Part shown: piece by piece, positions 1 through 64,000 of the stretch | How the letters are laid out: every line of letters begins with the position of its first letter | Numbering within the stretch: position 1 is the first letter of the stretch | Source of the DNA: Halobaculum sp. XH14 | GTDB taxonomy: Archaea; Halobacteriota; Halobacteria; Halobacteriales; Haloferacaceae | Assembly: GCF_032116555.1 (NCBI RefSeq) | Contig: NZ_CP134949.1 | Coordinates: forward strand, 806,001-870,000 | Direction: 5' to 3' | DNA: 64,000 nucleotides | The notes under the pieces: generated by a model | Database searches by the model: none | Seen by the model: the letters and a program-made list of their open reading frames with translations, nothing else | Told to the model about the DNA's origin: nothing | Made by a program: the position numbers and the translations under genes

Positions 1-1268
1 TCGCCCGAGAACGTCTTCTCGTCCAGTTCCGGCTTGTCGTAGTAGCCGTCGAAGATGCCCGGGTTGCCGACCGGGACGGCGATCTCGCCGATCTCGCCCG
101 TCCCGACCTCGGTCTCCTCCTGGGTGTCGATGATGGTCGTCTCCAGGCCCGGCGTCGGCTTGCCCATCGAGCCCTCCTTCACGTCGATGCCGGGGTAGTT
201 GGAGACGAGACACACCGTCTCGGTCTGCCCGTAGCCGTCGCGGGGCGTGATGCCGTAGGCGTCCTGGAGCGCCTCGATGGGCTCCCGGTTGAGCGGTTCG
301 CCCGCCGAGAGCGCCTCTGTCAGGTCCAGGTCGTACGCCGAGAGGTCCGTCTGGGTGAACATCCGGTACTGGGTCGGCACCGCACACAGGCGGGTGACGC
401 CCTCCTCTTCCATCACCGAGAGGAACTCGTCGGCCTCGAACTCGCCCTCGTAGAGCAACTGCGAGGCCCCGACCGTGATGCCGACGCCGACCGGTGACCA
501 GAACCACTTCGCCCAGCCGGTGCCCGTCGTGGCCCACAGCAGTTCCTCGTCGAGGTCGACCGGGTCCGAGCCATGCTCGCCCGGCGCCGTCGTCCCCTCG
601 GCGGTCACGCCCCACCAGTAGGGCGCGTTCACGAGTTCGAACGCGCGCATCCAGCGGTGGCGGTGGAGGACGGGCTTCGGTTGCCCCGTGGTGCCGGAGG
701 TGTAGTTGATGCTCATCGGGTCCGACGCGCCGACGTCCGGGCCGTCGTGGTCGTCGGACCGGCCCGCGAGCAGCTCCGCGAACGACTCCCGGCCGTCCGC
801 CGAGCCGTCGCCCTCGACCACGACGACGGTGTCGACGGGCGTCTCGTCGACGACCGGCTCGACCATGTCGGTCAGGTCGTCGTGGACGACGACCGTCGTC
901 GCCTCGCAGTCGTTCGCGCGGAACGCCAGATCCTTCGGCTTCAACATCGCCGAGCAGGGGACGAGCAGCGCGCCGCGCTTGAGCGCGCCGAGCTGGATGG
1001 CGAACACGTCGGGGTGGCGCGGCAGCAGGTGCATCACGCGGTCGCCCTTGCCGACGCCAAGATCCGCGAGCGCGTTCGCGAAGCGGTTCGTATCGCGCGC
1101 CAGGTCGGCGTACGTCCGCTCCTCGCGGCTCCCCTCGTCGTCGAGGAACGTCACCGCCGTCCGGTCGCCGTGGGCCTCGGCGTGGCCCTCCACGACCGAG
1201 GGGAGCGTGTAGTCCTCCGGGACGTCCCAGTCGAACTCCGAGACCGCCTGCTCGTAGGAGACTGACAT
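1..1268 (-). CDS. Acyl-CoA synthetase (AMP-forming), 3' end outside window
   Basis: ANL-superfamily adenylating enzyme that activates a carboxylic acid through an acyl-AMP to the CoA thioester. About 422 residues are visible and the C-terminal lid domain is cut off by the window edge. The start is the ATG at 1268, giving MSVSYEQAVSEFDWDVPEDY. The AMP-binding P-loop YTSGTTGQPKPV lies near residue 190, and a DGYGQTE motif typical of the family lies further on. The length and the tryptophan-rich middle fit medium-chain or acetyl-type acyl-CoA synthetases of haloarchaea; the substrate cannot be told. It diverges from the aldo/keto reductase at 1427, so the 158-bp gap probably holds both promoters. 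Confidence 0.93.
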   Translation of the reverse strand, partial: MSVSYEQAVSEFDWDVPEDYTLPSVVEGHAEAHGDRTAVTFLDDEGSREERTYADLARDTNRFANALADLGVGKGDRVMHLLPRHPDVFAIQLGALKRGALLVPCSAMLKPKDLAFRANDCEATTVVVHDDLTDMVEPVVDETPVDTVVVVEGDGSADGRESFAELLAGRSDDHDGPDVGASDPMSINYTSGTTGQPKPVLHRHRWMRAFELVNAPYWWGVTAEGTTAPGEHGSDPVDLDEELLWATTGTGWAKWFWSPVGVGITVGASQLLYEGEFEADEFLSVMEEEGVTRLCAVPTQYRMFTQTDLSAYDLDLTEALSAGEPLNREPIEALQDAYGITPRDGYGQTETVCLVSNYPGIDVKEGSMGKPTPGLETTIIDTQEETEVGTGEIGEIAVPVGNPGIFDGYYDKPELDEKTFSG

Positions 1269-1426
1269 ACGAGTGTGGAGGAAACTGTCCGGGTTAATCG
1301 TTTGGGTGACGGTGACACGAGGCGGGGCAGCCCCCGCCGGCGTTTTCGACGTCGACCGGCCCCGACTGACGGCACGAACCGGCCCCGACTGGCGGCTTTT
1401 TGGTGCCGCGGGGCGACCCGCCACGC

Positions 1427-2404
1427 ATGGAGTACACGACGCTCGGCGACACCGGGATGGAGGTCTCGAAGGTGTGTCTCGGCTGCATGAGTTTCGGCGA
1501 CACCGACTGGCGCGACTGGGTGCTCGACGAGGAGGAGGGGATCGAACTCGTCGAGCGGGCCATCGACCTCGGGATCAACTTCTTCGACACCGCCAACATG
1601 TACTCCGAGGGCGGGTCCGAGCGCGTGCTGGGGAACGCGCTCTCGGAGTACGACCGGGACCGGTTCGTCGTCGCCACCAAGGGCTACTTTCGGATGGACG
1701 AGGACGACCCGAACTCGGGCGGGCTCTCCCGCAAGGCCATCGAGCAGGAACTCGACGCCTCGCTCGACCGGCTCGGGATGGAGACGGTCGACCTCTACCA
1801 GACGCACCGCTGGGACGAGACCGTCCCCATCGAGACGACGATGCGGGCGCTCGACGACGCGGTCCGGCGCGGGAAGACGCACTACGTGGGCACCTCCTCG
1901 ATGTGGGCCCACCAGTTCGCCGAGGCGCTCCACACGAGCGAGCGGCTCGACCTGGACCGGTTTCAGACGATGCAGAACCACTACAACCTGCTGTACCGCG
2001 AGGAGGAGCGGGAGATGCTCCCGCTGTGTGAACGGGAGAACGTCGGCGTCATCCCGTGGTCGCCGCTGGCGCGCGGATGGCTCGCCAGGCCCCACGGGGA
2101 GGCCCGGTCGACGACGCGCGGGGAGTCGGACACGCACGCCCATGGGCACCCGTATCTGGAGGGGGGCGGGCGCGAGATCAACGAGCGCGTGGGGGAACTG
2201 GCCGCCGAGAAGGGCGTGAAGATGGCCCAGATCGCGCTGGCCTGGCTGTTCTCGAAGGAGGAGGTCGACGCGCCCATCGTCGGGACGACGAGCGTCGAGC
2301 ACCTGGAGGACGCCGTGGAGGCGCTCGATGTGAGCCTCTCGGCCGGCGACGTCGCCTACCTGGAGGAGCCGTACGAGCCGGTTCGCGTCTCGGGCCACGA
2401 CTGA
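1427..2404 (+). CDS. Aldo/keto reductase
   Basis: NAD(P)H-dependent oxidoreductase with a TIM-barrel fold, 325 aa, which is full length for the family. The catalytic tetrad is readable as D54, Y59, K85 and H127 (DTANMYSEGG, VVATKGYF, YQTHRWD). The C-terminal part has the cofactor-binding IVGTTSVEHLEDAVEAL pattern. I chose the ATG at 1427 because MEYTTLGDTGMEVSKVCLG matches the usual family N-terminus; a TTG nine codons upstream is less likely. The physiological carbonyl substrate is unknown. It is transcribed alone and is followed at once by a pyrimidine-rich heptamer repeat. Confidence 0.93.
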   Translation: MEYTTLGDTGMEVSKVCLGCMSFGDTDWRDWVLDEEEGIELVERAIDLGINFFDTANMYSEGGSERVLGNALSEYDRDRFVVATKGYFRMDEDDPNSGGLSRKAIEQELDASLDRLGMETVDLYQTHRWDETVPIETTMRALDDAVRRGKTHYVGTSSMWAHQFAEALHTSERLDLDRFQTMQNHYNLLYREEEREMLPLCERENVGVIPWSPLARGWLARPHGEARSTTRGESDTHAHGHPYLEGGGREINERVGELAAEKGVKMAQIALAWLFSKEEVDAPIVGTTSVEHLEDAVEALDVSLSAGDVAYLEEPYEPVRVSGHD

Positions 2405-2406
2405 GG

Positions 2407-2455
2407 CTCCCGCCTCCCGTCTCCCGTCTCCCGTTTCCTGTCTCCAGTCTCCCCG
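2407..2455 (+). repeat. Tandem 7-bp repeat (CTCCCGT), seven degenerate units
   Basis: Seven consecutive heptamers follow the aldo/keto reductase stop by two bases. The first four are CTCCCGC, CTCCCGT, CTCCCGT and CTCCCGT; the last three drift. The tract is all-pyrimidine except for one purine per unit. Its position suggests either slippage-generated sequence or a role in transcript 3'-end formation. Confidence 0.85.
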
Positions 2456-2552
2456 CCTCCGAACGCGCTAGCGACCGATTAACGACCAGTTTCGTGCACG
2501 TCGGGTTCGGTATGGATGGCATTACTATCCCAATGGGGACCCGTTCACGACC

Positions 2553-2705
2553 ATGGGGTTCGTCTGGGTGTCCCAGTTCGAGTGTGCATCGTGCGGTGCG
2601 CGTGAGGCCACGACGCGGCTCCGGTACGACGACCTCGGCTACCCGGTGTGTCCGGGCTGTGGTCGGGGGCAGAACCCGGCACCCGACCGGGCGGCCGGTC
2701 ACTGA
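2553..2705 (+). CDS. Small zinc-ribbon protein (50 aa)
   Basis: A 50-residue protein starting MGFVWVSQFECASCGARE. Two CxxC knuckles (C11/C14 and C33/C36, the second as CPGCG) are separated by about 19 residues, the arrangement of a rubredoxin-like zinc ribbon. The remainder is short and polar, with no other domain. Such micro-proteins are common in haloarchaea and mostly uncharacterised, so no function is assigned. It lies 65 bp upstream of another small gene on the same strand and may share its transcript. Confidence 0.7.
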   Translation: MGFVWVSQFECASCGAREATTRLRYDDLGYPVCPGCGRGQNPAPDRAAGH

Positions 2706-2770
2706 GCCGGGGGCCGCCGGTCCGGATCGGGACCGGCCGATTGACGGTGCCGCGTCGCCTCCGGTCGAGC

Positions 2771-3001
2771 ATGACCTGGGAGGAAGCGGGAGCCGTAGGG
2801 GCCTACACGGAGTACGAGCGGACGGACGGGCACGCGACGGTCAGGCTCCGCGAGCGGGCGAGCGGCGGGTTCGTCGTCCGGCTCGACCGTCTGGAACAGG
2901 CCGCCGACGGCCCGGAGTACCGACGCGAGACGCGCGGGGACCGCGAGTCCGCCGTGGCGCTCGCCGAGGCGTGGATGGACGAGTTTTCGGTCGAGAAGTG
3001 A
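2771..3001 (+). CDS. Small conserved haloarchaeal protein (76 aa)
   Basis: The start is the ATG at 2771, giving MTWEEAGAVGAYTEYERTDG. A longer reading frame upstream is open but would overlap the zinc-ribbon gene and encodes arginine-rich sequence. The protein has alternating charged and hydrophobic strands (HATVRLRERASGGFVVRLDR) followed by an acidic helix (ESAVALAEAWMDEF), consistent with a small alpha/beta fold. No catalytic motif, cysteine or membrane segment is seen. Function unknown. A dispersed repeat copy begins about 27 bp after the stop. Confidence 0.7.
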   Translation: MTWEEAGAVGAYTEYERTDGHATVRLRERASGGFVVRLDRLEQAADGPEYRRETRGDRESAVALAEAWMDEFSVEK

Positions 3002-3027
3002 TGGCGACGCTGGATGAATCAACCGGC

Positions 3028-3163
3028 AGGCGCGCGTGACGCTCGCCCCCTCGTGGGGCGAGCACTCGCGCGCGAGGGATGAGACGCGCAGCGAGCCTGC
3101 GAGCGAGCATCGCAATCGGTTGGGGAGGGTGTGGCATCTAATCACCGCCAGCAGTAGTGGTCG
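3028..3163 (+). repeat. Dispersed intergenic repeat, type I copy
   Basis: About 135 bp beginning GGCGCGCGTGACGCTCG and ending ATCACCGCCAGCAGTAGTGG. Other copies lie at about 12024-12190 (inverted), 22133-22490 (inverted, with insertions) and 49040-49172 (direct). This copy has a perfect 9-bp stem, GCTCGCCCC at 3041-3049 against GGGGCGAGC at 3055-3063. It then has the GCAGCGAGCCTGCGAGCGAG block and a GGGGAGGGTGTGGC block shared by the copies. It sits between convergent genes. Confidence 0.85.
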
Positions 3164-3229
3164 GCGTGTTCATCTTGCCACTGCAGGTAACCCCCAGGAG
3201 TCCCACGCATTGACTCGAATCCCAACCAG

Positions 3230-4051
3230 CTAGTTCTGAAACCGCTTCGTCGTCTCGACCAGCGGGTGGCGCGCGTAGTCGACGACCTCGATGTCGCCGA
3301 TCGAGGCGAGCCCCTCCTTTCGCGCGGTCTTTTGCATCCCCAGCTCCACCGGCTCGTCGATGCAGATGACGTAGGCGTCCATCTCGTCGATGTCGGCCCG
3401 GTCGGCGGCCATCACGCGGTGGTGGCCGTCCGCGAGCACGAGCGAGCCGTCGTTGTCGATGACGACGAGCGGCTCCGCGAGGCCGCGCTCCAGTTCGTAG
3501 TGTCGCCCCTCCAGTTCGTCGGCGTACACCCGGCCCTGCGTCGGGGTGAGCGACCCGAGGTCGACGGTCCGGCGCTCCTCGTCCGTGCTGACGCCGTGGA
3601 TCTCCTCCAGGGTCCGCATCAGCTTCCCGACCTTCTCGGGCGTCGCGCGCTCGATGTGGCTGCGCACCACGTCCGTGTTCGAGATGATGCCGACGAGGTT
3701 GCCCGCGTCGTCGACGACCGGGAGCTTCTGGATGCCCGACCGGAGGATGACCCGCGCGGCGTCGGTGACGTTCATCTCCGGGTGCGCAACGATGATGTCG
3801 TCGGTCATCACGGTGAAAAGCGGCGCGTCGGGGTCCGCGAGCAGCAGGTCGCTCGCGCTGACGAACCCCACGACGGTCCGGCCGTCGGTCACCGGGAAGC
3901 CGTTGTGGCCGTCGCTCTCGGCGACCTTCTGGGCGACCTCGCGGACCGAGTCGTCGGGCGAGACGGTCGCCACGTCGCGGGTCATGTACTCCTTGACCTT
4001 GGCGCGGCGCGTGCCGAGCGTCAGGTCGGAGCCGCCGTTCATCGAACTCAT
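3230..4051 (-). CDS. CBS-pair protein with ParB-like domain
   Basis: The protein is 273 aa when read from the ATG at 4051 (MSSMNGGSDLTLGTRRAKVK); an upstream in-frame ATG at 4186 would only add low-complexity residues. Two CBS domains occupy roughly residues 18-75 and 78-135 (YMTRDVATVSPDDSVREVA; GIQKLPVVDDAGNLVGIIS) and normally bind adenosyl ligands. The C-terminal part, about 150-235, is ParB/sulfiredoxin-like, with a VLADGHHRVMAA motif. CBS domains probably regulate the ParB-like part according to nucleotide state; this is an inference from architecture. It is not next to a ParA gene, so a chromosome-partition role is not supported by context. Confidence 0.85.
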   Translation of the reverse strand: MSSMNGGSDLTLGTRRAKVKEYMTRDVATVSPDDSVREVAQKVAESDGHNGFPVTDGRTVVGFVSASDLLLADPDAPLFTVMTDDIIVAHPEMNVTDAARVILRSGIQKLPVVDDAGNLVGIISNTDVVRSHIERATPEKVGKLMRTLEEIHGVSTDEERRTVDLGSLTPTQGRVYADELEGRHYELERGLAEPLVVIDNDGSLVLADGHHRVMAADRADIDEMDAYVICIDEPVELGMQKTARKEGLASIGDIEVVDYARHPLVETTKRFQN

Positions 4052-4233
4052 GCTATCAGCGCCCGCGGGGCGGACGCGGTCGCTTCCGACTCCGGCGGTT
4101 CCGCCGGCCCCGTGGGCGTGCCCGACCGGAGTCGGGGTCGCTGGCCTGGATCCCGCATCTGCTCGCACGTCGCGCCCCAGGGGCATGAACGCTTAGGGTC
4201 ACGTCGGAGCGGTCGCGGGCCGTCGAAGCCGTC

Positions 4234-5697
4234 TCAGTCGTCCTCCTCGGGGAACGAGACGGATCGCTCGGTGTCGTGGGTGGGCGCCGAGGGCGCGTCG
4301 GCCAGCGTCTCGAAGAACCGGCCGGCGATGACGTCGCGGACGATCTCGGCCACCGACTCCGCCTCGTCCTTCTCGACCTCGGCGAGGATGCCGAGCGGGA
4401 CCTGCGCGCCGGCCATGTCGGCGTGGCCGCCGGCGCTGCCGATCTGACCGAGCGCGTCCCGAAGCGTCTCGCCAAGGTCGAGGTCGGCACCGCGGGTGCG
4501 GCCAGAAACGTACACCGTTCCCTCGGAAAAGCCGTACACGAGCGTCGTCGTGACGCCCTCCATGTCCAGCAGTTGCTCGGCGGCCTGGGCCAGCGCGTCG
4601 CGGTCCGAGAGCTCCCCGACGCAGGAAGCGACCGTCTCGCCCCGCGTCTCGCGGTTCCTGATGGCCCGCGCGATGACGTCGAGCACCTCCGAGCTGACGC
4701 TGGGCTCCTCGACGCGGGAGAGCACGTCCTGGTCGGTGTACGGCAGGAGGAACTCGGCGGCGTCGAAGTCCGCCCTGGCGGTCTCGCGGGTGAAGTCCTT
4801 CGTGTCGACGCGGATGCCGTACAGGAGCGCCGTCGCCACCTGCTCGTCGGGCTCCAGCCCGAACCGGTCCAGATACTCGGCGAGCAGCGTCGACGTCGCG
4901 CCCACGTCCGACCGGACGTCGATGAACTCCGCCTCGACGGGCACGCGCGGGGGGTGGTGGTCGACGACGATCGTCGGCCGGACGTCCCCGGGCAGGCCGT
5001 CGTTGATCCCGGGCCGCGAGTGGTCGACGAGCGCGAACGCGTCGTACGTCTCGCGCGGGTCGTCCTCGGGGTCCAGCTTCCGCATGTCGAGTTCGAGCAG
5101 GTTCACGAGCGCCCGGTTCTCCTGGTGGGAGATCTCGCCGTAGTAGCACGCCTCGGCTTCGATCCCGGCGAACTCCGCGATGCGGACGAGCGCGATCGCG
5201 GAGGCGATGGCGTCCGGGTCGGGGTTGTCGTGTGCCACCACCGCGAGCGTGCCCTCGACGCCCCGGAGCGCTCGCAACAGGTTCCACATCCGTTCTGCCG
5301 GCTCGTCGCGGGCCGCCGCCAGCACCCGATCCGTGGCGACTTGGATCGGGTCGATGACGTGATCCGAGAGCTCCGCGAGCGCCTGCAGGTCGGCCTCGTC
5401 GGCGTCGTCGCCGGCGTACGAGAGGATGAACGCGTCCGGGAACGCCGAGCGGGCCCGGTCGGCGACGGTGAGGTTCCTGGTCGCCACGTCGCCGGCGACG
5501 ACGATCATCTCGGCCCGGTCCGGGTACGTCGAGGGGTCGGTCGGGTCCGCCTCCAGGGCGTCGACGTTCTCCTCGCGGAGCGCCGTCGCTCGGCCGCTGT
5601 CGTCGGTGACGACGTGGAGTTTGCCGGGCCGGTCGGCGAGCGACGCGACGATGTCGCGGCCGACCGCGCCACAGCCGAGGACCAGCCGACACATCAC
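4234..5697 (-). CDS. DHH-family phosphoesterase with N-terminal TrkA-N-like domain
   Basis: A 487-aa two-domain protein. An N-terminal Rossmann fold starts with VLGCGAVG (residues 7-13), as in TrkA/RCK nucleotide-binding domains. The DHH phosphoesterase domain follows, with AHDNPDPDAIASA near 155 and the signature VVDHHPPR near 243. A C-terminal DHHA1 part has the GSAGGHADMAG motif. DHH/DHHA1 proteins are RecJ-like or cleave short oligonucleotides and cyclic dinucleotides; the exact substrate is not deducible. The N-terminal nucleotide-binding domain suggests ligand control. The gene lies 79 bp downstream of nuoN on the same strand, beyond a T-run, so it probably has its own promoter. Confidence 0.9.
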   Translation of the reverse strand: MMCRLVLGCGAVGRDIVASLADRPGKLHVVTDDSGRATALREENVDALEADPTDPSTYPDRAEMIVVAGDVATRNLTVADRARSAFPDAFILSYAGDDADEADLQALAELSDHVIDPIQVATDRVLAAARDEPAERMWNLLRALRGVEGTLAVVAHDNPDPDAIASAIALVRIAEFAGIEAEACYYGEISHQENRALVNLLELDMRKLDPEDDPRETYDAFALVDHSRPGINDGLPGDVRPTIVVDHHPPRVPVEAEFIDVRSDVGATSTLLAEYLDRFGLEPDEQVATALLYGIRVDTKDFTRETARADFDAAEFLLPYTDQDVLSRVEEPSVSSEVLDVIARAIRNRETRGETVASCVGELSDRDALAQAAEQLLDMEGVTTTLVYGFSEGTVYVSGRTRGADLDLGETLRDALGQIGSAGGHADMAGAQVPLGILAEVEKDEAESVAEIVRDVIAGRFFETLADAPSAPTHDTERSVSFPEEDD

Positions 5698-5754
5698 AGG
5701 GAATCGTCGCGGGCGTCCCGGAAAACCCTACCGTACTGGTCGCTTCAGCGGACG

Positions 5755-5764
5755 GGAGAAAAAC
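5755..5764 (-). terminator. Oligo-T tract downstream of nuoN
   Basis: On the minus strand a T5 run followed by CTCCC lies 18-25 nt after the nuoN stop. Short oligo-T runs are the main archaeal termination signal, and this is the first one after the nuo genes. Confidence 0.45.
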
Positions 5765-5781
5765 TGGTGCCGGACCGACCG

Positions 5782-7290
5782 TCAGGGGATCAGCGCCGCC
5801 GCGGCGGCCTGGGCCGTCTCGATGACCGGCCCGAAGCCGGGCAGCAACAGCAGCGTCGCCACGGCCGCGAACAGCACCGCGGCGTACAGCGCCGTCGGCG
5901 TCGCGCCGAGTTCGAACTCCGTCTCGGGGTCGTCGAACCAGAGCGCCTTCACGACGCGGCTGTAGTAGAACAGCGACAGCGCGCTGTTGACCGCACCGAC
6001 GGCGGCGAGCCACCAGTAGCCCGCGCCCACGGCGGCCGCGAACAGGAAGTACTTCGAGAAGAAGCCCCCGAACGGCGGCAGCCCCGCGAGCGAGAACATG
6101 AACACGGACATGGCGACCGACGCCATCGGCGCCCGCGTGCCGAGCCCCGCGTAGTCCTCGAACGTCCGGCCGATCTCCCAGTGCTCGGCGAGCGCGACGA
6201 ACAGGAACGCGCCGGTGTTCATGAAGCCGTAGACGAGCAGGTGGGCCATCGCCGCACCCATCACGTCGCCGCCGGCGGAACCGGTCCAGGCGGCGAGGCC
6301 GATGAGCGCGTAGCCGGCGTGCCCGATGGAGGAGTACGCCAGCATGCGCTTGACGGTCTCCTGGGTCGCCGCGGCGAAGTTACCCAGCGTCATCGTCACG
6401 ACCGCGAGGATCTGGAACAGGAGCACCCAGTCGACGGAGGCGACGACGTCGCCGCCCGCGAGCGGGAAGCCGACGACGAACACGCGGAACGCGAGCGCGA
6501 ACCCGGCGGCCTTCGAGGCCGACGAGAGGAAGCCACTGATGGGTGCGGGCGCGCCCTCGTACGCCTCGGGCGCCCAGAAGTGGAACGGCACGGAGGCGGT
6601 CTTGAACGCGAACCCGCCGGCGATCATCAGGATGCCGATGGCGGCGACGCCCGCGAGCCCCTCGTCCGCCTCGGTCAGCGCGGCGGCGACGTCGGGCAGC
6701 AGGAGGCTGCCGGTCGCCGCGTACACCAGCGAGATGCCGAAGACGAACACTGCCGAGGAGAGCGCGCCGATGAGGAAGTACTTCAGCCCCGCCTCGACGC
6801 TCCCGCGGTTGCCCTTCAGGAACGAGACGAGCGCGTACGAGGGGAGCGAGGCCAGTTCGAGCGCGACGAACGCCACCGCGAGCGAGTTCGCCGAGGCCAT
6901 CAGCGCCATCCCGGTCGCGGCAAACAGCGTGAGGCTGTAGAACTCCGCGCGGTGCGGGTCGTCGGCGAGGTAGTCGTAGCTCGCGACGACGACCAGCGCC
7001 GTCACCGAGGCGAACACCGCGGCGAAGAACAGCGACATGCCGTCGACGACGAGCGCCTCGCCGTACAGCGCGACGCTGTCCTCGGGACCCGAGAGCACGC
7101 CGGCAGCGCCCGTCAGCAGCGCGCCCGCCGCGCCGAGCGCCGCGAGCGAGCCGACCGTCGAGACGGCCGCGAGCAGCGTCGGCCTGTCCTCGGTCGGATA
7201 CACCGCGTTGATGATCAACAGCAGCAGTCCGGTGGCCGCGAGCAGGACGGCGGGACCGAGCGCGACGAGGCCCGAGACGAGCGTCGCCAT
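5782..7290 (-). CDS. nuoN: NADH dehydrogenase-like complex subunit N
   Basis: Antiporter-like membrane subunit of the complex I-type respiratory enzyme, 502 aa, predicted 14 transmembrane helices. The conserved membrane lysine/glutamate pattern is visible around FLKGNRGSVEAGLKYFLIGALSS and KRMLAYSSIGHAGYAL. It contributes a proton-pumping channel in the distal membrane arm. It is the last gene of the minus-strand nuo cluster: the nuoM stop (7291-7293) directly abuts its ATG (7288-7290). Haloarchaeal Nuo lacks the NADH-input module NuoEFG, so electron input is probably by ferredoxin or another donor. Confidence 0.96.
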   Translation of the reverse strand: MATLVSGLVALGPAVLLAATGLLLLIINAVYPTEDRPTLLAAVSTVGSLAALGAAGALLTGAAGVLSGPEDSVALYGEALVVDGMSLFFAAVFASVTALVVVASYDYLADDPHRAEFYSLTLFAATGMALMASANSLAVAFVALELASLPSYALVSFLKGNRGSVEAGLKYFLIGALSSAVFVFGISLVYAATGSLLLPDVAAALTEADEGLAGVAAIGILMIAGGFAFKTASVPFHFWAPEAYEGAPAPISGFLSSASKAAGFALAFRVFVVGFPLAGGDVVASVDWVLLFQILAVVTMTLGNFAAATQETVKRMLAYSSIGHAGYALIGLAAWTGSAGGDVMGAAMAHLLVYGFMNTGAFLFVALAEHWEIGRTFEDYAGLGTRAPMASVAMSVFMFSLAGLPPFGGFFSKYFLFAAAVGAGYWWLAAVGAVNSALSLFYYSRVVKALWFDDPETEFELGATPTALYAAVLFAAVATLLLLPGFGPVIETAQAAAAALIP

Positions 7291-8811
7291 CTACGCACCA
7301 CCCCCCAGCAGCGGGACGACCGCGTCGGTGATCATGCCGAAGAACGCCTCCGGGGCGACCCCCAGCGCGATGGTACACAGCAGGAGCACCGCGAGCGGCG
7401 CGGTGTCGTGGAACTTCGCGCGGGTCACCTCGTAGTCGGTTTCGAGGCGGAACGGGCCGAACAGCGTGCGCTGCATCGCCCAGAGCAGGTAGCCCGCGAC
7501 GATGACGATGCCGAACATCGCCGCCGCGGTGAAAAGCGGCGCGGCCGGCAGGACCGTCGAGGCGAACGCGCCCTGGAAGATGAAGAACTCGGCGGCGAAG
7601 CCGGCCATCAGGGGCAGGCCCATGTAGCCGAATGCGCCGGCGACGAAGATGCCCGCGGTGACGGGCATCCGGTCTGCCATGCCGCCCATGTCGCCGAGCA
7701 TGCGCGTGTGGGTGACGTTGTAGATGACGCCGACCGCCATGAACATCAGCCCCGAGATGAGCCCGTGGGCGACCATCTGGAACGTCGCGCCGCCGATGCC
7801 GAACTCGGTGTAGGCGACGAGTCCGAGGATGACGTAGCCCATCGAGGACACCGACGAGTAGGCGACGATGCGCTTGAGGTCCTGCTGGGCCAGCGCGAGC
7901 ATCGCGCCGTAGATGACCGAGAGGACGGCGATGGCCGCGATTGGCACCGCGAGCGTCGCCGCGACGTCGGGTAGCATCGTGAAGTTGAACCGGAGCAGGG
8001 CGTACGTCCCCATCTTCAGGAGGACGCCCGCCAGCATCACCGAGGCGGGCGTCGGGGCCTCGACGTGGGCGTCGGGCAGCCACGTGTGGACCGGGACGAC
8101 GGGAACCTTCACCGCGAAGCCGAAGAACATCGCGGCGAACGCGACGGTGGCGAGCGTGCCGGCGCCCATCCCGAGGAAGCCAGAGAGTTCACCCCCGCGG
8201 AGCGCCTGCGCGATGGCCGGCAGCCCGAAGCTGTCGACGGGGAGGTTGAACACGAGCGCCATGAAGCCGATGAACATGATCAGCGAGGCGACGTTCGTGT
8301 ACACGAAGAACTTGATCGCCGCGTACTCGCGGCGCGGGCCGCCCCAGACCCCGATGAGGAAGTACATCGGGACGAGCACGGCCTCCCAGAAGACGAACCA
8401 GACGAAGAAGTCCAGCGCCGCGAACACGCCGAGCAGGTTCGCCTCCATGAACAGCATCAGCCCGTAGAACTGGCTCTGGCGCTCGTCGATGGGCGTCCAC
8501 GCCGACAGGATCGCCAGCGAGGTGAGCACCGTCGAGAGGACGATCAGCGGGAGGCTGATCCCGTCGAGGCCGACGAACCACTGGAGCGTGTAGCCGCCGA
8601 CGGTGAGCCAGTCGATCTGCGTCTCGAAGGCGAGCGATCCGCCCGACAGCAGGGCGTTGCCGGTCGCGTCGAACGCCGACCACATGTACAGGCTCCCGAC
8701 GACCGGGAGCAGGCTGAGGCCGAAGCCGACGCGGCCGGCGTACTCGTCCGGCGAGAGGAACGTTGCCAGCGCGGCCAGGAACGTGAATCCGATGAGTGCT
8801 TCGAGTATCAC
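7291..8811 (-). CDS. nuoM: NADH dehydrogenase-like complex subunit M
   Basis: A 506-aa antiporter-like subunit with about 14 helices. Conserved blocks include FVFWEAVLVPMYFLIGVWGG (key membrane glutamate), KVPVVPVHTWLPDAHVEAPT and KRIVAYSSVSSMGYVILGL. I place the start at the GTG at 8811: it forms a GTGA overlap with the nuoL stop, the coupling style used elsewhere in this operon, and gives MILEALIGFTFL, typical for NuoM. A GTG three codons upstream (8820) is possible. It acts in the proton-pumping arm with NuoL and NuoN. Confidence 0.95.
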   Translation of the reverse strand: MILEALIGFTFLAALATFLSPDEYAGRVGFGLSLLPVVGSLYMWSAFDATGNALLSGGSLAFETQIDWLTVGGYTLQWFVGLDGISLPLIVLSTVLTSLAILSAWTPIDERQSQFYGLMLFMEANLLGVFAALDFFVWFVFWEAVLVPMYFLIGVWGGPRREYAAIKFFVYTNVASLIMFIGFMALVFNLPVDSFGLPAIAQALRGGELSGFLGMGAGTLATVAFAAMFFGFAVKVPVVPVHTWLPDAHVEAPTPASVMLAGVLLKMGTYALLRFNFTMLPDVAATLAVPIAAIAVLSVIYGAMLALAQQDLKRIVAYSSVSSMGYVILGLVAYTEFGIGGATFQMVAHGLISGLMFMAVGVIYNVTHTRMLGDMGGMADRMPVTAGIFVAGAFGYMGLPLMAGFAAEFFIFQGAFASTVLPAAPLFTAAAMFGIVIVAGYLLWAMQRTLFGPFRLETDYEVTRAKFHDTAPLAVLLLCTIALGVAPEAFFGMITDAVVPLLGGGA

Positions 8812-10868
8812 AGCAACCACCCTCCGTAGATGCCGAAGGCGATGAGAAGGACCGTCAGGCCCAGCGTGACCAGCGCCGCGTAGTTACTGACGACGCCGGT
8901 CTGGATGCGGCGGATCCGCGAGCCCGAAAAGAGGCTCACGGAGGAGACGGCGTTGACCGCGCCGTCGACGACGCCCTGATCGAAGGTGTCCGCGGCCCGC
9001 GAGAGCGGGGCGACGACCCGGGTCGCCAGGAACACCTGGTACTCGTCCTGGTAGTAGTTGTTGTACAGCAGGTCCTGGACGGAGCCGAGCCGTGCGGTGT
9101 GCTCGTCGGGCTCCGGGACCGCGTACAGCGAGTATGCGAGTCCGGCCCCGACCAGCGCGAGCCCGAGCGAGACGACCGCGCCGCCGAGCACCGTGGCGAG
9201 TTTACTGCCGGCGACCGTGCCCGTGGAGTAGCCCGCGAAGTCGTGGACGAGGTCCCCGTAGTAGTGTGCGGTCAGTCCCTCGAAGCCCCCGTCGAGCCAC
9301 GAGTGCAGGAAGTCGATGGGTGCGCCCGTGAGCACCTGGACCGGCACCATGTTGATGAAGCCGGCCGTCGCGGCGAGGACGCCGAGCACGACGAGCGGGG
9401 CCTTCACGTTCCAGCCGACCGCCTCGGGCGACTCGGCCTGTCCGGTCCGGGCGTCGCCGTGGAACGTGAGGAACACCATCCGGAACGTGTAGAACGCGGT
9501 CACCGGGACGGCGAGCAGGCCCATCGCGTAGCCCAGGAACAGCAGCGGCGTGCCGCCCAGGCCATGGGCGAGCGCCTCGTAGAGGATCTCGTCCTTCGAC
9601 CAGAAGCCGGCGAACGGGAAGATGCCCGCGAGCGCCAGCGAGCCGGCGAGGAACGTGTAGTAGGTGACGGGCATCCTGTCCTTCAGCCCGCCCATGTCCC
9701 ACATGTTCTCGTTGTGGTGCATCGCGATGATGACCGAGCCGGCACCGAGGAACAGCAGCGCCTTGAAGAACGCGTGGGTGAGCAGGTGGAACGTCGCCGC
9801 GACGTAGCCGCCCGCGCCCAGCGCGAGCATCATGTAGCCGTACTGTGAGATGGTCGAGTACGCGAGCACCTGCTTCAGTTCGCGCTTCACGATGCCCATC
9901 GACCCGGCGAACAGGGCGGTGAAGCCGCCGACCAGCGTGATGACGCCCAGCGCCGTCGGCGACACCGCGTAGAAGCCGTACATCCGGGCGACGAGGTAGA
10001 CCCCGGCCGCGACCATCGTCGCCGCGTGGATGAGCGCGGACACCGGGGTCGGGCCCTCCATCGCGTCGGGCAGCCAGGTGTGGAGCGGGAACTGGGCGGA
10101 CTTGCCGATCACGCCGCCCAGCACGAGCAGGCCGACGACCGTGAACCACGCCTCGGGACCGAGCCCCAGGAACGTGCTCACGGCTTCGGGCATCGCGGTC
10201 TCCGCATTCAGCGCGGCCGCAGCGAGCGCCGGGAACGAGTTCTCGCCCGCGAACTGCGCGGTGCCGAAGGTGGCGAAGACGGCGACGACGCCGACGAGGA
10301 AGAAGTAGTCCCCGAAGCGCGTCACCAGGAACGCCTTCTTCGCGGCCGAGGGCGGGCCGGCCTCCCGGAAGTGGAAGCCGATGAGCAGGAACGAGCAGAG
10401 CCCGACCAGCTCGAAGAACATGAACGCCATGAGCAGGTTGTCGGCGACGACGAACCCGAGCATGGACGCGGTGAACAGGCCGAGGCCGGCGTAGTAGCGC
10501 GGTAGGCCGGTCTCGCCCTCGTCGTTCATGTAGCCGAGCGAGAACACGTGGACCAGCAGCGCGACGAGCGAGACGATGACGAGCATCAGCGCCGCGAGCG
10601 GGTCGAGCAGCAGGCCGAAGGAGAGTTCGAGGTCGCCCGCGGCGGCCCACGTGTACAGCGTCTCGTCGTAGGCGTTCCCGCCGCCCACGGTCAGTGCGAC
10701 CCACGCCGAGAGCAGCAGTGATCCGGCGGTCGCGGCGATGCCGGCGAACGCGCCGCCCTTCGGGAGGACGTCCGAGTCCTCGCCGGAGAGCGCGCCGCCG
10801 AGCGAGATGAGGAACGACAGGAACGGCAGCAGGACGATGGCCGGCGCGTAGTCGAATGCTCCCGCCAT
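8808..10868 (-). CDS. nuoL: NADH dehydrogenase-like complex subunit L
   Basis: A 686-aa distal antiporter-like subunit with many helices and a long C-terminal lateral helix region. Diagnostic blocks include FFELVGLCSFLLIGF, KSAQFPLHTWLPDAMEGPTPVSALIHAATMV (first half only quoted in part: TPVSALIHAATMV) and LTHAFFKALLFLGAGS. It starts at the ATG at 10868, one base after the nuoK stop, and ends in a GTGA overlap with nuoM. It forms the end of the membrane arm and probably couples quinone reduction to ion transport. Confidence 0.96.
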   Translation of the reverse strand: MAGAFDYAPAIVLLPFLSFLISLGGALSGEDSDVLPKGGAFAGIAATAGSLLLSAWVALTVGGGNAYDETLYTWAAAGDLELSFGLLLDPLAALMLVIVSLVALLVHVFSLGYMNDEGETGLPRYYAGLGLFTASMLGFVVADNLLMAFMFFELVGLCSFLLIGFHFREAGPPSAAKKAFLVTRFGDYFFLVGVVAVFATFGTAQFAGENSFPALAAAALNAETAMPEAVSTFLGLGPEAWFTVVGLLVLGGVIGKSAQFPLHTWLPDAMEGPTPVSALIHAATMVAAGVYLVARMYGFYAVSPTALGVITLVGGFTALFAGSMGIVKRELKQVLAYSTISQYGYMMLALGAGGYVAATFHLLTHAFFKALLFLGAGSVIIAMHHNENMWDMGGLKDRMPVTYYTFLAGSLALAGIFPFAGFWSKDEILYEALAHGLGGTPLLFLGYAMGLLAVPVTAFYTFRMVFLTFHGDARTGQAESPEAVGWNVKAPLVVLGVLAATAGFINMVPVQVLTGAPIDFLHSWLDGGFEGLTAHYYGDLVHDFAGYSTGTVAGSKLATVLGGAVVSLGLALVGAGLAYSLYAVPEPDEHTARLGSVQDLLYNNYYQDEYQVFLATRVVAPLSRAADTFDQGVVDGAVNAVSSVSLFSGSRIRRIQTGVVSNYAALVTLGLTVLLIAFGIYGGWLL

Positions 10869-10869
10869 C

Positions 10870-11172
10870 TCACCACCTCATGGTCGTCGCGTCGGTGACG
10901 TCGACGCCCTCGAAGTTCCGGTACAGCACCAGGATGATACCGAGCCCGACCGCGACTTCCGCCGCGGCGAGCGCCATCGTGAACAGCCCGAACGTCTGGC
11001 CCGTGACGTTCCCCCAGTACTGGGAGAACGCGACGAGGTTGATGTTCGCGGCGTTGAGCATGAGTTCCACGGACATGAGGAACAGGAGCGCGTTCCGTCG
11101 GGTGAGCAGGCCGAACACGCCGATACAGAAGACGGCGGCGGCCAGCAGCAGGTAGTACTGCGGGGGGACCAT
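10870..11172 (-). CDS. nuoK: NADH dehydrogenase-like complex subunit K
   Basis: A 100-aa three-helix membrane subunit. The characteristic LLTRRNALLFLMSVELMLNAANINLVAF stretch (shown here as MSVELMLNAANINL) carries the conserved glutamate of helix 2, and EVAVGLGIILVLYRN holds the helix 3 glutamate. The ATG at 11172 overlaps the nuoJ2 stop by one base. It links NuoJ and NuoL in the proton path. Confidence 0.95.
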   Translation of the reverse strand: MVPPQYYLLLAAAVFCIGVFGLLTRRNALLFLMSVELMLNAANINLVAFSQYWGNVTGQTFGLFTMALAAAEVAVGLGIILVLYRNFEGVDVTDATTMRW

Positions 11173-11543
11173 CAGTCGCTCCCCCCGTCGGTGCGTTCGC
11201 TCGAATCACGGGACAGCGCGGTCTCGAGGACGCCCTCGTCGCCGCGCTTGGCGAGGAAGATGGCGCCGTCGATGGCGATGTCTAGCACGACGGCGATGAC
11301 GAGGAACGCCACGAGGAACCCCTCGGCGGGGACGGGACCGCCGGTGATGTTGAACATCGCGTAGCCGATGCTCGCGGTGATCGACGCGCCCTCGGGGAAG
11401 CCGGCCGCCTCCTCGAGCGGGAACGACGAGGTGAGGAACACGAGCGCCATCACCACGAACAGCGCCACCGCCGCGAGGCCCGGTACGAGATGCGACCCGA
11501 GTTTCAGTTCGGGTTTCGACCCGCGTGCACCGTCCTGGCTCAC
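11172..11543 (-). CDS. nuoJ2: NuoJ C-terminal half (second nuoJ gene)
   Basis: A 123-aa membrane protein covering the C-terminal half of NuoJ, which is split into two genes in haloarchaea. I use a GTG start at 11543 because it forms a GTGA overlap with the nuoJ1 stop and gives MSQDGARGSKPELKLGS. Two transmembrane segments are evident (HLVPGLAAVALFVVMALVFL and EGFLVAFLVIAVVLDIAID). The conserved NuoJ helix 3 lies in the other gene. The downstream nuoK start overlaps its stop. Confidence 0.88.
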   Translation of the reverse strand: MSQDGARGSKPELKLGSHLVPGLAAVALFVVMALVFLTSSFPLEEAAGFPEGASITASIGYAMFNITGGPVPAEGFLVAFLVIAVVLDIAIDGAIFLAKRGDEGVLETALSRDSSERTDGGSD

Positions 11544-11818
11544 GTGCGCGTCACCTCGGGTTCGGTCCCGGCTTCGTCGGTCCGCACGAGCATCACGGCG
11601 AACGTGATGAGCACGAGCACCCCGCCCACGTAGACGAGTATCTGCATGGCGGCGAGGAACTCCGCCTGCAGCATCACGTAGTGGACCGCGACGCTCAACA
11701 GGGCGACTCCCAGCAGGAGTGCGGAGTGCCACACGTCCCTGACCAGGACGACGCCCAGGCTGGCGCCCACCGTGACGAGGGCGAACAGCGCGAACGCGAT
11801 AGTCTCTGCTACAACCAT
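11540..11818 (-). CDS. nuoJ1: NuoJ N-terminal half (first nuoJ gene)
   Basis: A 92-aa membrane subunit with about three helices. It holds the NuoJ signature YVGGVLVLITFAVML, the pi-bulge helix that gates the proton channel in complex I. It is coupled by GTGA to nuoJ2. In this genome nearly 650 bp of repeat-containing sequence separates it from nuoI, whereas most other nuo junctions are overlapping or within a few bases. It may therefore need its own promoter or rely on read-through. Confidence 0.92.
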   Translation of the reverse strand: MVVAETIAFALFALVTVGASLGVVLVRDVWHSALLLGVALLSVAVHYVMLQAEFLAAMQILVYVGGVLVLITFAVMLVRTDEAGTEPEVTRT

Positions 11819-12023
11819 TACGCGACACTCCCGTCGGAGGGCGTTTGAAGGTTTCGAGAACGTTCCGCGCGTATGCGTGTGTGCGTGGCGATTACCGGTG
11901 GTGAGTTCCGGAGGGTTTTCCTCTCCGGTAGGCGTCTGTTACCGTTGGATTCCGTGTTGGAATTCAGTCGGTTGCGCGCGATTCTTTTGCCTGGAAATGG
12001 CGCGTGCGGGAGTCTTTGCCTCA

Positions 12024-12190
12024 TATAGGCAGATTACTGCTGCTTGACCTAGGAGAGCCTCGCCCTCCCCAGCCGCTTGCGATGCTCGCTCGCAGGCTCG
12101 CTACGCTTCTCACCCCTCGCGCGCGAGTGCTCGCGCCACAGGGGCGCTCGCGTCACGCGCGCCGACCGCCAGCACGCGCTCGACCGCACC
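12024..12190 (-). repeat. Dispersed intergenic repeat, type I copy (inverted)
   Basis: Read on the minus strand, this is the same block order as at 3028-3163. It has a GCGCGTGACGCGAGCG-like start, then GAGTGCTCGCGCG-type arms, AGCGAGCCTGCGAGCGAGCA and GGGGAGGGCGAGGC, and it ends with a decayed version of the CAGCAGTAGT terminus. It lies within the gap between nuoI and nuoJ1. Confidence 0.75.
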
Positions 12191-12294
12191 CCTGCTGCCA
12201 ACGTACCCGCCGGCCAGCCGGACGAAAGTCAGGCCGGACTACCCACGGCGTGTACCTGCGGTAGTCGGGCCCGCGACGCTCGACCGACTTCCCG

Positions 12295-12395
12295 GCGGGT
12301 GGGAATGGAAGGGACCGCGGGGGCTTCCGAGGCGGTCCGAACGGGACGAGTGACCGAGTCGAGGGGTCAAACGTAGACGGGAGCTTTCGCGGCCA
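12295..12395 (+). repeat. Dispersed intergenic repeat, type II copy without hairpin insert
   Basis: Contains GGTGGGAATGGAAGGG then CCGCGG and GGGCTTCCGAGG. This is a slightly diverged form of the GGTGGGACTGAAAGGGG / GGGCTTTCGAGG pair found at 22640-22765, 28032-28131 and 50340-50375. A weaker GAGCTTTCGCG unit follows 60 bp later (12381). Here the slot between the two conserved blocks holds only the palindrome CCGCGG. Confidence 0.75.
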
Positions 12396-12433
12396 TCACT
12401 ACGGTAGTAGGGACTCAGCACCACACCATACCG

Positions 12434-12466
12434 AAAACTGCTCCAGAAAAACGCCGGAATCAGAAA
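12434..12466 (-). terminator. Multiple oligo-T runs after nuoI
   Basis: Immediately after the nuoI stop, the minus strand reads TTTTCTG, then GTTTTTCTGG, then GTTTTCGG within 35 nt. Successive T-runs are typical archaeal termination signals. They suggest that nuoA-I transcripts can end here, before the nuoJ-N block. Confidence 0.6.
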
Positions 12467-12467
12467 A

Positions 12468-12929
12468 CTACTGGTAGTCCAGTTCGCCCTCGCCCTCGCC
12501 GATCCAGGCGCCGCGATCCGGCTCGCGAGACGCGAGCGGGTCGATGCCCTTGTACCAGGGCACGTTCTTCAGTTCCTCCTTGTTGTACACGAAGTCGTCC
12601 TTCGTGTCCGCGGTGAACTCGAAGTTCTGCGTGAGCAGGATGGCGTCCACCGGGCAGACCTCCTCACACAGTCGGCAGTAGATGCACTGCCCGATGTGGA
12701 GGTTGTACTGCTCGCCGTTCCGCTGTTCGTCCATCACGATCTGGATCGTGTCGTTCGGACAGACGTTCTCACACTGGCGACACCAGATGCACCGCTCCTG
12801 TGAGAACTTGTGGACCCCGCGGAACCGGGGGCTGACTTCGGGCGCGACGTCCGGGTACTCCACCGTGAACGTCGTGCCGTCCAGTGCGTGCTTCATCGTG
12901 GTCGCCATGCCTTTGAGGATTCCAATCAT
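12468..12929 (-). CDS. nuoI: NADH dehydrogenase-like complex subunit I (2x[4Fe-4S])
   Basis: A 153-aa ferredoxin-like subunit that relays electrons through clusters N6a and N6b towards NuoB. The two CxxCxxCxxxCP motifs are at C47/C50/C53/C57 and C82/C85/C88/C92 (CIWCRQCENVCP; CIYCRLCEEVCP). The start MIGILKGMATTMKHALDG is the ATG at 12929, just after the nuoH stop. It is the last gene before the repeat-filled gap in the operon, and T-rich signals follow its stop. Confidence 0.97.
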   Translation of the reverse strand: MIGILKGMATTMKHALDGTTFTVEYPDVAPEVSPRFRGVHKFSQERCIWCRQCENVCPNDTIQIVMDEQRNGEQYNLHIGQCIYCRLCEEVCPVDAILLTQNFEFTADTKDDFVYNKEELKNVPWYKGIDPLASREPDRGAWIGEGEGELDYQ

Positions 12930-12931
12930 GA

Positions 12932-13996
12932 TTACGCGAGCACCCCCACGAGCACCGCGGTGAGGACGAGGTTAGCGAAGGACAGCACGAGCATGCCCTT
13001 CCAGCCGATCTCGATGAACTGGTCGACGCGGAGCCGCGGGATCGCCGAGCGCGCCCACTGGGTGAACAGGTAGAACGCCCAGATCTTCGCGGTGAACCAG
13101 ACGATCCCCAGCGCCGCCGGGCCGGGCCCGGCCGGGCCGCCGAGGAACAGCGTCGCCGCGAGCGCGCCACCCAGGAAGATGTGGATGAACTCGCCCAGAT
13201 AGATCAGCACGAAGTACACCGAACTGTACTCCGTCTGGTAGCCGGCGACGATCTCGGTCGGCGCCTCGGGGACGTCGAACGGGTTGCGCCCGACCTCCGC
13301 GAGGTTCGCTGCGATGAACAGCGCGAACGCGAACGGGTTCACGAACGCGAACCACATCGGGATCGAGACTCCGGCGATCGTGACGAACGGCTCGGCCTGC
13401 TGGGCGACGATCTGGCTCGTCTGGAGCGTCCCCGTGAACAGCACGACCGAGAGCGCCGTGATGACGAGCGGGATCTCGTAGGCGATGTTCGAGGCAACCG
13501 CGCGCAGCCCCCCAAGCAGCGAGTACTTGTTGTTCGACGCGTACCCCATCATCATCAGCCCGAGCGACGCGATCGAGGAGGCGGCGAACGCGAACGCGAG
13601 CCCCGTCTCGGGGTCCGCGAGCTGGATGCCGCTCCCCATCGGGATGACCGCGAAGCCGAGCAGCGCCGAGAAGGGGATGAGTATCGGTCCGAGGTCGTAG
13701 GCCGGCCGGTCAGCCCCGTCGGGGATGATGAGCTCCTTCGAGAGCAGGCGGACCGCGTCGGCGACGATGATGAACAGCCCGAACGGGCCGATACGGTTCA
13801 CCGCGATGCGGTCCGTGAACGCCGCCGTGATCTTCCGTTTCGCCCACGGGCCGGCGACGGCCGTGTTGATGAGCAGGAAGTTGGCGACGAGGAACGCGCC
13901 GACGAGCGCGCCCACGATGTCCGCCGCCAGCCCGCCGAACGGGAGCAGTCCGGCGATGGTGTCGGGCAGCATCTGCTGGAGCACGACCCCCGCCAT
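12932..13996 (-). CDS. nuoH: NADH dehydrogenase-like complex subunit H
   Basis: A 354-aa membrane subunit that forms the quinone chamber with NuoB and NuoD. Signature regions are NRIGPFGLFIIVADAVRLLSKE and EVGRNPFDVPEAPTEIVAGYQTEYS; the acidic loop that guides quinone is quoted only in part as FDVPEAPTEIVAGYQTEYS. About eight helices. I start at the ATG at 13996 (MAGVVLQQMLPDTIAGLLPF), which overlaps by one base the stop of a small ORF lying between nuoCD and nuoH. An open frame further upstream lacks membrane character. Confidence 0.95.
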   Translation of the reverse strand: MAGVVLQQMLPDTIAGLLPFGGLAADIVGALVGAFLVANFLLINTAVAGPWAKRKITAAFTDRIAVNRIGPFGLFIIVADAVRLLSKELIIPDGADRPAYDLGPILIPFSALLGFAVIPMGSGIQLADPETGLAFAFAASSIASLGLMMMGYASNNKYSLLGGLRAVASNIAYEIPLVITALSVVLFTGTLQTSQIVAQQAEPFVTIAGVSIPMWFAFVNPFAFALFIAANLAEVGRNPFDVPEAPTEIVAGYQTEYSSVYFVLIYLGEFIHIFLGGALAATLFLGGPAGPGPAALGIVWFTAKIWAFYLFTQWARSAIPRLRVDQFIEIGWKGMLVLSFANLVLTAVLVGVLA

Positions 13997-14103
13997 CAGC
14001 GGTCCACCTCCGCGAAAGCCCTCGCGGCCGCTCCGCGGCCGCTCGCCCTTTTCATGTCCACCAGGGCGTGGCCAGTGATGGCATCGAAGGTCCGGATCGT
14101 CAT
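13996..14103 (-). CDS. Putative 35-aa ORF coupled between nuoCD and nuoH
   Basis: A small ORF begins MTIRTFDAITGHALVDMKRA and ends EVDR. Its ATG overlaps the nuoCD stop as ATGA (14103-14100) and its TGA overlaps the nuoH ATG as TGATG (13998-13994). The double coupling is what supports it; the product has no recognised domain, cysteine pair or membrane segment. The nuoCD product also ends GEVDR, so the segment might be partly a duplicated operon junction. It could be a translated linker that carries ribosomes from nuoCD to nuoH. Confidence 0.4.
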   Translation of the reverse strand: MTIRTFDAITGHALVDMKRASGRGAAARAFAEVDR

Positions 14104-15779
14104 CGATCCACCTCACCGAGCACGATGTCGAGGCTCCCGAGCGCGGCCACGAGGTCGGGCACGTACTCGCCCTCGGCCATCTCCGGGAGCGTCTGGAGGT
14201 TCGAGAAACACGGCGAGCGGATCTTGAACCGCGCCGGCTTGTCCGTGCCGTCCGACCGGATGTAGATGCCGAGTTCGCCCTTCGCGCCCTCGACCGCGCG
14301 GTACACCTCGGTGTCGTCCGCCGGCTTCAGCGTCCGGGGAACGTTCGCCTGGATCTCCCGATCCTCCTCGGGCCAGTCCTCGAGGAGGTCGATACACTGT
14401 TCGATGATCTTCGCGGACTCCTCGACCTCGCGCATGCGCACGAGGAGGCGGCTGTAGTTGTCACAGCCGTCCTCGGTGACGACGTCCCAGTCGAGTTCGT
14501 CGTAGTAGCCGTACGGGTCGTCCCGCCGGAGGTCGTAGTCGATGCCGGAGCCGCGGGCGACCGGCCCGGTCGCACCGTAGCTCTTGGCGACCTCGGGCGG
14601 CAGCACGCCCGTGCCGACGGTCCGCATCTGCAGCACCTCGTTCGAGGAGATGAGGTCGTGGTACTCCTCGAGCGCCTGGGGGAGCTCCTCCAGGAAGTCG
14701 CGGGTCTTCTCGAAGAACTCCTCGCGGGGCTCGGGCAGGTCCCAGACGACCCCGCCGAGCCGGAAGTAGTTGAACATGAGCCGCTGGCCGGTCAGGTCCT
14801 CCAAGATGTTCTGGGCCTTCTCGCGGTCCCGGATCGCGTACATGAAGATGGCGGTGAAGTCGCCGTACACGTCCAGCGCGAACGTCCCCACGGCGAGCAT
14901 GTGTGCGGCGATGCGGCACAGCTCCGCGCCCATCGTCCGGATCACCTGCGCGTACTCGGGCACCTCGATGTCGGCGAGATCCTCGGCGACCCGCGCGTAC
15001 GCCCACTCGTTCAACAGCCCCGCCGAGATGTAGTCCCAGCGGTCGGGGTAGGGCATGATCTGGTGGCGGTAGGTGCCGTTCTGGCACATCTGCTCCTCAC
15101 AGCGGTGGAGGTAGCCGATGTCCGATTTCACGTCGGCGACCTGCTCGCCGTCGAGCGTCGTCTCCAGGTGGAGCACGCCGTGGGTCGCGGGGTGGTGGGG
15201 ACCGATGTTGAGGAACATCGTGTCCGCGTCCGTTCCCCCTTCCTCGCGCGTGTCCTCCTGCAGCGGGTTCGCGTGTTCGCGCAACGGGACGACCTGCGGT
15301 CGGTTCTGGTCGTACGACTGCGAGAGCGGGTGTCCCTGCCAGGTTTCGGGGAGCAGGATGCGGCGGAGGTCGGGGTGGTCGTCGTACTCGATGCCGACGA
15401 GGTCGTACGCCTCCCGCTCGTGCCAGTCCGCGGTGCGGAACACCGCCTCGCCCGACTCGGAAACCGGGTTTTCGCGATCCGTGGGGACGACGACGCTGAC
15501 CTCCTGGGTCGGGTCGTCGTACTTCCTCAGGTGGTAGATCGACTCGAACCGGTCCTCGTACTCCTGGGCGGTCACACACGAGAGGTGGTCGAAACCGGCC
15601 TCCGTGCGGAGCGTCGAGAGCACGTCCTGCACCTCGTCGGGCCGCACGACGTAGCCCGGCGCGTTCAGATGCTCCTCGCGTCCGATGACGTGCTCACCCA
15701 GCAGGGCCGCGAGTTCGTCCGGCGTCTGTTCCGCGAGCGCCCCGTCGGCCGCACGCGGATCGGGTTCTTCGAGGCTCAT
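14100..15779 (-). CDS. nuoCD: NADH dehydrogenase-like complex fused subunit CD
   Basis: A 559-aa fusion of NuoC (about residues 30-175, including DWHEREAYDLVGIEYDDHPD) and the 49-kDa NuoD (about 185-559, starting LNIGPHHPATHGVLHL). The NuoD histidine and tyrosine of the quinone site lie in the HPATHG region and ENLYR-like HRCEEQM segments. It forms the peripheral arm above NuoH. Its ATG at 15779 overlaps the nuoB TAA by one base, and its TGA overlaps the next small ORF. Confidence 0.97.
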   Translation of the reverse strand: MSLEEPDPRAADGALAEQTPDELAALLGEHVIGREEHLNAPGYVVRPDEVQDVLSTLRTEAGFDHLSCVTAQEYEDRFESIYHLRKYDDPTQEVSVVVPTDRENPVSESGEAVFRTADWHEREAYDLVGIEYDDHPDLRRILLPETWQGHPLSQSYDQNRPQVVPLREHANPLQEDTREEGGTDADTMFLNIGPHHPATHGVLHLETTLDGEQVADVKSDIGYLHRCEEQMCQNGTYRHQIMPYPDRWDYISAGLLNEWAYARVAEDLADIEVPEYAQVIRTMGAELCRIAAHMLAVGTFALDVYGDFTAIFMYAIRDREKAQNILEDLTGQRLMFNYFRLGGVVWDLPEPREEFFEKTRDFLEELPQALEEYHDLISSNEVLQMRTVGTGVLPPEVAKSYGATGPVARGSGIDYDLRRDDPYGYYDELDWDVVTEDGCDNYSRLLVRMREVEESAKIIEQCIDLLEDWPEEDREIQANVPRTLKPADDTEVYRAVEGAKGELGIYIRSDGTDKPARFKIRSPCFSNLQTLPEMAEGEYVPDLVAALGSLDIVLGEVDR

Positions 15780-16480
15780 TAGGGTGAATCAGCCCAGTTG
15801 TACCGCATGACGAGGTCCTCCTCGTCGATGTCGTCGGCGAGCTGGTCGATGATCTCGTCCCGGTCGAGGTCGCCGAACTGTTCGAGCTCGTACGGCTTGA
15901 CCGTCACCGGCGAGGACTCGCCGTTGGCGATGCGCTCCTGCAGCTTCACGACCCCGTAGACGAGCGCCTCGGGACGGGGCGGGCAGCCGGGGACGTGGAT
16001 GTCCACCGGGATGACCTCCTCGGCGCCCTTGATGACGTTGTACCCCTCCTGGAACGGGCCGCCGGAGATGGTACACGAGCCCATGCCGACGACGAACTTC
16101 GGCTCGGGCATCTGGTCGTACACGCGCTTCATCCGCGGGGCGAACTTCGAGACGATGGTGCCCGGCACGATGATGACGTCCGCCTGGCGCGGCGAGGCGC
16201 GCGGCACGCCCGAGCCGAAGCGGTCGAGGTCGTGTTTCACCCCGTAGGTGTGCATCATCTCGATGCTGCAGCAGGCGATGCCGAACTGCAGCATGAACAT
16301 CGACGAGCCCCGGACCCAGTTCATGAACTTGTCGAACTTGGTGAGGATGAACGGGGAGGAGCCGAACGCCTCCCGGAGCTTCGAGTTGAAGCGGTCGTCC
16401 TGCCCGGCCATCCGCGCGTCGCGGGTCTCTGTCAGTACCTCGGAGTCGTCCGTGATGAACGGTCTGTTGTCGCTACTCAT
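15779..16480 (-). CDS. nuoB: NADH dehydrogenase-like complex subunit B ([4Fe-4S] N2)
   Basis: A 233-aa subunit carrying the terminal cluster N2 next to quinone. Cluster ligands are visible as the tandem cysteines in GIACCSIEMM, the cysteine in VGMGSCTISGG and the one in VPGCPPRPEALVYG. The ATG at 16480 is chosen because it overlaps the nuoA stop (ATGA) and yields MSSDNRPFITDDSEVLTETR; longer upstream readings run through nuoA in another frame. It has a C-terminal acidic extension, usual in halophiles. Confidence 0.97.
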   Translation of the reverse strand: MSSDNRPFITDDSEVLTETRDARMAGQDDRFNSKLREAFGSSPFILTKFDKFMNWVRGSSMFMLQFGIACCSIEMMHTYGVKHDLDRFGSGVPRASPRQADVIIVPGTIVSKFAPRMKRVYDQMPEPKFVVGMGSCTISGGPFQEGYNVIKGAEEVIPVDIHVPGCPPRPEALVYGVVKLQERIANGESSPVTVKPYELEQFGDLDRDEIIDQLADDIDEEDLVMRYNWADSP

Positions 16481-16893
16481 GATTGACGCTCCGTCTTCCG
16501 TCGGGCCGCCCGCGGGCTCTGTGCCCAGCTGACTGCCCCCTGCCGCCACGCCCACACGAGCCCGACGACCAGCACCGCGATGAACACCAGCATGGGGAGG
16601 AGCACGTCCGCCAGCGGGACGCCCGCCTCCAGCGCGGAGCCGTAGATGACCGCCCACGGGAACACGAGGACGGTCTCGATGTCGAAGACGACGAACAGCA
16701 ACGCGACCATGTAGTACTGGATGTTGAACTGGATGCCGATCGCCGACTCGGTGGGAATCTCGCCGGACTCGTACGTGGCGCTTTTCCCCTGTTCCGGCAC
16801 GGTCGGGCGAAGGATCGCGGACGCGGCCATCATCCCGAGAGGGATGCCCACGCCCATCAACGCCAACGCGCCGATAGCTATCCATGGATTCAT
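16477..16893 (-). CDS. nuoA: NADH dehydrogenase-like complex subunit A
   Basis: A 138-aa three-helix subunit, first gene of the operon. The signature YESGEIPTESAIGIQFNIQYYMVALLFVVFDIETVLVFPWA includes the conserved loop cysteine position, here replaced by serine in YESGE, and the FDIETVLVFPW helix. The ATG at 16893 is preceded by GGAG eight bases upstream and by a TATA-like GCTTATTAG about 40 bases upstream, so the mRNA probably has a short leader. Confidence 0.95.
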   Translation of the reverse strand: MNPWIAIGALALMGVGIPLGMMAASAILRPTVPEQGKSATYESGEIPTESAIGIQFNIQYYMVALLFVVFDIETVLVFPWAVIYGSALEAGVPLADVLLPMLVFIAVLVVGLVWAWRQGAVSWAQSPRAARRKTERQS

Positions 16894-16901
16894 TCCGGGT
16901 T

Positions 16902-16940
16902 CTCCTATCGTTCGTGGCTAGTCGGGGGGCGCTAATAAGC
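16902..16940 (-). promoter_or_regulatory. Promoter and Shine-Dalgarno of the nuo operon
   Basis: Minus-strand GCTTATTAGC (16931-16940) fits a haloarchaeal TATA element. A start site about 26 nt downstream would leave a leader of roughly 16 nt, in which AGGAG (16902-16906) lies eight bases before the nuoA ATG. A second, similar GCTTATCAAC lies directly upstream. Confidence 0.55.
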
Positions 16941-17006
16941 GTTGATAAGCGCCGCCCGCGGGTGGACGGACGCCCGGCCGAAGCGCACGAACCGCCAACC
17001 GACTCG

Positions 17007-18022
17007 TCAGGGCGTCACGACGGCCCGGAACCGGACGTCGCCGTCGGTCATGCGGCGGTAGGCCGCCCCGACGTCCGGAAGGTCGAACGTCTCGACCGCC
17101 GGCACGACGCCGCGGCGGACGCCGAACGCGAGCGTGTCCTCGGCGTCCCGTGGGGCGCCGGACGGCCACCCCGAGACGCCCGCGCGGTTCGTGGCGAGGT
17201 GCCCCACCGCGACCGAAACCGGCTCCTCGGGAACGCCGACGGCGACGACCTCGCCGTCGGTTCCCAGCCCCTCCACGACCTCGGCCACCGGCTCCCCGGC
17301 CGGCGCGGTCGTCAGGACGAGGTCCGCACCGCCGAGGTCCCGCAGCGCAGCGGCGGGGTCCTCCGCCTCGCTGTCGACGAAGTGGTCCGCGCCGCGCTCC
17401 AGCGCCGCCGACCGCTTGTCGGTCCCGCGGGAGACGGCGACCGTCTCGAAGCCGGCCTCGTGGGCGTAGCTGATCCCGAGGTGACCGAGGCCGCCGACGC
17501 CGACCACCGCGACCAGGTCCCCGACGCGAGCGTCGCCGTTCCGGAGGGCGTTGAACGACGTGAGCCCGGCACAGAGCAGCGGCGCCGCCTCGACGCTGGA
17601 GAGGTCAGCCGGAACCGCGACCAGCGCCTCCGCCCGGGCCAGCGTGTACTCGGCGTACCGCCGTCACGGTGGAGTCCGGTGATCGGCTTGTCCGCACAGC
17701 GGACGAAGTCGCCGCGTCGGCACGCCTCGCAGGTGAAACAGTGCCCGCCGTGCCAGCCGACGCCCACGCGCTCGCCCGCGGTCCACGCCGACACCCCCTC
17801 ACCCACGGCGTCGACCGTCCCCACGATCTCGTGGCCGGGCACGCGCGGGTACTCGACCGCGGGGTTCCCGTCGAGCACCGCGTCGTCCCCGCGGCACATG
17901 CCACAGGCCTCGACCGCGATCCGGACCTCCTCCGGTCCTGGCTCGGGCACCGGACGCTCGACGAGCTCGAACGAGCCGCCGGGTTCGGACACCGCCGCCG
18001 CACGCATCGTCTCCTCGGGCAT
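17007..18022 (-). pseudogene. Zinc-dependent alcohol dehydrogenase, single-base frameshift
   Basis: An MDR-family dehydrogenase of about 338 codons. The N-terminal part (18022 to about 17661) has the catalytic zinc cysteine in VEACGMCRGDD, GHE (VPGHEIVG) and the structural zinc cysteines in HCFTCEACRRGDFVRC. The coenzyme part (about 17659 to 17007) has VGVGGLGHLGI and continues in another frame. The frames meet near 17660, where minus-strand GACGGCGGTACGCCGAG lacks one base. Adding one restores GYAEYTLARAEALVAVPADL, exactly what the family has there. It is either a true frameshift mutation or a sequencing error; both halves are otherwise well preserved, so inactivation, if real, is recent. 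Confidence 0.85.
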
Positions 18023-18169
18023 ACGTCGAGCCGCTGGCTCGCGTGACTTAGCGGTTCCCTGAATCCGGCTTGTGTACCGGGACTGGCAGTTTCCGTGACG
18101 GTCCCGAAGTCGGCGACGACCGACTGACCGCCTAGTGGACGATTGGCCGCCTGAGGGGGGAATGCTCTG

Positions 18170-18784
18170 CTACCGCCGCCGCTCCCTGAAGCCGTCGACG
18201 CCAAGGTCGTGCAGTTCGCGCGACGTTTCGGCGACGTCCCCGACCAGGGAATCGTGGTACGCGAGCAGTTCCTCGCGTAGTTCCTCGTGTTCGCGCGCGA
18301 GAATCTGTGCCGCCGACAGGCCCGCGTTGAACGACTTGCCGGCGTCGACGGCGACGATGGGCGCGCCGGTCGGCATCCCGATGACCGAGTCGACGGACTT
18401 CTCCTGAACTGGAACTCCCACCACGGGAATCGGGTACGCGATGCTCGCGGTCATGTTCGGCAGGTCCGCGGACTTGCCGCCCGCGCCCGCGACGATGACG
18501 TCGAGCCCCCGGGGGGCCGCCGTCTCGCCGTAGGCGTACATCAGTTCGGGGGTCCGATGGGCCGAGACGACGTACGTCTCGTAGGTGAAGCGCGCGGCGG
18601 GCGCGTCGTGGAAGTCGGTCTGCTCGGCGAAGCCGAGTTCGGAGAGCGCGTCGAACGCCCCCTGCATGACGTCGAGGTCCGAGTCCGACCCCATGATGAT
18701 CCCCACGTCGGGGGTGGCCGCGGGGTCGGCGTCGCTCCCAGCCTCCGATTCGAGCCGGTCGATGAGGTCCTGGACGGTCGTCAT
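18170..18784 (-). CDS. purE: N5-carboxyaminoimidazole ribonucleotide mutase
   Basis: Purine biosynthesis: converts N5-CAIR to CAIR. 204 aa, class I PurE. Conserved IIMGSDSDLDVM (about 29-40), VVSAHRTPELMYAYGE and AGAGGKSADLPNMTAS are all present, the last holding the substrate loop. A 25-residue acidic N-terminus precedes the core, and a charged C-terminal tail follows it. The ATG at 18784 overlaps the purK stop (ATGA), so the pair is translationally coupled and makes CAIR in two steps. Confidence 0.96.
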   Translation of the reverse strand: MTTVQDLIDRLESEAGSDADPAATPDVGIIMGSDSDLDVMQGAFDALSELGFAEQTDFHDAPAARFTYETYVVSAHRTPELMYAYGETAAPRGLDVIVAGAGGKSADLPNMTASIAYPIPVVGVPVQEKSVDSVIGMPTGAPIVAVDAGKSFNAGLSAAQILAREHEELREELLAYHDSLVGDVAETSRELHDLGVDGFRERRR

Positions 18785-19956
18785 TGGTTGGCGTGGTCGG
18801 TGAACGTGAGTCGTTCTCGGAGGTCGCGCGCCGCCGCGAGCAGGTCGTCGGTGTCCGAGTCGGCGTCGGTCAGCGTCACGTGACCCATCTTGCGCAGCGG
18901 GCGCACTTCGTGTTTACCGTACCAGTGCAGGTGGGCGTTCGGCACGGAGAGGGCACGTTCGACGCCGCGGAGCCGTGCCGGCTCGGGCTCGTCGACGTCG
19001 CCGAGCACGTTCGTCGTCACGGTCGGCGCGCGCGCCTCGGCCGGCGCGAGCGGCCACCCGAGCACGGCGCGGACGTGCTGTTCGAACTGCGAGGCGGTCG
19101 CGCCCTCGATGGTCCAGTGGCCCGAGTTGTGCGGGCGCGGGGCGACCTCGTTGAGCAGCACGTCGCCGCCGGCGGTTTCGAACAGTTCGATGCCGAAGAC
19201 GCCGCGCCCCTCGAGCGTGTCCAGCGCGTCGAGCGCGACCTCGCGGGCGCGCTCGGCGACCGCGTCGCTCGTCCGCGCGGGAACGACCGTCTCGCGGAGA
19301 ATTTCCGCCTCGTGGACGGTCTCCGTGAGGGGGAACGCGCGCACCTCGTCGTCGCCGCGGACGCCGATCACCGCAACCTCGCGCTCGAAGCCGATCAGTT
19401 CCTCGGCGAGCGCGCCGCCGGTTTCGGCACCGACCTCCGCCAGCGCCGCCCCGTAGTCGTCGCCGCGTTCGACGGGGCGGTTGCCGCGACCGTCGTAGCC
19501 GCCGGTCCGGGCCTTGAGCATGACGCCCTCACCGGGCAGTCCCTCGACCGCGTCCGCGAGGTCGTCGGCGTCGTCGACGCGGACGAACTCCGGCACCGGC
19601 ACCCCGGCGTCGGCGAACGCCCGGTTCTGCACGAGTTTGTCCTGGATCGTCCGGAGTGCGTCGGGCGAGGGATGGACCGGCACGTCCGACTCCTCGTGGA
19701 CCGCAGCGAGCACGTCGGGGTCGGCGAGTTCGATCTCCAGGGTCAGCGCGTCGGCCCGTTCCGCGAGCGCCCGCACCGCCTTCGGGTCGTCGAACGCGCC
19801 TGCGACCTGGTCGGCGACGCCCGCCGCCGGGCAGTCCGGCGTCGGGTCGAGCACGACCACGTCGACGCCGAGCGGCGAGGCGGCCTCCGCGAGCATCCGG
19901 CCGAGCTGCCCGCCGCCGACGACGCCGAGCGTCGGGCCGGGACACGTCGGGTTCAC
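18781..19956 (-). CDS. purK: N5-carboxyaminoimidazole ribonucleotide synthase
   Basis: ATP-grasp enzyme that carboxylates AIR to N5-CAIR with ATP and bicarbonate. 391 aa from a GTG at 19956: MNPTCPGPTLGVVGGGQLGRM (first 20 residues quoted as MNPTCPGPTLGVVGGGQLGR). Core motifs include MLKARTGGYDGRGN, EREVAVIGVRG and FGIELFETAGGDVLLNEVAPRPHNSGH (metal-binding NEVAPRPHNSGH). The GTG is favoured because a TATA-like sequence lies 28 bases upstream, which would make the mRNA leaderless. purE follows with a 4-nt overlap. Confidence 0.96.
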   Translation of the reverse strand: MNPTCPGPTLGVVGGGQLGRMLAEAASPLGVDVVVLDPTPDCPAAGVADQVAGAFDDPKAVRALAERADALTLEIELADPDVLAAVHEESDVPVHPSPDALRTIQDKLVQNRAFADAGVPVPEFVRVDDADDLADAVEGLPGEGVMLKARTGGYDGRGNRPVERGDDYGAALAEVGAETGGALAEELIGFEREVAVIGVRGDDEVRAFPLTETVHEAEILRETVVPARTSDAVAERAREVALDALDTLEGRGVFGIELFETAGGDVLLNEVAPRPHNSGHWTIEGATASQFEQHVRAVLGWPLAPAEARAPTVTTNVLGDVDEPEPARLRGVERALSVPNAHLHWYGKHEVRPLRKMGHVTLTDADSDTDDLLAAARDLRERLTFTDHANQ

Positions 19957-19979
19957 GGCCGCTGCTTCGGCATCTCCGC

Positions 19980-19992
19980 GAATAAATCTTAC
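19980..19992 (-). promoter_or_regulatory. TATA element of purKE
   Basis: Minus-strand AAGATTTATTCGC places TTTATT at about 19982-19987, some 28 bases before the purK GTG. This spacing is typical for leaderless haloarchaeal transcripts and supports the chosen start. Confidence 0.6.
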
Positions 19993-20083
19993 CAACTGTA
20001 CCTGAATGTGTGCGCGTTCGTGTGTACTCCGTGCGGTCGGAAGCGCCGGGCGTCGCTCGCGGCCACGGTCCTCGCCCGCGGCC

Positions 20084-21994
20084 TCAGGCTTCGCCCGCGG
20101 CAGCGCGCGCGTCGGCCAGCGCCTCCTCGTCGAACAGGAACACGATGTCCTCGCCCCAGAGCTTGAACGGATGCTGGCGCGCCTCGTAGCCCTCGTAGCG
20201 CTCCGTGAGGTCCTCGCGGTCCCGGGGCATCGCGATGATGACGGGCGGCGGGTCCTGCGGGAGGTCGTCGTAGCGGGCCGAGGGCGGCGTCGACTCGATC
20301 TCGGCCTCGGAGAGCTCCAGATACCACGGGAGCGGCAGCCGCGAGTGCCACGCCGGACCGCCGGCCGGCATCCGCTCGTCGCTCGACTCGTTGGCGACGT
20401 ACAGCTCCTCCTCGCCACCAGCGGTCTCGGAGCCGACGAACAGCACGTCCGTCCCCTCGTTGTACTCGGCGACGAGCCGCGCGTCCGCGAGCGTCGACTC
20501 GATCTCGTTTGCCGGCTGGGACCACTGGAGCACCTCCTTGTCCTCCTCGGTCGAGGCGTTCCAGTAGTCGGCGTTCGCGGCCGCGACGCCGCCCGCGGCG
20601 GCGAAGATGACCAGCCCGGCGAGCGCGACCCCCGCGACGTCCTCGAACGCGAGCGACCGGTCGAACGAGTCGAGCACGCTCGTCACGCCGACGGCGGCCG
20701 GAACTGAGAGCGGGAGCACGATGTGAACCGCGGCCCAGGGCGCCTCGATGTCGGTCGCCACCGGGTAGCCGACGAGCGACGCGACCGCCCAGTAGGCCGC
20801 GAACGCGACGACCGGCCGGTTCCGGCCGCCGTAGCCGTCCGCCAGGAAGCCCAGCGCGGCGAACACGACGACGACGCCCGAGCCGTACACCAGCGTCACC
20901 CCCAGATCGTGCAGGTATGGGACGTAGTTGTGGCCCGAGTGGGTGCCGGATGCCCACGTTCCGTAGAAGCGCTCGGCGGGGGGTACGGTCGCCTCGTAGA
21001 GGAGTTCGCCGGGCGGCACGGTCCCGGAGAGGGCGTTCCAGAGCTCCGGCCGGGGCGCGTAGAAGAACGTCACGACGGCGAGGAACGTGCCGACGACGCC
21101 GACCGCGACGAGCGGGACCCAGATCGCCACGTGGCCGAGGAAGCCGGCTTCGGGCGCGAACGGGCCGATTCGGCCGCCGCGCTCCCCGACCCGGGATTCG
21201 ATGGCGTCGCGGGTTCGTCGCCCCGCCGTCCAGTCGCGGGCGAACCGGACGAGGGAGACGGCACTGCCGGCGGCGGCATCGAGCAGGGTGTCGGCGTTCC
21301 GGGACGAGCGGACGAGGTAGTGGTCCGCCAGCAGGAACGCGCCGCCGGCGAAACACAGCAGGTAGAGGAGCGCGTTCTCCTTGGCCGCGAAGCCGAGCGC
21401 GATCAGGACCGCCGCGGGGAACAGCGGACGGACCCGCCGGCTGTCGTAGGCGTGGACGGCCAGCGCGAACGCGCCGAACGAGAACGCGCCCACCAGCACG
21501 TCGCCGCGCATGAACCGCGAGTAGTAGAGCAGCAGCGGGTCGAGCGCGAGGACGGCCGCGAGCGCGACCTGCTCGCGCCCGGAGAGCCGCGAGTGGAAAC
21601 AGAGCGCCGCGAGCGGGAGCAGCCCTCCCACGACCGCGACGGGGAGCCGCGCCGCGAAGTCCGAAGCGCCGACGAGATCGAACAGGACGTTGTTGACGAC
21701 GGGGAGAAACGGGCCGTGGATGATGGGACGGTAGAAGAACTCGCCCGTCGCGTCGAAGCGGAGGATCCAGTAGCCGACGCGGCCCTCGTCCCAGTGGAAC
21801 ACCCGGCCGCCGAGGTCGACGACCCGGAGCAGCAACGAGAGCAGGGTGACGAGGACGACCCCCTGCGTGGCAGGCGAGCCCGGGAGTCGGTCGGTCAGTC
21901 GCGTGGCGGCGGAACGATCGGGGCTGTGGCGGTCGGCGGGGGCTGACGTGTCGCCGTGTTCGCCGGAGGGCGCGTCGCCGGCCGCCTCGCTCAT
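20084..21994 (-). CDS. agl23: Agl23-like (TIGR03663-type) membrane glycosyltransferase-fold protein
   Basis: A 636-aa multi-spanning protein read from the ATG at 21994 (MSEAAGDAPSGEHGDTSAPA). After an acidic tail it has about 12 helices. The first extracytoplasmic loop carries GGRVFHWDEGRVGYWILRF, quoted here as HWDEGRVGYW, the DE motif of GT-39/ArnT-type enzymes that use polyprenyl-linked sugars. FYRPIIHGPFLPVVN follows. The soluble C-terminus has GEDIVFLFDEEAL. This matches the haloarchaeal family called flippase activity-associated protein Agl23, linked to N-glycosylation. No agl cluster is visible in this window. The name is from motif recall. Confidence 0.8.
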   Translation of the reverse strand: MSEAAGDAPSGEHGDTSAPADRHSPDRSAATRLTDRLPGSPATQGVVLVTLLSLLLRVVDLGGRVFHWDEGRVGYWILRFDATGEFFYRPIIHGPFLPVVNNVLFDLVGASDFAARLPVAVVGGLLPLAALCFHSRLSGREQVALAAVLALDPLLLYYSRFMRGDVLVGAFSFGAFALAVHAYDSRRVRPLFPAAVLIALGFAAKENALLYLLCFAGGAFLLADHYLVRSSRNADTLLDAAAGSAVSLVRFARDWTAGRRTRDAIESRVGERGGRIGPFAPEAGFLGHVAIWVPLVAVGVVGTFLAVVTFFYAPRPELWNALSGTVPPGELLYEATVPPAERFYGTWASGTHSGHNYVPYLHDLGVTLVYGSGVVVVFAALGFLADGYGGRNRPVVAFAAYWAVASLVGYPVATDIEAPWAAVHIVLPLSVPAAVGVTSVLDSFDRSLAFEDVAGVALAGLVIFAAAGGVAAANADYWNASTEEDKEVLQWSQPANEIESTLADARLVAEYNEGTDVLFVGSETAGGEEELYVANESSDERMPAGGPAWHSRLPLPWYLELSEAEIESTPPSARYDDLPQDPPPVIIAMPRDREDLTERYEGYEARQHPFKLWGEDIVFLFDEEALADARAAAGEA

Positions 21995-22132
21995 TGCCGC
22001 TTCCTCGCGCGCCCCCGGTAACAACTCTTGTGATTGCTGCTGTTCGGTGATCTCGTGGGTGGAATCGCGAATGGAGGACTGATGGTACACTGAGTGTATT
22101 TCCGCGTCGCTAGACCGGCTGTTCGGTGGCAG

Positions 22133-22490
22133 ACCACTACTGCTGGCGGTGATTTCGGCCTCGCCCTCCCTTACCTCGGAGCGAGCTCCTCGGAACTCAC
22201 CCTCGTGGTTCGAAAGACGCCAGGGCGTCTTTCGTCAGTACGGGAAACCGACGGTTCCCCGTCAGCGGTCGGATTCCGTCGGAATCCGACAGCATCACGA
22301 AAATCTTCGATTTTCGAACGACTGCGCTCGCGTGAGCAGCCGCTTGCGATGCTCGCTCGCAGGCTCGCTCCGGTGCTCACCCCTCGCGCGCATCCGGCGG
22401 GCACTCACCGAGACCTGCGGTCTCGTGAGATCACCCTCGCTCGCAGGCTCGCTCGCGTGAACGGAGGCCCGTCAGCACGCGCCGACCGCA
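22133..22490 (-). repeat. Mosaic repeat, type I end plus hairpin string (inverted)
   Basis: Starts with CCACTACTGCTGGCGGTGAT, the reverse complement of the type I terminus seen at 3144-3163. It then carries a 67-bp block (22188-22254) identical to 27693-27759, two further perfect hairpins, and finally the AGCCTGCGAGCGAGCAT block with diverged copies of the type I left part. The hairpins are GAAAGACGCC/GGCGTCTTTC (22212-22233), GTCGGATTCC/GGAATCCGAC (22268-22290) and CGAAAATC/GATTTTCG (22298-22316). Confidence 0.85.
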
Positions 22491-22499
22491 CTTGACCGG

Positions 22500-22900
22500 A
22501 CGAGCCGCGTGGCGCGCGGCGGTCAAGCGCCAGCGAGACCGCTCGTGCGAGGGACGAGCACCGCAGCGACTGAGCGAAGCGAAGGAGCGAGGAGCGCAGG
22601 AGGCTGGGGAGGGTGAGGCGCGGTGCCGTGCGGTGGGTGGGACTGAAAGGGGCCGCGGCTGTCGGCGACGCCCGGTGCCTCAAGCACCGCAGGGAGCGAA
22701 CGGAGTGAGCGACCGAGGAGCGCAGAGCGTACCACGCGAGCCGACAGCCGCGGGGGCTTTCGAGGCGTGCGTCATCCCCATAGACCAAGCGTGTGAGCTG
22801 GCAGCCGCGGGGGCTTTCGAGACGTACGACACAGTAGCCAAACGTCCACAGAAGCTGACAACCGCCGGGACGTTCGAGGCGGCCCACGCCGAGTTCGGAA
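22500..22900 (+). repeat. Mosaic repeat, type II with hairpin insert and 57-bp array
   Basis: Begins with the GCGCGGCGGTCAAGCG-type left part and GGCTGGGGAGGGTGAGG, then GGTGGGACTGAAAGGGG (about 22636-22652). An insert follows, bounded by 14-bp perfect inverted arms CCGCGGCTGTCGGC (22653-22666) and GCCGACAGCCGCGG (22740-22753), and then GGGCTTTCGAGG. The unit CAGCCGCGGGGGCTTTCGAG recurs at 22745, 22802 and (diverged) 22859, exactly 57 bp apart. Confidence 0.88.
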
Positions 22901-23004
22901 CGACACCGAGCGCGACACCCCGTACCCGACAGCAACGGGCCAGTCGAGAAGCCCGATAAGCCAGCTTCGGAACCCTTACGCCCGAAACCCCCACACGTCC
23001 TACA

Positions 23005-24054
23005 ATGAGCGACGAACCGGTCGTGCGCGCGGACTCCCTCCACAAGTCCTACGACGACACCGTCGCGCTCGCTGACGTCTCCCTCGCCATCCCCGCGGGC
23101 GAGGTGTTCGGCCTCATCGGTCCGAACGGGGCCGGGAAGACGACCCTCGTCAGGGCGCTGACCGGCACCACGAGCGTCGACGGCGAGGTCCGGACGTTCG
23201 GCGTCGCGCCGACCGACGCCGACCGCGGGCGGGTCGGCCTGCTCCCGCAGGAGTTCTCACCGCCCGAGCGCCTCACGGCGCGCGAACTCGTCGCGTACTA
23301 CGGCGGCCTGTACGACGACGACCGCAACCCCGATTCGGTGCTCGCTGACGTCGGCCTCGCCGACGCGGCCGACACCTGGTACGAGGACCTCTCGGGCGGG
23401 CAGAAGCGCCGCGCCTGCGTCGGCATCGCGCTCGTCAACGACCCCGACCTGCTGTTCCTCGACGAGCCGACCACCGGAATCGACCCAGCCGGGCGGCGCG
23501 CGCTCTGGGACCTGCTCGACGGGCTCGCGGCGGGCGGCACCACGGTCGTGCTGACCAGCCACTCGATGGACGAGGTCGAACGGCTCGCCGACCGCGTCGG
23601 CCTCCTCCGGGACGGACGGCTCGTCGCCGTGGGCTCTCCCGGCGAACTCGTCGCGGAGCACGGCGGCCCCGCGCGGCTGGTCGTCGGCATCGGCGAGCCG
23701 GCCAACGCGACCGACACGAACGGGGCGGCCGGTTCGAGCCCCGCCGGCGACGTCGGCGCGGACGCGCTCCGCGGGGCCGGCTTCGACGTGGAGGCCGGCG
23801 CCGACGAACTCGTGGTCGAGGGCGTCACGCCCGCCGACCTCGGACGGGCGGTCGCCGCGCTCGACGGGACCGGCGTCACCTTCGAGTCGCTGACCTGGAC
23901 CGAGCCGTCCCTGGAGGACGTCTACCTCCGCCTCACGGGCGAGCAGTTCGAGGGGGCGGTCACCCCCGGCGCGAGCGTCGTGGACGGCGGTGCCGACGCC
24001 GGCGCGAGCGAACCGGACCCGGCGACCACGCCCGGGACGGAGGTGGGCGAGTGA
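23005..24054 (+). CDS. ABC transporter ATP-binding protein
   Basis: A 349-aa ATPase of the CcmA/drug-exporter class. Walker A is GPNGAGKTT (39-47), the Q-loop QEFSPPERLT near 82, the signature LSGGQ (129-133) and Walker B LLFLDEPTTGIDPAG (149 onwards). After the roughly 230-residue core there is a low-complexity acidic and glycine/alanine linker and a DUF4162-like C-terminal strand region (VTFESLTWTEPSLEDVYLRL). The last 35 residues are disordered. The stop overlaps the permease GTG as GTGA, so the two form a two-component exporter. Substrate unknown. Confidence 0.95.
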   Translation: MSDEPVVRADSLHKSYDDTVALADVSLAIPAGEVFGLIGPNGAGKTTLVRALTGTTSVDGEVRTFGVAPTDADRGRVGLLPQEFSPPERLTARELVAYYGGLYDDDRNPDSVLADVGLADAADTWYEDLSGGQKRRACVGIALVNDPDLLFLDEPTTGIDPAGRRALWDLLDGLAAGGTTVVLTSHSMDEVERLADRVGLLRDGRLVAVGSPGELVAEHGGPARLVVGIGEPANATDTNGAAGSSPAGDVGADALRGAGFDVEAGADELVVEGVTPADLGRAVAALDGTGVTFESLTWTEPSLEDVYLRLTGEQFEGAVTPGASVVDGGADAGASEPDPATTPGTEVGE

Positions 24055-24830
24055 GTCGCCTCCGCCGGGTCCGGGCCGAGGCGACGGCCGCGTACCGCTC
24101 GTTCCTCCGCCGGAAGACGGCCGTCTTCTTCACGTTCTTCTTCCCGGTCATCCTCGTCGTCATCTTCGGCGCGCTGGTGACGACGCGGCCCGGCGGCGGT
24201 GGGCTGTTCGCGGAGCCGGCCGCCTACTACGTGCCGGGCTACCTGGCGACGGTCGTGCTGTTCACGCCGCTCTCGCGGGTCGGCTCCGAGATCGCCCGCC
24301 ACCGCGACGGCAACCGGTTCGAGAAGCTAGCGACGACGCCGCTGTCCCGCGGCGAGTGGCTGCTCGCCCACACCGCGGTCAACGTCCTCATCATCGGCGT
24401 CGCGTCGGCGCTCATCCTCGCGCTGACGCTGCTGCTCACGGGCGCGAGGATTCCGGTCACGCCGGCGCTCGCGCTGCTCGTCCCGCTCGTCGTCGTCGGC
24501 GTCGTCCTCTTTTGCGGGTTCGGTGCGGTGCTCGGCAGCCTCGCGGACTCCCAGGACGGCGTCATCGCCGCCTCGAACACCATCGCGCTCCCGCTATTGT
24601 TCCTCTCGGACACGTTCGTCACGGGAGACCTGCTGCCCGCGTGGTTCGCGCCGGCAGTGAACCTCTCCCCGCTCACCTACTTCGCGCGCGGGGTCCGGGG
24701 CGTCACGTACGCCGTCGACGGGACGCCCTACGCGCCGCCGCTGGGCGTCGCCGGCAACCTCGCGGTGCTGACCGCGCTGGCGGCCGTGTTCTTCGTCGCC
24801 GGCGCGTACGCGATTCCGCGGACGGACTGA
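24051..24830 (+). CDS. ABC transporter permease (ABC-2 type)
   Basis: A 259-aa membrane component with six predicted helices, starting with GTG at 24051 in a GTGA overlap with the ATPase gene. The N-terminus is amphipathic and basic (MSRLRRVRAEATAAYRSFLR). The segments KTAVFFTFFFPVILVVIFG, DGVIAASNTIALPLLFLSDTF and LPAWFAPAVNLSPLTYFARGVRG fit the ABC-2 family; the last has the typical LNP-like reentrant motif. It probably exports a small molecule or lipid together with the preceding ATPase. Confidence 0.93.
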   Translation: MSRLRRVRAEATAAYRSFLRRKTAVFFTFFFPVILVVIFGALVTTRPGGGGLFAEPAAYYVPGYLATVVLFTPLSRVGSEIARHRDGNRFEKLATTPLSRGEWLLAHTAVNVLIIGVASALILALTLLLTGARIPVTPALALLVPLVVVGVVLFCGFGAVLGSLADSQDGVIAASNTIALPLLFLSDTFVTGDLLPAWFAPAVNLSPLTYFARGVRGVTYAVDGTPYAPPLGVAGNLAVLTALAAVFFVAGAYAIPRTD

Positions 24831-24989
24831 CGCCGACCCCGCGTCCGCCGTTCGGCCGGTCCCACGCCGTTCCGGCTCCTTCGTCCCGTTCCGGCTCGAC
24901 CGCGTCGTTCCGGTTCCTTCGCCCCGTTCGGACCCTTCCGCCCGGCGAGCACGGCGTAGCTTCTTGTCGACTCCCGTCCACCAGTCCCC

Positions 24990-26252
24990 ATGAGCGGGCG
25001 CGAACCGGACGCCGAGGTGCTCGTCGTCGGTGCGGGGCCGGGCGGCGCGACCCTGTCGTACCTCCTCGCGCGCAGCGGCGTCGACGTGACGCTCGTCGAG
25101 CGCGAGCGCACCTTCGAGCGGGAGTTCCGCGGGTTCGGCTGGAGCCCCGGCGTCATCGAGCTGTTCGACCGGATGGACCTGCTGGCGGACCTGCGGGAAC
25201 TCGACCACGACGTCGTCACCGCCGGCGCGGGGTCGCTGTACGGCGAGCGCGTCGAACTGTTCGACGTCGATTCGCTGGACGCCGAGCATCCGTACATCAT
25301 GATGATGGAGCAGCCGACGCTGCTCGAACTGATCGTCTCGCGGGCGAGCGAGTACGACGGCTTCACGTTCCGGCCGGCGACGACGGTCACCGGACTCGTC
25401 GCCGAACGGGAACAGGTCACCGGCGTCGAGGCCCACGACCGCGCGGCCGACGAGGACGTGACGCTCCGGGGACGGCTGGTCGTCGGCGCGGACGGCCGCT
25501 ACTCCCGGGTCCGCTCGGCCGTCGGCATCGACGCGGGGCTGTTCGATCCGATCCTCGACCTCGTCTGGTTCAAACTCCCCGTCGAGGACGCCGACCCGGC
25601 GAGCGACACCCAGGCCCACGTCGCTCGGGACGGCATCCTCGTCTCGTTCGGCACCGGCGGCGGCGAGTACCAGATCGGACTGCCGATCCTCGCCGGCACG
25701 TACCCGGACCTCAAGCGCGCCGGCATCGGGGCGTTTCACGACCGGGTCGCCGCCATCGCCCCGGAGCTCCGACCCGCGCTGGAGGAACACGTGTCGAACT
25801 ACGGCGACTGCTCGCTGCTCGAGGTCGCACCCGGCATCGGCCCCGACTGGGTGCGGGACGGCCTCCTGCTGCTCGGCGACGCCGCACACGTCGCATCGCC
25901 CATCGGCGCGCAGGGGAACCCGCTGGCCGTCGCGGACGCGGTCGCCGCGCACGCGACGATCACGGAGGCGCTGGAGCGGTCCGAGACGCCCCTCCCGGCC
26001 GGCGCGCTCGCCCGGTACGAGACGAGGCGTCGACCCGCCGTCGAGGAAACCATCGGGCTCCAGCGCCGCGCCGAGCGCGCGATGGGGCTGTTCCTCCGGT
26101 ACGGCCACCACGTCCCGCCGTCGCTGGCGCTCCGGGGAGCGAAGGCGGGCGCGGGGCTGCTCTCCCGCTCGCGGCTGCTCCGCAGTGGCATCGAGCGAAT
26201 GGCGCTGGGGGCCGCGGACGAACCGGTGGACACGACGCGGTTCGTCGACTGA
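24990..26252 (+). CDS. FAD-dependent monooxygenase (PHBH/UbiH fold)
   Basis: A 420-aa group A flavin monooxygenase. The FAD dinucleotide motif VVGAGPGGATLSYLL begins at residue 12, a central DG motif VVGADGRYSRVR lies near 165-175 and the second FAD motif GLLLLGDAAHVASPIGAQG near 290. Such enzymes hydroxylate aromatic or polyprenyl substrates or reduce isoprenoid double bonds. The C-terminal helical region (RRRPAVEETIGLQRRAERAM) is usual. The substrate is not deducible and the gene stands alone. It is preceded by a short direct repeat at 24869-24929. Confidence 0.9.
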   Translation: MSGREPDAEVLVVGAGPGGATLSYLLARSGVDVTLVERERTFEREFRGFGWSPGVIELFDRMDLLADLRELDHDVVTAGAGSLYGERVELFDVDSLDAEHPYIMMMEQPTLLELIVSRASEYDGFTFRPATTVTGLVAEREQVTGVEAHDRAADEDVTLRGRLVVGADGRYSRVRSAVGIDAGLFDPILDLVWFKLPVEDADPASDTQAHVARDGILVSFGTGGGEYQIGLPILAGTYPDLKRAGIGAFHDRVAAIAPELRPALEEHVSNYGDCSLLEVAPGIGPDWVRDGLLLLGDAAHVASPIGAQGNPLAVADAVAAHATITEALERSETPLPAGALARYETRRRPAVEETIGLQRRAERAMGLFLRYGHHVPPSLALRGAKAGAGLLSRSRLLRSGIERMALGAADEPVDTTRFVD

Positions 26253-26302
26253 GCCACCCAGGAGGCCCGTTCGTCCGAACCGGTGGCGACCGGCCCCGCG
26301 GA

Positions 26303-27319
26303 TCAGCGGATCGGAACGCCGTCGGCGGTGTCGGGCCGCTCGCGGAGTTCGACCGGGACGGTGACCTCGCCGCCGACGCCCTCCCGGAGCACCGTCACGT
26401 CCACGGATTCGCCCGGCTCGGTGTCGACGATGAGTCGCCGGATGAGCTCCTCGCCGGACCGCACCGGTTCGTCGTCGAGCGCGACGACGACGTCGCCGCC
26501 GACGGGCACCTCGCGGCCGCGGACGCGGGTCGTCCGGTCACAGCCCCGGAGCCCCTCGTCGCCGGCCTCGACCACCAGCACGCCGCCCGGTTCGGGGAGC
26601 CCGTTCGCCTCGGCGACGGCGGGCGTCGCGTCCAGGGTTCTCGCCCGGAGGTACGAGTGCCGGTAGATGCCGTCGGCGACGAGGCCGGGCACGACCCGGT
26701 TCACCAGCCGCGCGGAGACGGCGAAGCCGATGTTGTCCCCGCCCGTCGCGCGGTTGACGCCGACCACCTCGTACGCCGCGTCCGAACCCGCCGCGTCCGG
26801 GTCGTCGGGATCGACCGCCTCCCGGGACGCGAGTGCGACGAGCGGCCCGCCGCTGTTGCCGGGGTTGATGGGGGCGTCGGTCTGAACGACGTCGGGGATG
26901 GCGAAGCCGCCGCGGGTCGACATCGACCGGTTCACGCCCGAGACGATGCCGGCCGAGACGGAGCCGTCGAGCCCCATCGGGTTGCCGAGCGCGGCGACTG
27001 GTCGGCCGGGTTCGGGCACGTCCTCGGCGACGGCCAGCGGCGGCGCGTCGGCGGGGAGGTCGGGAACCCGGACGACGGCGAGGTCGGTGTAGGCGTCGCT
27101 GCCGACGACGCGCCCCGCGCGCCAGCGGCCGTCGGCGAGACGGACGTGGACGTCGTGCTCGTCGCGCACGACGTGGTCGTTGGTCACCACGTGGCGCCGG
27201 TCGTAGACGAACCCGGAGCCCGCGCCGCGCGAGCCCGCCGATGAGCCGACGTAGATGGAGACGACCGAGGGGGCGACCGCGTCGTAGAGCCGCTCGAAAT
27301 CGAGTGACTTGGAGGTCAT
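26303..27319 (-). CDS. HtrA/DegP-like trypsin-fold serine protease with PDZ domain
   Basis: A 338-aa S1C protease. The catalytic triad is H49 (VVTNDHVV), D79 (SDAYTDLAVV) and S156 (PINPGNSGGPL). A C-terminal PDZ domain (about 225-325) includes GGVLVVEAGDEGL and GGDVVVALDDEPV. No signal peptide or membrane anchor is seen in MTSKSLDFERLYDAVAPSVV, so as annotated the enzyme is cytoplasmic, unlike most bacterial HtrA proteins. It probably takes part in protein quality control. It converges on the FAD monooxygenase gene. Confidence 0.93.
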   Translation of the reverse strand: MTSKSLDFERLYDAVAPSVVSIYVGSSAGSRGAGSGFVYDRRHVVTNDHVVRDEHDVHVRLADGRWRAGRVVGSDAYTDLAVVRVPDLPADAPPLAVAEDVPEPGRPVAALGNPMGLDGSVSAGIVSGVNRSMSTRGGFAIPDVVQTDAPINPGNSGGPLVALASREAVDPDDPDAAGSDAAYEVVGVNRATGGDNIGFAVSARLVNRVVPGLVADGIYRHSYLRARTLDATPAVAEANGLPEPGGVLVVEAGDEGLRGCDRTTRVRGREVPVGGDVVVALDDEPVRSGEELIRRLIVDTEPGESVDVTVLREGVGGEVTVPVELRERPDTADGVPIR

Positions 27320-27434
27320 CCGCTAGTGTATGCGCCCGACTCGCATACCCCGCTCGCGGTCTGGGTGATGTGGCGCACGACCGAACTGTCAGTGGGGGTC
27401 AGGTTGAGTTCGGATTTTGGTTCGTCTGTACCGC

Positions 27435-27790
27435 CTCGAAAGCCCCCGCGGCTGTCGGCTCGCGCGGTACGCTCTGCGCTCCTCGGTCGCTCACTCCGTT
27501 CGCTCCCTGCGGTGCTTGAGGCACCGGGCGTCGCCGACTTACGGGAGAGCACGCTCTCCCGAATTCACGGGCGCAAGCGCCCGTGAACGCCGCGGCCTCC
27601 TTCAGTCCCACCCACCGCACCGCAGCCACGGCCTCCCCAGCCGACGAGGCCCCTCCCTTCGGTCGGGACCTCGCCTTCCCTCGGAGCACGCTCCTCGGAA
27701 CTCACCCTCGTGGTTCGAAAGACGCCAGGGCGTCTTTCGTCAGTACGGGAAACCGACGGGTTCCCGTACTGACGAACGGCGCGAGCGCCT
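27435..27790 (-). repeat. Mosaic repeat, type II with interrupted hairpin arm (inverted)
   Basis: On the minus strand the order is GGTGGGACTGAAGGAGG, an insert, then GGGGGCTTTCGAGG (ending at 27435). One arm of the insert is intact (27446-27459), the same 14 bp as at 22653. The matching arm is split into GCCGAC (27533-27538) and GCCGCGG (27589-27595) by two adjacent perfect hairpins: CGGGAGAGC/GCTCTCCCG (27542-27561) and TTCACGGGCGC/GCGCCCGTGAA (27564-27587). It continues into the 67-bp block shared with 22188-22254, plus the hairpin CAGTACGGGAA/TTCCCGTACTG (27741-27771). Confidence 0.85.
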
Positions 27791-27904
27791 TTCGAGCCAC
27801 GCTCCTCGCGCTCCCGACGGTCGCGCTGTGGTGCTTGTCAGCCGCGCCTCGGCGCGGCCGCCGCGCGCCATCTGGATCGCCCAATAGATGCGGTTGGCGC
27901 GTGC

Positions 27905-28260
27905 CGGCGGGCCTCCGTGCCCGCCGGGCGCGCGCGTGGGATGAGTGAGGGGAGCGACCAGAGGGAGCGAGCCGAGCGAATCGGCTGGGGAGGCGTGTGG
28001 CTGTGCTTGGCGGTCGCGGTGGGTGGGACTGAAAGGGGCCGGCTGGCTCCGCGACCCCCGGAACCCGCAAGCCGAGTGACGAGGAGCGCAGCGCGGTCCG
28101 CGGGAGCGGAGCCAGCCGGGGGCTTTCGAGGTGGTCGCCGCGATACCCGAAACGAGACTGAACGCGACCTACTTGGGGACTTTCGAGGCGGTCGTTACGA
28201 CAACTGAAACAGACCGAAGACGACCCAAAGCAGGGGTTTTCGAGACAGCCCTCACGAACA
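27905..28260 (+). repeat. Mosaic repeat, type II with a different hairpin and 57-bp array
   Basis: GGTGGGACTGAAAGGGG ends at 28040. The insert is bounded by CCGGCTGGCTCCG (28041-28053) and its perfect complement CGGAGCCAGCCGG (28107-28119), then GGGCTTTCGAG at 28120. Related units follow at 28177 (GGACTTTCGAG) and 28234 (GGGTTTTCGAG), again exactly 57 bp apart. Confidence 0.88.
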
Positions 28261-28337
28261 CCGAGACGATCCCGGGGACGGTCCACCAAACGCGCCGACA
28301 GTGAGTTTATCCCGACCGGTCACGTCCACCCACCAAG

Positions 28338-28856
28338 ATGCGCCGGATCTACGACTCGGAGGCGCTCCGGCGGGACGACGACGACCCGTTCGTCCCGAAC
28401 GGCGACGAGGGCGGGTCCGGGGGCCACGTTCACTGGGGGAACGTGAGCCACGCGCTGCTCCCGCGGTCGCTCCGCACGCGCTCGGTGGCGGTGACGGTCG
28501 AGACCGACGGGGCGATCTACGCCCCCGACGAGCCGATCCGGTTCCGGGTCGGCTTCCGCAACCGGCTCCCGTTTCCCGTCACGCTCGTGACCGCCTCGCC
28601 GAAGCACTGGTCGTGGTCCATCGACGGCAACCCCGAGGCCTCCCTCGTCCCGGACGAGGTGCCCGAGGAGCGCGCCCGCTTCCAGTTCGACCGCGCGGAG
28701 ACGAAGCTGTTCCACCGTCGCTGGGACCAGCGCGTGCGCGAGTCCGACCGGGAGTGGCGCGCCGCGGAGCCGGGCGAGCACACCCTCGCGGTCGGCATCG
28801 ACGCCGTCCGCGGCGCCGACCGACTGCGCGCGGAGACGACGTTCCGCATCGAGTGA
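28338..28856 (+). CDS. Conserved haloarchaeal protein, beta-rich (172 aa)
   Basis: A 172-aa protein starting MRRIYDSEALRRDDDDPFVP. The middle (about 48-150) reads as an immunoglobulin-like beta sandwich (VAVTVETDGAIYAPDEPIRF; VGFRNRLPFPVTLVTASPKH; GEHTLAVGIDAV), similar in feel to intracellular protease-inhibitor (BsuPI) domains. No cysteines, signal peptide or catalytic motif. A TATA-like AGTTTATCC about 30 bases upstream of the ATG suggests a leaderless transcript. trmY follows 93 bp later on the same strand. Function unknown. Confidence 0.8.
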   Translation: MRRIYDSEALRRDDDDPFVPNGDEGGSGGHVHWGNVSHALLPRSLRTRSVAVTVETDGAIYAPDEPIRFRVGFRNRLPFPVTLVTASPKHWSWSIDGNPEASLVPDEVPEERARFQFDRAETKLFHRRWDQRVRESDREWRAAEPGEHTLAVGIDAVRGADRLRAETTFRIE

Positions 28857-28949
28857 GGCGGGCGAGCCGCGACGGATGGCCGCCACGGACGGCCCGTCGT
28901 CGCGCCCGTCGGTCGGCGGGCATAAGCCGCTCCGGGCCGCCCGGTCGGT

Positions 28950-29540
28950 ATGCGACAGTTCGTCGTCTGCGGGCACGAGGCACCGACGACGCCCGAGTTC
29001 ACGCTGGAGGACCTCCCCGGCGCGGCGGGGCGACTCGACCTGCTGGCCCGCTGTGTCAACGCGGGACTGTTCGTCTCCCACGGCATCCGCGAGGATGCGC
29101 GCGTCCACCTCGTGCTCGGCGACGAGTTCACGGTGCGGTTCGACGGCGCGGACGCCCGCGGCATCCACCCGGACGAGCGCAGCACCGCGGCGCGGGTCCG
29201 CGAGGCGCTGGAGAACCGCGAGGACGCCATCGGCCACATGCCGGCCGAGGTCAGCCCCGGCGTGGAGCTCTACCGGATGGGGCTGGCCGAGACGCTCGAC
29301 TCGCTGGAGGGAACGCTCGTCCAGTTGCACGAGGACGGCGACCCCGCGGCCGAGCGCGAGCCCCCGACCGATCCGGTGTTCGTGCTCTCGGATCACTCGG
29401 ATTTCACCGACGACGAGGCGGCGCTGCTGGACGAGCGCGGCGCCGAACGGCTCCGGCTCGGCCCGGCCGCGGTCCACGCGGACCACGCCATCGCGGTGGC
29501 GCACAACTGGCTCGACACGGCCGGATTCGAGCGGTACTGA
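28950..29540 (+). CDS. trmY: tRNA (pseudouridine(54)-N(1))-methyltransferase
   Basis: SPOUT-class methyltransferase that makes N1-methylpseudouridine at position 54 of archaeal tRNAs using SAM. 196 aa, the usual length. Recognisable blocks are MRQFVVCGHEAPTTPEFTLE, LARCVNAGLFVSHGIREDAR and the C-terminal knot FVLSDHSDFTDDEAALL with LRLGPAAVHADHAIAVAHN. Its position just before a tRNA gene is consistent with a tRNA role but may be chance. Confidence 0.95.
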   Translation: MRQFVVCGHEAPTTPEFTLEDLPGAAGRLDLLARCVNAGLFVSHGIREDARVHLVLGDEFTVRFDGADARGIHPDERSTAARVREALENREDAIGHMPAEVSPGVELYRMGLAETLDSLEGTLVQLHEDGDPAAEREPPTDPVFVLSDHSDFTDDEAALLDERGAERLRLGPAAVHADHAIAVAHNWLDTAGFERY

Positions 29541-29619
29541 GTCCGCGTTCGGGTCGCAGAGTCCCCGAGGGCGACGCTTTCGGAAGCGTTAAAGGAATCC
29601 GTGGCGTCGATTCACCTGC

Positions 29620-29692
29620 GGGCCGGTGGGGTAGCTTGGTATCCTTCGGCCTTCGGGTGGCCGTAACCGCGATTCGAATTCGCGCCGGCCCA
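29620..29692 (+). tRNA. tRNA-Pro (CGG)
   Basis: Acceptor arms GGGCCGG (29620-29626) and CCGGCCC (29685-29691) pair perfectly, followed by discriminator A. Anticodon stem CGGCC/GGCCG encloses the loop TTCGGGT with anticodon CGG at 29654-29656. T stem CGCGA/TCGCG encloses TTCGAAT. No intron and no encoded CCA. It lies 79 bp after trmY. Confidence 0.97.
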
Positions 29693-30108
29693 CTTCTCCC
29701 GCATTTCCCGCCCGCTAGCGACCGCTCACGGGATGATCCAGGGAGTCGAGCGTCGTTCGGTGGCCGGTCGTACCGCGAAGCACTCGGGTGGTCTCCCCGT
29801 CGGGTCTGTCCCGAGTGGTTCAGGTGGCGCCGAACACGACGGGGTTCCCGCGTGATCGCGCCGAAGTCGAGCGGTCGTTATGGTCGTCCGGGTCCGCCAT
29901 CAGTAGCCGTACCACCTCGGCGTTCGTCGACTGGGATCGGTGCCGGCGCTCCGAAACTCGCTCCGGGTGTCGCTGAGGCTGACGCAGGCCGGTCGATCGC
30001 GCGTGGGAAGCGGGATACGCACCGAGAGACGGCGACACCGGCGCTACCCGCTGAAACTTTCGATACGATGGACGATCCGTGTGACGGATCGAGCGCCCGT
30101 TTCGTACG
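29693..30108. other. 416-bp intergenic region, nothing recognised
   Basis: Between the tRNA-Pro gene and the 3' end of a minus-strand membrane-protein gene. No gene-like ORF with haloarchaeal amino-acid use, no repeat-family copy and no convincing promoter is seen. Confidence 0.6.
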
Positions 30109-30450
30109 TCAAAGATTCAGAACCAGCAGCCACCCCTGCCCCAGCGCGAGCATCCCGAGCACGAGATGCGCCAGAATCTCGAAGAGCCGGACGTCCACGT
30201 CCTCCGTGACGTCGAGGACGAACCGCGCGACGCGAAACACGACGTACAGCGCGACCGTGACCGCGGGGATGGCGACCAGCCCGAGGAGTCGCGGGCCGCG
30301 CGTGAGCGAGACCCGACCGTCGAGTCCAAGGTGCCAGCCGACGATCATCCGCTCCGGGAGCGCCGGGGCGACGAGGAGGCCGGCGGTGACCGTCCCCAGG
30401 ACCAGCGCGAGCGACGTCAGTTCCGGCAGGACGCGCCGGATGGAGCTCAC
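30109..30450 (-). CDS. DUF1648-like membrane protein (113 aa)
   Basis: Three predicted transmembrane helices (LTSLALVLGTVTAGLLVAPA; LLGLVAIPAVTVALYVVFRV; LAHLVLGMLALGQGWLLVLN). After helix 1 the segment LPERMIVGWHLGLDGRVSLT resembles the DUF1648 motif found in SdpI-type immunity proteins and transporter-like membrane proteins. The GTG at 30450 is used because it overlaps the stop of the CPBP protease gene (GTGA). The pair is thus one transcript, and membrane-protein handling or immunity is a reasonable but unproven guess. Confidence 0.75.
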   Translation of the reverse strand: MSSIRRVLPELTSLALVLGTVTAGLLVAPALPERMIVGWHLGLDGRVSLTRGPRLLGLVAIPAVTVALYVVFRVARFVLDVTEDVDVRLFEILAHLVLGMLALGQGWLLVLNL

Positions 30451-31319
30451 GATTCGCCCACCCCCGACTGCTCGGTGGCCCGACGCCGTGCCGGGTCCGC
30501 GCCCGTCCAGGTCGGCGTCCGGGCGTCGCGGGCCGAGAGCGTCTCGGCGCCGTAGCGGCCCACGAGCGCGAGCGCCACGAGACCGAAGCCGAGCGCGAGC
30601 AGGCCGGTGAAGGGAACCGGAAGCACCGACTGGCCGCCGACGACCTGCAGCGGGACGTTCACGCTCGCGTTGATCGTGCCGTGCATCAGCACCGCGGCGG
30701 GCACACAGCCCCGCGACCCGTTGTACAGCCAGGTGAGGATGACGGAGAACGCGACCACCGAAACCGCATACAGGAGCGGCGAGAGGGCGTAGACGTCGAG
30801 GACGAACAGCGGGGCGTGCCACAGCGCCCACACCAGCCCGACGAGCACGCTCGCGCTCAGCGCGTCGTACCGGGCCTGGAGTCGCGGGAGCGCGAACCCG
30901 CGCCAGCCGAACTCCTCCTGGCCGCCGCCCAGCAGCGTCGCGAAGACCATGTTGAGCGCGAACGCCGCTGCCGCGGGCCGGAGCGTTCCCTCGCCGACGC
31001 CGCCGGCGAGCGCGATCATCCCGGCACCGAGGGCGACGCTGACGCCGACAGGGACGGCCAGGGCGGCGGCGTACCACCGCGGCGATCGCCGCCAGTCCAG
31101 CGTCGAGGCGAGCCAGTCCCGGACGGCGTTCCCGCGCAGCCGTGTCACGATGGCAGCCGCGGCCAGCGGGCCGAACGCACCCGGGATCGTCGCGAACGTG
31201 GCGACCGGTCCGTGGACGGTCGAGAGGAGCGGTATCCAGACTGCCCAAGAGAGGGCGACTGCGAGGGCGAAAAACGCCGCGACGGGGTGACGCTCGACGG
31301 GGTCGAGTGATGTTCCCAT
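30447..31319 (-). CDS. CPBP-family intramembrane glutamic protease
   Basis: A 290-aa membrane protease of the Rce1/CAAX type with about eight helices. The active-site motif EExxxR is E135-E136-R140 (GGQEEFGWRGF), and the conserved histidines are H168 (WALWHAP) and H213 (VLMHGTINAS). In archaea and bacteria these proteins process prenylated or other membrane substrates, or act in bacteriocin immunity. A polar C-terminal tail of about 40 residues is cytoplasmic. It is followed by a coupled DUF1648-like gene. Confidence 0.9.
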   Translation of the reverse strand: MGTSLDPVERHPVAAFFALAVALSWAVWIPLLSTVHGPVATFATIPGAFGPLAAAAIVTRLRGNAVRDWLASTLDWRRSPRWYAAALAVPVGVSVALGAGMIALAGGVGEGTLRPAAAAFALNMVFATLLGGGQEEFGWRGFALPRLQARYDALSASVLVGLVWALWHAPLFVLDVYALSPLLYAVSVVAFSVILTWLYNGSRGCVPAAVLMHGTINASVNVPLQVVGGQSVLPVPFTGLLALGFGLVALALVGRYGAETLSARDARTPTWTGADPARRRATEQSGVGES

Positions 31320-31410
31320 GTACGGTGCCGACTACCGACGGGTGAACCATAGGAGGGGAGCCAGCGCTTCACGCGCTGAAGCATCCGGTACCCCTTTAGG
31401 TGGTTTTCCT

Positions 31411-31770
31411 GTGTCCTCTCCCACGGTGAGTGAGGAGCCCGACATCGAGACCGTCGCGGGCCTGCTGGCGGACGAGACAGCGCGGGCCATCCTCACTCGA
31501 ACGAGCCAGGAACCTATGTCAGCGAGCACGCTCAAACGACGGTGTGACGCGTCGGGGCCGACGATCTACCGGCGGCTCGAACGCCTCCAGGACTGTGACC
31601 TGATCGTCGAACGCACCCGTCCGGACCCCGAGCGGGGCCACCACAGGAAGGTGTACGCGCCGAACCTCCGGACGCTGACCGTCGAACTCGTGGGCGGCGA
31701 ACTGCGCCTCGAACTCGACCGCCGGGAGGACATGGCCGACCGGTTCACCCGCCTGGTCGAGGGGATCTGA
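31411..31770 (+). CDS. Winged helix-turn-helix regulator
   Basis: A 119-aa ArsR/MarR-like DNA-binding protein. The recognition region reads LADETARAILTRTSQEPMSA, then TLKRRCDASGPTIYRRLERL, followed by a wing (LIVERTRPDPERGHHRKVYA) and an acidic C-terminal helix. The start is GTG at 31411 or 31426; a TATA-like CCTTTAGG near 31394 would make a leaderless mRNA starting close to 31426. It is followed two bases later by a small membrane protein gene, a pairing often seen in haloarchaea. The ligand is unknown. Confidence 0.85.
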   Translation: MSSPTVSEEPDIETVAGLLADETARAILTRTSQEPMSASTLKRRCDASGPTIYRRLERLQDCDLIVERTRPDPERGHHRKVYAPNLRTLTVELVGGELRLELDRREDMADRFTRLVEGI

Positions 31771-31771
31771 G

Positions 31772-32074
31772 ATGCTCGTCCCGGCACAGATCGTCAGCGT
31801 GGCACGGCCGTTCCTCCAGGCGTACGAGATGGTCGGCGCGGCGCTCGGCCTGTTCATCGCGTACCTCGCCTACAGGGGCTACCGCCGGAACGACAGCCGT
31901 CCGATGCTGTACCTGGCGATCGGCTTCGGCATCATCCTCGGCCTGCCGATACCGGTCGTCGCGCTGTCGCTCGCGTTCCCGACGATCCCCGGCCCGCCGA
32001 GTCAGGCGCTCATCCAGACGCTGGAGATCGTCGGGCTGCTCTGTATCATCTACGCCCTCCGGATGGACCCGTAG
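31772..32074 (+). CDS. Small three-helix membrane protein (DUF7521-like)
   Basis: A 100-aa protein with three hydrophobic helices: AYEMVGAALGLFIAYLAYRG, LYLAIGFGIILGLPIPVVAL and ALIQTLEIVGLLCIIYALRM. A basic cytoplasmic loop (YRRNDSRP) follows helix 1. It is cotranscribed with the HTH regulator immediately upstream, and such HTH/membrane-protein pairs recur in haloarchaeal genomes. It may sense a membrane signal for the regulator; this is an inference from context only. The DUF number is from memory. Confidence 0.75.
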   Translation: MLVPAQIVSVARPFLQAYEMVGAALGLFIAYLAYRGYRRNDSRPMLYLAIGFGIILGLPIPVVALSLAFPTIPGPPSQALIQTLEIVGLLCIIYALRMDP

Positions 32075-32405
32075 CGGTCCGGCGTCGTCGCTCGCCCGTT
32101 CGAGGACGGTTCGACTCGGCCCAGCAGTTCGTCGGCCGTGATGCTCGGCCACGCCCACCGTCTCCGGGCCGAACGATGTCGGTCCACCGGGTCGACACCG
32201 CGTCGCCCCCGCCGCGAGTGTCGCAACCCGATCGTGGGGCACCGGCCGCATCGGTCGCCCCGCTACCGACCGAACACGTTCGTGGAACCGTCCACCTACG
32301 TGCCAACTTGCTCCCGGTAACGAACGAAACAGTCGCGGTAAGCGGTCACAAACGATCGTAACACGGCACTGTGTTGATGCCGGTCGACGCGAAACCCTTC
32401 GGTTC
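32075..32405. other. 331-bp intergenic region, promoter only
   Basis: No gene or repeat-family copy is seen. The AT-richer stretch just before 32406 (around GGTCACAAACGATCGTAACA) is where the promoter of the ATP-grasp gene should lie. Confidence 0.5.
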
Positions 32406-33611
32406 ATGAGCGCGGACCATCGTGACGTGGAGTCGGTCCTCGTCCCGACCCAGCACGACCCCTCCCGAAGCTATCCGACGATGCGCTCGCTCGCCAGCAA
32501 GGGTATCAACACCGTCGTCGCCTCCGAGAACGCTCACCCTCCCGTGTTCGCCTCGCGCTTCTGTGACGAGCGGCACCGCGTCCCGGCCGCCGAGGACGAC
32601 CTGGCGGCCTACAGGGACGGGCTCCTCGAACTGGCCGCCCGCGAGGACGTCCGCACGGCCGTGCCGCTCCGCGAGGAGGACGCCTACGTGTTCTCCCGCT
32701 ACTACGACGCCTTCGACGAGCACCTCGACCTCGTCGTCCCGCCCCTCGACGCGCTCGAACGCGTCCACGACCGGATGCTGCTCGCGGAGGCGGCCGAGGC
32801 CGCCGGGGTGCCCGCCCCGGAGACGCGCCCGCTCGACGAGGTGGACGACTGGAGCGGCGGCAACATCGTCAAGTCGCGGTACAACCTGCTCACCGACGCG
32901 TACGTCGACTCCTACCCCGGAGGCGAGGCCGGCAAGGAGAAGGACGTGATCCACCTGCGCCCCGGCGAGACGCCCGACGTGGACGAACTCTGCGACGGGA
33001 TGTCCCACGTCCCCATCGTGCAGGAGTGCGTTCCCAAGGACGACGAGTACATGTTCGCCGGGCTGTACGACCACGGCGAACCGCTGGCGACGTTCCAGCA
33101 CCGCCAGATCCGCGGCGACTCCTACGTCGGCGGCGGCGGCGTCTACCGCAAGTCCGTCTCCATCCCGGAGCTCGAACGCGTCGCCCGCGACCTGCTTTCG
33201 GAACTCGACTGGCACGGGCTCGCCTGCATCGAGTACATGGAGCACGCCGAGACCGGCGAGTTCGTCCTCACCGAGATCAACCCGCGGATGTGGCAGTCGC
33301 TCCCGGCGACGATCCACGCCGGCGCCGACTTCCCCCACTACTACTGGCTCCAGGCGACGGGGCGGGCCGACGAGATCGACCCCGGCTACGATCTCGGCAC
33401 CGGCAGCCACTCGCCCCGCGGCGAACTCGTCTACCTGGCGAGCCTCCTCACGGACGAGTCGCCCTACGTCGACCGGCCGGGGTTCCTACGGACCGTCGGC
33501 GAGATGCTCGCCTCGTTCTACCGGCAGCCCCACTTCGATTACACCCACATCGACGACCCCGTGGTGTTCGTCAGCGGCTTCGGTCGGATGATCCGCAACC
33601 GGCTGAAGTGA
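32406..33611 (+). CDS. ATP-grasp carboxylate-amine ligase
   Basis: A 401-aa ATP-grasp protein. N-terminal pre-ATP-grasp fold (ESVLVPTQHDPSRSYPTMRS), central ATP-binding part (NIVKSRYNLLTDAYVD; VPIVQECVPKDDEYMFAGLY) and the C-terminal metal-binding segment FVLTEINPRMWQSLPATIHA with the E-x-N-x-R signature. These enzymes join a carboxylate to an amine through an acyl phosphate, and substrates vary widely. The next two genes (33725-35784) encode a DUF1611 protein and an amino-acid epimerase-type enzyme. The ligase might therefore act on an amino acid or peptide in the same pathway; that link is inferred from proximity alone. Confidence 0.88.
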   Translation: MSADHRDVESVLVPTQHDPSRSYPTMRSLASKGINTVVASENAHPPVFASRFCDERHRVPAAEDDLAAYRDGLLELAAREDVRTAVPLREEDAYVFSRYYDAFDEHLDLVVPPLDALERVHDRMLLAEAAEAAGVPAPETRPLDEVDDWSGGNIVKSRYNLLTDAYVDSYPGGEAGKEKDVIHLRPGETPDVDELCDGMSHVPIVQECVPKDDEYMFAGLYDHGEPLATFQHRQIRGDSYVGGGGVYRKSVSIPELERVARDLLSELDWHGLACIEYMEHAETGEFVLTEINPRMWQSLPATIHAGADFPHYYWLQATGRADEIDPGYDLGTGSHSPRGELVYLASLLTDESPYVDRPGFLRTVGEMLASFYRQPHFDYTHIDDPVVFVSGFGRMIRNRLK

Positions 33612-33724
33612 TCGCCCGGTCGACCGCGACCGGCCGAGCGCGGTACCCGGAGCGTCCCGACCGACGAGTCGGCGGAACGGGCCGGTGGGAAGCGATTTAA
33701 GCCGCCCGCCCGCCACCCGCGCAC

Positions 33725-34747
33725 ATGAGCGAACGGGTCGCCATCCTCGCCCACGAGAAGTTCCCCGACCGGTCCAAGACCGCGAACGGCCTCCTCCGCT
33801 ACGGCGACCGCGAGGTCGTCGCCGTGCTCGACCGGGACCGCGCCGGCGACGGCGTCGCCGACCACCTCCCGGGCGTCGGTGACGCGCCCATCGTCGGCTC
33901 CTTCGCCGACGTCCCGGGGGCCGTCGACCGCCTCGTCGTCGGCATCGCGCCCATCGGCGGCGGCTTCGACGAGTCGTGGCGGCCGGACGTCCGCGCCGCC
34001 ATCGAGGCCGGCTGTGACGTGAGCGCCGGCCTCCACTACTTCCTCTCCGAGGACGAGGAGTTCGCCGCGCTCGCGGCCGAGCACGGCGTCGACCTCCACG
34101 ACGTCCGCCGGCCCCACGATGAGCTCACCGTCAGCGGCGCGCGCGCGGCCGACGTCGACGCCGCGGTCGTGCTGACGGTCGGCACCGACTGCTCGGTCGG
34201 GAAGATGACCGCGACGATGGAACTGGCCGCCGCGGCCGAGGACGCCGGAGTCGACGCCCGCGTCGTCCCGACCGGCCAGACGGGGATCATGATCGAGGGG
34301 TGGGGGAACCCGATCGACCGCGTCGTCTCCGACTTCACCGCCGGGGCCGTCGAGGAGATGGTCCTCGAGGTCGGCGACGACCACGATCTGCTGATCGTCG
34401 AGGGCCAGGGGAGCATCGTCCACCCCGCCTACTCGGCCGTGACGTGCGGGATCCTCCACGGGGCGATGCCCGACCGACTCGTCCTCTGTCACGAGGTGGG
34501 CCGCGAGGCGGTCCACGGCTACGAGTCGTTCGACCTGCCGCCCGTCGCCGACTACGTCGACCTGTACGAGTCGCTCGCGGCACCCGTCTCGGGGGCCGAT
34601 GTCGTCGCCGGCGCGCTGAACACGTCCGGCGTCGGGAGCGACGCGGACGCCGAGGCTGCCGTCGACGGGTTCTCCCGGACGCTCGACGCGCCCGCGACCG
34701 ACCCCGTTCGCTTCGACGCCGGGGAGATCGTGGGGGCGATCCGGTGA
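33725..34747 (+). CDS. DUF1611 family protein, DgcN-like
   Basis: A 340-aa two-domain protein. An N-terminal Rossmann-like half (MSERVAILAHEKFPDRSKTA; IAPIGGGF) is followed by a P-loop half with VGTDCSVGKMT (residues 152-162) and DLLIVEGQGSIVHPAY. The family includes DgcN, reported as an N-acetyltransferase acting on D-glutamate in partnership with the racemase DgcA. The next gene overlaps its stop (TGATG) and is an enolase-superfamily epimerase, the same pairing. D-amino acid catabolism is therefore plausible; the exact substrate is not shown. Confidence 0.85.
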   Translation: MSERVAILAHEKFPDRSKTANGLLRYGDREVVAVLDRDRAGDGVADHLPGVGDAPIVGSFADVPGAVDRLVVGIAPIGGGFDESWRPDVRAAIEAGCDVSAGLHYFLSEDEEFAALAAEHGVDLHDVRRPHDELTVSGARAADVDAAVVLTVGTDCSVGKMTATMELAAAAEDAGVDARVVPTGQTGIMIEGWGNPIDRVVSDFTAGAVEEMVLEVGDDHDLLIVEGQGSIVHPAYSAVTCGILHGAMPDRLVLCHEVGREAVHGYESFDLPPVADYVDLYESLAAPVSGADVVAGALNTSGVGSDADAEAAVDGFSRTLDAPATDPVRFDAGEIVGAIR

Positions 34748-35784
34748 TGCTCACGACCGCGACCGAACGGGTGTCGCTCCCGCTGGAGCACGCGTTCACC
34801 ATCTCGCGTGGCACCACCACCGAGGCCGAGAACGTCGTCGTCCGGATCACCGACGACGGCGACATGACCGGCGTCGGCGCGGCGGCGCCCTCCGCCCACT
34901 ACGGCGAGACGGCCGACACCGTCGAGGCCGTGCTGCCGGACCTGTTCGCGGTCGTCGAGTCGGTCGGCGACCCCCACGCGCTCGCCGAGATCGAGGCCCG
35001 GATGCGCGAGGCGGTCGAGGGGAACCCGGCCGCCCGCTGTGCGGTGAGCATCGCGCTCCACGACCTCGCGGCGAAACGCCTCGGCGTGCCGCTGTACCGA
35101 CTCTGGGGGCTGAACCCCGGGACCGCGCCGGACACGTCGTTCACGGTCGGCCTGGACGACCTCGACACGATGCGGGAGAAGACCGGCGAGGCGGTCGAGG
35201 CTGGCTACGGCACGCTGAAGCTGAAACTCGGGACCGACCGGGACCGCGAGGTCGTCGAGGCGGTCCGCGAGGAGGCGCCCGACGCGACGATCCGCGTCGA
35301 CGCCAACGAGGCGTGGACGCCCCGCGAGACGGTCGAGAAGAGCCGGTGGCTCGCGGAGTCGGGCGTGGAGTTCATCGAACAGCCGGTTCCGGCCTCGGAC
35401 CCGGAGGGGCTGAAGTTCGCCTACGAGCGGTCCGAACTCCCCGTCGCGGCCGACGAGTCCTGCGTCACGCTCGCGGACGTTCCCCGGATCGCGGACCGCT
35501 GTGACGTGGCGAACCTGAAGCTCATGAAGTGTGGCGGGCTGCTGGAGGCGAGACGGATGATCCACGCGGCCCGCGCCCACGGGCTGGAGGTGATGCTCGG
35601 CTGCATGGTCGAGACGAACGCCGCCATCGCCGCCGGCTGTCACCTCGCGCCGTCGCTCGATTACGCCGACCTCGACGGAAGCCTGCTGCTCGCGGATGAC
35701 CCCTACGAGGGCGTTCCGATGCCCGACGGGGAAATCGACCTCGCGGGCGTCTCCAGGAACGGGACGGGCGCGGTCGAGCGTTGA
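34747..35784 (+). CDS. Dipeptide epimerase / DgcA-like racemase (enolase superfamily)
   Basis: A 345-aa muconate-lactonizing-type enolase member. Catalytic lysines are K158/K160 in TLKLKLG and K261 in NLKLMKCGG; metal ligands are D185 (RVDANEAW), E211 (FIEQPV) and D236 (AADES). The capping loop HAFTISRGTTTEAENV is typical of dipeptide epimerases. Paired with a DgcN-like gene, it may racemise an N-acylated D-amino acid such as N-acetyl-D-glutamate; L-Ala-D/L-Glu epimerisation is the alternative. The ATG at 34747 overlaps the upstream stop by one base. Confidence 0.88.
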   Translation: MLTTATERVSLPLEHAFTISRGTTTEAENVVVRITDDGDMTGVGAAAPSAHYGETADTVEAVLPDLFAVVESVGDPHALAEIEARMREAVEGNPAARCAVSIALHDLAAKRLGVPLYRLWGLNPGTAPDTSFTVGLDDLDTMREKTGEAVEAGYGTLKLKLGTDRDREVVEAVREEAPDATIRVDANEAWTPRETVEKSRWLAESGVEFIEQPVPASDPEGLKFAYERSELPVAADESCVTLADVPRIADRCDVANLKLMKCGGLLEARRMIHAARAHGLEVMLGCMVETNAAIAAGCHLAPSLDYADLDGSLLLADDPYEGVPMPDGEIDLAGVSRNGTGAVER

Positions 35785-35796
35785 CCGCGGGCGGAC

Positions 35797-36666
35797 TCAG
35801 AGCAGGTCGGGCAGGTCGGCAAGCGAGTCCAGGCGGTGGTCCGGTTCCGGATCGCTCCCGTCCCGCGAGCCCGTCCCGTTGGGGATCCAGACCGACGTCA
35901 GTCCGAGTTCGTTCGCGCCGCGGACGTCCTTCCGGAGCGAGTCGCCGACCTTCAGCGTCCGCTCGGGTGCCGCGTCGAGCTCGGCGAGCGCCAGTTCGAA
36001 CGGCTCCGGGTGGGGCTTCACGTGGTCGGCGTCGTCGCCGTACACGACCGCGTCGAAGGCGTCGGCGAGCCCCGCGGCCGAGAGCTTCACGGCGTGGGTC
36101 CGCTCCCGTCCGTTCGTGATCGCCCCGAGCGCGTAGTCGGCTCCGAGTTCGTGGACGACCTCCGCGCCCGGCACCGTCGACACTCCGGCGTGGTCGAGCG
36201 CGGCGTCGTACGCACGCGCGAGCGCCGTCGCGTCCACGCCGCCCTCCGCGTCCCCGGCGCCCCCCGCCGTCGCTCCGACTTCCCGGTCCACGTCGCCGTC
36301 GTCGTCGGCCGCCGCGACCCGGAAGACGCGCGCGAGGTAGTCGAACCGGCCCACGGATTCGGTGCCCGAGCGCGCGACGGTTTCGGCGGCGTCCTCGAAC
36401 TCGTCGGCCGAACAGGCGCGCTCGACCCCGACCGACTCGAACGCCCCGTCGAGGACCGTCTCGGTCGACTGCTCGGAGCACAGCAGCGTCCGGTCCACGT
36501 CGAAGAGGAGCGCGTCGTAGCCGGCGTCCTCACCGTCTGCTCCCGTCGGGGAGCCGCGCCGTCGGGACGAGTCAGTCGTGACGCCGGCCGACGCGCGGGC
36601 CTGCCGTAAAGCGGTTCCGGACCGCGAACTACTCCCACTCGACCTCGTCGACGTCGTCCGTGTCAC
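35797..36666 (-). CDS. HAD-superfamily hydrolase, start uncertain
   Basis: The HAD core is clear: DALLFDVDRTLL (motif I), ALGAITNGRE (motif II), HVKPHPEPFELAL (motif III lysine) and LKVGDSLRKDVRGANE (motif IV). The C1 cap lies between motifs I and II and contains a long acidic glycine-rich insertion (AAADDDGDVDREVGATAGGA). The usual N-terminus would be a few residues before YDALLFD, but no ATG, GTG or TTG is available there in frame. The first ATG (36666) lies 38 bases inside the upstream gene and would add a serine/arginine-rich tail. The true start, or a small sequence error, is unresolved. Confidence 0.8.
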   Translation of the reverse strand: MTRTTSTRSSGSSSRSGTALRQARASAGVTTDSSRRRGSPTGADGEDAGYDALLFDVDRTLLCSEQSTETVLDGAFESVGVERACSADEFEDAAETVARSGTESVGRFDYLARVFRVAAADDDGDVDREVGATAGGAGDAEGGVDATALARAYDAALDHAGVSTVPGAEVVHELGADYALGAITNGRERTHAVKLSAAGLADAFDAVVYGDDADHVKPHPEPFELALAELDAAPERTLKVGDSLRKDVRGANELGLTSVWIPNGTGSRDGSDPEPDHRLDSLADLPDLL

Positions 36667-37660
36667 GGAGGATGAACGGGCCGATCGAGAGCGTGCGCTT
36701 CGTCACCGTGGCGATGCGGAGCACGTAGGCGAGCAGCACCAGGAACGGGACGGTCGCGACGGTCGCCGTCAGCACGATGACGAGCGGGAGGAGGTTCACG
36801 CCGCCGACGATGACCGTGATCGCGGACGGGTCGAAGAAGCCGACCATCGATCCGGAGACGACGAGCGCGGGGATCGCGGCCGTGAGCACCGCGCGCGAGA
36901 GGCCGATGAGCTCCCACTGGAAGTAGAGCGTCTTGAAGTGTTCGCGCGCGGGGCCGAACAGCTCCAGGGTCTCGATCACCCCTTCGAGCGCGTCCCGTGC
37001 GTCCCCGGAGAGGTCGTCCCCGTGGCGCTCCCGGATGCGTCTCGCCGCGAACAGCTTCCAGGAGTAGTTGAAATCGAGCGCCGCCGAGATGACGTCGAAC
37101 TCGCCGAACGTCGCGCCGTCGAGCTCCCCGGCGACCTCCTCGGCGTTGTCGGTGATGCTGTCGGTGAGTTCGTCCACGTCGCTCGCGACCGACTCGTCAA
37201 CCGACCCGTGAACGGCCGCCCGGAACGCCTCGGCCCGCTGACCGGTGACCTGGACGAGCGCGCGGAGGAACTGGGCCGGCCGGGCCGGACTCACCGGGGC
37301 GTCGATGACGCCGGCGACGTCCTCCCGGAACGCCATCGCGCCCGACATCCGTTCGCGCTGGTCGCCGACGGCGCCGAGCTCCTGTGAGAGGACGAGCTGG
37401 TTCAGCGTGAGCACGAGCGTGACGCCGGTGATCGTCGCCGTCGTGAACGCCTGGAACAGCGTTTCGACGGGGTCGCTCGACCGCATGAACGGGACGACGC
37501 CCGGCAGGCCGTAGGCGGCGACGAGAAAGCCCGCGAACACGACCGCCACGAACGCGCCAGAAACCAGCCGGCGGTCGGCATCCAGCAGGAACCAGAGCTT
37601 CCACCGCGATTCGTCGGCGCGTCCGCGGAGGCTGTCGCTTGGCGCGTCGTCGTCGGCCAT
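36629..37660 (-). CDS. Conserved haloarchaeal membrane protein (343 aa)
   Basis: Two N-terminal helices (LVSGAFVAVVFAGFLVAAYG; FTTATITGVTLVLTLNQLVL) and two or three C-terminal helices (AVLTAAIPALVVSGSMVGFF; VNLLPLVIVLTATVATVPFL). Between them is a cytoplasmic alpha-helical domain of about 170 residues. The segment TGVTLVLTLNQLVLSQELGA resembles the DUF2254-like family of haloarchaeal membrane proteins. Function unknown. The PspA-like gene lies just upstream in transcription order (62 bp gap), so membrane stress is a possible theme. Confidence 0.75.
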   Translation of the reverse strand: MADDDAPSDSLRGRADESRWKLWFLLDADRRLVSGAFVAVVFAGFLVAAYGLPGVVPFMRSSDPVETLFQAFTTATITGVTLVLTLNQLVLSQELGAVGDQRERMSGAMAFREDVAGVIDAPVSPARPAQFLRALVQVTGQRAEAFRAAVHGSVDESVASDVDELTDSITDNAEEVAGELDGATFGEFDVISAALDFNYSWKLFAARRIRERHGDDLSGDARDALEGVIETLELFGPAREHFKTLYFQWELIGLSRAVLTAAIPALVVSGSMVGFFDPSAITVIVGGVNLLPLVIVLTATVATVPFLVLLAYVLRIATVTKRTLSIGPFILRDTDDVDEVEWE

Positions 37661-37721
37661 GGCTCACCAATCGGGAGCCGCCGGCAAAAGCCCGTGGGCG
37701 GCCGATTCTCGCCGGCGGGGC

Positions 37722-38588
37722 TCAGTTGTCGTTCTCCTCCTCGCTTCTAAGCTCCTCGAGCTCCGCCTCGACCTCCTCGTCGGACGGCTCGACGTCGGCC
37801 GCCTCGGCCGCGTCGGCGTCGGGTTCGGTCGCCGACCCGCTCTCCGCGGCCGCGTCGGCGGTCTCCGTGGCCCCTTCGCCGTCCGCGTCGGCCTTGCCGA
37901 ACTCGGCTTTCAGCGTCTCCAGCTCCGCGTCGACCTCGCGGTCGGTCCGCCCGCCCTCGAGTTCGCGGTCGATGGCGTCCTCGTCCGAGAGCGCGTCCTC
38001 GAACGCGCCGCTCGCCTCGAGTTCGTCCATCGCCTGCGAGCGTGCCTCCATCTCCTCGGTGCGCTCCTCGGCGCGCTCGATGGAGCGGCCGACGTCCTCC
38101 ATCTCGTCGCCGACGCCGGTCATCGCCTCGGAGACGCGGGTCGAGGCCTCGGCGGCCTCGTAGCGCGCCTTCATCGTCTCCTTTTTCGTCTTGAACTCGT
38201 CGATGCGGTTCTGGAGCTCGTCCTTCTTGTCGACGAGCTGGTCCTGCGTGTTCTGCAGGTCGGCGATCTGGCCCTCCAGGTCGTCGATCTGGTTCATCTT
38301 CGACTTCTTCTTCTCCAGCGCGCGGCGGGCCAGGTCCTCGCGGTCCTGCTGGACGGCCTCGCGGGCCTGTTCGTTGTGTTTCTCGACGTTCTCCTCCAGC
38401 CGACGCTTCTGGATCTCCAGTCGCTTCTTCTGGGTCGTCAGGTCCGCGATGCCCTGTTTGACCTCCTGGAGCTCGTCGCGCATCTGCTCGTAGCTGTAAT
38501 CGAGCGTCTCCGTCGGGTCCTCCGCCCGGTTGAGGATGGCGTTCACCTTCGACCGGACGACGTAGGACGCACGAGAGAGGATTCCCAT
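37722..38588 (-). CDS. PspA/IM30 family protein
   Basis: A 288-aa coiled-coil protein of the PspA/Vipp1 (ESCRT-III-like) family, which coats and stabilises stressed membranes. It begins MGILSRASYVVRSKVNAILN with the amphipathic membrane-binding helix. A long heptad-rich coiled coil spans about 25-200 (YEQMRDELQEVKQGIADLTT). The C-terminus is an acidic disordered tail of about 70 residues, a halophile feature. Upstream ATTTATACGG gives a TATA box about 28 bases before the ATG. Confidence 0.9.
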   Translation of the reverse strand: MGILSRASYVVRSKVNAILNRAEDPTETLDYSYEQMRDELQEVKQGIADLTTQKKRLEIQKRRLEENVEKHNEQAREAVQQDREDLARRALEKKKSKMNQIDDLEGQIADLQNTQDQLVDKKDELQNRIDEFKTKKETMKARYEAAEASTRVSEAMTGVGDEMEDVGRSIERAEERTEEMEARSQAMDELEASGAFEDALSDEDAIDRELEGGRTDREVDAELETLKAEFGKADADGEGATETADAAAESGSATEPDADAAEAADVEPSDEEVEAELEELRSEEENDN

Positions 38589-38607
38589 ACTCCGTTTTGG
38601 CGAGTGC

Positions 38608-38620
38608 CCCGTATAAATCT
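38608..38620 (-). promoter_or_regulatory. TATA element of the PspA-like gene
   Basis: Minus-strand GAGATTTATACGG, with TTTATA centred near 38614, lies about 26 bases upstream of the ATG at 38588. It is one of the clearest TATA boxes in the window. Confidence 0.65.
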
Positions 38621-38677
38621 CACCCGAACTACTGATTGCCCGCCAGCGTTTTCGCCCGTCGACCCGCAGTCGAGATC

Positions 38678-39427
38678 ATGACCGACGAGGACGCCGCGGG
38701 CGGACGGGCCGACGACGCCGACCGAGAACCCGGCGGGGACGACCCCATCGGTGACGACCCGGAGGACGGCGACGCCGTGCTGATTCCGGGCGGGCGCGAC
38801 GTGCGGGCGACGATCGACGTCGCCGGTGCCTGGGACGGGGCCGAGCCCCGCGACGACGACTGGTCACGGGCCGGCGACGGGGAGCGTGGCGACGACGCCC
38901 GATCCTGCGTCGTCGCGTGCCCGCCCCACCCCCAGCACCGCGGTCATCGCGGCGACGGACGGCTCGTGGCGGCCAGCGACGCGCTGACCGAGCGCGGCGT
39001 GGACTGTCTCCGGTTCGACTACGGCGACTGGGACGGGGGCCGGGGCGAACTCGCGGACGCGCGTAACGCGGTCGAGTGGGCGCACGAGCGCTACGACCGG
39101 GTCGGCCTGTTCGGCTTCAGTTTCGGCGGCTGCATCGCGCTGAACGCCGCGGCGAACGGGGACGCCGACGTGACCGCGGTCAGCGTGCTCTCGCCCGCGC
39201 GCCGACTCGCCGAGGGGATCGACTCGCTCGACGCGCTCGACCGGATCTCGTGTCCGGTGCAGGTGGTGTACGGCACCCGGGACGACACGGTGGACTGGGA
39301 GCCGACGGTCGAGCGCGCCCGCGAACTGGACCACGAGGTCGTCGAGTTCGCGGCCGACCACTTCTACGTCGGGCAGACCGGGAAGGTTGGCGAGGCGGTC
39401 GGCGCGTGGCTGGCCGAGCGGGTCTGA
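38678..39427 (+). CDS. Alpha/beta hydrolase
   Basis: A 249-aa serine hydrolase starting MTDEDAAGGRADDADREPGG. After an acidic 35-residue lead it has the nucleophile elbow GLFGFSFGGCIALNAAA, the oxyanion region CPPHPQHRGHRGD, the acid VVYGTRDDTVDWEP and the histidine AADHFYVGQTG. The fold is the small dienelactone hydrolase/BAAT-like type without a lid. Substrate unknown. It is transcribed divergently from the PspA-like gene and converges on a small membrane protein. Confidence 0.88.
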   Translation: MTDEDAAGGRADDADREPGGDDPIGDDPEDGDAVLIPGGRDVRATIDVAGAWDGAEPRDDDWSRAGDGERGDDARSCVVACPPHPQHRGHRGDGRLVAASDALTERGVDCLRFDYGDWDGGRGELADARNAVEWAHERYDRVGLFGFSFGGCIALNAAANGDADVTAVSVLSPARRLAEGIDSLDALDRISCPVQVVYGTRDDTVDWEPTVERARELDHEVVEFAADHFYVGQTGKVGEAVGAWLAERV

Positions 39428-39444
39428 GTCGACCGGGTGCTCCC

Positions 39445-39855
39445 TCAGCCGAGCGGTTCGGCGTCGCCGGCGTCGCGGTACCCCACTGCCAGCCAGACGA
39501 CCAGCGAGACCACGGCGGCGGCGACGACGAACGCCCAGAAGGCGGTCCACGCCGCCGCGCCGAGCGAGTTCGTCGCGACGAGCACCGTCGCGGCCGAGCC
39601 TGCGGCGACGACGAACGGCACGAGGAACGGGGCGTCGCTCCACGCCCCGCCCGCGTTGCGGTACTCGACGGCGTACGCCCAGACGTTGCCGACGGTGAAC
39701 TGGAAGACGACGAGCGCGAGCAGACCGTAGAGAACGGCGGTGACTCCGGACCCGTACGTGAGGACGCCTTCCCGCGCGAGGAAGCCGCCTGCGGCGACGA
39801 GGAAGACGGCGAACATCAGCCCGTGCCACGGTCGGACTCGATCCTGGAGGGACAT
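39445..39855 (-). CDS. Four-helix membrane protein (136 aa)
   Basis: A 136-aa protein with four hydrophobic helices (HGLMFAVFLVAAGGFLAREG; AVLYGLLALVVFQFTVGNVW; APFLVPFVVAAGSAATVLVA; AAWTAFWAFVVAAAVVSLVV). Short loops, no conserved charged residues within the helices and no cysteines. No family is recognised, and context (hydrolase, another membrane protein) is not informative. Confidence 0.75.
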   Translation of the reverse strand: MSLQDRVRPWHGLMFAVFLVAAGGFLAREGVLTYGSGVTAVLYGLLALVVFQFTVGNVWAYAVEYRNAGGAWSDAPFLVPFVVAAGSAATVLVATNSLGAAAWTAFWAFVVAAAVVSLVVWLAVGYRDAGDAEPLG

Positions 39856-39949
39856 GGCGGGGCCAACTCGGGGCTGGTGTAAAGTCGTGTCGTCGTGGGA
39901 GTTCGGTTCATCGTGGTCACGAACTGCGACGTCGAGGTGTGGGAGCGGT

Positions 39950-40666
39950 TCAGACCGAGACGTTCTGTGTGAACCACGCCAGGATGTACAGTATCGTTAG
40001 CACGCCGGCCACGGCCTCGATGTACTGGACGTATTTTCTGCGAACCTCCCAGGTGGCCTGCCGTGATTGGGAATCCCCGGCCGGCGTCTCCGAGGGGGGT
40101 TGCTCGGCCACCTCGGTTCGGTTCCGGGTTCCCCGTGGTTCGGTGCGTTCGGTCCCCGTTCGCGGCCGGGGGTGCTGGAGGAAGATCGACTTCACGGTCG
40201 AAACGGCGGCGAGAAGGGCCTTCTTGTGGGACTGGACTGCGAGCCGGACCCCCGACCGCGGGAGCGATTTCAGGTGCATGAGGACCACCGTCGGATCCTC
40301 GGAGACGGTATCGATCCCCTCCCCGAGGGGGACGTGCCAGTCCTTGTGAAAGAACTCGGGGAGAAACAGGAGTAGCGCGACGGCAACGGAGGGGGCGAAC
40401 GTCGGGGCGAACAGGAGCACTGACAGGGTCACCCCCGAGACGACGAGGATCAGGTACAGGATCTCGTGGCCGTACATCCCGGGAACGGAAAACAGGACGA
40501 ACTCGAGGAGCAGCGGGAACGGGAGGAGCACGATGAACGAGTGGGGAGTCAGGAGGCTCGCCGCCCCTGCGACGAACACCGACACGGTCACCCTCACCGC
40601 GAGTTCGACGAGGTGTGTCGAGATGGGCGCCTCCGAGTCCCAGCTCGGACCGACATCGGATGTCAC
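39950..40666 (-). CDS. Membrane protein of unknown function (238 aa)
   Basis: A 238-aa protein starting MTSDVGPSWDSEAPISTHLV. Three to four helices fill the first 110 residues (VRVTVSVFVAGAASLL; FPLLLEFVLFSVPGMYGHEI; TFAPSVAVALLLFLPEFF). A basic cytoplasmic region with RPRTGTERTEPRGTRNRTEV follows, and there is one C-terminal helix (AVAGVLTILYILAWFTQN). No family recognised. Its promoter region contains a perfect 12-bp palindrome 16 bp before the ATG. It would have been the gene downstream of the original tfs 3' end before element insertion. Confidence 0.7.
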   Translation of the reverse strand: MTSDVGPSWDSEAPISTHLVELAVRVTVSVFVAGAASLLTPHSFIVLLPFPLLLEFVLFSVPGMYGHEILYLILVVSGVTLSVLLFAPTFAPSVAVALLLFLPEFFHKDWHVPLGEGIDTVSEDPTVVLMHLKSLPRSGVRLAVQSHKKALLAAVSTVKSIFLQHPRPRTGTERTEPRGTRNRTEVAEQPPSETPAGDSQSRQATWEVRRKYVQYIEAVAGVLTILYILAWFTQNVSV

Positions 40667-40681
40667 GATAGTACGAACGTG

Positions 40682-40693
40682 TAGTGTACACTA
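40682..40693. promoter_or_regulatory. Perfect 12-bp palindrome TAGTGTACACTA
   Basis: Self-complementary TAGTGTACACTA lies 16 bp upstream of the ATG at 40666, with an extended imperfect dyad (GTGTAG...CTAACAC). The position relative to the start suggests an operator or promoter-overlapping site for that gene. Confidence 0.5.
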
Positions 40694-40860
40694 ACACATC
40701 AAAGAGGTATCGCTTACACGGGTTCTCGCGTGATGAAGGAACGGTCGCCGGAGCCTCCGCGAACCCGCACACTTCGGAGTTGCACATGAAAGGTCGCAGC
40801 CGCAGGGTGCTGGTCGGCCCGGGCGGCCGATGGATCGAGCCGCGATCAGCGAGACCGCCG

Positions 40861-40911
40861 TCAGTTGTACTCGCGCCACCGATAGCCGCACTCCTTACAT
40901 TTGCAAGAGTG
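40861..40911 (-). other. Displaced tfs 3' end (left attachment site region)
   Basis: The minus strand reads ...CACTCTTGCAAATGTAAGG... and ends GAGTACAACTGA, encoding a 14-residue tail homologous to the TFS C-terminal zinc ribbon (two cysteines, then RWREYN and stop). No start or upstream ribbon accompanies it. It is best explained as the original chromosomal end of tfs, displaced by integration. Confidence 0.75.
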
Positions 40912-41063
40912 TGGCTCAGCGGGGTTCACTTATAAAGGTTGCCCAAGCCTTTAGTAGTGGATGCTTTTCGAGCCTTACCTCATGTAATCTATCCCGACGC
41001 CATCTTGCGGTTTCGGTATCGCAGAGGGTAGGCAACTACACTCTTAGCAGAGCCTTGGTATTT

Positions 41064-41082
41064 CTTGCACCATTGGTGCAAG
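41064..41082. promoter_or_regulatory. Inverted repeat upstream of the integrase
   Basis: CTTGCACC-ATT-GGTGCAAG, a perfect 8-bp dyad with a 3-bp spacer, lies 69 bp before the integrase ATG. It could be an operator for one of the small regulators or an integrase arm site; it shares TTGCAC with the right element end. Confidence 0.5.
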
Positions 41083-41150
41083 GAGAACTAAGTCAATCTG
41101 CGAGAAATGTAGATACAGAGCCTAAGACGCGGATACGAGGGTTCCGACCC

Positions 41151-42329
41151 ATGAGTAAGGCAAACGATACATCGGACAGTAGTGGCAACGCTGACTTAAA
41201 AGAGAATCAGGCGCAACAGGACTTGTGCGATTTCCTGTCTGAGCGAAGCGAGCTTGTCGTCTCCTACGAGGAGCCAGACGACGGGCGGGACCGTCGCCAC
41301 GACTGCCTACCTGTCGCCCGAACGACGGACGGAGACAAGGCAGACGTGAGCGATTTCCCCAGTGGCAAGAACGACGGTCGGGGCAACTTCAGTAAGTCCA
41401 CCTACACCCGATACCGGGATACGATGAACGACTTCATCCAAACGCAAGACGTGAGCGACTTGATGGACGTGACGCCCCGAGAGATTAACCGCTACAATCA
41501 GGTGACGCAACGCCGGGACTATGCCCGGACCACTCGTGACGGATTGCTCGAAACTCTCGAAGTGTTCTTCAAGTGGGCAGAAACGGAGTGGCGTGCGCCA
41601 CGAGGGGACGATAAGCTCAGTGAGACAATCGCCCGAAAGCGTGAGGATTTGGACGTAGGTGGCGACGAGAAATCACGGGCAGGCGACGACAATCACCGTA
41701 TCTCGACTGAGCGAGCAGAGGAGATAGTCGGACACTTGGCGAAACACCAGTACGCCTCTCGCCAGATGATTGAGTTTCTGCTAATCTATCACGTCGGTAT
41801 GCGGAAATCCGCGCTACTGTCTATCAATTGCGACGACGTGATGCCACGGAAGGGAATCATCCAGATTCGCAATCGCCCGGAGCAGACAGGGGTTCGACTC
41901 AAGCGAGGGAACAAGGGTGAGCGAGACGTGAATATCGCCAGTGGCGTCATGGGTGTCGTCACTGACTACATAGACGAGAATCGGACAGAACCGCAAGACA
42001 GCAGTGACGCGCTACTCACGTCATGGGCGGGACGGATAGACGACTCCACTCTATACCGGGACATTACGGGATTGACGAAGTGCGGAGAGTGTACCGACGA
42101 CGACGGCGAGCCTCTCGTCAACCAGAATGCCTCAGACTGTCCCGAGTCTATCGGTTGCCACGACTTGCGACGAGTGGCAATCACCCGAATGCGGGACGAA
42201 GGAGTGTCGTGGGATACGATTAGTGGACGAGTGAATGCGACTGTCCAAATGCTCAAGGACCACTACGATTCCCCGACTCACTCACAGGCGGCAGAACGCC
42301 GGAAGGAGGAGATATTGAACGCACTGTAG
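41151..42329 (+). CDS. int: Tyrosine recombinase / integrase of the element
   Basis: A 392-aa phage-type integrase. The N-terminal region is acidic and disordered; a SAM-like core-binding domain spans about 80-155 (STYTRYRDTMNDFIQTQDV). The catalytic domain has R218 (HVGMRKSALL), H337-x-x-R340 (CHDLRRV) and the probable nucleophile Y372 (LKDHYDSPTH); the usual second histidine position appears as R360. A CxxC...C insert (KCGECTDDDGEPLVNQNASD) looks zinc-binding. Codon use is less GC-rich than the flanking genes. It lies at the left end of the element, next to the displaced tfs tail, as expected for an element integrase. Confidence 0.9.
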   Translation: MSKANDTSDSSGNADLKENQAQQDLCDFLSERSELVVSYEEPDDGRDRRHDCLPVARTTDGDKADVSDFPSGKNDGRGNFSKSTYTRYRDTMNDFIQTQDVSDLMDVTPREINRYNQVTQRRDYARTTRDGLLETLEVFFKWAETEWRAPRGDDKLSETIARKREDLDVGGDEKSRAGDDNHRISTERAEEIVGHLAKHQYASRQMIEFLLIYHVGMRKSALLSINCDDVMPRKGIIQIRNRPEQTGVRLKRGNKGERDVNIASGVMGVVTDYIDENRTEPQDSSDALLTSWAGRIDDSTLYRDITGLTKCGECTDDDGEPLVNQNASDCPESIGCHDLRRVAITRMRDEGVSWDTISGRVNATVQMLKDHYDSPTHSQAAERRKEEILNAL

Positions 42330-42501
42330 CCTTTCTCTCGCCCGACACTCGAACCGCCTCACAAGCCTCATACGTCGTCTCACAGCATTCGTAGCAGGGG
42401 ACCGAGGGTTCCTTGCGTCCCGCAGGTTCCCCTCCTCGTGACTGCGGTTGCGGTGTGCTATCCGTATAGTTTTATGATGGTCCGACGATGTGTGTCAAAT
42501 A

Positions 42502-42798
42502 ATGGCAGTGCCCGAGTTTACGGTTCGAGGAAATAAAGTGCGAATAGAAGGAAATACGAACGAAAAAACCAATTGTGGTAAGATAGAAGTTTACAAAGAC
42601 CGGATGAAGATACAGCAAAAAGGGACAGTAATGTGTAAAGGCTGGATAACTGTCCAATTCGACAATATCGTTGACGTTCAAGTATCCTCATTAGGGAAAA
42701 TGCGATTCCAGACACGCCGTCAAGACGTTTCCGTCACTGGGCTTGGTGGACCGCCCGGTACGAAATTACTTGAACATATCCGCGACTATCTGCAATAA
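42502..42798 (+). CDS. Small element protein, PH-like beta fold (98 aa)
   Basis: A 98-aa protein read from the ATG at 42502; TTTTATGATGG about 28 bases upstream looks like its TATA box, so the message is likely leaderless. The sequence alternates short strands (EFTVRGNKVRIEGN; KIEVYKDRMKIQQKGTVM; WITVQFDNIVDVQVSS) and ends in a helix (GTKLLEHIRDYLQ), the pattern of a bacterial PH domain. Codons are AT-rich, and it is lysine-rich for a halophile. No partner or function is known. Confidence 0.7.
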   Translation: MAVPEFTVRGNKVRIEGNTNEKTNCGKIEVYKDRMKIQQKGTVMCKGWITVQFDNIVDVQVSSLGKMRFQTRRQDVSVTGLGGPPGTKLLEHIRDYLQ

Positions 42799-42809
42799 TA
42801 GAGACTGGG

Positions 42810-43061
42810 TTACTTGCCGTTACCGTGCATCCATTCCCGAATCTCGTCTTGAGCTTCGGAAACTTCTTTCTCTTTCTCTACCGAATTGTTTTCCGATAGG
42901 CTGGAAGATTGTTCGTTTTGCAAATATTCTCTTGCCAATGCCGCAATAACCGAATCAATATCGTTATGGTCCGAATTTCGCTTGATTTTATTAAGGAGAC
43001 TCTTGGTGCTTTCGGACAATTGTTCACTATTCCGTGGAGAAAGGGCGAAATCTTCACTCAT
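42810..43061 (-). CDS. Small element protein (83 aa), helical
   Basis: An 83-aa protein starting MSEDFALSPRNSEQLSESTK at the ATG at 43061, overlapping the stop of the gene before it by 8 nt. Two helical segments (SLLNKIKRNSDHNDIDSVIA; ALAREYLQNEQ) are followed by a serine/glutamate-rich tail. It is the last gene of a three-gene minus-strand operon that starts at an RHH-like protein. It may be a regulator or partner protein; no family recognised. Confidence 0.65.
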   Translation of the reverse strand: MSEDFALSPRNSEQLSESTKSLLNKIKRNSDHNDIDSVIAALAREYLQNEQSSSLSENNSVEKEKEVSEAQDEIREWMHGNGK

Positions 43062-43464
43062 CAACTACCGCCTCACAGAATACTTTGAGCATATGCCGAA
43101 CCTGTTGGGCAAGCTTGCCATTCCGGCGATAGGCATTCCGGGGACCTGTCGTCTCAATCCCGTGGTTGTCCATGAGTGCCATTTCTCGCGGAGTGACGGC
43201 AATCTCAAGCGGCAGATAGACCGACTCGGATACGTCCGTAGGCTCGGAGGCAGATACGTCGTATGGGGTTACGTCGCCCCGAATGACGGCACGACACCAA
43301 TCACCGAATGCCGAATTGTGGTGAAGGGTAGAAGCACTATCAGGCTCCGGTTCTCCCATGCTGGCGTAAGCTTCTCGAAGAATCTGTACCTCTCTATCGG
43401 GAATCTTACACGTAGTGGTCCGTGAATCCGACTCTCGCGGATTCGGGAAGGTCGCGCTACTCAT
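43054..43464 (-). CDS. Element protein of unknown function (136 aa)
   Basis: A 136-aa protein from the ATG at 43464 (MSSATFPNPRESDSRTTTCK). It looks mostly alpha-helical, with KIPDREVQILREAYASMGEP near the N-terminus and MALMDNHGIETTGPRNAYRR near the C-terminus, the latter resembling a small DNA-binding turn. No cysteine pair or catalytic motif. It overlaps the upstream 44-aa gene by 8 nt and the downstream gene by 8 nt, so all three are cotranslated. Confidence 0.65.
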   Translation of the reverse strand: MSSATFPNPRESDSRTTTCKIPDREVQILREAYASMGEPEPDSASTLHHNSAFGDWCRAVIRGDVTPYDVSASEPTDVSESVYLPLEIAVTPREMALMDNHGIETTGPRNAYRRNGKLAQQVRHMLKVFCEAVVDE

Positions 43465-43591
43465 GTCCCTCAAGGTAGTCTTCCGCAAGCAGTCGTACCA
43501 TGACACCGCGAGGAACCTGTCGGTTCTCTCCAAAGCGTACCTCTGTCGCTTCGGCAAGGGTGTCAAGCTCATCCTCAGTCAATCGTAGCAT
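43457..43591 (-). CDS. Small ribbon-helix-helix-like regulator (44 aa)
   Basis: Reads MLRLTEDELDTLAEATEVRF then GENRQVPRGVMVRLLAEDYL and ends EGHE. A short strand followed by two helices fits a minimal RHH/CopG-type DNA-binding protein. The ATG at 43591 is preferred over one at 43609 because TTTAAA (43613-43618) is centred 25 bases upstream of it, giving a leaderless message. It is the first gene of the minus-strand operon in the element and a candidate autoregulator. Confidence 0.6.
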   Translation of the reverse strand: MLRLTEDELDTLAEATEVRFGENRQVPRGVMVRLLAEDYLEGHE

Positions 43592-43612
43592 TGTGTGATT
43601 CGCAGTCATAGA

Positions 43613-43618
43613 TTTAAA
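43613..43618 (-). promoter_or_regulatory. TATA element TTTAAA of the small regulator operon
   Basis: TTTAAA in the context AGATTTAAACAAG. It is palindromic, so it could also drive plus-strand transcription towards 43640, where a GTG lies at the matching distance. Confidence 0.55.
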
Positions 43619-43699
43619 CAAGTGTCTTAAGAGTCAACTTGTGAGACTCGAAAAAGCAAGTTTGGACGGTGGCACTTACTTAAGCCACAGGTATCCACC

Positions 43700-43798
43700 A
43701 TGAGCATAGTGAAACCGAAAGCAGAAGCCCAGTACGTTGAACAGTACGGGAACTACCACTACAGTGGGCGAAAGGGCAGAAACCTTTCTACCCATTAG
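43700..43798 (+). CDS. Putative 32-aa basic peptide
   Basis: Reads MSIVKPKAEAQYVEQYGNYH and continues to a TAG at 43796-43798. It has a TACTTAAG TATA-like sequence roughly 22-25 bases upstream. It is basic and tyrosine-rich with no recognised domain, and is supported only by promoter spacing and codon openness. It may be a spurious ORF. Confidence 0.3.
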   Translation: MSIVKPKAEAQYVEQYGNYHYSGRKGRNLSTH

Positions 43799-44249
43799 CA
43801 CATACGTACTCCACGTACTTAAATCTTTCGGTTTTTTGATATATCATTTGCTATCAATCGCATATTGCCTGATGAGATTTGCCTATATTTTTGCGATTCG
43901 GCAGGCGAAGGCCCGAGACTGATAACATATAAACTATATAAAAAAACTGACCTATCAAATTATCAAACTCATATATTCAAACCGACATATTGGGGAAGAT
44001 TTCTATTCAATCAGACATATTAAAGAGATTGAAGTTTCGAAAGATTTAAGTGTCCAGAGCACGTACATATTATCAGGCAGTTTAGATATAACGACTGATA
44101 CATCTACGCGGAATTAGAGTAAGTAGAGCAGAGGGGAAAGCGGCACAAACCCCAACTACCCAAAGACATATATTAGTTGGGTCTACAGGCACTTAAAGCT
44201 TTCGGCTACTTCCCCTCTGCTTGCATCCGTTTTCTGCCTATGATTCAGT
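43799..44249 (+). other. AT-rich region with iteron-like repeats, candidate replication origin
   Basis: About 450 bp without a convincing gene and much more AT-rich than the rest of the window. TATTCAAACCGACATATT (43974-43991) and TATTCAATCAGACATATT (44004-44021) are 30 bp apart and match at 16 of 18 positions; further GACATAT or TACATATTA variants lie at about 44065 and 44165. It directly precedes the small membrane gene and the putative Rep gene, as plasmid origins often do. A complementary pair, CAGAGGGGAAGC... (about 44129) and GCTACTTCCCCTCTG (44205-44219), encloses the last part. The start region near 44220-44249 should hold the rep promoter. Confidence 0.5.
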
Positions 44250-44372
44250 ATGCAAGCAAACGAAACAAACCAAACTAACAGCAACGCGACAGAAACATCT
44301 CTCGAAGTATCGGGGACCGTGGTTTTCCAAGTCCTTTGGTTCACTCTCGTAGTGGCGGTGATTCTCCTATGA
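44250..44372 (+). CDS. Small element membrane protein (40 aa)
   Basis: Reads MQANETNQTNSNATETSLEV followed by SGTVVFQVLWFTLVVAVILL. The C-terminal half is one transmembrane helix. The 17-residue polar N-terminus contains three N-x-T sequons (N4, N7, N12), so the peptide could be N-glycosylated if that side faces out. Its stop overlaps the ATG of the putative Rep gene (ATGA), so the two are translated together. Too short for family assignment. Confidence 0.55.
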   Translation: MQANETNQTNSNATETSLEVSGTVVFQVLWFTLVVAVILL

Positions 44373-45400
44373 GTGCGACAGAGTGCCTTCGAGGGATGGC
44401 AGAGATACTTGATGAGACGGACGTGACGATAGAATGGCCTGTCACTGAATTACCCAATGCTAACTCCACACGCATTGATACATTCTTGACATGGCTTGAG
44501 GAACGTAGGGACAAGGCTCACCCGTATCCCCTTCAACACACATGGTCCCACCGAAACGCCCGCAAGCGATTTGCTCGCTCGAAGGATGTGGACCGCTACT
44601 ATTGGGACACCTACGACAAGTTCACGACAGTATTGCTCACTCGTACTGCCGACGAGAGTACCGCCGGACTGATTGAGCAATCGGAGTCATTCAACCCACG
44701 GGCATACAAGGCGAAACGTCGCAGAATGCTCAAGAGCCTGTCTGACGACTATGCAGGAGTCTCGTGCATCGCTCCAAAGTACAACCTACCCATGGCTAAC
44801 TCCACAGTCTTGAGCCATGTGCATGAAGCCTACTGGGTCCCCGGACACTACTCGGCAGAGGATTTTGAACCCCTCTTAGACAAGCACCGTGAGACGGTCC
44901 CCGGAGCGACGACGGCACACGTCTCAGTGCAACGGCACTCTGCCGACAGCTACCCATGCCTAACTCCACAGAGTGAGACGGACGCAATCCGTGGGGCGAC
45001 GACGGCACTCCCGTATGAGCTTGCGGAGAACCTACCACTGATGAACGTAGCGACGGACGCAAGCGACTTGCACGATAGTCGTGCGCTCGAATGGTGCGCC
45101 CGCCTCTCGGCAGGCTCAGACGGGGACCACTCCACCAAGGGTGTACGTCGATGGCAACCGTTCGGGCAATTCCGTGAGTGCGCGGATACGGTGAAGGATG
45201 GCCTACGCTACAAGGTGGAGAGAGACTATAGGAGAACCGTCAGAGACGAGAAACTGAATAACCCATGGCTAAGTCCACAGCCATTGGATGAATCGAAGGC
45301 TTCCCCTCGTACAATCTCGCAACCCGCCAGAGACGCACTGATTCAAGCGGTGGCTCAGTATGCCCGAATGCCCTCTCCCGACCCCATGGAGGTATTCTGA
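44369..45400 (+). CDS. Putative HUH-type rolling-circle replication initiator
   Basis: A 343-aa protein starting MSATECLRGMAEILDETDVT. Features in order: a strand FTTVLLTRTAD (85-95) like Rep motif I; a H150-V151-H152 HUH motif in VLSHVHEAYWVPGHYSAEDF; a candidate nucleophile Y216 in LPYELAENLPLMN; and a C-terminal WCARLSAGSDGDHSTKGVRR region with a G-V-R-R-W pattern seen in archaeal Reps. No helicase domain. The length fits haloarchaeal plasmid and provirus Reps. The gene itself holds four copies of a 19-bp repeat in two reading frames. Motif III lacks the usual lysine, so the call is tentative. Confidence 0.55.
   Translation: MSATECLRGMAEILDETDVTIEWPVTELPNANSTRIDTFLTWLEERRDKAHPYPLQHTWSHRNARKRFARSKDVDRYYWDTYDKFTTVLLTRTADESTAGLIEQSESFNPRAYKAKRRRMLKSLSDDYAGVSCIAPKYNLPMANSTVLSHVHEAYWVPGHYSAEDFEPLLDKHRETVPGATTAHVSVQRHSADSYPCLTPQSETDAIRGATTALPYELAENLPLMNVATDASDLHDSRALEWCARLSAGSDGDHSTKGVRRWQPFGQFRECADTVKDGLRYKVERDYRRTVRDEKLNNPWLSPQPLDESKASPRTISQPARDALIQAVAQYARMPSPDPMEVF
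44452..45279 (+). repeat. Four 19-bp repeats inside the rep-like gene
   Basis: Consensus ACCCATGGCTAACTCCACA at 44452-44470, 44788-44806, 44952-44970 and 45261-45279, each within two bases of the consensus. The first two are read in one frame (NANSTR, MANSTV) and the last two in another (CLTPQS, WLSPQP), so the DNA sequence, not the peptide, is conserved. Confidence 0.9.
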
Positions 45401-45475
45401 AACCCTCGTAATCAGGGGTTTGAGTGCGCTCCATAGACAGTCTCAACATTCACAATATTTCAGAAAATTTTAACA

Positions 45476-45805
45476 ATGAACTCGGAAATCGACCTAACAA
45501 TTCCAGAAACTCACGACAGAATCGTAGAAATCGTAACCGCCTCTCTCGAATCCGAGGGAATCGACTATGAAACCGAACGGTGGCTTGACGACAAGTCACG
45601 GGTTGATGTATTCTACGATGAGATAGTTCTTGAAATCAAGTCATCGGTAGGAGTAGTGAATCACGACAAGCTTGCCCGATACGAGGCACACCCGGAAGTG
45701 GCGGAAGTGGTGTTAGTCATGCCCGAACCCCATGCTTCGAGGGTCGAGACAGGGGACTATCGGACCCTCACGATTCCGCGAGAGAAATTCACCGTGACAT
45801 TCTGA
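45476..45805 (+). CDS. PD-(D/E)XK-like small protein (109 aa)
   Basis: A 109-aa protein with the arrangement RVDVFYDEIVLEIKSSVGVV: D44, then E53-x-K55 on adjacent strands. This is the metal-binding core of the PD-(D/E)XK nuclease fold. Flanking helices (THDRIVEIVTASLESEGIDY; NHDKLARYEAHPEV) fit a minimal version of that fold. It could be a nuclease, a resolvase-like protein or an inactive relative; substrate unknown. It follows the Rep-like gene by 75 bp in the integrated element and has the same AT-leaning codon use. Confidence 0.65.
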   Translation: MNSEIDLTIPETHDRIVEIVTASLESEGIDYETERWLDDKSRVDVFYDEIVLEIKSSVGVVNHDKLARYEAHPEVAEVVLVMPEPHASRVETGDYRTLTIPREKFTVTF

Positions 45806-45845
45806 AGGTGTTGTGGCTCTGTATGTGCAACAAATTTATTAGTTG

Positions 45846-45866
45846 ATACATACAAATAGTATGTAT
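45846..45866. promoter_or_regulatory. Inverted repeat covering the start codon
   Basis: ATACATAC-AAATA-GTATGTAT, a perfect 8-bp dyad whose right arm includes the first bases of the ATG at 45865. TTTATTAG at about 45835-45842 is the TATA box. A protein bound here would block initiation, so this is a likely operator. Confidence 0.6.
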
Positions 45867-46080
45867 GTCCAGTCCTCTCAAATACATCGCGGCGGCATGT
45901 GGGGTCATCGCAGTACTACTGGCTTACTCGTCTGCCATGACCATCATGCAAGGTAATCTTGAGCAGGGTTTGACTCCGTGGTGGATTGACTTCGCCACCG
46001 CCAACCCGATGCTTTTCGCCCTCGTTCTGGTTGGCGGCACTGCCCTGATTGGTGCCCCGTTCAGAGCAATATTCGGATAG
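45865..46080 (+). CDS. Small two-helix membrane protein of the element (71 aa)
   Basis: A 71-aa protein starting MSSPLKYIAAACGVIAVLLA with two transmembrane helices (IAAACGVIAVLLAYSSAMTI; MLFALVLVGGTALIGAPFRA) joined by an extracytoplasmic loop (QGNLEQGLTPWWIDFATANP). TATA spacing supports a leaderless mRNA from 45865. It lies near the right end of the element and is transcribed towards tfs. No family recognised. Confidence 0.7.
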   Translation: MSSPLKYIAAACGVIAVLLAYSSAMTIMQGNLEQGLTPWWIDFATANPMLFALVLVGGTALIGAPFRAIFG

Positions 46081-46268
46081 CAGATATTCTCGGTATCGTG
46101 GAAGTAGCGGCAATATTCTCTCCTACTATCGCAGATTAGGTAGTTTGAAGTGCCCGGCGACCGTGGTTTCATCTGGACGGATTACGATGCAATCGTTGCA
46201 AGGATTAAGGCTCACGCGAAAAACCTATTCTGCCACTAACGGCAGTTTTGGGCCTTCTATCGCTGGAT

Positions 46269-46320
46269 TTAGTTATACTCTCTCCAGCGGTTATGACAAT
46301 CTTTGCACTTGAAAAAGCGC
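46269..46320 (-). other. Right attachment site region within tfs
   Basis: The base composition of the tfs coding strand changes near 46305. Compared in register, this end and the left end at 40861-40911 agree at about 64 percent of 53 positions but share no long identical core. Either the donor carried a diverged tfs end or the core is very short. Confidence 0.55.
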
Positions 46321-46592
46321 GTCGGCGGTTCGTCCGCGGCGCCGGTCTGCTTGATGGTGTACCACGCGACGCCGTGCCCGCAGTCGTCGCAGGTCACGTC
46401 GTCGGAGGTTGGCTTCCCCTCGAAGTTCGCGCCCTCCTCCGTCTCGATGACGTCGTCGTCGCTCTGTTCCTCGGTGGAGACGAACCGGGCGGCGCGCTCC
46501 TCGTCGCGCGCCTCGCTGTGGCCACATGAGGTACAGACCATCCGGCCGTCCTCGCTCACCATCATCGAGCCGCACTCCTCGCAGAACTGCAT
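46269..46592 (-). CDS. tfs: Transcription elongation factor S (archaeal TFS), 3' end supplied by integrated element
   Basis: A 107-aa homologue of TFIIS and RPB9/RPC11 that stimulates RNA polymerase transcript cleavage. N-terminal zinc ribbon C4/C7/C20/C23 (FCEECGSMM; VCTSCGHSE) and C-terminal ribbon C68/C71/C96/C99. The catalytic acidic pair is D87-E88 in GAADEPPTR. The last roughly 14 codons (FKCKDCHNRWREYN) are AT-rich, unlike the rest of the gene, and appear to come from the element integrated at its 3' end. The probable original GC-rich end remains at 40861-40911. The protein stays intact, so function is probably retained. Confidence 0.92.
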   Translation of the reverse strand: MQFCEECGSMMVSEDGRMVCTSCGHSEARDEERAARFVSTEEQSDDDVIETEEGANFEGKPTSDDVTCDDCGHGVAWYTIKQTGAADEPPTRFFKCKDCHNRWREYN

Positions 46593-46623
46593 TACGCGAT
46601 AGTAGCCGCCCCGGTCGGATAAA

Positions 46624-47205
46624 TCAGCGGTTCCCGTCGCTGGGGGTCCCCTCCTCGGCCACCATCGGACAGCCGCGGACTCGGAACTGCGCCGAGTCCA
46701 CCGCCTCCACGATGTCGGTCCCCTCGTGCTCGCACGACACCGCCGGCGGCTCCGAGAGGTGGGGACAGCGCTGGCAGTACTCCCGCTTGTTCACGACGTG
46801 TTCGGGCCGGTCGTCCGACTCGTCGACGCGCTCCCCGTCGGCGGTTCGCTCCCCCCGGACGGGCTCCGCCTCGCCGCCCGCACCCACCGCCCGCTCGGCG
46901 TCGTCGTCCGCGAGCGACTCCCAGAGGTCCTCGCGCTCGACGGCCGAGACGTCCATCTCCTCGAACGGGTCGCCGTCGTCCGGTCCGTCCTGCTCCCGTC
47001 TGTCCCGCCGGGCCCGGCGCTCGCGCGTCTCCGCGGCCAGGCCGGCGAACGGGACGCCGTCCTCGACGGATGCGTCCCCACCGTCCGCGCCGTCGGCCGG
47101 CTCCGTCGATCCGTCAGCCGACTCCCCGAAGGGGTTTCGAACGGCCGGTCGCTCCCCGGTCCCGGACTCTCCTCGGTCGTCGTCCGACGAGTCGTCCTCA
47201 CCCAT
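46624..47205 (-). CDS. Haloarchaeal acidic protein with C-terminal cysteine motif (193 aa)
   Basis: A 193-aa protein starting MGEDDSSDDDRGESGTGERP. The first 130 residues are acidic and low-complexity. The C-terminal 55 residues are ordered and hold four cysteines (YCQRCPHLSEPPAVSCEHEG; FRVRGCPMVAEE), which could bind zinc or a cluster. The start overlaps the previous gene stop by 8 nt (47198-47205), so it is cotranslated with the coiled-coil/zinc-ribbon protein, and the RecA-like ATPase gene lies upstream on the same strand. Function unknown. Confidence 0.75.
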   Translation of the reverse strand: MGEDDSSDDDRGESGTGERPAVRNPFGESADGSTEPADGADGGDASVEDGVPFAGLAAETRERRARRDRREQDGPDDGDPFEEMDVSAVEREDLWESLADDDAERAVGAGGEAEPVRGERTADGERVDESDDRPEHVVNKREYCQRCPHLSEPPAVSCEHEGTDIVEAVDSAQFRVRGCPMVAEEGTPSDGNR

Positions 47206-48034
47206 CCTCGAAGATGTCCTCCGGGTCGAGTTCCTCGACGGTCTCGCCCTCCAGCGCGGGCCGGGTCCCGACCGGCAGCGTCGCGGAGCCGAAAAAGCCC
47301 GACGAGGGCTCGACCGACTCGAACGTGCCGCCGCAGTTCGGGCACTCCGGGGCCGACAACAGCCCGAGACGGACGGTCGACCCGCACGCCCCGCAGGTCG
47401 CCGTCTCGACGCCGATCCGGTTCGCCTCGTTCTGCAGTTCCGCCCCCGCGCGGGCACGAGCCTCGCGCGCCTCCAGTTTGCCGAGTCGGGTCCGGACGCC
47501 GGCGGCGACCGAGGCCAGCGTGTCCGCCTTCCCCTCCAGGTCATCGACCGTTTCGGTGAGGCACTCGAGCACCTCCTCGTAGTTTCCGAATCCCGCCTCG
47601 AACGTCGATTCGAGGGCCGCGAGGTCCGCCCGGAGTTCGTCCACCTCGTCGGCGAGCGTCGCGGCCGATTCGGCCGTCCGTTCGAGCTCGGGGTGGTCGT
47701 GATCCGCCTCGGCCTTCGCGTCGGTCTCGCGTTTCACCTGCACGACGCGGCTCCGCACGTCGTCGATCTTCTGGTCAAGGTCGTCCTCGACGGCACCGAC
47801 CCGCGCGTCGAGGTCCGCGACCGCGTCCGCCAGGCCGAGGTACCCCTCGCCGTCCCCGTTCGGGCTCGAGTCGCCGTCGAACGCGGGGAGGTCGCCGTCG
47901 TGGTCCGAGAGGAGCCGGTAGGCGGCGGTCGCCCGTTCCAGCACCTGCTCGGGGGACCTGTCGGTCTCGGCCGCGCGGGAGCGAACCCACTCGCGGAGCC
48001 CGTCCGGCAGTCCCTCGACCTGCTCTCCGGCCAT
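47198..48034 (-). CDS. Coiled-coil protein with C-terminal zinc ribbon (278 aa)
   Basis: The N-terminus (VEGLPDGLREWVRSRAAETD) reads like a short ribbon-helix-helix or helical module. Then a coiled coil spans about 70-205 (VADLDARVGAVEDDLDQKID; LADEVDELRADLAALESTFE). The C-terminal zinc ribbon uses CGACGSTVRLGLLSAPECPN, with paired CxxC knuckles, and the tail is acidic. It is followed by an overlapping acidic protein gene. The architecture suggests a structural or regulatory protein rather than an enzyme. No named family. Confidence 0.75.
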   Translation of the reverse strand: MAGEQVEGLPDGLREWVRSRAAETDRSPEQVLERATAAYRLLSDHDGDLPAFDGDSSPNGDGEGYLGLADAVADLDARVGAVEDDLDQKIDDVRSRVVQVKRETDAKAEADHDHPELERTAESAATLADEVDELRADLAALESTFEAGFGNYEEVLECLTETVDDLEGKADTLASVAAGVRTRLGKLEAREARARAGAELQNEANRIGVETATCGACGSTVRLGLLSAPECPNCGGTFESVEPSSGFFGSATLPVGTRPALEGETVEELDPEDIFEDG

Positions 48035-48086
48035 CTATCGAAGTCCAGCGGTGACCGACACTTAAGAATATGGTCGCGGTTCGCAG

Positions 48087-48923
48087 TCAGCGAATCTTGC
48101 GCACGTCGCTGATGTCCAGCCCGCCGTCGTGGATCTCCGTCTCGAAGCGCACGATGTTCTCGGCCTCGAGCTGTGAGAGCACGCCCCGGAACTCCCGGAC
48201 GACCATCGTCCGGGCGCGCTGGGAGCCGCCCGACTCCCAGCTGAACTGGAACGTGCCGCCGCTGCCGTCGACGAGCTGGCCGAGCTGCCGGTCGTCGATG
48301 GTGTCGGTGTTGGCGACGACGAGCAGCAGGCCGCCCCACGAGTGGGCCGCCTTGCCCAGCCCGCGCACGAGCATCGCCACGTCCTCCCACCCGATCTCGC
48401 CGCCGCCGGCACCGATGAGGTCTGTCACCGAGTCGATGACCACGAGGTTCCCGGGGGCGTTGTCGGTGAGGTACTCGCCAAGCGCCGTGAGCACCCCGTC
48501 GCGGTTCTGGCCCCGACCCAGGTCGCGCAGGGAGGTGGTCTCGCCCAGGTACCACTCGGGCGGGATCGAGGAGAGCTGGAAGTATTCGGGCGCGAAGTCC
48601 GTGAACTCGACGGCCTCGACCGCCGAGTCGACGATCTCGTCGGCCATCGTGAACCGGAGCTCCCGCTCGACGTACTCCCCGCCGGCGGTAAAGGAGATGT
48701 AGTGGACCTCCTCGGGGGGGACGGCGTCCCCATCGAGGTCGCCGTAGTAGAGGTCGAACAGGTCGGCGTCGGTCGTCGCCAGCGCGTTCATCGCCGCGCT
48801 GGTGTAGGCGAACTCCCGGGCGCCCGCGCCCGACTCGCCGGCGACGAGGACGGCGTTGCCCTTCGGCGAGCCGCCGCCGAGCACCGAGTCGAGCTGGGCC
48901 ACGCCGAACGGCATCCGGGCCAT
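48087..48923 (-). CDS. RecA-superfamily (KaiC/Rad55-like) ATPase homologue, degenerate P-loop
   Basis: A 278-aa protein starting MARMPFGVAQLDSVLGGGSP, the classic entry to a KaiC/RadA-type domain. The expected Walker A GxxGxGK[S/T] reads AGESGAGAREFAY: the lysine and serine/threonine are replaced by A and R. Walker B NLVVIDSVTDL and the later LLVVANTDTID strand are kept. It may bind nucleotide weakly or not at all and work as a regulator or partner. A TATA-like GACTAAG about 24 bases upstream suggests a leaderless message. Two unknown genes follow on the same strand. Confidence 0.82.
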   Translation of the reverse strand: MARMPFGVAQLDSVLGGGSPKGNAVLVAGESGAGAREFAYTSAAMNALATTDADLFDLYYGDLDGDAVPPEEVHYISFTAGGEYVERELRFTMADEIVDSAVEAVEFTDFAPEYFQLSSIPPEWYLGETTSLRDLGRGQNRDGVLTALGEYLTDNAPGNLVVIDSVTDLIGAGGGEIGWEDVAMLVRGLGKAAHSWGGLLLVVANTDTIDDRQLGQLVDGSGGTFQFSWESGGSQRARTMVVREFRGVLSQLEAENIVRFETEIHDGGLDISDVRKIR

Positions 48924-49039
48924 ACCCCGCCTGTCGGGCGCGGGCGCTTAGTCGTTGTGCTGACGAGTCAATCGGTGGGATTCGGTGGGTGTAGGGGTCG
49001 ACGCGGCAGCGGTGTGGTCGGTGCTGTTTTCGCGGTGCG

Positions 49040-49172
49040 GTGGCGCGCGTGACGCGGGGCCCCCTCGTGGGGCTCGCAACCGCGTGCGAGGGATGAGCAC
49101 CGCAGCGAGCCTGCGAGCGAGGAGCGCAGTCGGCTGGGGAGGGTGTGGCTGTAATCACCGCCAGGAGTAGTG
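49040..49172 (+). repeat. Dispersed intergenic repeat, type I copy
   Basis: Same block order as 3028-3163: GGCGCGCGTGACGCG, a CCCCCTCGTGGGG hairpin, CGAGGGATGAGCACCGCAGC, GAGCCTGCGAGCGAGGAGCG, GGCTGGGGAGGGTGTGGC and the terminus ATCACCGCCAGGAGTAGTGA. The hairpin arms differ from those at 3041 but still pair. The 48924-49304 gap otherwise holds only the promoter of the gene at 49305. Confidence 0.85.
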
Positions 49173-49304
49173 ATTCGCTTGTCGGACCGACAGCCGTGAT
49201 CCCCCTGATCGACCCACTTTCAGCCGCCCGGTCCCCAACCGAGGAACCCGCAACACGAAACCTACCAAAACAATTTGTCACACGTCAACAAACCACTCAC
49301 GACC

Positions 49305-49457
49305 ATGTCGACCGAACCGTGTGGCGTCTGCGGGGCCACCGTCCCGTTCGCGCAGGCCGTCCACGTCGTCGTCCACACGCGCACCGAGGCGGGCGTGGTC
49401 GACCACTACCTCTGTCGCGACTGCTACGAGGGGGAACTCGCGTCGCTGCTAGAGTGA
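49305..49457 (+). CDS. Small zinc-finger protein (50 aa)
   Basis: A 50-aa protein starting MSTEPCGVCGATVPFAQAVH. CxxC pairs C6/C9 and C38? in YLCRDCYEGE (about 47-50 from the original start, C37/C40 from this ATG) would bind zinc, with two strands rich in V and H between them (AVHVVVHTRTEAGVVDHYLC). The ATG at 49305 is preferred to a TTG ten codons upstream. This is a common haloarchaeal micro-protein type; function unknown. It converges on the cyclophilin gene. Confidence 0.7.
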   Translation: MSTEPCGVCGATVPFAQAVHVVVHTRTEAGVVDHYLCRDCYEGELASLLE

Positions 49458-49496
49458 TCGGCTCGGAAAACCGGGGACGCTACGGGGTGGCTCGCT

Positions 49497-50051
49497 TCAG
49501 CGGTCGACGTCGACCGACTCCAGCACGACCTCCTCGCGGGGTTCGTCGTTGCGACCGGTCGGGACCGAGCCGATCTCCTCGACGACGTCCATGCCGTCGA
49601 CGACCTTTCCGAACACCGCGTGGCGGTCGTCGAGGTGGGGCTGTGCGCCCAGCGTGATGAAGAACTGGGAGCCGTTCGTGTTCGGGCCGGAGTTCGCCAT
49701 CGAGAGGACGCCGGCGTCGTCGTGGCGCAGGTCGTCGTGGAACTCGTCGTGGAACTCGTAGCCGGGGCCGCCGCGGCCGGTTCCGGTCGGGTCACCGCCC
49801 TGGATCATGAAGTCCGAGATGATCCGGTGGAACTGGACGCCCTCGTACAGCGGGTCGACCCGCTTCTCGCCCGTCTCGGGGTCCTCCCACGCGCCGGTGC
49901 CGCGGCCCGGCGTCGCCGAGTCGTAGTCGTCCGCGCCCTCCGCGAGGCCGACGAAGTTCTCGACCGTCTTGGGCGCTCGGTCGGCGTACAGTTCGGCCGT
50001 GATGTCGCCGTGGTTCGTGTGCAGCGTCGCCGTCGGCAGATCGTCGCTCAT
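49497..50051 (-). CDS. Cyclophilin-type peptidyl-prolyl cis-trans isomerase
   Basis: A 184-aa cyclophilin without signal peptide, so cytoplasmic. It starts [20 protein letters not shown] at the ATG at 50051. The active site motif [21 protein letters not shown] contains the catalytic arginine (quoted in part: [14 protein letters not shown]), then [19 protein letters not shown] and [18 protein letters not shown]. It speeds proline isomerisation in protein folding. A haloarchaeal acidic insertion ([11 protein letters not shown]) is present before the active site. Confidence 0.95.
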
Positions 50052-50154
50052 GGCACCGAGTGGGAGCGCGAGGGGGAAAAGTCGTGCCATCGGCGGCGGG
50101 TGGACGGGAAGGCGAAAGCGGGAGCCCGAACCGGTCGCGTGATGTGGGACAGCC

Positions 50155-50400
50155 GGATGGCGCGCGTGACGGCGAGCCCCGGAGGGGCGAGCGGACGCGC
50201 GCGAGGGACGAGCACCGCAGGCCGAAGTTCTCGTGAGCGACGCAGGAGCGAACGAGAGCACGCGGGTCGAGCGAAGCGAGTCCCACGAAGGCCGAGGAGC
50301 GCAGGAGGCTGGGGAGGGTGAGGTGCGGTTGCGGTGCAGTGGGTGGGACTGAAAGGGGCCGCGGGGGCTTTCGAGGTGTCGTCACTGAACCCGGAACTGT
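50155..50400 (+). repeat. Dispersed intergenic repeat, type I left part fused to type II
   Basis: Starts ATGGCGCGCGTGACGGCGAG as in type I, carries several short dyads (for example GTTCTCGT with ACGAGAGC), then GGCTGGGGAGGGTGAGG, and ends with GGTGGGACTGAAAGGGG-CCGCGG-GGGCTTTCGAGG. This copy links the two types and has no hairpin insert in the slot, only the CCGCGG palindrome. The rest of the 50052-50463 gap holds no gene. Confidence 0.85.
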
Positions 50401-50463
50401 CCCACCAACGCTACACTGCGAGGAGCAAGTGGTTACAAGCCCGTCCGCGCCCTCGAACCCCCA

Positions 50464-51426
50464 ATGACCGAGTACGAACGCGAGCGCGTCACGCTCGCCA
50501 GGCTCCCCTCCGGAGTCGCCGTCGAGACGACCGTCCACGTCTACGGCGAGGGCGACCCGACGGTGTACGCCCAGGCGGCCCAGCACGGCCGCGAGATCAA
50601 CGGCTCCGCCGTGCTCCGGCGGCTGCACGAGGAACTGCTGGACCGCGACTCGCTGGACGGCACGCTCGTCGCGGTCCCCGTGGCGGACCCGCTCACGTTC
50701 GACCGGGTCTCCTACACCACGCCGGAGGCGTACGACGCCGTGAACCCCAACATGAACCGGTGCTGGCCGGGCGATCCGGAGGGGAGCCTGCACGAGCGCA
50801 TGGCCGCCGCGCTCTGGGAGTACGCCGGCGAGGCCGAGTTCATCGTGGACCTCCACACCGGGAGCCGGGACATGCTCACCCACACGGTGTACCTGAAAGG
50901 CGACGAGGGCTGCCGGGAACTCGCGGAGGCGTTCGGCACCGACCTCCTGCTCGCGGAGGCCGCGGGCGAGGACGCCGCCGACGAGTGGGAACAGCGGGAC
51001 TTCGGCGGGAAGCTCCGCGTGGCGGCGACGCGGGAGGGGATTCCCACCATCACGCCCGAACTCGCGCACAATAAGGAGCTCGTCGCGGGCGCCATCGACG
51101 CGGGCCTCGACGGACTGTACGGCGTCCTCCGCCACACGGGCCTGCTCGATGACGCGCCCGTCCCCGACTGGAACGGCATCCGGGCCCGGAACCACCTCGG
51201 TCGCGTGACTGCGAGCGAGTCGGGCCTGTTTCGGGCCGCCGAGGGGCTCGAAACCGGCGACGAGGTCGCGGCGGGCGAGTACGTCGGCGAGGTGTTCGAC
51301 CCGACGACCTACGAGACGCTCCAGTCGGCCCGCGCCGACCGCTCCGGGATCGTCTACTCGGTCGCGCGGGAGGCGACGGTGACGGCGGGCCAGACGCTCG
51401 TGGGCGTGGCCATCGGGCTGGAGTGA
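50464..51426 (+). CDS. Succinylglutamate desuccinylase/aspartoacylase-family zinc hydrolase
   Basis: A 320-aa M14-type metallohydrolase. Zinc ligands are H and E of AQHGREINGSAVL (about residues 39-51) and H of FIVDLHTGSRDM (about 128-139); the catalytic acid region is TITPELAHNKE. The C-terminal beta domain (ASESGLFRAAEGLETGDEVA; ADRSGIVYSVAREATVTAGQ) is the usual barrel-like lid. Such enzymes deacylate N-acylated amino acids or small amides. The specific substrate is not deducible. It stands alone, following a repeat copy. Confidence 0.9.
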   Translation: MTEYERERVTLARLPSGVAVETTVHVYGEGDPTVYAQAAQHGREINGSAVLRRLHEELLDRDSLDGTLVAVPVADPLTFDRVSYTTPEAYDAVNPNMNRCWPGDPEGSLHERMAAALWEYAGEAEFIVDLHTGSRDMLTHTVYLKGDEGCRELAEAFGTDLLLAEAAGEDAADEWEQRDFGGKLRVAATREGIPTITPELAHNKELVAGAIDAGLDGLYGVLRHTGLLDDAPVPDWNGIRARNHLGRVTASESGLFRAAEGLETGDEVAAGEYVGEVFDPTTYETLQSARADRSGIVYSVAREATVTAGQTLVGVAIGLE

Positions 51427-51470
51427 GCTGCGGTTCGACTGAATTCTGGCTGAAGTGAGTCCGGAGCGAG

Positions 51471-52001
51471 TCAGGCCGAGCGCGCCGCCGGGGCCGAGCC
51501 GTCCGTGCGAGTCCGTGCGAGCAGCGCCAGGGTCGCCCCGCCCGCGACGAGTCCCACGACCGCCATGTAGGTGAGGAACCCCGCGTACCACTCCAGCCCG
51601 AACAGCGTCGGCCCCCAGGAGATGACGGCGTCGAGGGAGGCGCCGGCCGCCTGGGTCACCAGCGCGAACACGAGCGCGGCCATCCAGCCGCCGAGCAGCA
51701 CGCGACACACCTCGCGCCAGCGCTCCTCGCTGAGTCCCTTCGCCACCGCGGCGCCGACCGCGGGGGGAACGTAGAGGAAGGCGACGCCCAGCAGGAGCGG
51801 GATGCGCGCCGCCGCGAGTCCGAGCCCGCCGACCCCGCCGACGACCGTGAACGCGGCGACGAGTCCCAGCACGCCGACGAGTGCGAGGTCGTGGCCGACC
51901 TGCCTGCCGATGACGTACGTCGTGAGCGCGAGGAGCACCACCGCGGCGCTGGCCGCGAGAAAGAACAGGCCGTAGACGTGCGCGGTGGCGACCCCGCTCA
52001 T
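51471..52001 (-). CDS. Five-helix membrane protein (176 aa)
   Basis: A 176-aa protein with about five helices (GLFFLAASAAVVLLALTTYV; LVGVLGLVAAFTVVGGVGGL; LLLGVAFLYVPPAVGAAVAK; LLGGWMAALVFALVTQAAGA; FLTYMAVVGLVAGGATLALL). The loops are short and no charged residue pattern or cysteine suggests a mechanism. No family recognised. It shares the strand with the TrpD2-like gene, which lies upstream of it with a 53-bp gap. Confidence 0.75.
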   Translation of the reverse strand: MSGVATAHVYGLFFLAASAAVVLLALTTYVIGRQVGHDLALVGVLGLVAAFTVVGGVGGLGLAAARIPLLLGVAFLYVPPAVGAAVAKGLSEERWREVCRVLLGGWMAALVFALVTQAAGASLDAVISWGPTLFGLEWYAGFLTYMAVVGLVAGGATLALLARTRTDGSAPAARSA

Positions 52002-52054
52002 GCGTGCGGGTGCTCGACCGTTCTAGATAAACCCTCGCCGCCGAATATCAGCCG

Positions 52055-53131
52055 TTAGAACGCGCGCAGGTCCGAGAGCACCGCTGCGGCGCTTCCGTCG
52101 TCGATGGCCTCGCGTGCGGCCGCCAGCCCCTCCTCGATGGAATCGACGTCCTCGCGGGCGTAGATGCGGAACGCGGCGTTGAGCGCGACCGCGTCGCGCC
52201 AGTGGTCCGTCCGGTCGCCGGAGACGACCTCCTCGGCGATGCGGGCCGAGTCGACCGCGACGTCGTCGACTTCCAGGTCTGCCTCCTCGAAGTCCATGCC
52301 GTACTCGGGCGTCTCGATCTCGTAGTCGGCGAACTCGGCGTCGCCGTCCCCGCCCGCGGTCCACTCGGCGACCTTCGTGTAGCCCGGCCGGACGTCGTCG
52401 TACCCCTCCATCCCCTGGAACATGATGACGCGGCCGAGGTCGTGGAACTCCGAGCGCTCGAACGTGTCGACGACCTTCCTGGCGAACGCGAGGTGGTAGA
52501 AGGAGCCGAGGTGGACCGACGCGCCCGACGGGTTCGCCAGCGTCTCGACGGTGTTCACGAACGTCCGGACGCCCATCGCGTCCCGGCGCTCCCAGAGCGC
52601 GTGGACGTCGGGGTTGAACGACGGCTGGTAGTAGAAGCCGAACCCGGCGTCGTCGACCATGTCCGCCGACTCGTCCGGCGAAAGTTCGGTTCGGACGTCG
52701 AGTTCGTCGAGGACGTGCTTGTAGGCGTCCTGCTTCTGTGTCGGCACGCGGTCGCCCGAGTGGACGACGACCGGCGTGCCCGCGCCCGCGGCCACGACGC
52801 CGGCGGCGACGCCGAGGAGGGCCGTCTCGCCCTTGCCGTCGTAGTTCGCGCCGCAGTCGACGGGGTCGGCGTCGGGTTCGGCGTACTCGACGCGCGAGCA
52901 CATCTCGTCGACGTAGGCCGCCAGTTCCTCCGGGGTGTTGCGCTTCCAGCGGTTCGCCAGCCAGAACGCGCCGAGCGTGGTGTCGTCGGGTTCGCCGGCG
53001 AAGATGCGCCGCATCGCCTCGGTCGCCTGCGCGCGGGTCATGTCGTCGGCGGACTTCGGGCCCGAACCGCAGACCGCCGTCATGAGCCGCTTGAGGGGCC
53101 ACTCCCCGAACGTCTCGGTCGCTTGTGCCAT
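52055..53131 (-). CDS. TrpD2-like (anthranilate phosphoribosyltransferase-fold) protein
   Basis: A 358-aa member of the class IV phosphoribosyltransferase fold. The ATG at 53131 is used (MAQATETFGEWPLKRLMTAV). The N-terminal helical dimer part (ADDMTRAQATEAMRRIFAGE) precedes the PRPP-type loop GANYDGKGETALLGVAAGVV and VVVHSGDRVPTQKQDAYKHV. The true trpD lies in the trp operon at 58650, and this protein lacks the typical DTCGTGGD motif, reading DCGANYDGKG instead. It is therefore a paralogue of the TrpD2/YbiB kind, some of which bind nucleic acid, rather than a second tryptophan enzyme. Confidence 0.85.
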   Translation of the reverse strand: MAQATETFGEWPLKRLMTAVCGSGPKSADDMTRAQATEAMRRIFAGEPDDTTLGAFWLANRWKRNTPEELAAYVDEMCSRVEYAEPDADPVDCGANYDGKGETALLGVAAGVVAAGAGTPVVVHSGDRVPTQKQDAYKHVLDELDVRTELSPDESADMVDDAGFGFYYQPSFNPDVHALWERRDAMGVRTFVNTVETLANPSGASVHLGSFYHLAFARKVVDTFERSEFHDLGRVIMFQGMEGYDDVRPGYTKVAEWTAGGDGDAEFADYEIETPEYGMDFEEADLEVDDVAVDSARIAEEVVSGDRTDHWRDAVALNAAFRIYAREDVDSIEEGLAAAREAIDDGSAAAVLSDLRAF

Positions 53132-53282
53132 GCCGCCGGCTTGGGGGCGTCGCCGCAAAAGCGTCCCGTTCGTTCCCGAGACGTGGACGGTCGTCCACCC
53201 GACTCGGGAGCGCCCGCGAGGTCGTGACGTCGGACGGACGGACTCCGAAACCGGTAGGTAGGCCGACACCCTAGGCCGGGCA

Positions 53283-54377
53283 ATGAGCGCGCTGGAGGAC
53301 GACGACTGGCGCGAGGGCCTCGACGCGGTCGACGCCCGCCTCGTCGACGACTACCAGAGCGGCTTCCCGGTCGCCGAGCGGCCGTTCCGCGTCGTCGCCG
53401 CCGACCTCGGCGTCGACGAGTCCGAGGCGGTCGAACGGGTCCGAACGCTACGCGAGCGGGGCGTCTTCCGACGTTTCGGCGCGGTGTTGAACCCGCCCGT
53501 CATCGGCTCCTCTACGCTCGCTGCGGTGCAGGCACCCGAGGGCCGGTTCTCCGAGATCGCGGCGGTGATCAACGGCTACCGGCAGGTGAACCACAACTAC
53601 CGGCGCGACCACGAGTGGAACATGTGGTTCGTCGTCACCGCCGGCGACCGGGCGCGACGCGACGAGATCCTCGCGGAGATCGAGGCGGAAACCGGCTGTG
53701 AGGTACTGAACCTCCCGATGTTGACCGACTTCTACATCGACCTGGAGTTCCCGGTGTTCAACGACGACGCGTTCGCACGGGAGGGCGCGGCGCGCGGTGC
53801 CACGGAATCCGCTCGCGGCGACGAGCCACGGGCGTCCGTCGAACGGACCGAGGCATCGGCGACGCGCATCTCCGAGGACGCGGCCGGGGACCTCTCGGCC
53901 CTCGACGCGCGACTCCTGCTCGAGATCCAGGACGGCTTCCCGCTCTCTGCGACCCCGTACCGAGACGTCGCCGACGCCGTGGACGCCGACGTGGCCGACG
54001 TGCTCGCGGCGGTCGAACGCCTGCGCGACGAGGGGTGTATCAAGCGCATCGGCTGCGTGGTGAACCACGTCGTCACGGGGTTCCGGAACAACTGCATGGT
54101 CGTCTGGGACGTGCCCGACGACCGGCTGGACGACCTCGGCGAGCGCGTGGGCGAACTGCCGTACGTGACGCTGTGTTACCACCGGCCGCGCCGGCCCGAG
54201 CAGGGCTGGCAGTACAGCCTGTTCACGATGGTCCACGGCAGGGAGGCAGAGGCGGTGGACGCGAAGATCGACGAACTGGCGTCCGAGTACCTGCCGTTCG
54301 AGCACGAGCGGCTCTACTCGACCGAGACGCTGAAGCAGACCGGCGCGCGGTACGAGGACCTGGTCGGCTCCGGGTAG
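53283..54377 (+). CDS. Siroheme decarboxylase, AhbA-AhbB fusion
   Basis: Alternative heme biosynthesis: decarboxylates siroheme to 12,18-didecarboxysiroheme. The 364-aa protein consists of two Lrp/AsnC-like halves. Half one (about 15-165) has RLVDDYQSGFPVAERPFRVV, FRRFGAVLNPPVIG and NHNYRRDHEWNMWFVVTAGD. Half two (about 205-360) has RLLLEIQDGFPLSATPYRDV, IKRIGCVVNH and CYHRPRRPEQGWQYSLFTMV. AhbA and AhbB are usually separate subunits; here they are one chain joined by an acidic linker. The conserved RRD/HRP histidine and arginine residues are in place. Confidence 0.9.
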   Translation: MSALEDDDWREGLDAVDARLVDDYQSGFPVAERPFRVVAADLGVDESEAVERVRTLRERGVFRRFGAVLNPPVIGSSTLAAVQAPEGRFSEIAAVINGYRQVNHNYRRDHEWNMWFVVTAGDRARRDEILAEIEAETGCEVLNLPMLTDFYIDLEFPVFNDDAFAREGAARGATESARGDEPRASVERTEASATRISEDAAGDLSALDARLLLEIQDGFPLSATPYRDVADAVDADVADVLAAVERLRDEGCIKRIGCVVNHVVTGFRNNCMVVWDVPDDRLDDLGERVGELPYVTLCYHRPRRPEQGWQYSLFTMVHGREAEAVDAKIDELASEYLPFEHERLYSTETLKQTGARYEDLVGSG

Positions 54378-54526
54378 GTGGCCCGACCCTTCCACCCCGG
54401 GTCGTCGTCCCGAACGGGTGACCGAGCCCGTCCGTGTCGACGCTCCTCGATCCGGCTCGGGCCGTCGTCACCCCGGAAAACCACCCCGGCCGGGAGGTTA
54501 TCCGACTGGGCGACCTACGATCGGGG

Positions 54527-55126
54527 ATGGCAGACGACAAACGAGGCCGAGACAAGCAAGCACGAGACGCCGAGCGACGCCAGCGGGAGCGCGCCATCGC
54601 GGCGGAACTCGAACGCGGGGACGAGACGGAGCCGCCGACCGACGAATCGGCGCTCGACGAGTTCGAGGCGGAACTCGACTCCCTTGCGTTCCCGGCCACG
54701 GGGGCCGAGGTCGTCGCCGCGGTCGGCGATCGGCAGGTCGAGTCGGTCGGGGGGACCTACGCCGTCGAGGAACTCGTTCCGGACACGGCCGAGGAGCGGT
54801 TCGACTCCCCGGCCGCCGTCCGCGTGCGGGTACGGCGGCCGACGATCGCCGCGGCCATGAAACGGGTCGTCGAGGCGAGCGAGACGCTCCCGAACGAGGA
54901 GCTCGGGAGGTCACGGCGGGAGGCCTACGAGAAGACGCTCAGGGAACTCAAGGCGATCGACGCCGACGACGAGGACGAGGGGATCAGTGCCATCACCGAC
55001 TGGATCGTGGAGCGCATCCGCGACGAGGAGGCGCTCCCGGGGTCCCGGGCGGTGCGCCGGCAAGCGGCGAAGTTCTGCCGGGCGAACGGGTACGAGGTCC
55101 GGAACGACGACTGGATCGGCGTCTGA
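54527..55126 (+). CDS. Conserved haloarchaeal protein, DUF5789-like (199 aa)
   Basis: A 199-aa protein from the ATG at 54527 (MADDKRGRDKQARDAERRQR). A basic N-terminal helix is followed by an acidic segment, then FPATGAEVVAAVGDRQVESV and YAVEELVPDTAEERFDSPAA. The C-terminal helical part (RSRREAYEKTLRELKAIDAD; RRQAAKFCRANGYEVRNDDW) completes it. The central block matches my memory of the DUF5789 family of haloarchaea. Function unknown. It follows the siroheme decarboxylase on the same strand. Confidence 0.75.
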   Translation: MADDKRGRDKQARDAERRQRERAIAAELERGDETEPPTDESALDEFEAELDSLAFPATGAEVVAAVGDRQVESVGGTYAVEELVPDTAEERFDSPAAVRVRVRRPTIAAAMKRVVEASETLPNEELGRSRREAYEKTLRELKAIDADDEDEGISAITDWIVERIRDEEALPGSRAVRRQAAKFCRANGYEVRNDDWIGV

Positions 55127-55252
55127 TTCGACGGCCCGCCGCGGGCCGTCCCACGCCGTCACGGCGACCGTGCGACGGAGGCGCTCGTCCCGCCGAATCC
55201 GACGGGGAGCGACCGACAGACGAAAGACGACCCGCCGACAACGCCAACCAAG

Positions 55253-55594
55253 ATGAGCGACTTGGACGCGGAGGTCCAGACCGCGAGCGACTTCGGGGGG
55301 GAGGGGCCGCCGGTCGAGGAGAAGCCGTACAAGATCATCTTCGAGGCGAACGCCTGCTTCGGGGCGGGCAAGTGCGCGGAGGTCGCGGACAACTGGGAGA
55401 TGGACATCACCTCCGGCATGGCGAAACCGACGTCGTACTACGTCGCCGAGGACGAACTCGACGAGAACCTCCGCGCCGCGGAGGTGTGTCCGGCCAAGAA
55501 GGACGTCGGCTGCATCCACGTCGTCGACCGCCGGACCGACGAGGAGCTCGCCCCGGACCCGCACGGCGACGGGACGCTGAGCGTCGACTGGTAA
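55253..55594 (+). CDS. Ferredoxin-like protein (single cluster)
   Basis: A 113-aa acidic electron carrier. Four cysteines, C35 and C41 (NACFGAGKCAEVAD) and C79 and C87 (EVCPAKKDVGCIHV), with a proline after C79. This is the spacing of a one-cluster 3Fe-4S or 4Fe-4S ferredoxin of the Fer4_15 kind. The N- and C-terminal tails are acidic, typical of halophiles. The partner is unknown; the heme-pathway gene upstream is 0.9 kb away. The start is the ATG at 55253. Confidence 0.85.
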   Translation: MSDLDAEVQTASDFGGEGPPVEEKPYKIIFEANACFGAGKCAEVADNWEMDITSGMAKPTSYYVAEDELDENLRAAEVCPAKKDVGCIHVVDRRTDEELAPDPHGDGTLSVDW

Positions 55595-55635
55595 CCGAAA
55601 CCGACAAGCGGGCGACCGAGCAACGGTGTGATCGC

Positions 55636-55720
55636 GCGAGGGTGGCTGAGCTTGGCCAAAGGCGGCGGACTTAAGATCCGCTCTCTCAGGAGTTCAAGGG
55701 TTCGAATCCCTTCCCTCGCA
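55636..55720 (+). tRNA. tRNA-Leu (TAA)
   Basis: Acceptor arms GCGAGGG (55636-55642) and CCCTCGC (55713-55719) with discriminator A. Anticodon stem GCGGA/TCCGC encloses CTTAAGA, giving anticodon TAA. A long variable arm (CTCTCAGGAGTT) and T arm AAGGGTTCGAATCCCTT confirm a class II tRNA. No intron. Confidence 0.97.
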
Positions 55721-55825
55721 GTCTCCATCGACCCGTTCGCTTCGCCGTTCGCACGTTCCTTGCCCGCGGAGCGCCGGCGAGAGCGACCCAAAGATACTCA
55801 AGGTCCGTAATGATATGTAATTACA

Positions 55826-56014
55826 GTGCTTCCGACGAACGCCCCGACCCGCGCGGACGCCCTCCTCGCGGTCATCGGCACGGCGCTGGCGGCGGCCGCG
55901 GCCGCGGCTCACGTCACCGCGCTCCCGTTCGCGCTCGCCGGCGGCCTCTGTCTCGCGCTCGCCGGGACCGCGATGGTCGACGGCCTGCTCGTCCACCCGC
56001 CGGGCGACGGGTGA
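55826..56014 (+). CDS. Small membrane protein (62 aa)
   Basis: A 62-aa protein starting with GTG at 55826: MLPTNAPTRADALLAVIGTA. Two hydrophobic helices (ALLAVIGTALAAAAAAAHVT; LPFALAGGLCLALAGTAMVD) and a short polar end. GATATGTAATTACA just upstream is AT-rich and may be its promoter. No family recognised and the alanine-rich composition is weak evidence, but gene-like codon use continues throughout. Confidence 0.55.
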   Translation: MLPTNAPTRADALLAVIGTALAAAAAAAHVTALPFALAGGLCLALAGTAMVDGLLVHPPGDG

Positions 56015-56372
56015 GCCGTCGAACGCGTCCGGCCGTCCGGAGCGACGTGGCCGCGGAGCGACATGGCCGTCGCTGGAACGTGTTGAAACGAAGGTCGGCA
56101 CGCACCGCGAAAGAGTGGTGCGGTGCGGTGCCGACCCGAATTGGTCCCCGCTGACGCTTCGGCCCTCCAGACGAAGCGTCGCCTGTGACTCGTGGCCGGA
56201 CGTACTTAACGATGGCGCAGGCGGCGGGAGTTCCCGGAGCAAACTCACCGCCGGTTGTGTGTTTTCGACGCGCGAGCGTCCCCGTCGGATCGCCCGGCTC
56301 GATCGGTCGTCCTCGATCACGGACGGGGAGGTCCCGGGGCGGCCGTGGCGTCGATTCCGCCGAACGGCCCGG
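56015..56372. other. 358-bp intergenic region, nothing recognised
   Basis: Lies between a small plus-strand membrane gene and the 3' end of the monooxygenase gene on the minus strand. A CTTAACGATGGCGCAG start-like sequence occurs near 56205 but leads into a frame that runs through the monooxygenase gene antisense. No repeat-family copy. Confidence 0.55.
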
Positions 56373-57731
56373 TCAGCTTCTCGCCGGGTGGTCGGCCGCC
56401 AGGCGTGGCCCGTCTCCGAGCAGGCGCTCGCGGAGGGTCCCCGCGGTCGGCTCCTGGGGCAGCAGGCCCCGCTCGCGCAACACGGGGCAGACGAGGTCGA
56501 CGAAATCGTCGAGGCTCCCGGTCCGGACGACCTCCTTGACGTTGAACCCGTCAATGCCGACCTCGCGGTACCAGCGTTCGAGTTCGTCCGCGACCGCTTC
56601 GGGCGTGCCGACGACGACCGGCGAGGTCGTGCCCAGTCCCGAGAACTCGGCCACCTCGCGGACGGTCCAGTCGCGGTCCGGGTCCGACCTCGTGAACGCG
56701 TTCATCGTCCCCTGGATGGCGTCGGTCTCGATGTGCTCGATGCGCCGATCGGGGTCGAGTTCCGAGAGGTCCACGTCGAGAAAGCCCGAGAGGAGCGCGA
56801 GCGACGCCTCGACGTCGACGTGCTCGACGAGCGCCTCGTGTTTCGCCTCGGCCGCCGCCGCGGTCTCGCCCACGACGGGGACGATGCCGGGGAAGAACGC
56901 CAGCGAGTCCGAGTCGCGCCCGAGCGCAGCGGCCCGTTCCCGCAGGTCCTCCACGTACTCGACCACGCTGCCCTCGGTCGGCTGTGAGCAGAACACCGCC
57001 TCGGCGTTCGCGGCGGCGAACTCGCGCCCGCGGTCCGAGGAGCCGGCCTGGAAGACGACGGGCGTGCGCTGGGGCGACGGCTCGCAGCCGTGCGGCCCCG
57101 GGACGTCGAAGTGCTCGCCCTCGTGGTCGATGGTGCGGACGCCGTCGGGGTCGGCGTAGAGTCCCCGTTCGGCGTCGCGGACGACCGCGTCCTCGTCCCA
57201 CGACTCCTCCCAGAGCGCGTAGCAGACGTCCATGAACTCGTCCGCGCGGTCGTACCTGGTCGCCTTGTCCATCCGCTCGTCGAGCCCCAGGTTCGTCGCC
57301 GCGGAGTCGAGATACGAGGTGACGACGTTGAACGCGATCCGGCCGTCCGTGAGGTGATCCAGCGTGGAGAACTCCCGCGCGAGCTGGTACGGATGGGTGT
57401 ACGTCGTCGAGCGCGTGAGCGCGAACCCGAGGTCGTCGGTGACCTCAGCCATCGCCGGGACGAGGTAGCTCGGGTCGTTCGCGGGCGTCTGGACCCCCTT
57501 CCGGATCGCCGTCTCGCGGTCGCCGCCGTACACGTCGTACACGCCGCGCACGTCGGCGAAGAACACCGAACTGAACCCGCCGCGCTCTGCGGTCCGGGCG
57601 ACGTCGGTCCAGTAGTCGCGGTCGGTGTACCGATGGGACTGGTCGCCCGGGTGGGTCCACGACCCCGGCGAGACGTGATCGACCGAGTTCATGGTGAAGA
57701 GGTTGAGCCGGAGGTGGTCGTCGCCGCTCAT
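56373..57731 (-). CDS. NtaA/SnaA/DszA-type FMN-dependent monooxygenase
   Basis: A 452-aa bacterial luciferase-like TIM-barrel enzyme. Signature regions: LNLFTMNSVDHVSPGSWTHP at the N-terminus, GFSSVFFADVRGVYDVYGGD, GFALTRSTTYTHPYQLAREF, GRIAFNVVTSYLDSAATNLG and VVFQAGSSDRGREFAAANAE. The long insertions place it in the NtaA/SnaA/DszA group, which oxygenates nitrilotriacetate, dibenzothiophene sulfone and similar compounds with FMNH2 from a separate reductase. No reductase gene is nearby. The substrate is unknown, although sulfur or nitrogen scavenging is typical. Confidence 0.92.
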   Translation of the reverse strand: MSGDDHLRLNLFTMNSVDHVSPGSWTHPGDQSHRYTDRDYWTDVARTAERGGFSSVFFADVRGVYDVYGGDRETAIRKGVQTPANDPSYLVPAMAEVTDDLGFALTRSTTYTHPYQLAREFSTLDHLTDGRIAFNVVTSYLDSAATNLGLDERMDKATRYDRADEFMDVCYALWEESWDEDAVVRDAERGLYADPDGVRTIDHEGEHFDVPGPHGCEPSPQRTPVVFQAGSSDRGREFAAANAEAVFCSQPTEGSVVEYVEDLRERAAALGRDSDSLAFFPGIVPVVGETAAAAEAKHEALVEHVDVEASLALLSGFLDVDLSELDPDRRIEHIETDAIQGTMNAFTRSDPDRDWTVREVAEFSGLGTTSPVVVGTPEAVADELERWYREVGIDGFNVKEVVRTGSLDDFVDLVCPVLRERGLLPQEPTAGTLRERLLGDGPRLAADHPARS

Positions 57732-57931
57732 GCCCCTGCCTCCGGGACACCGCCGGTAAGCCCCGGCGGAATCGGCCGTCCGTGCCGGGTTCTCGGACGC
57801 GCCGGGCGATCGCTCCGCCGCGGCCGGCGCGTTCGTCCTCCCCTCGCTTCCGACGCGTCACCTCCGCCGCTCGCGGCGCGCGAAGCGCAACCGTCTAAAC
57901 CCCGCCCGAACACCGTCCAGCCGACCCATCG

Positions 57932-58432
57932 ATGTCAGGAGGGGATCGACTCGTCGTGGTGTGCGGGCTGCCGGGGGCCGGGAAGACGACCGTCGCGGCC
58001 GAGATCGCCGAGCGCATCGACGCCGAACTGCTCCGGACCGACGTGGTCCGCAAGGACGTCGTCCCCGAACCGGAGTACACCCCCGAGGAGACCCGCCGGT
58101 CGTACGACGAACTGTTCGACCGCGCGGCCGCGGCCGTCGCCGAGCACGGCGCGGTCGTCCTCGACGGGACGTTCCGTCAGGCGCGCTACCGGGCGGAGGT
58201 CCGGGCGGTCGCGGGTGACGTCGGCGCGTCGTTCGACCTCGTGAAAGTCGAGTGCGACGAGGAGACCGTCCGCGAGCGAATCACCGCCCGGGAGGGCGAC
58301 GAGAGCGACGCCGACTTCGGGGTCCACGAACTGATCCGCGAGGAGTTCGAGGCCGTGTCGGCCCCCGACCTCACCGTCGACAACTCGGGCGACCTCCCCG
58401 AGACCCGCCGACAGGTCGACGCGATGTACTGA
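57932..58432 (+). CDS. P-loop kinase-like ATPase (AAA_33 type)
   Basis: A 166-aa small P-loop protein starting MSGGDRLVVVCGLPGAGKTT: Walker A GLPGAGKTT at residues 12-20. Then LLRTDVVRKDVVPEPEYTPE and VAEHGAVVLDGTFRQARYRA, where DGT is the Walker B-like acid in this group, and a C-terminal lid (VRERITAREGDESDADFGVH). Relatives phosphorylate small molecules such as gluconate, adenylylsulfate or shikimate, or repair nucleic acid ends. The substrate is not deducible; it stands alone upstream of the trp operon. Confidence 0.88.
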   Translation: MSGGDRLVVVCGLPGAGKTTVAAEIAERIDAELLRTDVVRKDVVPEPEYTPEETRRSYDELFDRAAAAVAEHGAVVLDGTFRQARYRAEVRAVAGDVGASFDLVKVECDEETVRERITAREGDESDADFGVHELIREEFEAVSAPDLTVDNSGDLPETRRQVDAMY

Positions 58433-58649
58433 TCCCGGGTCCCTCCCGGGGCATTCGCCCCGTTTCTCCGGACCGCCGTGTGGTTCTCCGAGTCGAGCGT
58501 CCGTCGAACCTTTCCGCGCTCGCTCCGGCCGCCGGCGTCCAGGCCGCCGCGTCATCAGCAGCCAGGTCACCCCGCCACCGGGCCGCACGCCCGCGACAGG
58601 CTTATGCTGATGCACACATTCGTACATCACAAGACGGATTCATTCATCC

Positions 58650-59651
58650 ATGTCCACAATACAGACGCTCGTCGAGCGCGTGACCGAGGGCGATGACCTC
58701 ACCGTCGCCGAGTCGCGCGAGGCGGCGACGCTCGTGTTCGAGGAGGCGACGGAGGCACAGATCGGCGCGCTGCTCGCGGCGCTGCGCGCGAAAGGCGAGA
58801 CGGAGGCCGAGATCGCGGGCTTCGCGCAGGGGATGCGCGACGCGGCCCGGACCATCGACCCGGCGGGCGACCCGCTCGTCGACACCTGCGGCACCGGCGG
58901 CGACGACTACGACACGATCAACGTCTCGACCACCTCGGCCATCGTCGCGGCCGGCGCGGGCGTGACGGTGGCGAAACACGGCAACTACTCCGTCTCCTCC
59001 TCCTCCGGGAGCGCGGACGTGCTGGAGGTCGCTGGCGTCGAGATCGACGCCGAACCGCCGGCCGTCGAGCGCGCCATCGAGCGCGACGGCATCGGATTCA
59101 TGCTCGCGCCCGTGTTCCACCCTGCCATGAAGGCAGTCATCGGCCCGCGCAAGGAACTCGGGATGCGGACGCTGTTCAACGTGCTCGGCCCGCTGACGAA
59201 CCCCGCCGGCGCGGAGGCGCAGGTGCTGGGCGTGTACGACCCCGACCTCGTCCCGCTGCTGGCCGACGCGCTGACGCACATGCCGACCGACCGCGCGCTG
59301 GTCGTCCACGGCGACGGCGCCGACGAGATCGCGCTCCACGGCCCGACCACGGTGGCGGAGGTCGACGGCGACGACGTGACGGAGTTCACGCTGACGCCCG
59401 AGGACTTCGGCCTCGAGGGCGCGCCCGTCGCCGACATCGCGGGCGGGACGCCCGAGGGCAACGCCCGGGACCTGGAGGGAATCGTAACCGGCGAGGTGAC
59501 CGGGCCCAAGCGGGACGTCATCCTCGCCAACGCCGGGGCGGCGATCTACGTCGCCGGCGAGGCAGACAGCATCGAGGACGGGGTCGACCGCGCCGCGAGC
59601 GCCATCGACGTGGGGGACGCCGCCGACACCCTGGCGGCGATGCGCCAGTGA
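58650..59651 (+). CDS. trpD: Anthranilate phosphoribosyltransferase
   Basis: Second step of tryptophan biosynthesis, joining anthranilate and PRPP. 333 aa. Motifs: LVDTCGTGGDDYDTINVSTT (PRPP and anthranilate site), KHGNYSVSSSSGSADVLE and GFMLAPVFHPAMKAVIGPRK with NVLGPLTNPA. The start is the ATG at 58650. The stop overlaps the trpF GTG (GTGA), the first of four coupled genes trpDFEG. TrpA, TrpB and TrpC are not in the window, as expected from split haloarchaeal trp clusters. Confidence 0.97.
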   Translation: MSTIQTLVERVTEGDDLTVAESREAATLVFEEATEAQIGALLAALRAKGETEAEIAGFAQGMRDAARTIDPAGDPLVDTCGTGGDDYDTINVSTTSAIVAAGAGVTVAKHGNYSVSSSSGSADVLEVAGVEIDAEPPAVERAIERDGIGFMLAPVFHPAMKAVIGPRKELGMRTLFNVLGPLTNPAGAEAQVLGVYDPDLVPLLADALTHMPTDRALVVHGDGADEIALHGPTTVAEVDGDDVTEFTLTPEDFGLEGAPVADIAGGTPEGNARDLEGIVTGEVTGPKRDVILANAGAAIYVAGEADSIEDGVDRAASAIDVGDAADTLAAMRQ

Positions 59652-60310
59652 CCCGCGTGAAGGTCTGTGGCGTCACGAACGCCACCGACCTCCGGGCGGT
59701 CGCGGAGGCGGGCGCCGACGCGGTCGGCGTCATCGCCGACGTGCCGGTGGACACGCCCCGCGAGGTGAACCTCGCCACCGCGGCCGACCTGGCGGCCGCC
59801 GCGCCGCCGTTCCTCACGACGACGCTCGTCACGATGCCGGTCGAGGCCCAGGACGCCGTCGACGCCGCGCGACTGGTCGACCCCGACGTGCTCCAGTTGC
59901 ACGGCGATGATCTGGGCCCGACCGACATCGGCTACGTCCGCGCCGAGGCGGGCGTCAAGGTCGTCCCCGTCGTCGACCACGCGGACGCCGACCGCGCCCG
60001 GGAGCTCGACGAGGCCGCCGACGCCATCGTGGTCGACTCCACGAGCGAGGAGGGCGCGGGCGGCACCGGCGAGACGCACGACTGGGGGGCGACCGCCGAA
60101 CTCGCCCGGGAGCTCGTCTCGCCGGTTATCCTCGCCGGCGGGCTCACCCCGGAGAACGTCGCCGCGGCCATCTCGACGGTCGAGCCGTTCGCCGTCGACG
60201 TCGCCTCCGGCGTCGAACAGTCCGGCGGTGCGAAGGACCACACGGCGGTCGCGCGGTTCGTCCGCAACGCCGGCCGGTCGCTCGGCGAGGCCGAGGAGGT
60301 CCACGGCTGA
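59648..60310 (+). CDS. trpF: Phosphoribosylanthranilate isomerase
   Basis: Converts phosphoribosylanthranilate to CdRP in tryptophan synthesis. 220 aa TIM barrel starting with GTG at 59648 (MTRVKVCGVTNATDLRAVAE). The catalytic cysteine is C7 in VKVCGVT; the general acid is in IVVDSTSEEGAGGTG, and the phosphate-binding part is VILAGGLTPENVAAAI with FAVDVASGVEQSGGAKDHTA. It is coupled by GTGA to trpD and by TGATG to trpE. Confidence 0.96.
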   Translation: MTRVKVCGVTNATDLRAVAEAGADAVGVIADVPVDTPREVNLATAADLAAAAPPFLTTTLVTMPVEAQDAVDAARLVDPDVLQLHGDDLGPTDIGYVRAEAGVKVVPVVDHADADRARELDEAADAIVVDSTSEEGAGGTGETHDWGATAELARELVSPVILAGGLTPENVAAAISTVEPFAVDVASGVEQSGGAKDHTAVARFVRNAGRSLGEAEEVHG

Positions 60311-62094
60311 TGGGGGAGGACGCCGAACTCGATCGCACGCGCGAGGCGTTCGTCGAACTCGCCGAGTCGGCCGACGGTCCCGCGGTCGTCCACCTCACCG
60401 CCGGCGTCGACGCGGACGTGGAGCCGCTGACCGCCTACGCCGCGCTCTCGGACCGGTCGGACCACTCGTTCCTGCTGGAGAGCGCGCGGAAGGTCGCCTC
60501 CAGCGACCCGGCCGGCGCGTTCGCGCCAAGCGCCGGCGGCGATCCGACGGCGGAGGGCGGGGCGGGAACCGACGGCGACACCCCGGCGGGCCCCGCGGAC
60601 GCCGGCGCGGAGCGACACGCCCGCTTCTCGTTCGTCGGCTACGACCCCGAGGCGGTCGTCTCCGTCTACCCCGACCGGACCGAACTCGCGGCGCTCGGCC
60701 CGGCGGCCGAGTACGTCGAAACCGGCGGCGACGACGTGGTCGACCGCGTCCGCGCCGCGCTGCCCGACGCCGAGCGCGTCGGCTTCCCGGACTCGGACCG
60801 GCAGACGCTCGACGGCGGCCTCGTGGGCTTTCTCGCATACGACGCGGTCTACGACCTGCGGCTCGGGGCGGTCGGGGTCGAGCGTCCCGACCCGATCGTC
60901 CCGGACGCGGAGTTCGTGCTGACGACGCGGACGCTCGCGTTCGACGACCGCGAGGGCACCGTCCGGCTGGTGTTCACGCCCGTCGTCGGTCCGGACGCGG
61001 ACCCGGGCGCCGTGTACGACGAGCTCGCCGCGGAGGCGAGCGACGTCGAGGCGACGCTCCGGTCGGCCGACCCGCCCGAGACGCGGGGAATCAGGCGGAC
61101 CGGCGGGACGGCGGGCCCGCGGGATGCCTACGAGGCGGCGGTGGAGACCGCGAAGGAGCACGTCCTCGACGGCGACATCTACCAGGGCGTGATCTCCCGG
61201 ACCCGGACCGTCGAGGGGGCGGTCGACGACCTCTCGCTGTACGAGTCGCTGCGGGCGGTGAACCCGTCGCCGTACATGTACCTGCTCCGGCACGGCGACC
61301 GGTCGGTCGTGGGCGCGTCGCCGGAGACGCTCGTCTCGGTGCAGGGCGACCGGGTCGTCTCGAACCCCATCGCGGGGACGTGCGAGCGCGGCTCCTCGCC
61401 GGTCGAGGACCGCCGGCTCGCGGGCGAGATGCTCGCGGACGGGAAGGAGCGCGCCGAACACACGATGCTCGTGGATCTTGCGCGCAACGACGTCCGGCGC
61501 GTCTCCGCCCCCGGCTCCGTCCGGGTCGAGGAGTTCATGAACGTCCTGAAGTACAGCCACGTCCAGCACATCGAGTCCACGGTGACCGGGACGCTCGCGG
61601 CCGACGCGGACGCGTTCGACGCGACGCGCGCGACGTTCCCCGCCGGCACCCTGACCGGCGCGCCGAAGGTGCGCGCGATGGAGCTCATCGACGAACTCGA
61701 GCTCGCACCGCGCGGCGTCTACGGCGGCGGCGTCGGCTACTACTCCTGGAGCGGCGACGCCGATTTCGCCATCGTCATCCGGACCGCGACCGTCGAGCAC
61801 GGCGCGCTCGGCAGTTCCGGGGACGGTCGCCGGGTCGGCGGCGAGGCGGAGGACGAACTCACCGTCCGCGCGGGCGCGGGAATCGTCGCCGACTCCGACC
61901 CCGCGAGCGAGTACGAGGAGACCGAGCAGAAGATGGGCGGCGTGCTCGACGCCGTCGAGCGCGTGCTCGTCGGCGAGGGTTCGGGGCGGCTGGACGACGA
62001 TTCGGCAGGGCGGGTCGGCGACGAGGAGGGCTCCGATTCGGGCTGTCCCGCCGGCGAGTCCGGGCCGCTCGCCGGGTCGGAGGCCGACCGATGA
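60310..62094 (+). CDS. trpE: Anthranilate synthase component I
   Basis: Chorismate-utilising subunit, 594 aa, longer than usual because of low-complexity insertions: a glycine/alanine-rich loop at about 70-100 (GDPTAEGGAGTDGDTPAGPA) and an acidic serine-rich C-terminal tail. Catalytic regions: DGDIYQGVISRTRTVEGAVD, VGASPETLVSVQGDRVVSNP, IAGTCERGSS, VDLARNDVRRV and YGGGVGYYSWSGDADFAIVI. The ATG at 60310 overlaps the trpF stop. It makes anthranilate with TrpG. Confidence 0.97.
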   Translation: MGEDAELDRTREAFVELAESADGPAVVHLTAGVDADVEPLTAYAALSDRSDHSFLLESARKVASSDPAGAFAPSAGGDPTAEGGAGTDGDTPAGPADAGAERHARFSFVGYDPEAVVSVYPDRTELAALGPAAEYVETGGDDVVDRVRAALPDAERVGFPDSDRQTLDGGLVGFLAYDAVYDLRLGAVGVERPDPIVPDAEFVLTTRTLAFDDREGTVRLVFTPVVGPDADPGAVYDELAAEASDVEATLRSADPPETRGIRRTGGTAGPRDAYEAAVETAKEHVLDGDIYQGVISRTRTVEGAVDDLSLYESLRAVNPSPYMYLLRHGDRSVVGASPETLVSVQGDRVVSNPIAGTCERGSSPVEDRRLAGEMLADGKERAEHTMLVDLARNDVRRVSAPGSVRVEEFMNVLKYSHVQHIESTVTGTLAADADAFDATRATFPAGTLTGAPKVRAMELIDELELAPRGVYGGGVGYYSWSGDADFAIVIRTATVEHGALGSSGDGRRVGGEAEDELTVRAGAGIVADSDPASEYEETEQKMGGVLDAVERVLVGEGSGRLDDDSAGRVGDEEGSDSGCPAGESGPLAGSEADR

Positions 62095-62687
62095 ACGTCA
62101 CCGTCCTCGACAACTACGACTCGTTCACGTACAACCTCGTCGAGTACGTCAGCGACCTCGACCTCCCCGACGGCCGGCCGTCCATCGAGGTGCTGACGAA
62201 CGACGTCCCGCTGGCGGCGGTCCGGGACGCCGACCCGGACGCGCTGGTCATCAGTCCCGGCCCCGGCCACCCGAAGAACGACCGCGACGTCGGCGTAACG
62301 ATGCCGGTCCTGCGGGAGCTTTCCCCCACGGTCCCGACGCTGGGCGTCTGTCTCGGCCTGGAGGCGGCGGTGTACGAGTACGGCGGGACGGTCGGGCACG
62401 CGCCGGAACCGATCCACGGGAAGGCGTTCCCGGTCGAGCACGACGGCGCGGGCGTGTTCGCGGGCCTGGACCAGGGGTTCAGGGCGGGCCGGTACCACTC
62501 GCTCGTCGCCACCGCGGTGCCGGACTGTTTCGACGTGACGGCGACGACAGACCACGGCGGGGAGTCGCTCGTGATGGGCGTCAGACACCGCGAGCACCCG
62601 ATCGAGGCCGTGCAGTTCCACCCGGAGTCGGTGCTCACGGCGGTGGGACACGACGTCGTGGCGAACTTCCTGACCGAGTGCGTCTGA
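62091..62687 (+). CDS. trpG: Anthranilate synthase glutamine amidotransferase
   Basis: A 198-aa class I amidotransferase supplying ammonia to TrpE. It starts MNVTVLDNYDSFTYNLVEYV at the ATG at 62091, overlapping the trpE stop (ATGA). The catalytic cysteine is in TLGVCLGLEAAVYEYGG, and the histidine/glutamate pair in AVQFHPESVL. The oxyanion loop is ISPGPGHPKND. Note GLE after the cysteine where many homologues have GHQ. Last gene of the trpDFEG operon. Confidence 0.97.
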   Translation: MNVTVLDNYDSFTYNLVEYVSDLDLPDGRPSIEVLTNDVPLAAVRDADPDALVISPGPGHPKNDRDVGVTMPVLRELSPTVPTLGVCLGLEAAVYEYGGTVGHAPEPIHGKAFPVEHDGAGVFAGLDQGFRAGRYHSLVATAVPDCFDVTATTDHGGESLVMGVRHREHPIEAVQFHPESVLTAVGHDVVANFLTECV

Positions 62688-62741
62688 GGCCGTGCGGAAC
62701 GGCGATTCGGTCGTCGGCCCTCGACCGTCGGCGGACCCCGC

Positions 62742-62954
62742 TCAGATGAGGTACGTCGTGACGAGCAGGAACGCGCCGACGCCGACGGCCGCGATGAGCG
62801 CGATCTTCCAGGCGATCTTCATCACGATCCGCCCGACGAGCAGGACCGCGAGGAACGCCACGGTGGCGAGGAAGACCTGTCCGAGGGTGCCGTCGAAGGG
62901 GGCCGGAAGCTGCTGTAGCGCGGTGCCGACGAGCGGGGCGAGTTCCACGACCAT
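62742..62954 (-). CDS. Small membrane protein (70 aa)
   Basis: A 70-aa protein starting MVVELAPLVGTALQQLPAPF at the ATG at 62954. Two helices: QVFLATVAFLAVLLVGRIVM and KIALIAAVGVGAFLLVTTYL, with a basic patch (KIAWK) between them. A longer upstream open frame (from 63095) is lysine/cysteine-containing and probably untranslated. It converges on trpG. No family recognised. Confidence 0.7.
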   Translation of the reverse strand: MVVELAPLVGTALQQLPAPFDGTLGQVFLATVAFLAVLLVGRIVMKIAWKIALIAAVGVGAFLLVTTYLI

Positions 62955-63133
62955 GCTCGCTCCGTAGACGGGCCTCCTACATACCGCTTGTCCCTCGATT
63001 AGGCACACCGTATCCGGCGGTACTCCGGGGATACTAACCACGTATGCACAATACTGCATCCCGTTCCCGTCGTCACGTTTCCACTCGAACCGCACGACTG
63101 AACAACTTTCGCTCCGCTCTACACACTCTTATA

Positions 63134-63283
63134 CTTCCGGAGGACGTATCAGCACACATCCGGAAGCGATTCACCCCGGCAGGGCCGTCGCCGCGAAGCG
63201 ACGGTGCCCAACCGTGGTTGAATTAATGAAACTACGTTCGGACCCACAACGGTTATGAGCGTGGGTCCGGAAGCGAACTTCCG
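63134..63283 (+). promoter_or_regulatory. Hairpin-rich leader of the ribonucleotide reductase gene
   Basis: Four perfect dyads in 150 bp: CTTCCGGA/TCCGGAAG (63134-63166, 17-nt loop), CCGTCGC/GCGACGG (63185-63204), GGACCCAC/GTGGGTCC (63240-63268) and CGGAAG-CGAA-CTTCCG (63268-63283). TCCGGAAGCGA occurs twice (63159 and 63266). A TATA-like TTATAC lies at about 63129, so three of the hairpins would be in the mRNA. The rest of the 62955-63295 gap holds no gene. No canonical B12-box sequence is seen. Confidence 0.55.
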
Positions 63284-63295
63284 TCCGAACCACCC

Positions 63296-63367
63296 ATGGA
63301 ACACCACCACGCAATCACCGAATTCGCTCGCAAGCGGGCCCGCTCGGGGGAGGGGCACGAGGAATGA
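63296..63367 (+). CDS. Putative 23-aa leader ORF coupled to nrdJ
   Basis: Reads [20 protein letters not shown] then HEE and stop. Its TGA overlaps the ATG of the reductase gene (ATGA, 63364-63367). It is histidine- and arginine-rich and follows the last leader hairpin by 12 nt. It could be a translated leader that couples or regulates reductase synthesis, or a conserved small protein. Confidence 0.45.
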
Positions 63368-64000
63368 GCCGCGCGGACCTCGGCGCGGACGAACTCGACC
63401 TCCCGATCAAACGTACCGAGGGGAACACCCTCCGGGAGCGACTCACCGGTAACGCCTACGACAACATCCTGCCCGCGCGCTACCTCCGCAAGGACGCCGA
63501 CGGCAACCTCACCGAGACCCAGGAGGAGCTGTTCGTCCGCGTCGCGGAGAACATCGCGCTCGCCGAGGCCGTCTACGAGGCCGACAAGCGCGGCGTCGAG
63601 GTGACGGTCACGCCAGACCAGCTCAAGCCCGACCACCCGCGCCGCGACGAACTCGCTGCGGAGGTCTTCGGCAAGGGGGTCTCCCCGGAGGACGACGCCG
63701 AGACGACGCTTTCGGTCCACAACGTCAACAAGTTCGCCTACGACACGGTCGTTCCCGACCTCCCCGACGACGTCGCCGCCCACGTCGAGGACGTGGCCGA
63801 CGAGTTCCGTGAGCTGATGGAGCAGCTCTCCTTCATGCCGAACTCGCCGACGCTGATGAACGCCGGCGACGAGCTCCAGCAGCTGTCGGCCTGCTTCGTC
63901 GACTCGCCGGGCGACGACATCGACGACATCCACCAGACGGCCAAGGAGGCCGCCCAGGTGTTCCAGTCGGGCGGCGGCATGGGCTACGCGTTCTGGAAGC
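63364..64000 (+). CDS. nrdJ: Adenosylcobalamin-dependent ribonucleoside reductase (class II), N-terminal part
   Basis: The first 212 residues of a class II ribonucleotide reductase; the rest lies beyond the window. [20 protein letters not shown] is the N-terminus, then [20 protein letters not shown] and the catalytic barrel entry [20 protein letters not shown], where the final cysteine is the one that reduces the substrate ribose. [13 protein letters not shown] closes the visible part. It makes deoxyribonucleotides independently of oxygen using vitamin B12. The ATG at 63364 overlaps a 23-aa upstream ORF, and the leader contains several hairpins. Confidence 0.93.

Follow-up and report, generated by a model that had tools for sequence, protein, structure and literature searches.

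A dispersed hairpin element of haloarchaea with a conserved fold and a freely changing stem

What kind of DNA element keeps its pairing while the letters that pair are replaced? The question is raised by the window (the whole stretch of 64,000 nucleotides of Halobaculum sp. XH14 analysed here), in which an earlier note had pointed to four loci where two conserved blocks flank a slot that holds either a long hairpin, with arms of different sequence at different loci, or a bare palindrome. All four were recovered with small corrections to their coordinates. The left block, GGTGGGACTGAAAGGGG, is exact at 22636, 28022 and 50342 and has three mismatches at 12298, and its matches in the window number five against 0.16 expected from shuffles. 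In the 22636 copy the slot (22653-22753) has 14-bp perfect arms and is followed by the right block at 22754-22765. The 28-kb copy has its hairpin slot as described, although this spans 28039-28119 rather than 28041-28119 and its perfect arms, CCGGCTGGCTCCGC/GCGGAGCCAGCCGG, are 14 and not 13 bp long; a degenerate right-block repeat at 28175 also belongs to this copy. The two CCGCGG slots lie at 50359-50364 (not 50355-50362) and at 12315-12320 (instead of about 12315-12321). To these loci we add a minus-strand copy (27612-27434) that had been overlooked and that holds an extra inserted hairpin. We refer to the whole unit as element A, with P0 the base stem formed by the flanks and P1 the stem formed by the arms. 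The features in the window are as follows.

12298..12332, plus strand: hairpin-less copy with slot CCGCGG at 12315-12320 and a compensated P0, GGAAG/CTTCC
22510..22618, plus strand: module B, TGGCGCGCGG...CGTGCGAGGGACGAG...GGCTGGGGAGGGTGAG, a hairpin module often fused upstream of element A
22636..22652, plus strand: left block GGTGGGACTGAAAGGGG, with unpaired GGTGGGACT, then the P0 5' strand GAAAG (22645-22649) and GGG (22650-22652)
22653..22666, plus strand: P1 5' arm CCGCGGCTGTCGGC, 14 bp
22667..22739, plus strand: inner rod, with a tandem G.A step (GA 22667-22668 with GA 22738-22739), P2, the CAAGCACCGCAG/GAGGAGCGCAG motif, and P3 with G.A pairs and a GGA triloop
22740..22753, plus strand: P1 3' arm GCCGACAGCCGCGG; the ortholog in genome G001 (L086) carries a matching double change
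22754..22765, plus strand: right block GGGCTTTCGAGG, with GGG and the P0 3' strand CTTTC (22757-22761)
22809..22880, plus strand: two tandem units with a period of about 57 bp, degenerate copies of the right block plus a portion of the P1 3' arm
27434..27612, minus strand: fifth copy, with left block GGTGGGACTGAAGGAGG at 27612-27596 and an exact right block at 27447-27434
28022..28131, plus strand: second full copy, with left block 28022-28038, arms 28039-28052 and 28106-28119, and right block 28120-28131
50342..50376, plus strand: hairpin-less copy with slot CCGCGG at 50359-50364

In the 3.68-Mb source genome the 17-mer left block has 62 exact occurrences, and 110 at up to two mismatches, a tolerance at which the reversed pattern has no match genome-wide, and the right block GGGGGCTTTCGAGG is exact in 54 places. 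At up to one mismatch the left block is present 49 times in one sister genome and 74 times in another. Among 84,980 species genomes the exact block marks at least 120 stretches, and the matches listed are from Halobacteria of many genera, except for one chance match in a bacterium. A covariance model (R1) has 90 matches in the source genome; under strict filters it matches 67 of about 81 sampled genomes of the order, with scores reaching 122 bits across the order, and has none in the non-order remainder of a 393-genome sample of the phylum. Given this distribution, element A is an order-wide family, and haloarchaeal genomes hold up to about a hundred dispersed copies. Plasmid-borne copies exist and are few in number. 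A viral origin was rejected, the exact left block being absent from IMG/VR. A search of Rfam at gathering and at relaxed thresholds gave no match to the region, and we found no earlier description of element A in the open-access literature searched. Our reading of the sequence in the source genome covered the stretches that surround the copies. GTGGGACTGAAAG bears a resemblance, and no more than that, to how class 1 CRISPR repeats end on their 3' side.

On the top strand the order of parts is unpaired GGTGGGACT, P0 (GAAAG/CTTTC, 5 bp), a GGG/GGG loop, P1, a 5'GA/3'GA step and P2, which contains a 1x1 mismatch; beyond P2 lie another GA/GA step and a short stem, after which the conserved CAAGCACCGCA/GAGGAGCGCAGC motif, containing an A·A mismatch, leads to a tip of tandem G·A pairs and a triloop. 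The blocks that had been read as borders of the slot are so only in part, since they pair with each other as the base stem P0 and show covariation: GGAAG/CTTCC is found in 12 copies and GAACG/CGTTC in 3, and a few variants are uncompensated. Well-paired copies have, in their large majority, a P1 of 13 or 14 bp, and GA/GA follows it directly in 64 copies, by far the commonest outcome. In an alignment of 30 sequences, whose seeds were picked for a 13-bp P1 so that P1 is favoured there and P2-P3 are unselected, 97.1% of cells are paired against 75.1% with the 3' letters shuffled, two-sided changes amount to 187 cells against 63 shuffled and affect 21 of 32 pairs, and covariation is 0.531 against 0.147 shuffled, with slid controls at 0.076 or below. 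In copies found through the left block alone, with no pairing filter, the first 12 arm pairs are Watson-Crick in 84.6% of cases across genera (47.3% with swapped partners), in a set that has 100 distinct arms in 110 copies, and in 85.2% of cases in the source genome (61.9% with swapped partners). The arms are thus complementary throughout the genome, and the suggestion that pairing is kept while sequence is replaced holds genome-wide, order-wide and at individual orthologous sites. A rod made of P0, GGG/GGG, P1, tandem G.A, P2, tandem G.A, P3 and a triloop is within the folding capacity of one strand and is backed by its covariation. No outer stem of the attC-like kind (AAC...GTT) was found beyond P0, upstream and downstream complementarity being equal to that of swapped partners.

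Comparison of the same locus among relatives shows the hairpin present or gone, arms that differ in step, or the whole element missing. At an intergenic site between TopA and EndA (names that come from reading translated ORFs, without a family search) four Natrialbaceae have the element in place with the arms CTTCCGGGCTCGG, CTGACTCGGTCCG, CTTGCGCCCTCGG and CTGGCGCGCTCGG, all of which are complementary to their respective partners apart from one mismatch in the second and G·T pairs in the last, while the surroundings of the element are poorly conserved. Between two species (L061 and L257) both hairpins of a head-to-head composite differ in their arms and the flanks are conserved, and the 22636 copy differs from its ortholog L086 by a double change of G-C to C-G. 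The earlier proposal that hairpins are both acquired and lost at a fixed point stands for loss: L030 and L011 of the source genome have CCGCGG slots where the same sites in the sister species G001 (L081 and L265) have full hairpins. No case of a hairpin gained in an empty slot was observed. Short slots, mostly CCGCGG in the source genome and most commonly CCGG in other genera, equal the palindromic outer ends of the arms, as expected from deletion between the two copies of a palindromic end, and the CCGCGG slots look like hairpin deletions of this kind.

Whole elements also come and go. In each of the two sister genomes the orthologous spacer lacks the composite of module B and element A that stands at 50342, and one Haloarcula site is occupied by an element that a related genome lacks. 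A MITE would be marked by a target-site duplication and by terminal inverted repeats that match a transposon. Since no target-site duplication or clean insertion junction could be resolved (at 50342 the flanks have diverged between genomes), these cases of presence and absence could also reflect deletion. Beyond the genus, an element lies near the 22636 site in 1 of 17 relatives that possess the neighbouring gene. Separately, the genes that flank the 28022 copy (27320-28340) are adjacent here and about 300 kb apart in each of the two sister genomes, so that the elements at 27320-28340 sit at a rearrangement breakpoint.

Non-Watson-Crick pairs in P1 are G·T in 33 cases and A·C in 7 (a G·T share of 0.82 against 0.55 predicted by swapped partners), and of 187 copies, 126 have the tandem-G·A hairpin tip on their top strand and 5 on their bottom strand. 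Given this excess and the near confinement of the tip to the top strand, it is one strand that is selected for folding. RNA energy rules return a single rod near the consensus as the minimum-energy fold in five out of five copies tested; for the same copies DNA rules reproduce the consensus rod only in part, and DNA folding parameters may omit the special stability of sheared G·A pairs and GNA loops. The tips are overwhelmingly triloops of the C-GNA-G type, which form exceptionally stable DNA mini-hairpins such as d(GCGAAGC), and GNRA and UUCG tetraloops are rare. The folded molecule may be RNA or single-stranded DNA, and we state no preference.

Were it RNA, the copies might be the gene family of a new class of structured noncoding RNA, with the top strand transcribed and the rod acting in trans or in UTRs. 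Element A resembles candidate structured RNAs from comparative genomics in its covariation and in its rod with tandem G.A steps. The strong covariation, the tolerance of G.U on one strand, the folds obtained under RNA rules against the partial ones under DNA rules, the compensated persistence at orthologous sites and the invariant, unpaired GGTGGGACT all speak for this account. Element A differs from those candidates, however, in being dispersed, with little orientation bias, no promoter signal and tips other than GNRA or UUCG. Its copies are intergenic and in both orientations, with neighbour-gene patterns, on crude ORF calls, of ++ 59, +- 31, -+ 60 and -- 46, so that 46 of 196 copies oppose both neighbouring genes. 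Little orientation bias makes an obligate UTR role unlikely, and a cis-regulatory reading was likewise rejected on this near-even orientation to genes (again on crude ORF calls). The class-wide profile of upstream sequence has no conserved promoter or TATA-like box. Copies that are hairpin-less or nested are common, which, with the rarity of tetraloops among the triloop-dominated tips and the lack of an Rfam match, also stands against an RNA gene family; we consider this explanation rather unlikely, though worth keeping in view. In a few metagenome lineages an AT-rich box lies about 27 bp before an A.

The copies form mosaics, with module B or C upstream, head-to-head pairs of elements about 28 bp apart, nested double hairpins (module D) or right-block repeats downstream. 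Upstream of element A copies, module B follows the pattern TGGCGCGCG...GAGGGATGAG...CGGCTGGGGAGG. This module is itself a second widespread hairpin element, composed of GGTGGCGCGCG, a stem, CGCGCGAGGGATGAG, a hairpin and GAATCGGCTGGGGAGG; it is also present at many loci of the source genome (L010-L062) and in other genera, and shares the GCACCGCAG/GAGGAGCGCAG motif with element A. Module C is an inverted repeat, GACTACC...GGTAGTC, followed by GCTCGGCCGACCAACCG (window 12225-12297, L024, L028, L030 and L081). Module D, a double hairpin with the ends TGGTTCG...CGAACGA, is nested inside several different palindromes; it is found at L283:4010-4068, inside L098, L108, L121, L133 and L182, and inside copies of the source genome, and at L283 it lies where an IS605 tnpB gene has its 3' end, recalling the behaviour of SMR-A in Haloquadratum. 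In the source genus the element is followed downstream by tandem repeats (period about 57 bp) that combine the P1 3' arm with the right block and a tail; they lie at 22754-22880 and 28120-28240 of the window and at L014, L015, L028 and L031 of the source genome. At L107, L143, L145 and L160 an unrelated hairpin (GTGGTCGTCT...AGCGAC) replaces the inner part within the P0/P1 frame. Finally, the composite at 50117-50411, which the sister genomes lack, has a near-inverted repeat at its borders, GTGGGACAGCCGG and CCGGAACTGTCCCAC, a feature observed for this copy alone.

The nearest haloarchaeal description is that of the PATE and SMR-A repeats of Haloquadratum walsbyi. These repeats are tied to IS605-type ends; like element A they have palindromes and no transposase, include small hairpin elements nested inside other palindromes, and can lose their core by deletion from one direct repeat to the next. 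SMR-A units measure about 110 bp, have inverted ends and enter near-terminal palindromes with no duplication of the target (PMC3119063), and element A fits them in size as well as in nesting. Element A could be taken for remnants or ends of IS200/IS605 elements, its long hairpin being a mobile repeat of the SMR-A kind inside a near-terminal palindrome, and the double-hairpin module that nests in it does also stand at the 3' end of the tnpB gene of L283. The source genome, however, has no match to the Y1 (HUH) transposase PF01797, no reverse transcriptase and one match to TnpB despite its 90 element copies, on which grounds both IS605/Y1 and retro-mobility were rejected there. Neither the tnpB locus of L286 nor L283 showed any trace of element A, and a link to IS605 ends was not found in this genome with its single TnpB match. 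A regex scan for TnpB zinc ribbons gave nothing at any locus, but its pattern was unvalidated and perhaps too strict, and it was not used as evidence. SMR-A copies are near-identical, and the SMR and PATE types are described as near-identical or divergent in sequence, in neither case as sequence-free stems of fixed length, whereas the arms of element A are not near-identical and the element is order-wide and defined by its fold. We regard an IS200/IS605 derivation as improbable.

A neutral inverted repeat could also keep perfect arms if template switching alone, that is, quasipalindrome correction, copied one arm from the other, with no selected function. One clear mark of arm copying exists: in one relative (L080), GAAAGGGG...CCCCTTTC, the right flank is the exact complement of the left (GGG/CCC). 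Deletions at palindromic ends, moreover, are frequent. Correction of this kind should erase mismatches, yet the GGG/GGG loop has been rewritten to GGG/CCC in only 1 of 238 copies, which argues for selection on the loop, and most copies have retained their tandem G.A steps. Neither the excess of G.T over A.C nor order-wide conservation is predicted by it, and the probability that we give it is small. That these are chance GC-rich palindromes between chance flanks, as the high G+C of the genome might suggest and as the earlier note had allowed, is refuted by the genome-wide counts (62 exact 17-mers against none in the reversed control at up to two mismatches) and by order-wide matches of up to 122 bits.

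We lean, with some reserve, towards element A being a dispersed, structure-defined haloarchaeal element that works like a bacterial REP/BIME repeat. Bacterial REP/BIME sequences are intergenic hairpins with more than 100 copies per genome, in mosaics and in alternating orientation (PMC2817692). Element A is likewise high-copy, intergenic and palindromic, in both orientations, and it too forms mosaics and head-to-head arrangements with other motifs. It differs in being about 120 nt long against 20-40 for REP, in stem letters that are free and co-vary where those of REP are conserved, in having longer and different conserved blocks instead of a conserved 20-40 bp palindrome with a GTAG or CGTC tag, and in belonging to archaea, in a source genome without a Y1/RAYT enzyme. 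Since both the tagged short conserved palindrome and the Y1 transposase are missing, we do not claim element A as a member of REP.

In this REP/BIME-like reading, a protein or nucleoprotein would recognise the shape together with the invariant GGTGGGACTGAAAGGGG...GGGGCTTTC on a single strand. The arms may change in step through purifying selection, exchange between copies and occasional copying of arm from arm at a stalled hairpin; hairpins would be deleted by replication slippage between palindromic arm ends (CCGCGG, CCGG); and whole composites would be gained and lost over genus-level time, from which it would follow that element A is or was mobile, probably in a non-autonomous way. The recogniser, the route of spread and any benefit to the host are the steps that we infer in this model. 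Several points count against it: the searches of the source genome turned up no enzyme to recognise or move the element, no target-site duplication or clean insertion junction was resolved, compensated persistence at orthologous sites exceeds what a purely selfish repeat needs, and an outer stem beyond P0 is without support.

Recognition of a folded single strand with free arm sequence is familiar from the attC sites of integrons. Element A has the same freedom in its arms but differs in lying outside cassette arrays, in lacking outer pairing of the attC type and in its 17-nt invariant flank. Tentatively, and with somewhat less assurance, we propose that it represents a previously undescribed, order-wide class of elements, numbering from tens to about a hundred per genome and read by the shape of one strand (a free stem of 13-14 bp, a tandem G.A cap and a GNA triloop), to which a dedicated haloarchaeal protein might bind as single-stranded DNA or RNA.

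For an entire archaeal order, element A would be a major family of structured repeats, one that is absent from Rfam. It offers a natural case in which structure is conserved, stem sequence is free and copies are many in each genome, so that selection on folding, arm copying and hairpin deletion become directly measurable. With the genes beside the 28-kb copies lying apart in both sister genomes, the repeats may be hot spots of rearrangement. Should a protein prove to read the fold, this would amount to a new system of single-strand recognition in archaea.

Follow-up and report, generated by a model that had tools for sequence, protein, structure and literature searches.

The window, a 64,000-nucleotide stretch of Halobaculum sp. 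XH14 (contig NZ_CP134949.1, positions 806,001 to 870,000), carries a small integrated plasmid-like element, about 5.4 kb in length and located at the 3′ end of the host gene for transcription factor S (tfs). The G+C content of the element is 51%, against 70% in its flanks, and its genes and other features are listed in Table 1. On the right the element is bounded by the intact tfs gene and on the left, at 40861–40905, by a displaced 3′ end of tfs (CKCKECGYRWREYN, with the stop codon); no exact attL/attR repeat was found for this element, the displaced tfs end being seen instead.

A protein search of 392 genomes of the order gave a match in 17, the window's own counted. Twelve family genes were analysed: L059 (the window gene), L060 to L069, and L088. 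L060 is from Halolamina salifodinae (also handled as L006 and L053), L061 from Haloarcula rara (L007, L054), L063 from genome G156, L066 from G108, and L088 from G526 (L086). The elements of L062 and L068, which have integrases related to that of the window, adjoin tfs too.

The segment 43573–44250, upstream of rep, is noncoding and has promoter-type sequences on both strands (43818 on the minus, 44038 on the plus and 44192 on the minus strand); the archaeal promoter-type CGAAAnnTTTAAG is found on both strands here. The layout of a noncoding stretch with an inverted repeat is similar ahead of rep in L060–L062, and, judged by eye, the stem seems to be preserved in L061 and L062 although its arms have other sequences there. 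This segment is possibly an origin or a regulatory RNA; Rfam gave no known RNA family in the region. ORFs resembling the 40-aa one occupy the same place ahead of rep in L061 and L062, and a short similar stretch is present in L060. The 109-aa protein on the other side of rep shows a D...ExK pattern that by eye is PD-(D/E)XK nuclease-like, and it has no Pfam match.

Table 1. Features of the integrated element and its right border, in window coordinates.
Feature	Coordinates	Strand	Remarks
Tyrosine integrase	41151..42329	+	85% identical to that of L062, 81% to that of L068
Two small ORFs (84 and 172 aa)	42810..43572	-	Putative regulators of the element
Long inverted repeat upstream of rep	44127..44221		AGCAGAGGGGAA / TTCCCCTCTGCT; candidate origin or structured leader
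Membrane-type ORF (40 aa)	44250..44372	+	Stop overlaps the rep start by ATGA
Rep-like gene (343 aa)	44369..45400	+	Predicted HUH-derived; H150xH152; E217 and N221 in place of the motif-III tyrosines
Site 1	44450..44471	+	TTACCCAATGCTAACTCCACAC; encodes LPNANST, N-terminal linker
Possible short hairpin, site 1	44455..44477	+	CAATGC / GCATTG
Site 2	44786..44807	+	CTACCCATGGCTAACTCCACAG; encodes LPMANST, loop immediately ahead of the HxH motif
Site 3	44950..44971	+	CTACCCATGCCTAACTCCACAG; other frame, YPCLTPQ; loop from core strand to motif III
Site 4	45259..45280	+	TAACCCATGGCTAAGTCCACAG; other frame, NPWLSPQ; C-terminal tail
Possible short hairpin, site 4	45265..45284	+	ATGGCT / AGCCAT
109-aa protein 3′ of rep	45476..45805	+	73.6% identical to the Halolamina protein in the same place
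Transcription factor S (tfs) gene	46269..46592	-	Host gene, intact; right border, element at its 3′ end

The rep-like gene had been predicted to hold four near-identical repeats with at most two changes per copy, two in each of two reading frames and encoding unrelated peptides, and both statements are confirmed. The 20-letter site ACCCATGGCTAACTCCACA occurs four times in 44369–45400, with 2, 0, 1 and 1 mismatches at 44452, 44788, 44952 and 45261, where none is expected from dinucleotide shuffles; the repeat unit reaches about 22 nt. Copies 1 and 2 start at codon offset 2 and are read as LPNANSTR and LPMANSTV, and copies 3 and 4 start at codon offset 1 and are read as YPCLTPQS and NPWLSPQP. 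The repeat score of the gene is 66, compared with a maximum of 16 among 60 synonymous-codon shuffles, in which codons are permuted among positions of the same amino acid and the protein is unchanged. The four-copy repeat is a real feature of the gene. A genome-wide short repeat was ruled out: at up to two mismatches to a degenerate consensus, these four are the sole copies in the whole Halobaculum genome. Spaced at 336, 164 and 309 bp, the sites are spread over about 830 bp, to either side of the part that encodes HxH, and, unlike iterons, are not clustered into a single origin segment (overall, sites lie 160–370 bp apart). The gene itself showed no origin of the AT-rich or nick type.

The closest comparison is with Halolamina salifodinae (L060), whose protein is 73% identical to that of the window and whose gene carries the same word at four places, with the same 336/164/309 spacing and with all frames kept. 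Identical bases number 83 of 88 within the sites and 658 of 923 elsewhere. Excess synonymous conservation, proposed as a check on the repeat, is present in this pair: in codons for the same residue the third position is unchanged in 22 of 23 cases within the sites, as against 116 of 206 elsewhere, and over all third positions the excess at the sites is significant (Fisher p = 4e-6).

The repeat was also to be looked for in other relatives, and here different words were found at homologous places. The H. rara gene (L061; 51% protein identity to the window) has four copies of another word, TACCCACCCGNANANAACGGT / TACCCACCCGCAGAGAACGGT-like, spaced at 360, 163 and 289 bp; these are distributed over three frames, and their alignment positions are homologous to the four window sites. 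L088, found later and serving as a blind check, has four copies of nearly the L061 word, of which three share a frame and the fourth is in a different one, at spacings of 369, 163 and 272 bp; over the stretch that aligns, its protein shares 60% identity with that of H. rara. Synonymous conservation between L061 and L088, a more diverged pair, is marginal (p = 0.03, codons with identical residues). Selection on the nucleotide sequence, as the original prediction had it, is thus well supported by the excess synonymous conservation, the use of two frames, and the recurrence of the pattern with other words in homologues. Rather than peptides being kept while nucleotides drift, the nucleotides are either kept or jointly changed.

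In the genomes searched, the words are nearly absent outside rep. That of H. rara is confined to rep; in G526 one additional copy lies in the 5′ portion of rep that is detached from the remainder, and another contig carries one match, with 2 mismatches. The two parts of the G526 rep are on separate contigs with 81 bp in common (L088 5517–5723 and L089 5050–5290), and on one of them the site-1 word coincides with the junction to a host-like flavoprotein fragment; a genuine rearrangement and an artefact of assembly are both possible explanations.

Other members of the family depart further from the window gene. L063 has six in-gene copies of AGTACCGGGGGCTAACTCCG, all in one frame (VPGxxSVxE), and one outside the gene, some 70 bp inward from the right-hand att core of its provirus-like element; L066 has three copies of yet another word. 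In both L065 and L067 a single forward copy lies within the gene and a second, inverted one at the stop codon, alongside weaker matches, and L062 has related weak sites at best (three pairs, P 0.007–0.05). Six of the twelve genes (L059, L060, L061, L088, L063 and L066) score above all 60 synonymous-codon shuffles and the other six (L062, L064, L065, L067, L068 and L069) do not; in L064, L068 and L069 no in-gene repeat was clearly beyond chance. None of six plasmid Rep controls exceeds all of its synonymous-codon shuffles. L063 and L066 are picked up by a free scan but missed by an alignment-anchored test, since site 4 has no aligned counterpart among their C-terminal copies.

Two side observations concern the surroundings of these genes. 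The L063 element (1725–10679, about 8.95 kb) lies inside an amine oxidase gene, with att core AACACCTTCTT, and encodes a baseplate/tail-like protein as well as the rep relative, with an HNH/HTH gene upstream of the latter. L069, a distant family member, has a direct repeat of about 27 bp (4893–4922 and 6277–6306 on the reverse complement), one unit lying in the 5′ portion of rep and the other about 580 bp past the gene end.

As judged by profile comparison, the window protein is a divergent relative of the haloarchaeal rolling-circle Reps (DUF1424). A Pfam scan matched it to DUF1424 (putative Rep) at 16.1 bits, under the gathering score of 23 bits, and gave a weak unrelated match and no RepA_N domain. 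Eight of the 12 family members match PF07232 (E up to 0.1; best 1.1e-11), six match a PHROG named replication protein (best 3.7e-7), and the family profile aligns with six small haloarchaeal plasmid Reps at an hhalign probability of 98.5% (E 2.8e-15); four of these six plasmid Reps match the model REP_ORF2-G2P. Direct search with the window protein found no viral, phage or plasmid relatives, and the distant plasmid relatives were reached solely via L018. A poor AlphaFold2 model (six sequences; pLDDT 47.5) has core strands and helices in plausible order, but its Foldseek matches are unspecific and it does not confirm the HUH fold.

H150 and H152 are invariant in the 12 family members and in the plasmid Reps. 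The plasmid Reps have two invariant motif-III tyrosines, YLxxY (Y263/Y267 in pSN numbering), and the residues aligned to these, E217 and N221, are invariant in all 12 family members; other distant haloarchaeal relatives retain one or both tyrosines. Y216, previously singled out together with the HxH motif, is not conserved, other members having H, Q, S, A, G or T there. The earlier designation of the gene as a putative HUH initiator stands as regards Rep/HUH ancestry, to which the hhalign match and the invariant histidines point. It is doubtful in the nicking sense, since E217 and N221, both invariant, stand where motif III of the plasmid Reps has its tyrosines, and the window protein is probably not a classical nicking initiator.

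Comparison of the word-bearing loci bears on what reads the sites. The window and L060 share a word and differ in integrase and regulators. The window word was also considered as an integrase site and rejected, the L062 element having an integrase 85% shared with that of the window and lacking its word. The rep gene is the one element gene present in every word-bearing locus, which by elimination makes its product the most likely reader. That some other protein, a host factor or the 109-aa neighbour of rep, reads the sites for segregation, silencing or regulation seems unlikely to us. The neighbour is common to both same-word loci, but L061 and L063 have words and lack it; neither integrase nor regulators follow the word; and G156 and G108, which belong to one genus, have different words, which argues against a host factor.

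A different reading, rather unlikely but with more to be said for it, is that the sites act in RNA or as single-stranded DNA hairpins: short stem-loops in the rep mRNA would be bound by the rep protein or by an RNA in translational autoregulation, or the HUH domain would read hairpins. The outer sites 1 and 4 form short stems in both clades, with a compensatory T:A to G:C change at site 1 between L059 and L060 (homologue CAAGGC / GCCTTG) and a compensatory C:G to A:T change at site 4 between L061 and L088; the L063 words are near-perfect dyads, and every in-gene copy in six genes is sense-oriented. The inner sites 2 and 3, however, fold poorly, the words of L065 and L066 are mostly without a fold, and the combined folding signal, coming mainly from the outer sites and L063, is modest and was picked after the fact. 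Upstream sequences are no more complementary to their own word than to the words of other elements, and pairing between the upstream region and the word, as an antisense or small RNA, was rejected, own-word matches being no better than those with other elements' upstream regions. The copies at the gene ends of L065 and L067 are inverted, which favours recognition of double-stranded DNA over RNA. That the sites are instead nick, insertion or other cleavage or recombination targets of the element we regard as improbable. A breakpoint of the split G526 rep does fall at the site-1 word and the L063 copy lies near one att end, but the former is a single case in an incomplete assembly, active direct repeats would delete the gene, and neither motif-III tyrosine is present. 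Peptide-level repeats, gene conversion or chance would be a very improbable source of the pattern: the L063 copies do share one frame, but L059, L060, L061 and L088 use two or three, protein-preserving shuffles never match the observed score, and the site flanks are not homogenised.

The preferred reading, which we rate as evenly poised, is that a tyrosine-less, HUH-derived protein would bind dispersed sites in its own gene and act in replication or copy control, in autoregulation, or in both. The ancestor would have been a rolling-circle HUH Rep whose catalytic tyrosines were lost. The four sites of about 20 bp would be recognition sites within the loop- and linker-coding parts of the gene, most likely recognised by the protein that rep encodes. 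When specificity shifts, all copies in a gene would change together, because the sites must match their reader, so that each lineage would have its own word at the same positions. Protein bound at several of these dispersed sites could then bring about iteron-like initiation or copy control, repression of the gene, or both; the intragenic origin or copy-control role originally suggested is plausible. We more tentatively propose, as something possible though on the doubtful side, that cognate sites lie at homologous loop positions in any frame, that protein and sites re-specify together, and that the gene serves both as coding unit and as a nucleoprotein platform with multiple sites, used in replication or in copy control, which would be the first intragenic self-recognition of this kind to be described in archaea.

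The family constitutes a natural series of gene–site pairs in which positions are the same and words differ, and it offers a test bed for joint specificity change of an initiator-like protein and its DNA sites. It bears as well on how DNA signals can be carried within coding sequence in more than one frame, and, as an HUH lineage that kept the metal-binding histidines and lost the nicking tyrosines, on the passage from nicking Reps to origin binders.

Several known systems share part of this arrangement. RepA_N plasmids of the pSK41 type have four Rep boxes located centrally within rep (PMC5703833). As in the window gene, there are several sites within an initiator coding sequence, in pSK41 bound by its own product (PMC5703833), and the repeated in-gene sites of the window gene show DNA-level constraint, as in pSK41-type initiators. 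The RepA_N domain, however, is unrelated to the window protein, and the pSK41 boxes lie in one central linker-coding stretch (PMC5703833), whereas the sites of the window family are dispersed and their word changes jointly between homologues. In the pT181 family the dso is inside rep (PMC5703833), which resembles the origin sequence within the rep coding region proposed for the window gene; it differs in being a single dso with bind and nick sites, acted on by a Rep_trans family protein with an active tyrosine (PMC5703833). The window family is homologous to HUH Reps; Rep-Arvir (SNJ2), an initiator of haloarchaeal integrative elements, is by contrast related to Rep_trans, with a MarR-like wHTH, an origin hairpin downstream of rep and a replication operon restored upon excision (PMC13107129). 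The origin-binding domains of polyomaviruses and papillomaviruses are inactivated HUH domains that bind origin DNA, and so provide a precedent for an origin-binding HUH domain with its nuclease function lost (PMC6668415); they have no HUH motif at all and are fused to a helicase, while in the window family HxH is invariant and no helicase is fused.

The DUF1424-type plasmid Reps (pSN, pZMX201, pNB101 and pHF2) share with the window family a homologous core and the HxH motif, but they keep Y263/Y267 and their rep genes are without comparable repeated words; no description of repeated sites within a DUF1424-type rep gene was found in the open-licence literature. The lambda O gene holds the ori iterons, so that initiator sites lie inside the initiator gene and specificity varies between relatives; unlike those of the window gene, the iterons are adjacent, and the protein is unrelated. 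Intragenic initiator sites are already known from pSK41 and pT181, and what appears to be new is the joint word change of dispersed sites at homologous loop positions, with frame disregarded, together with loss of the tyrosines.
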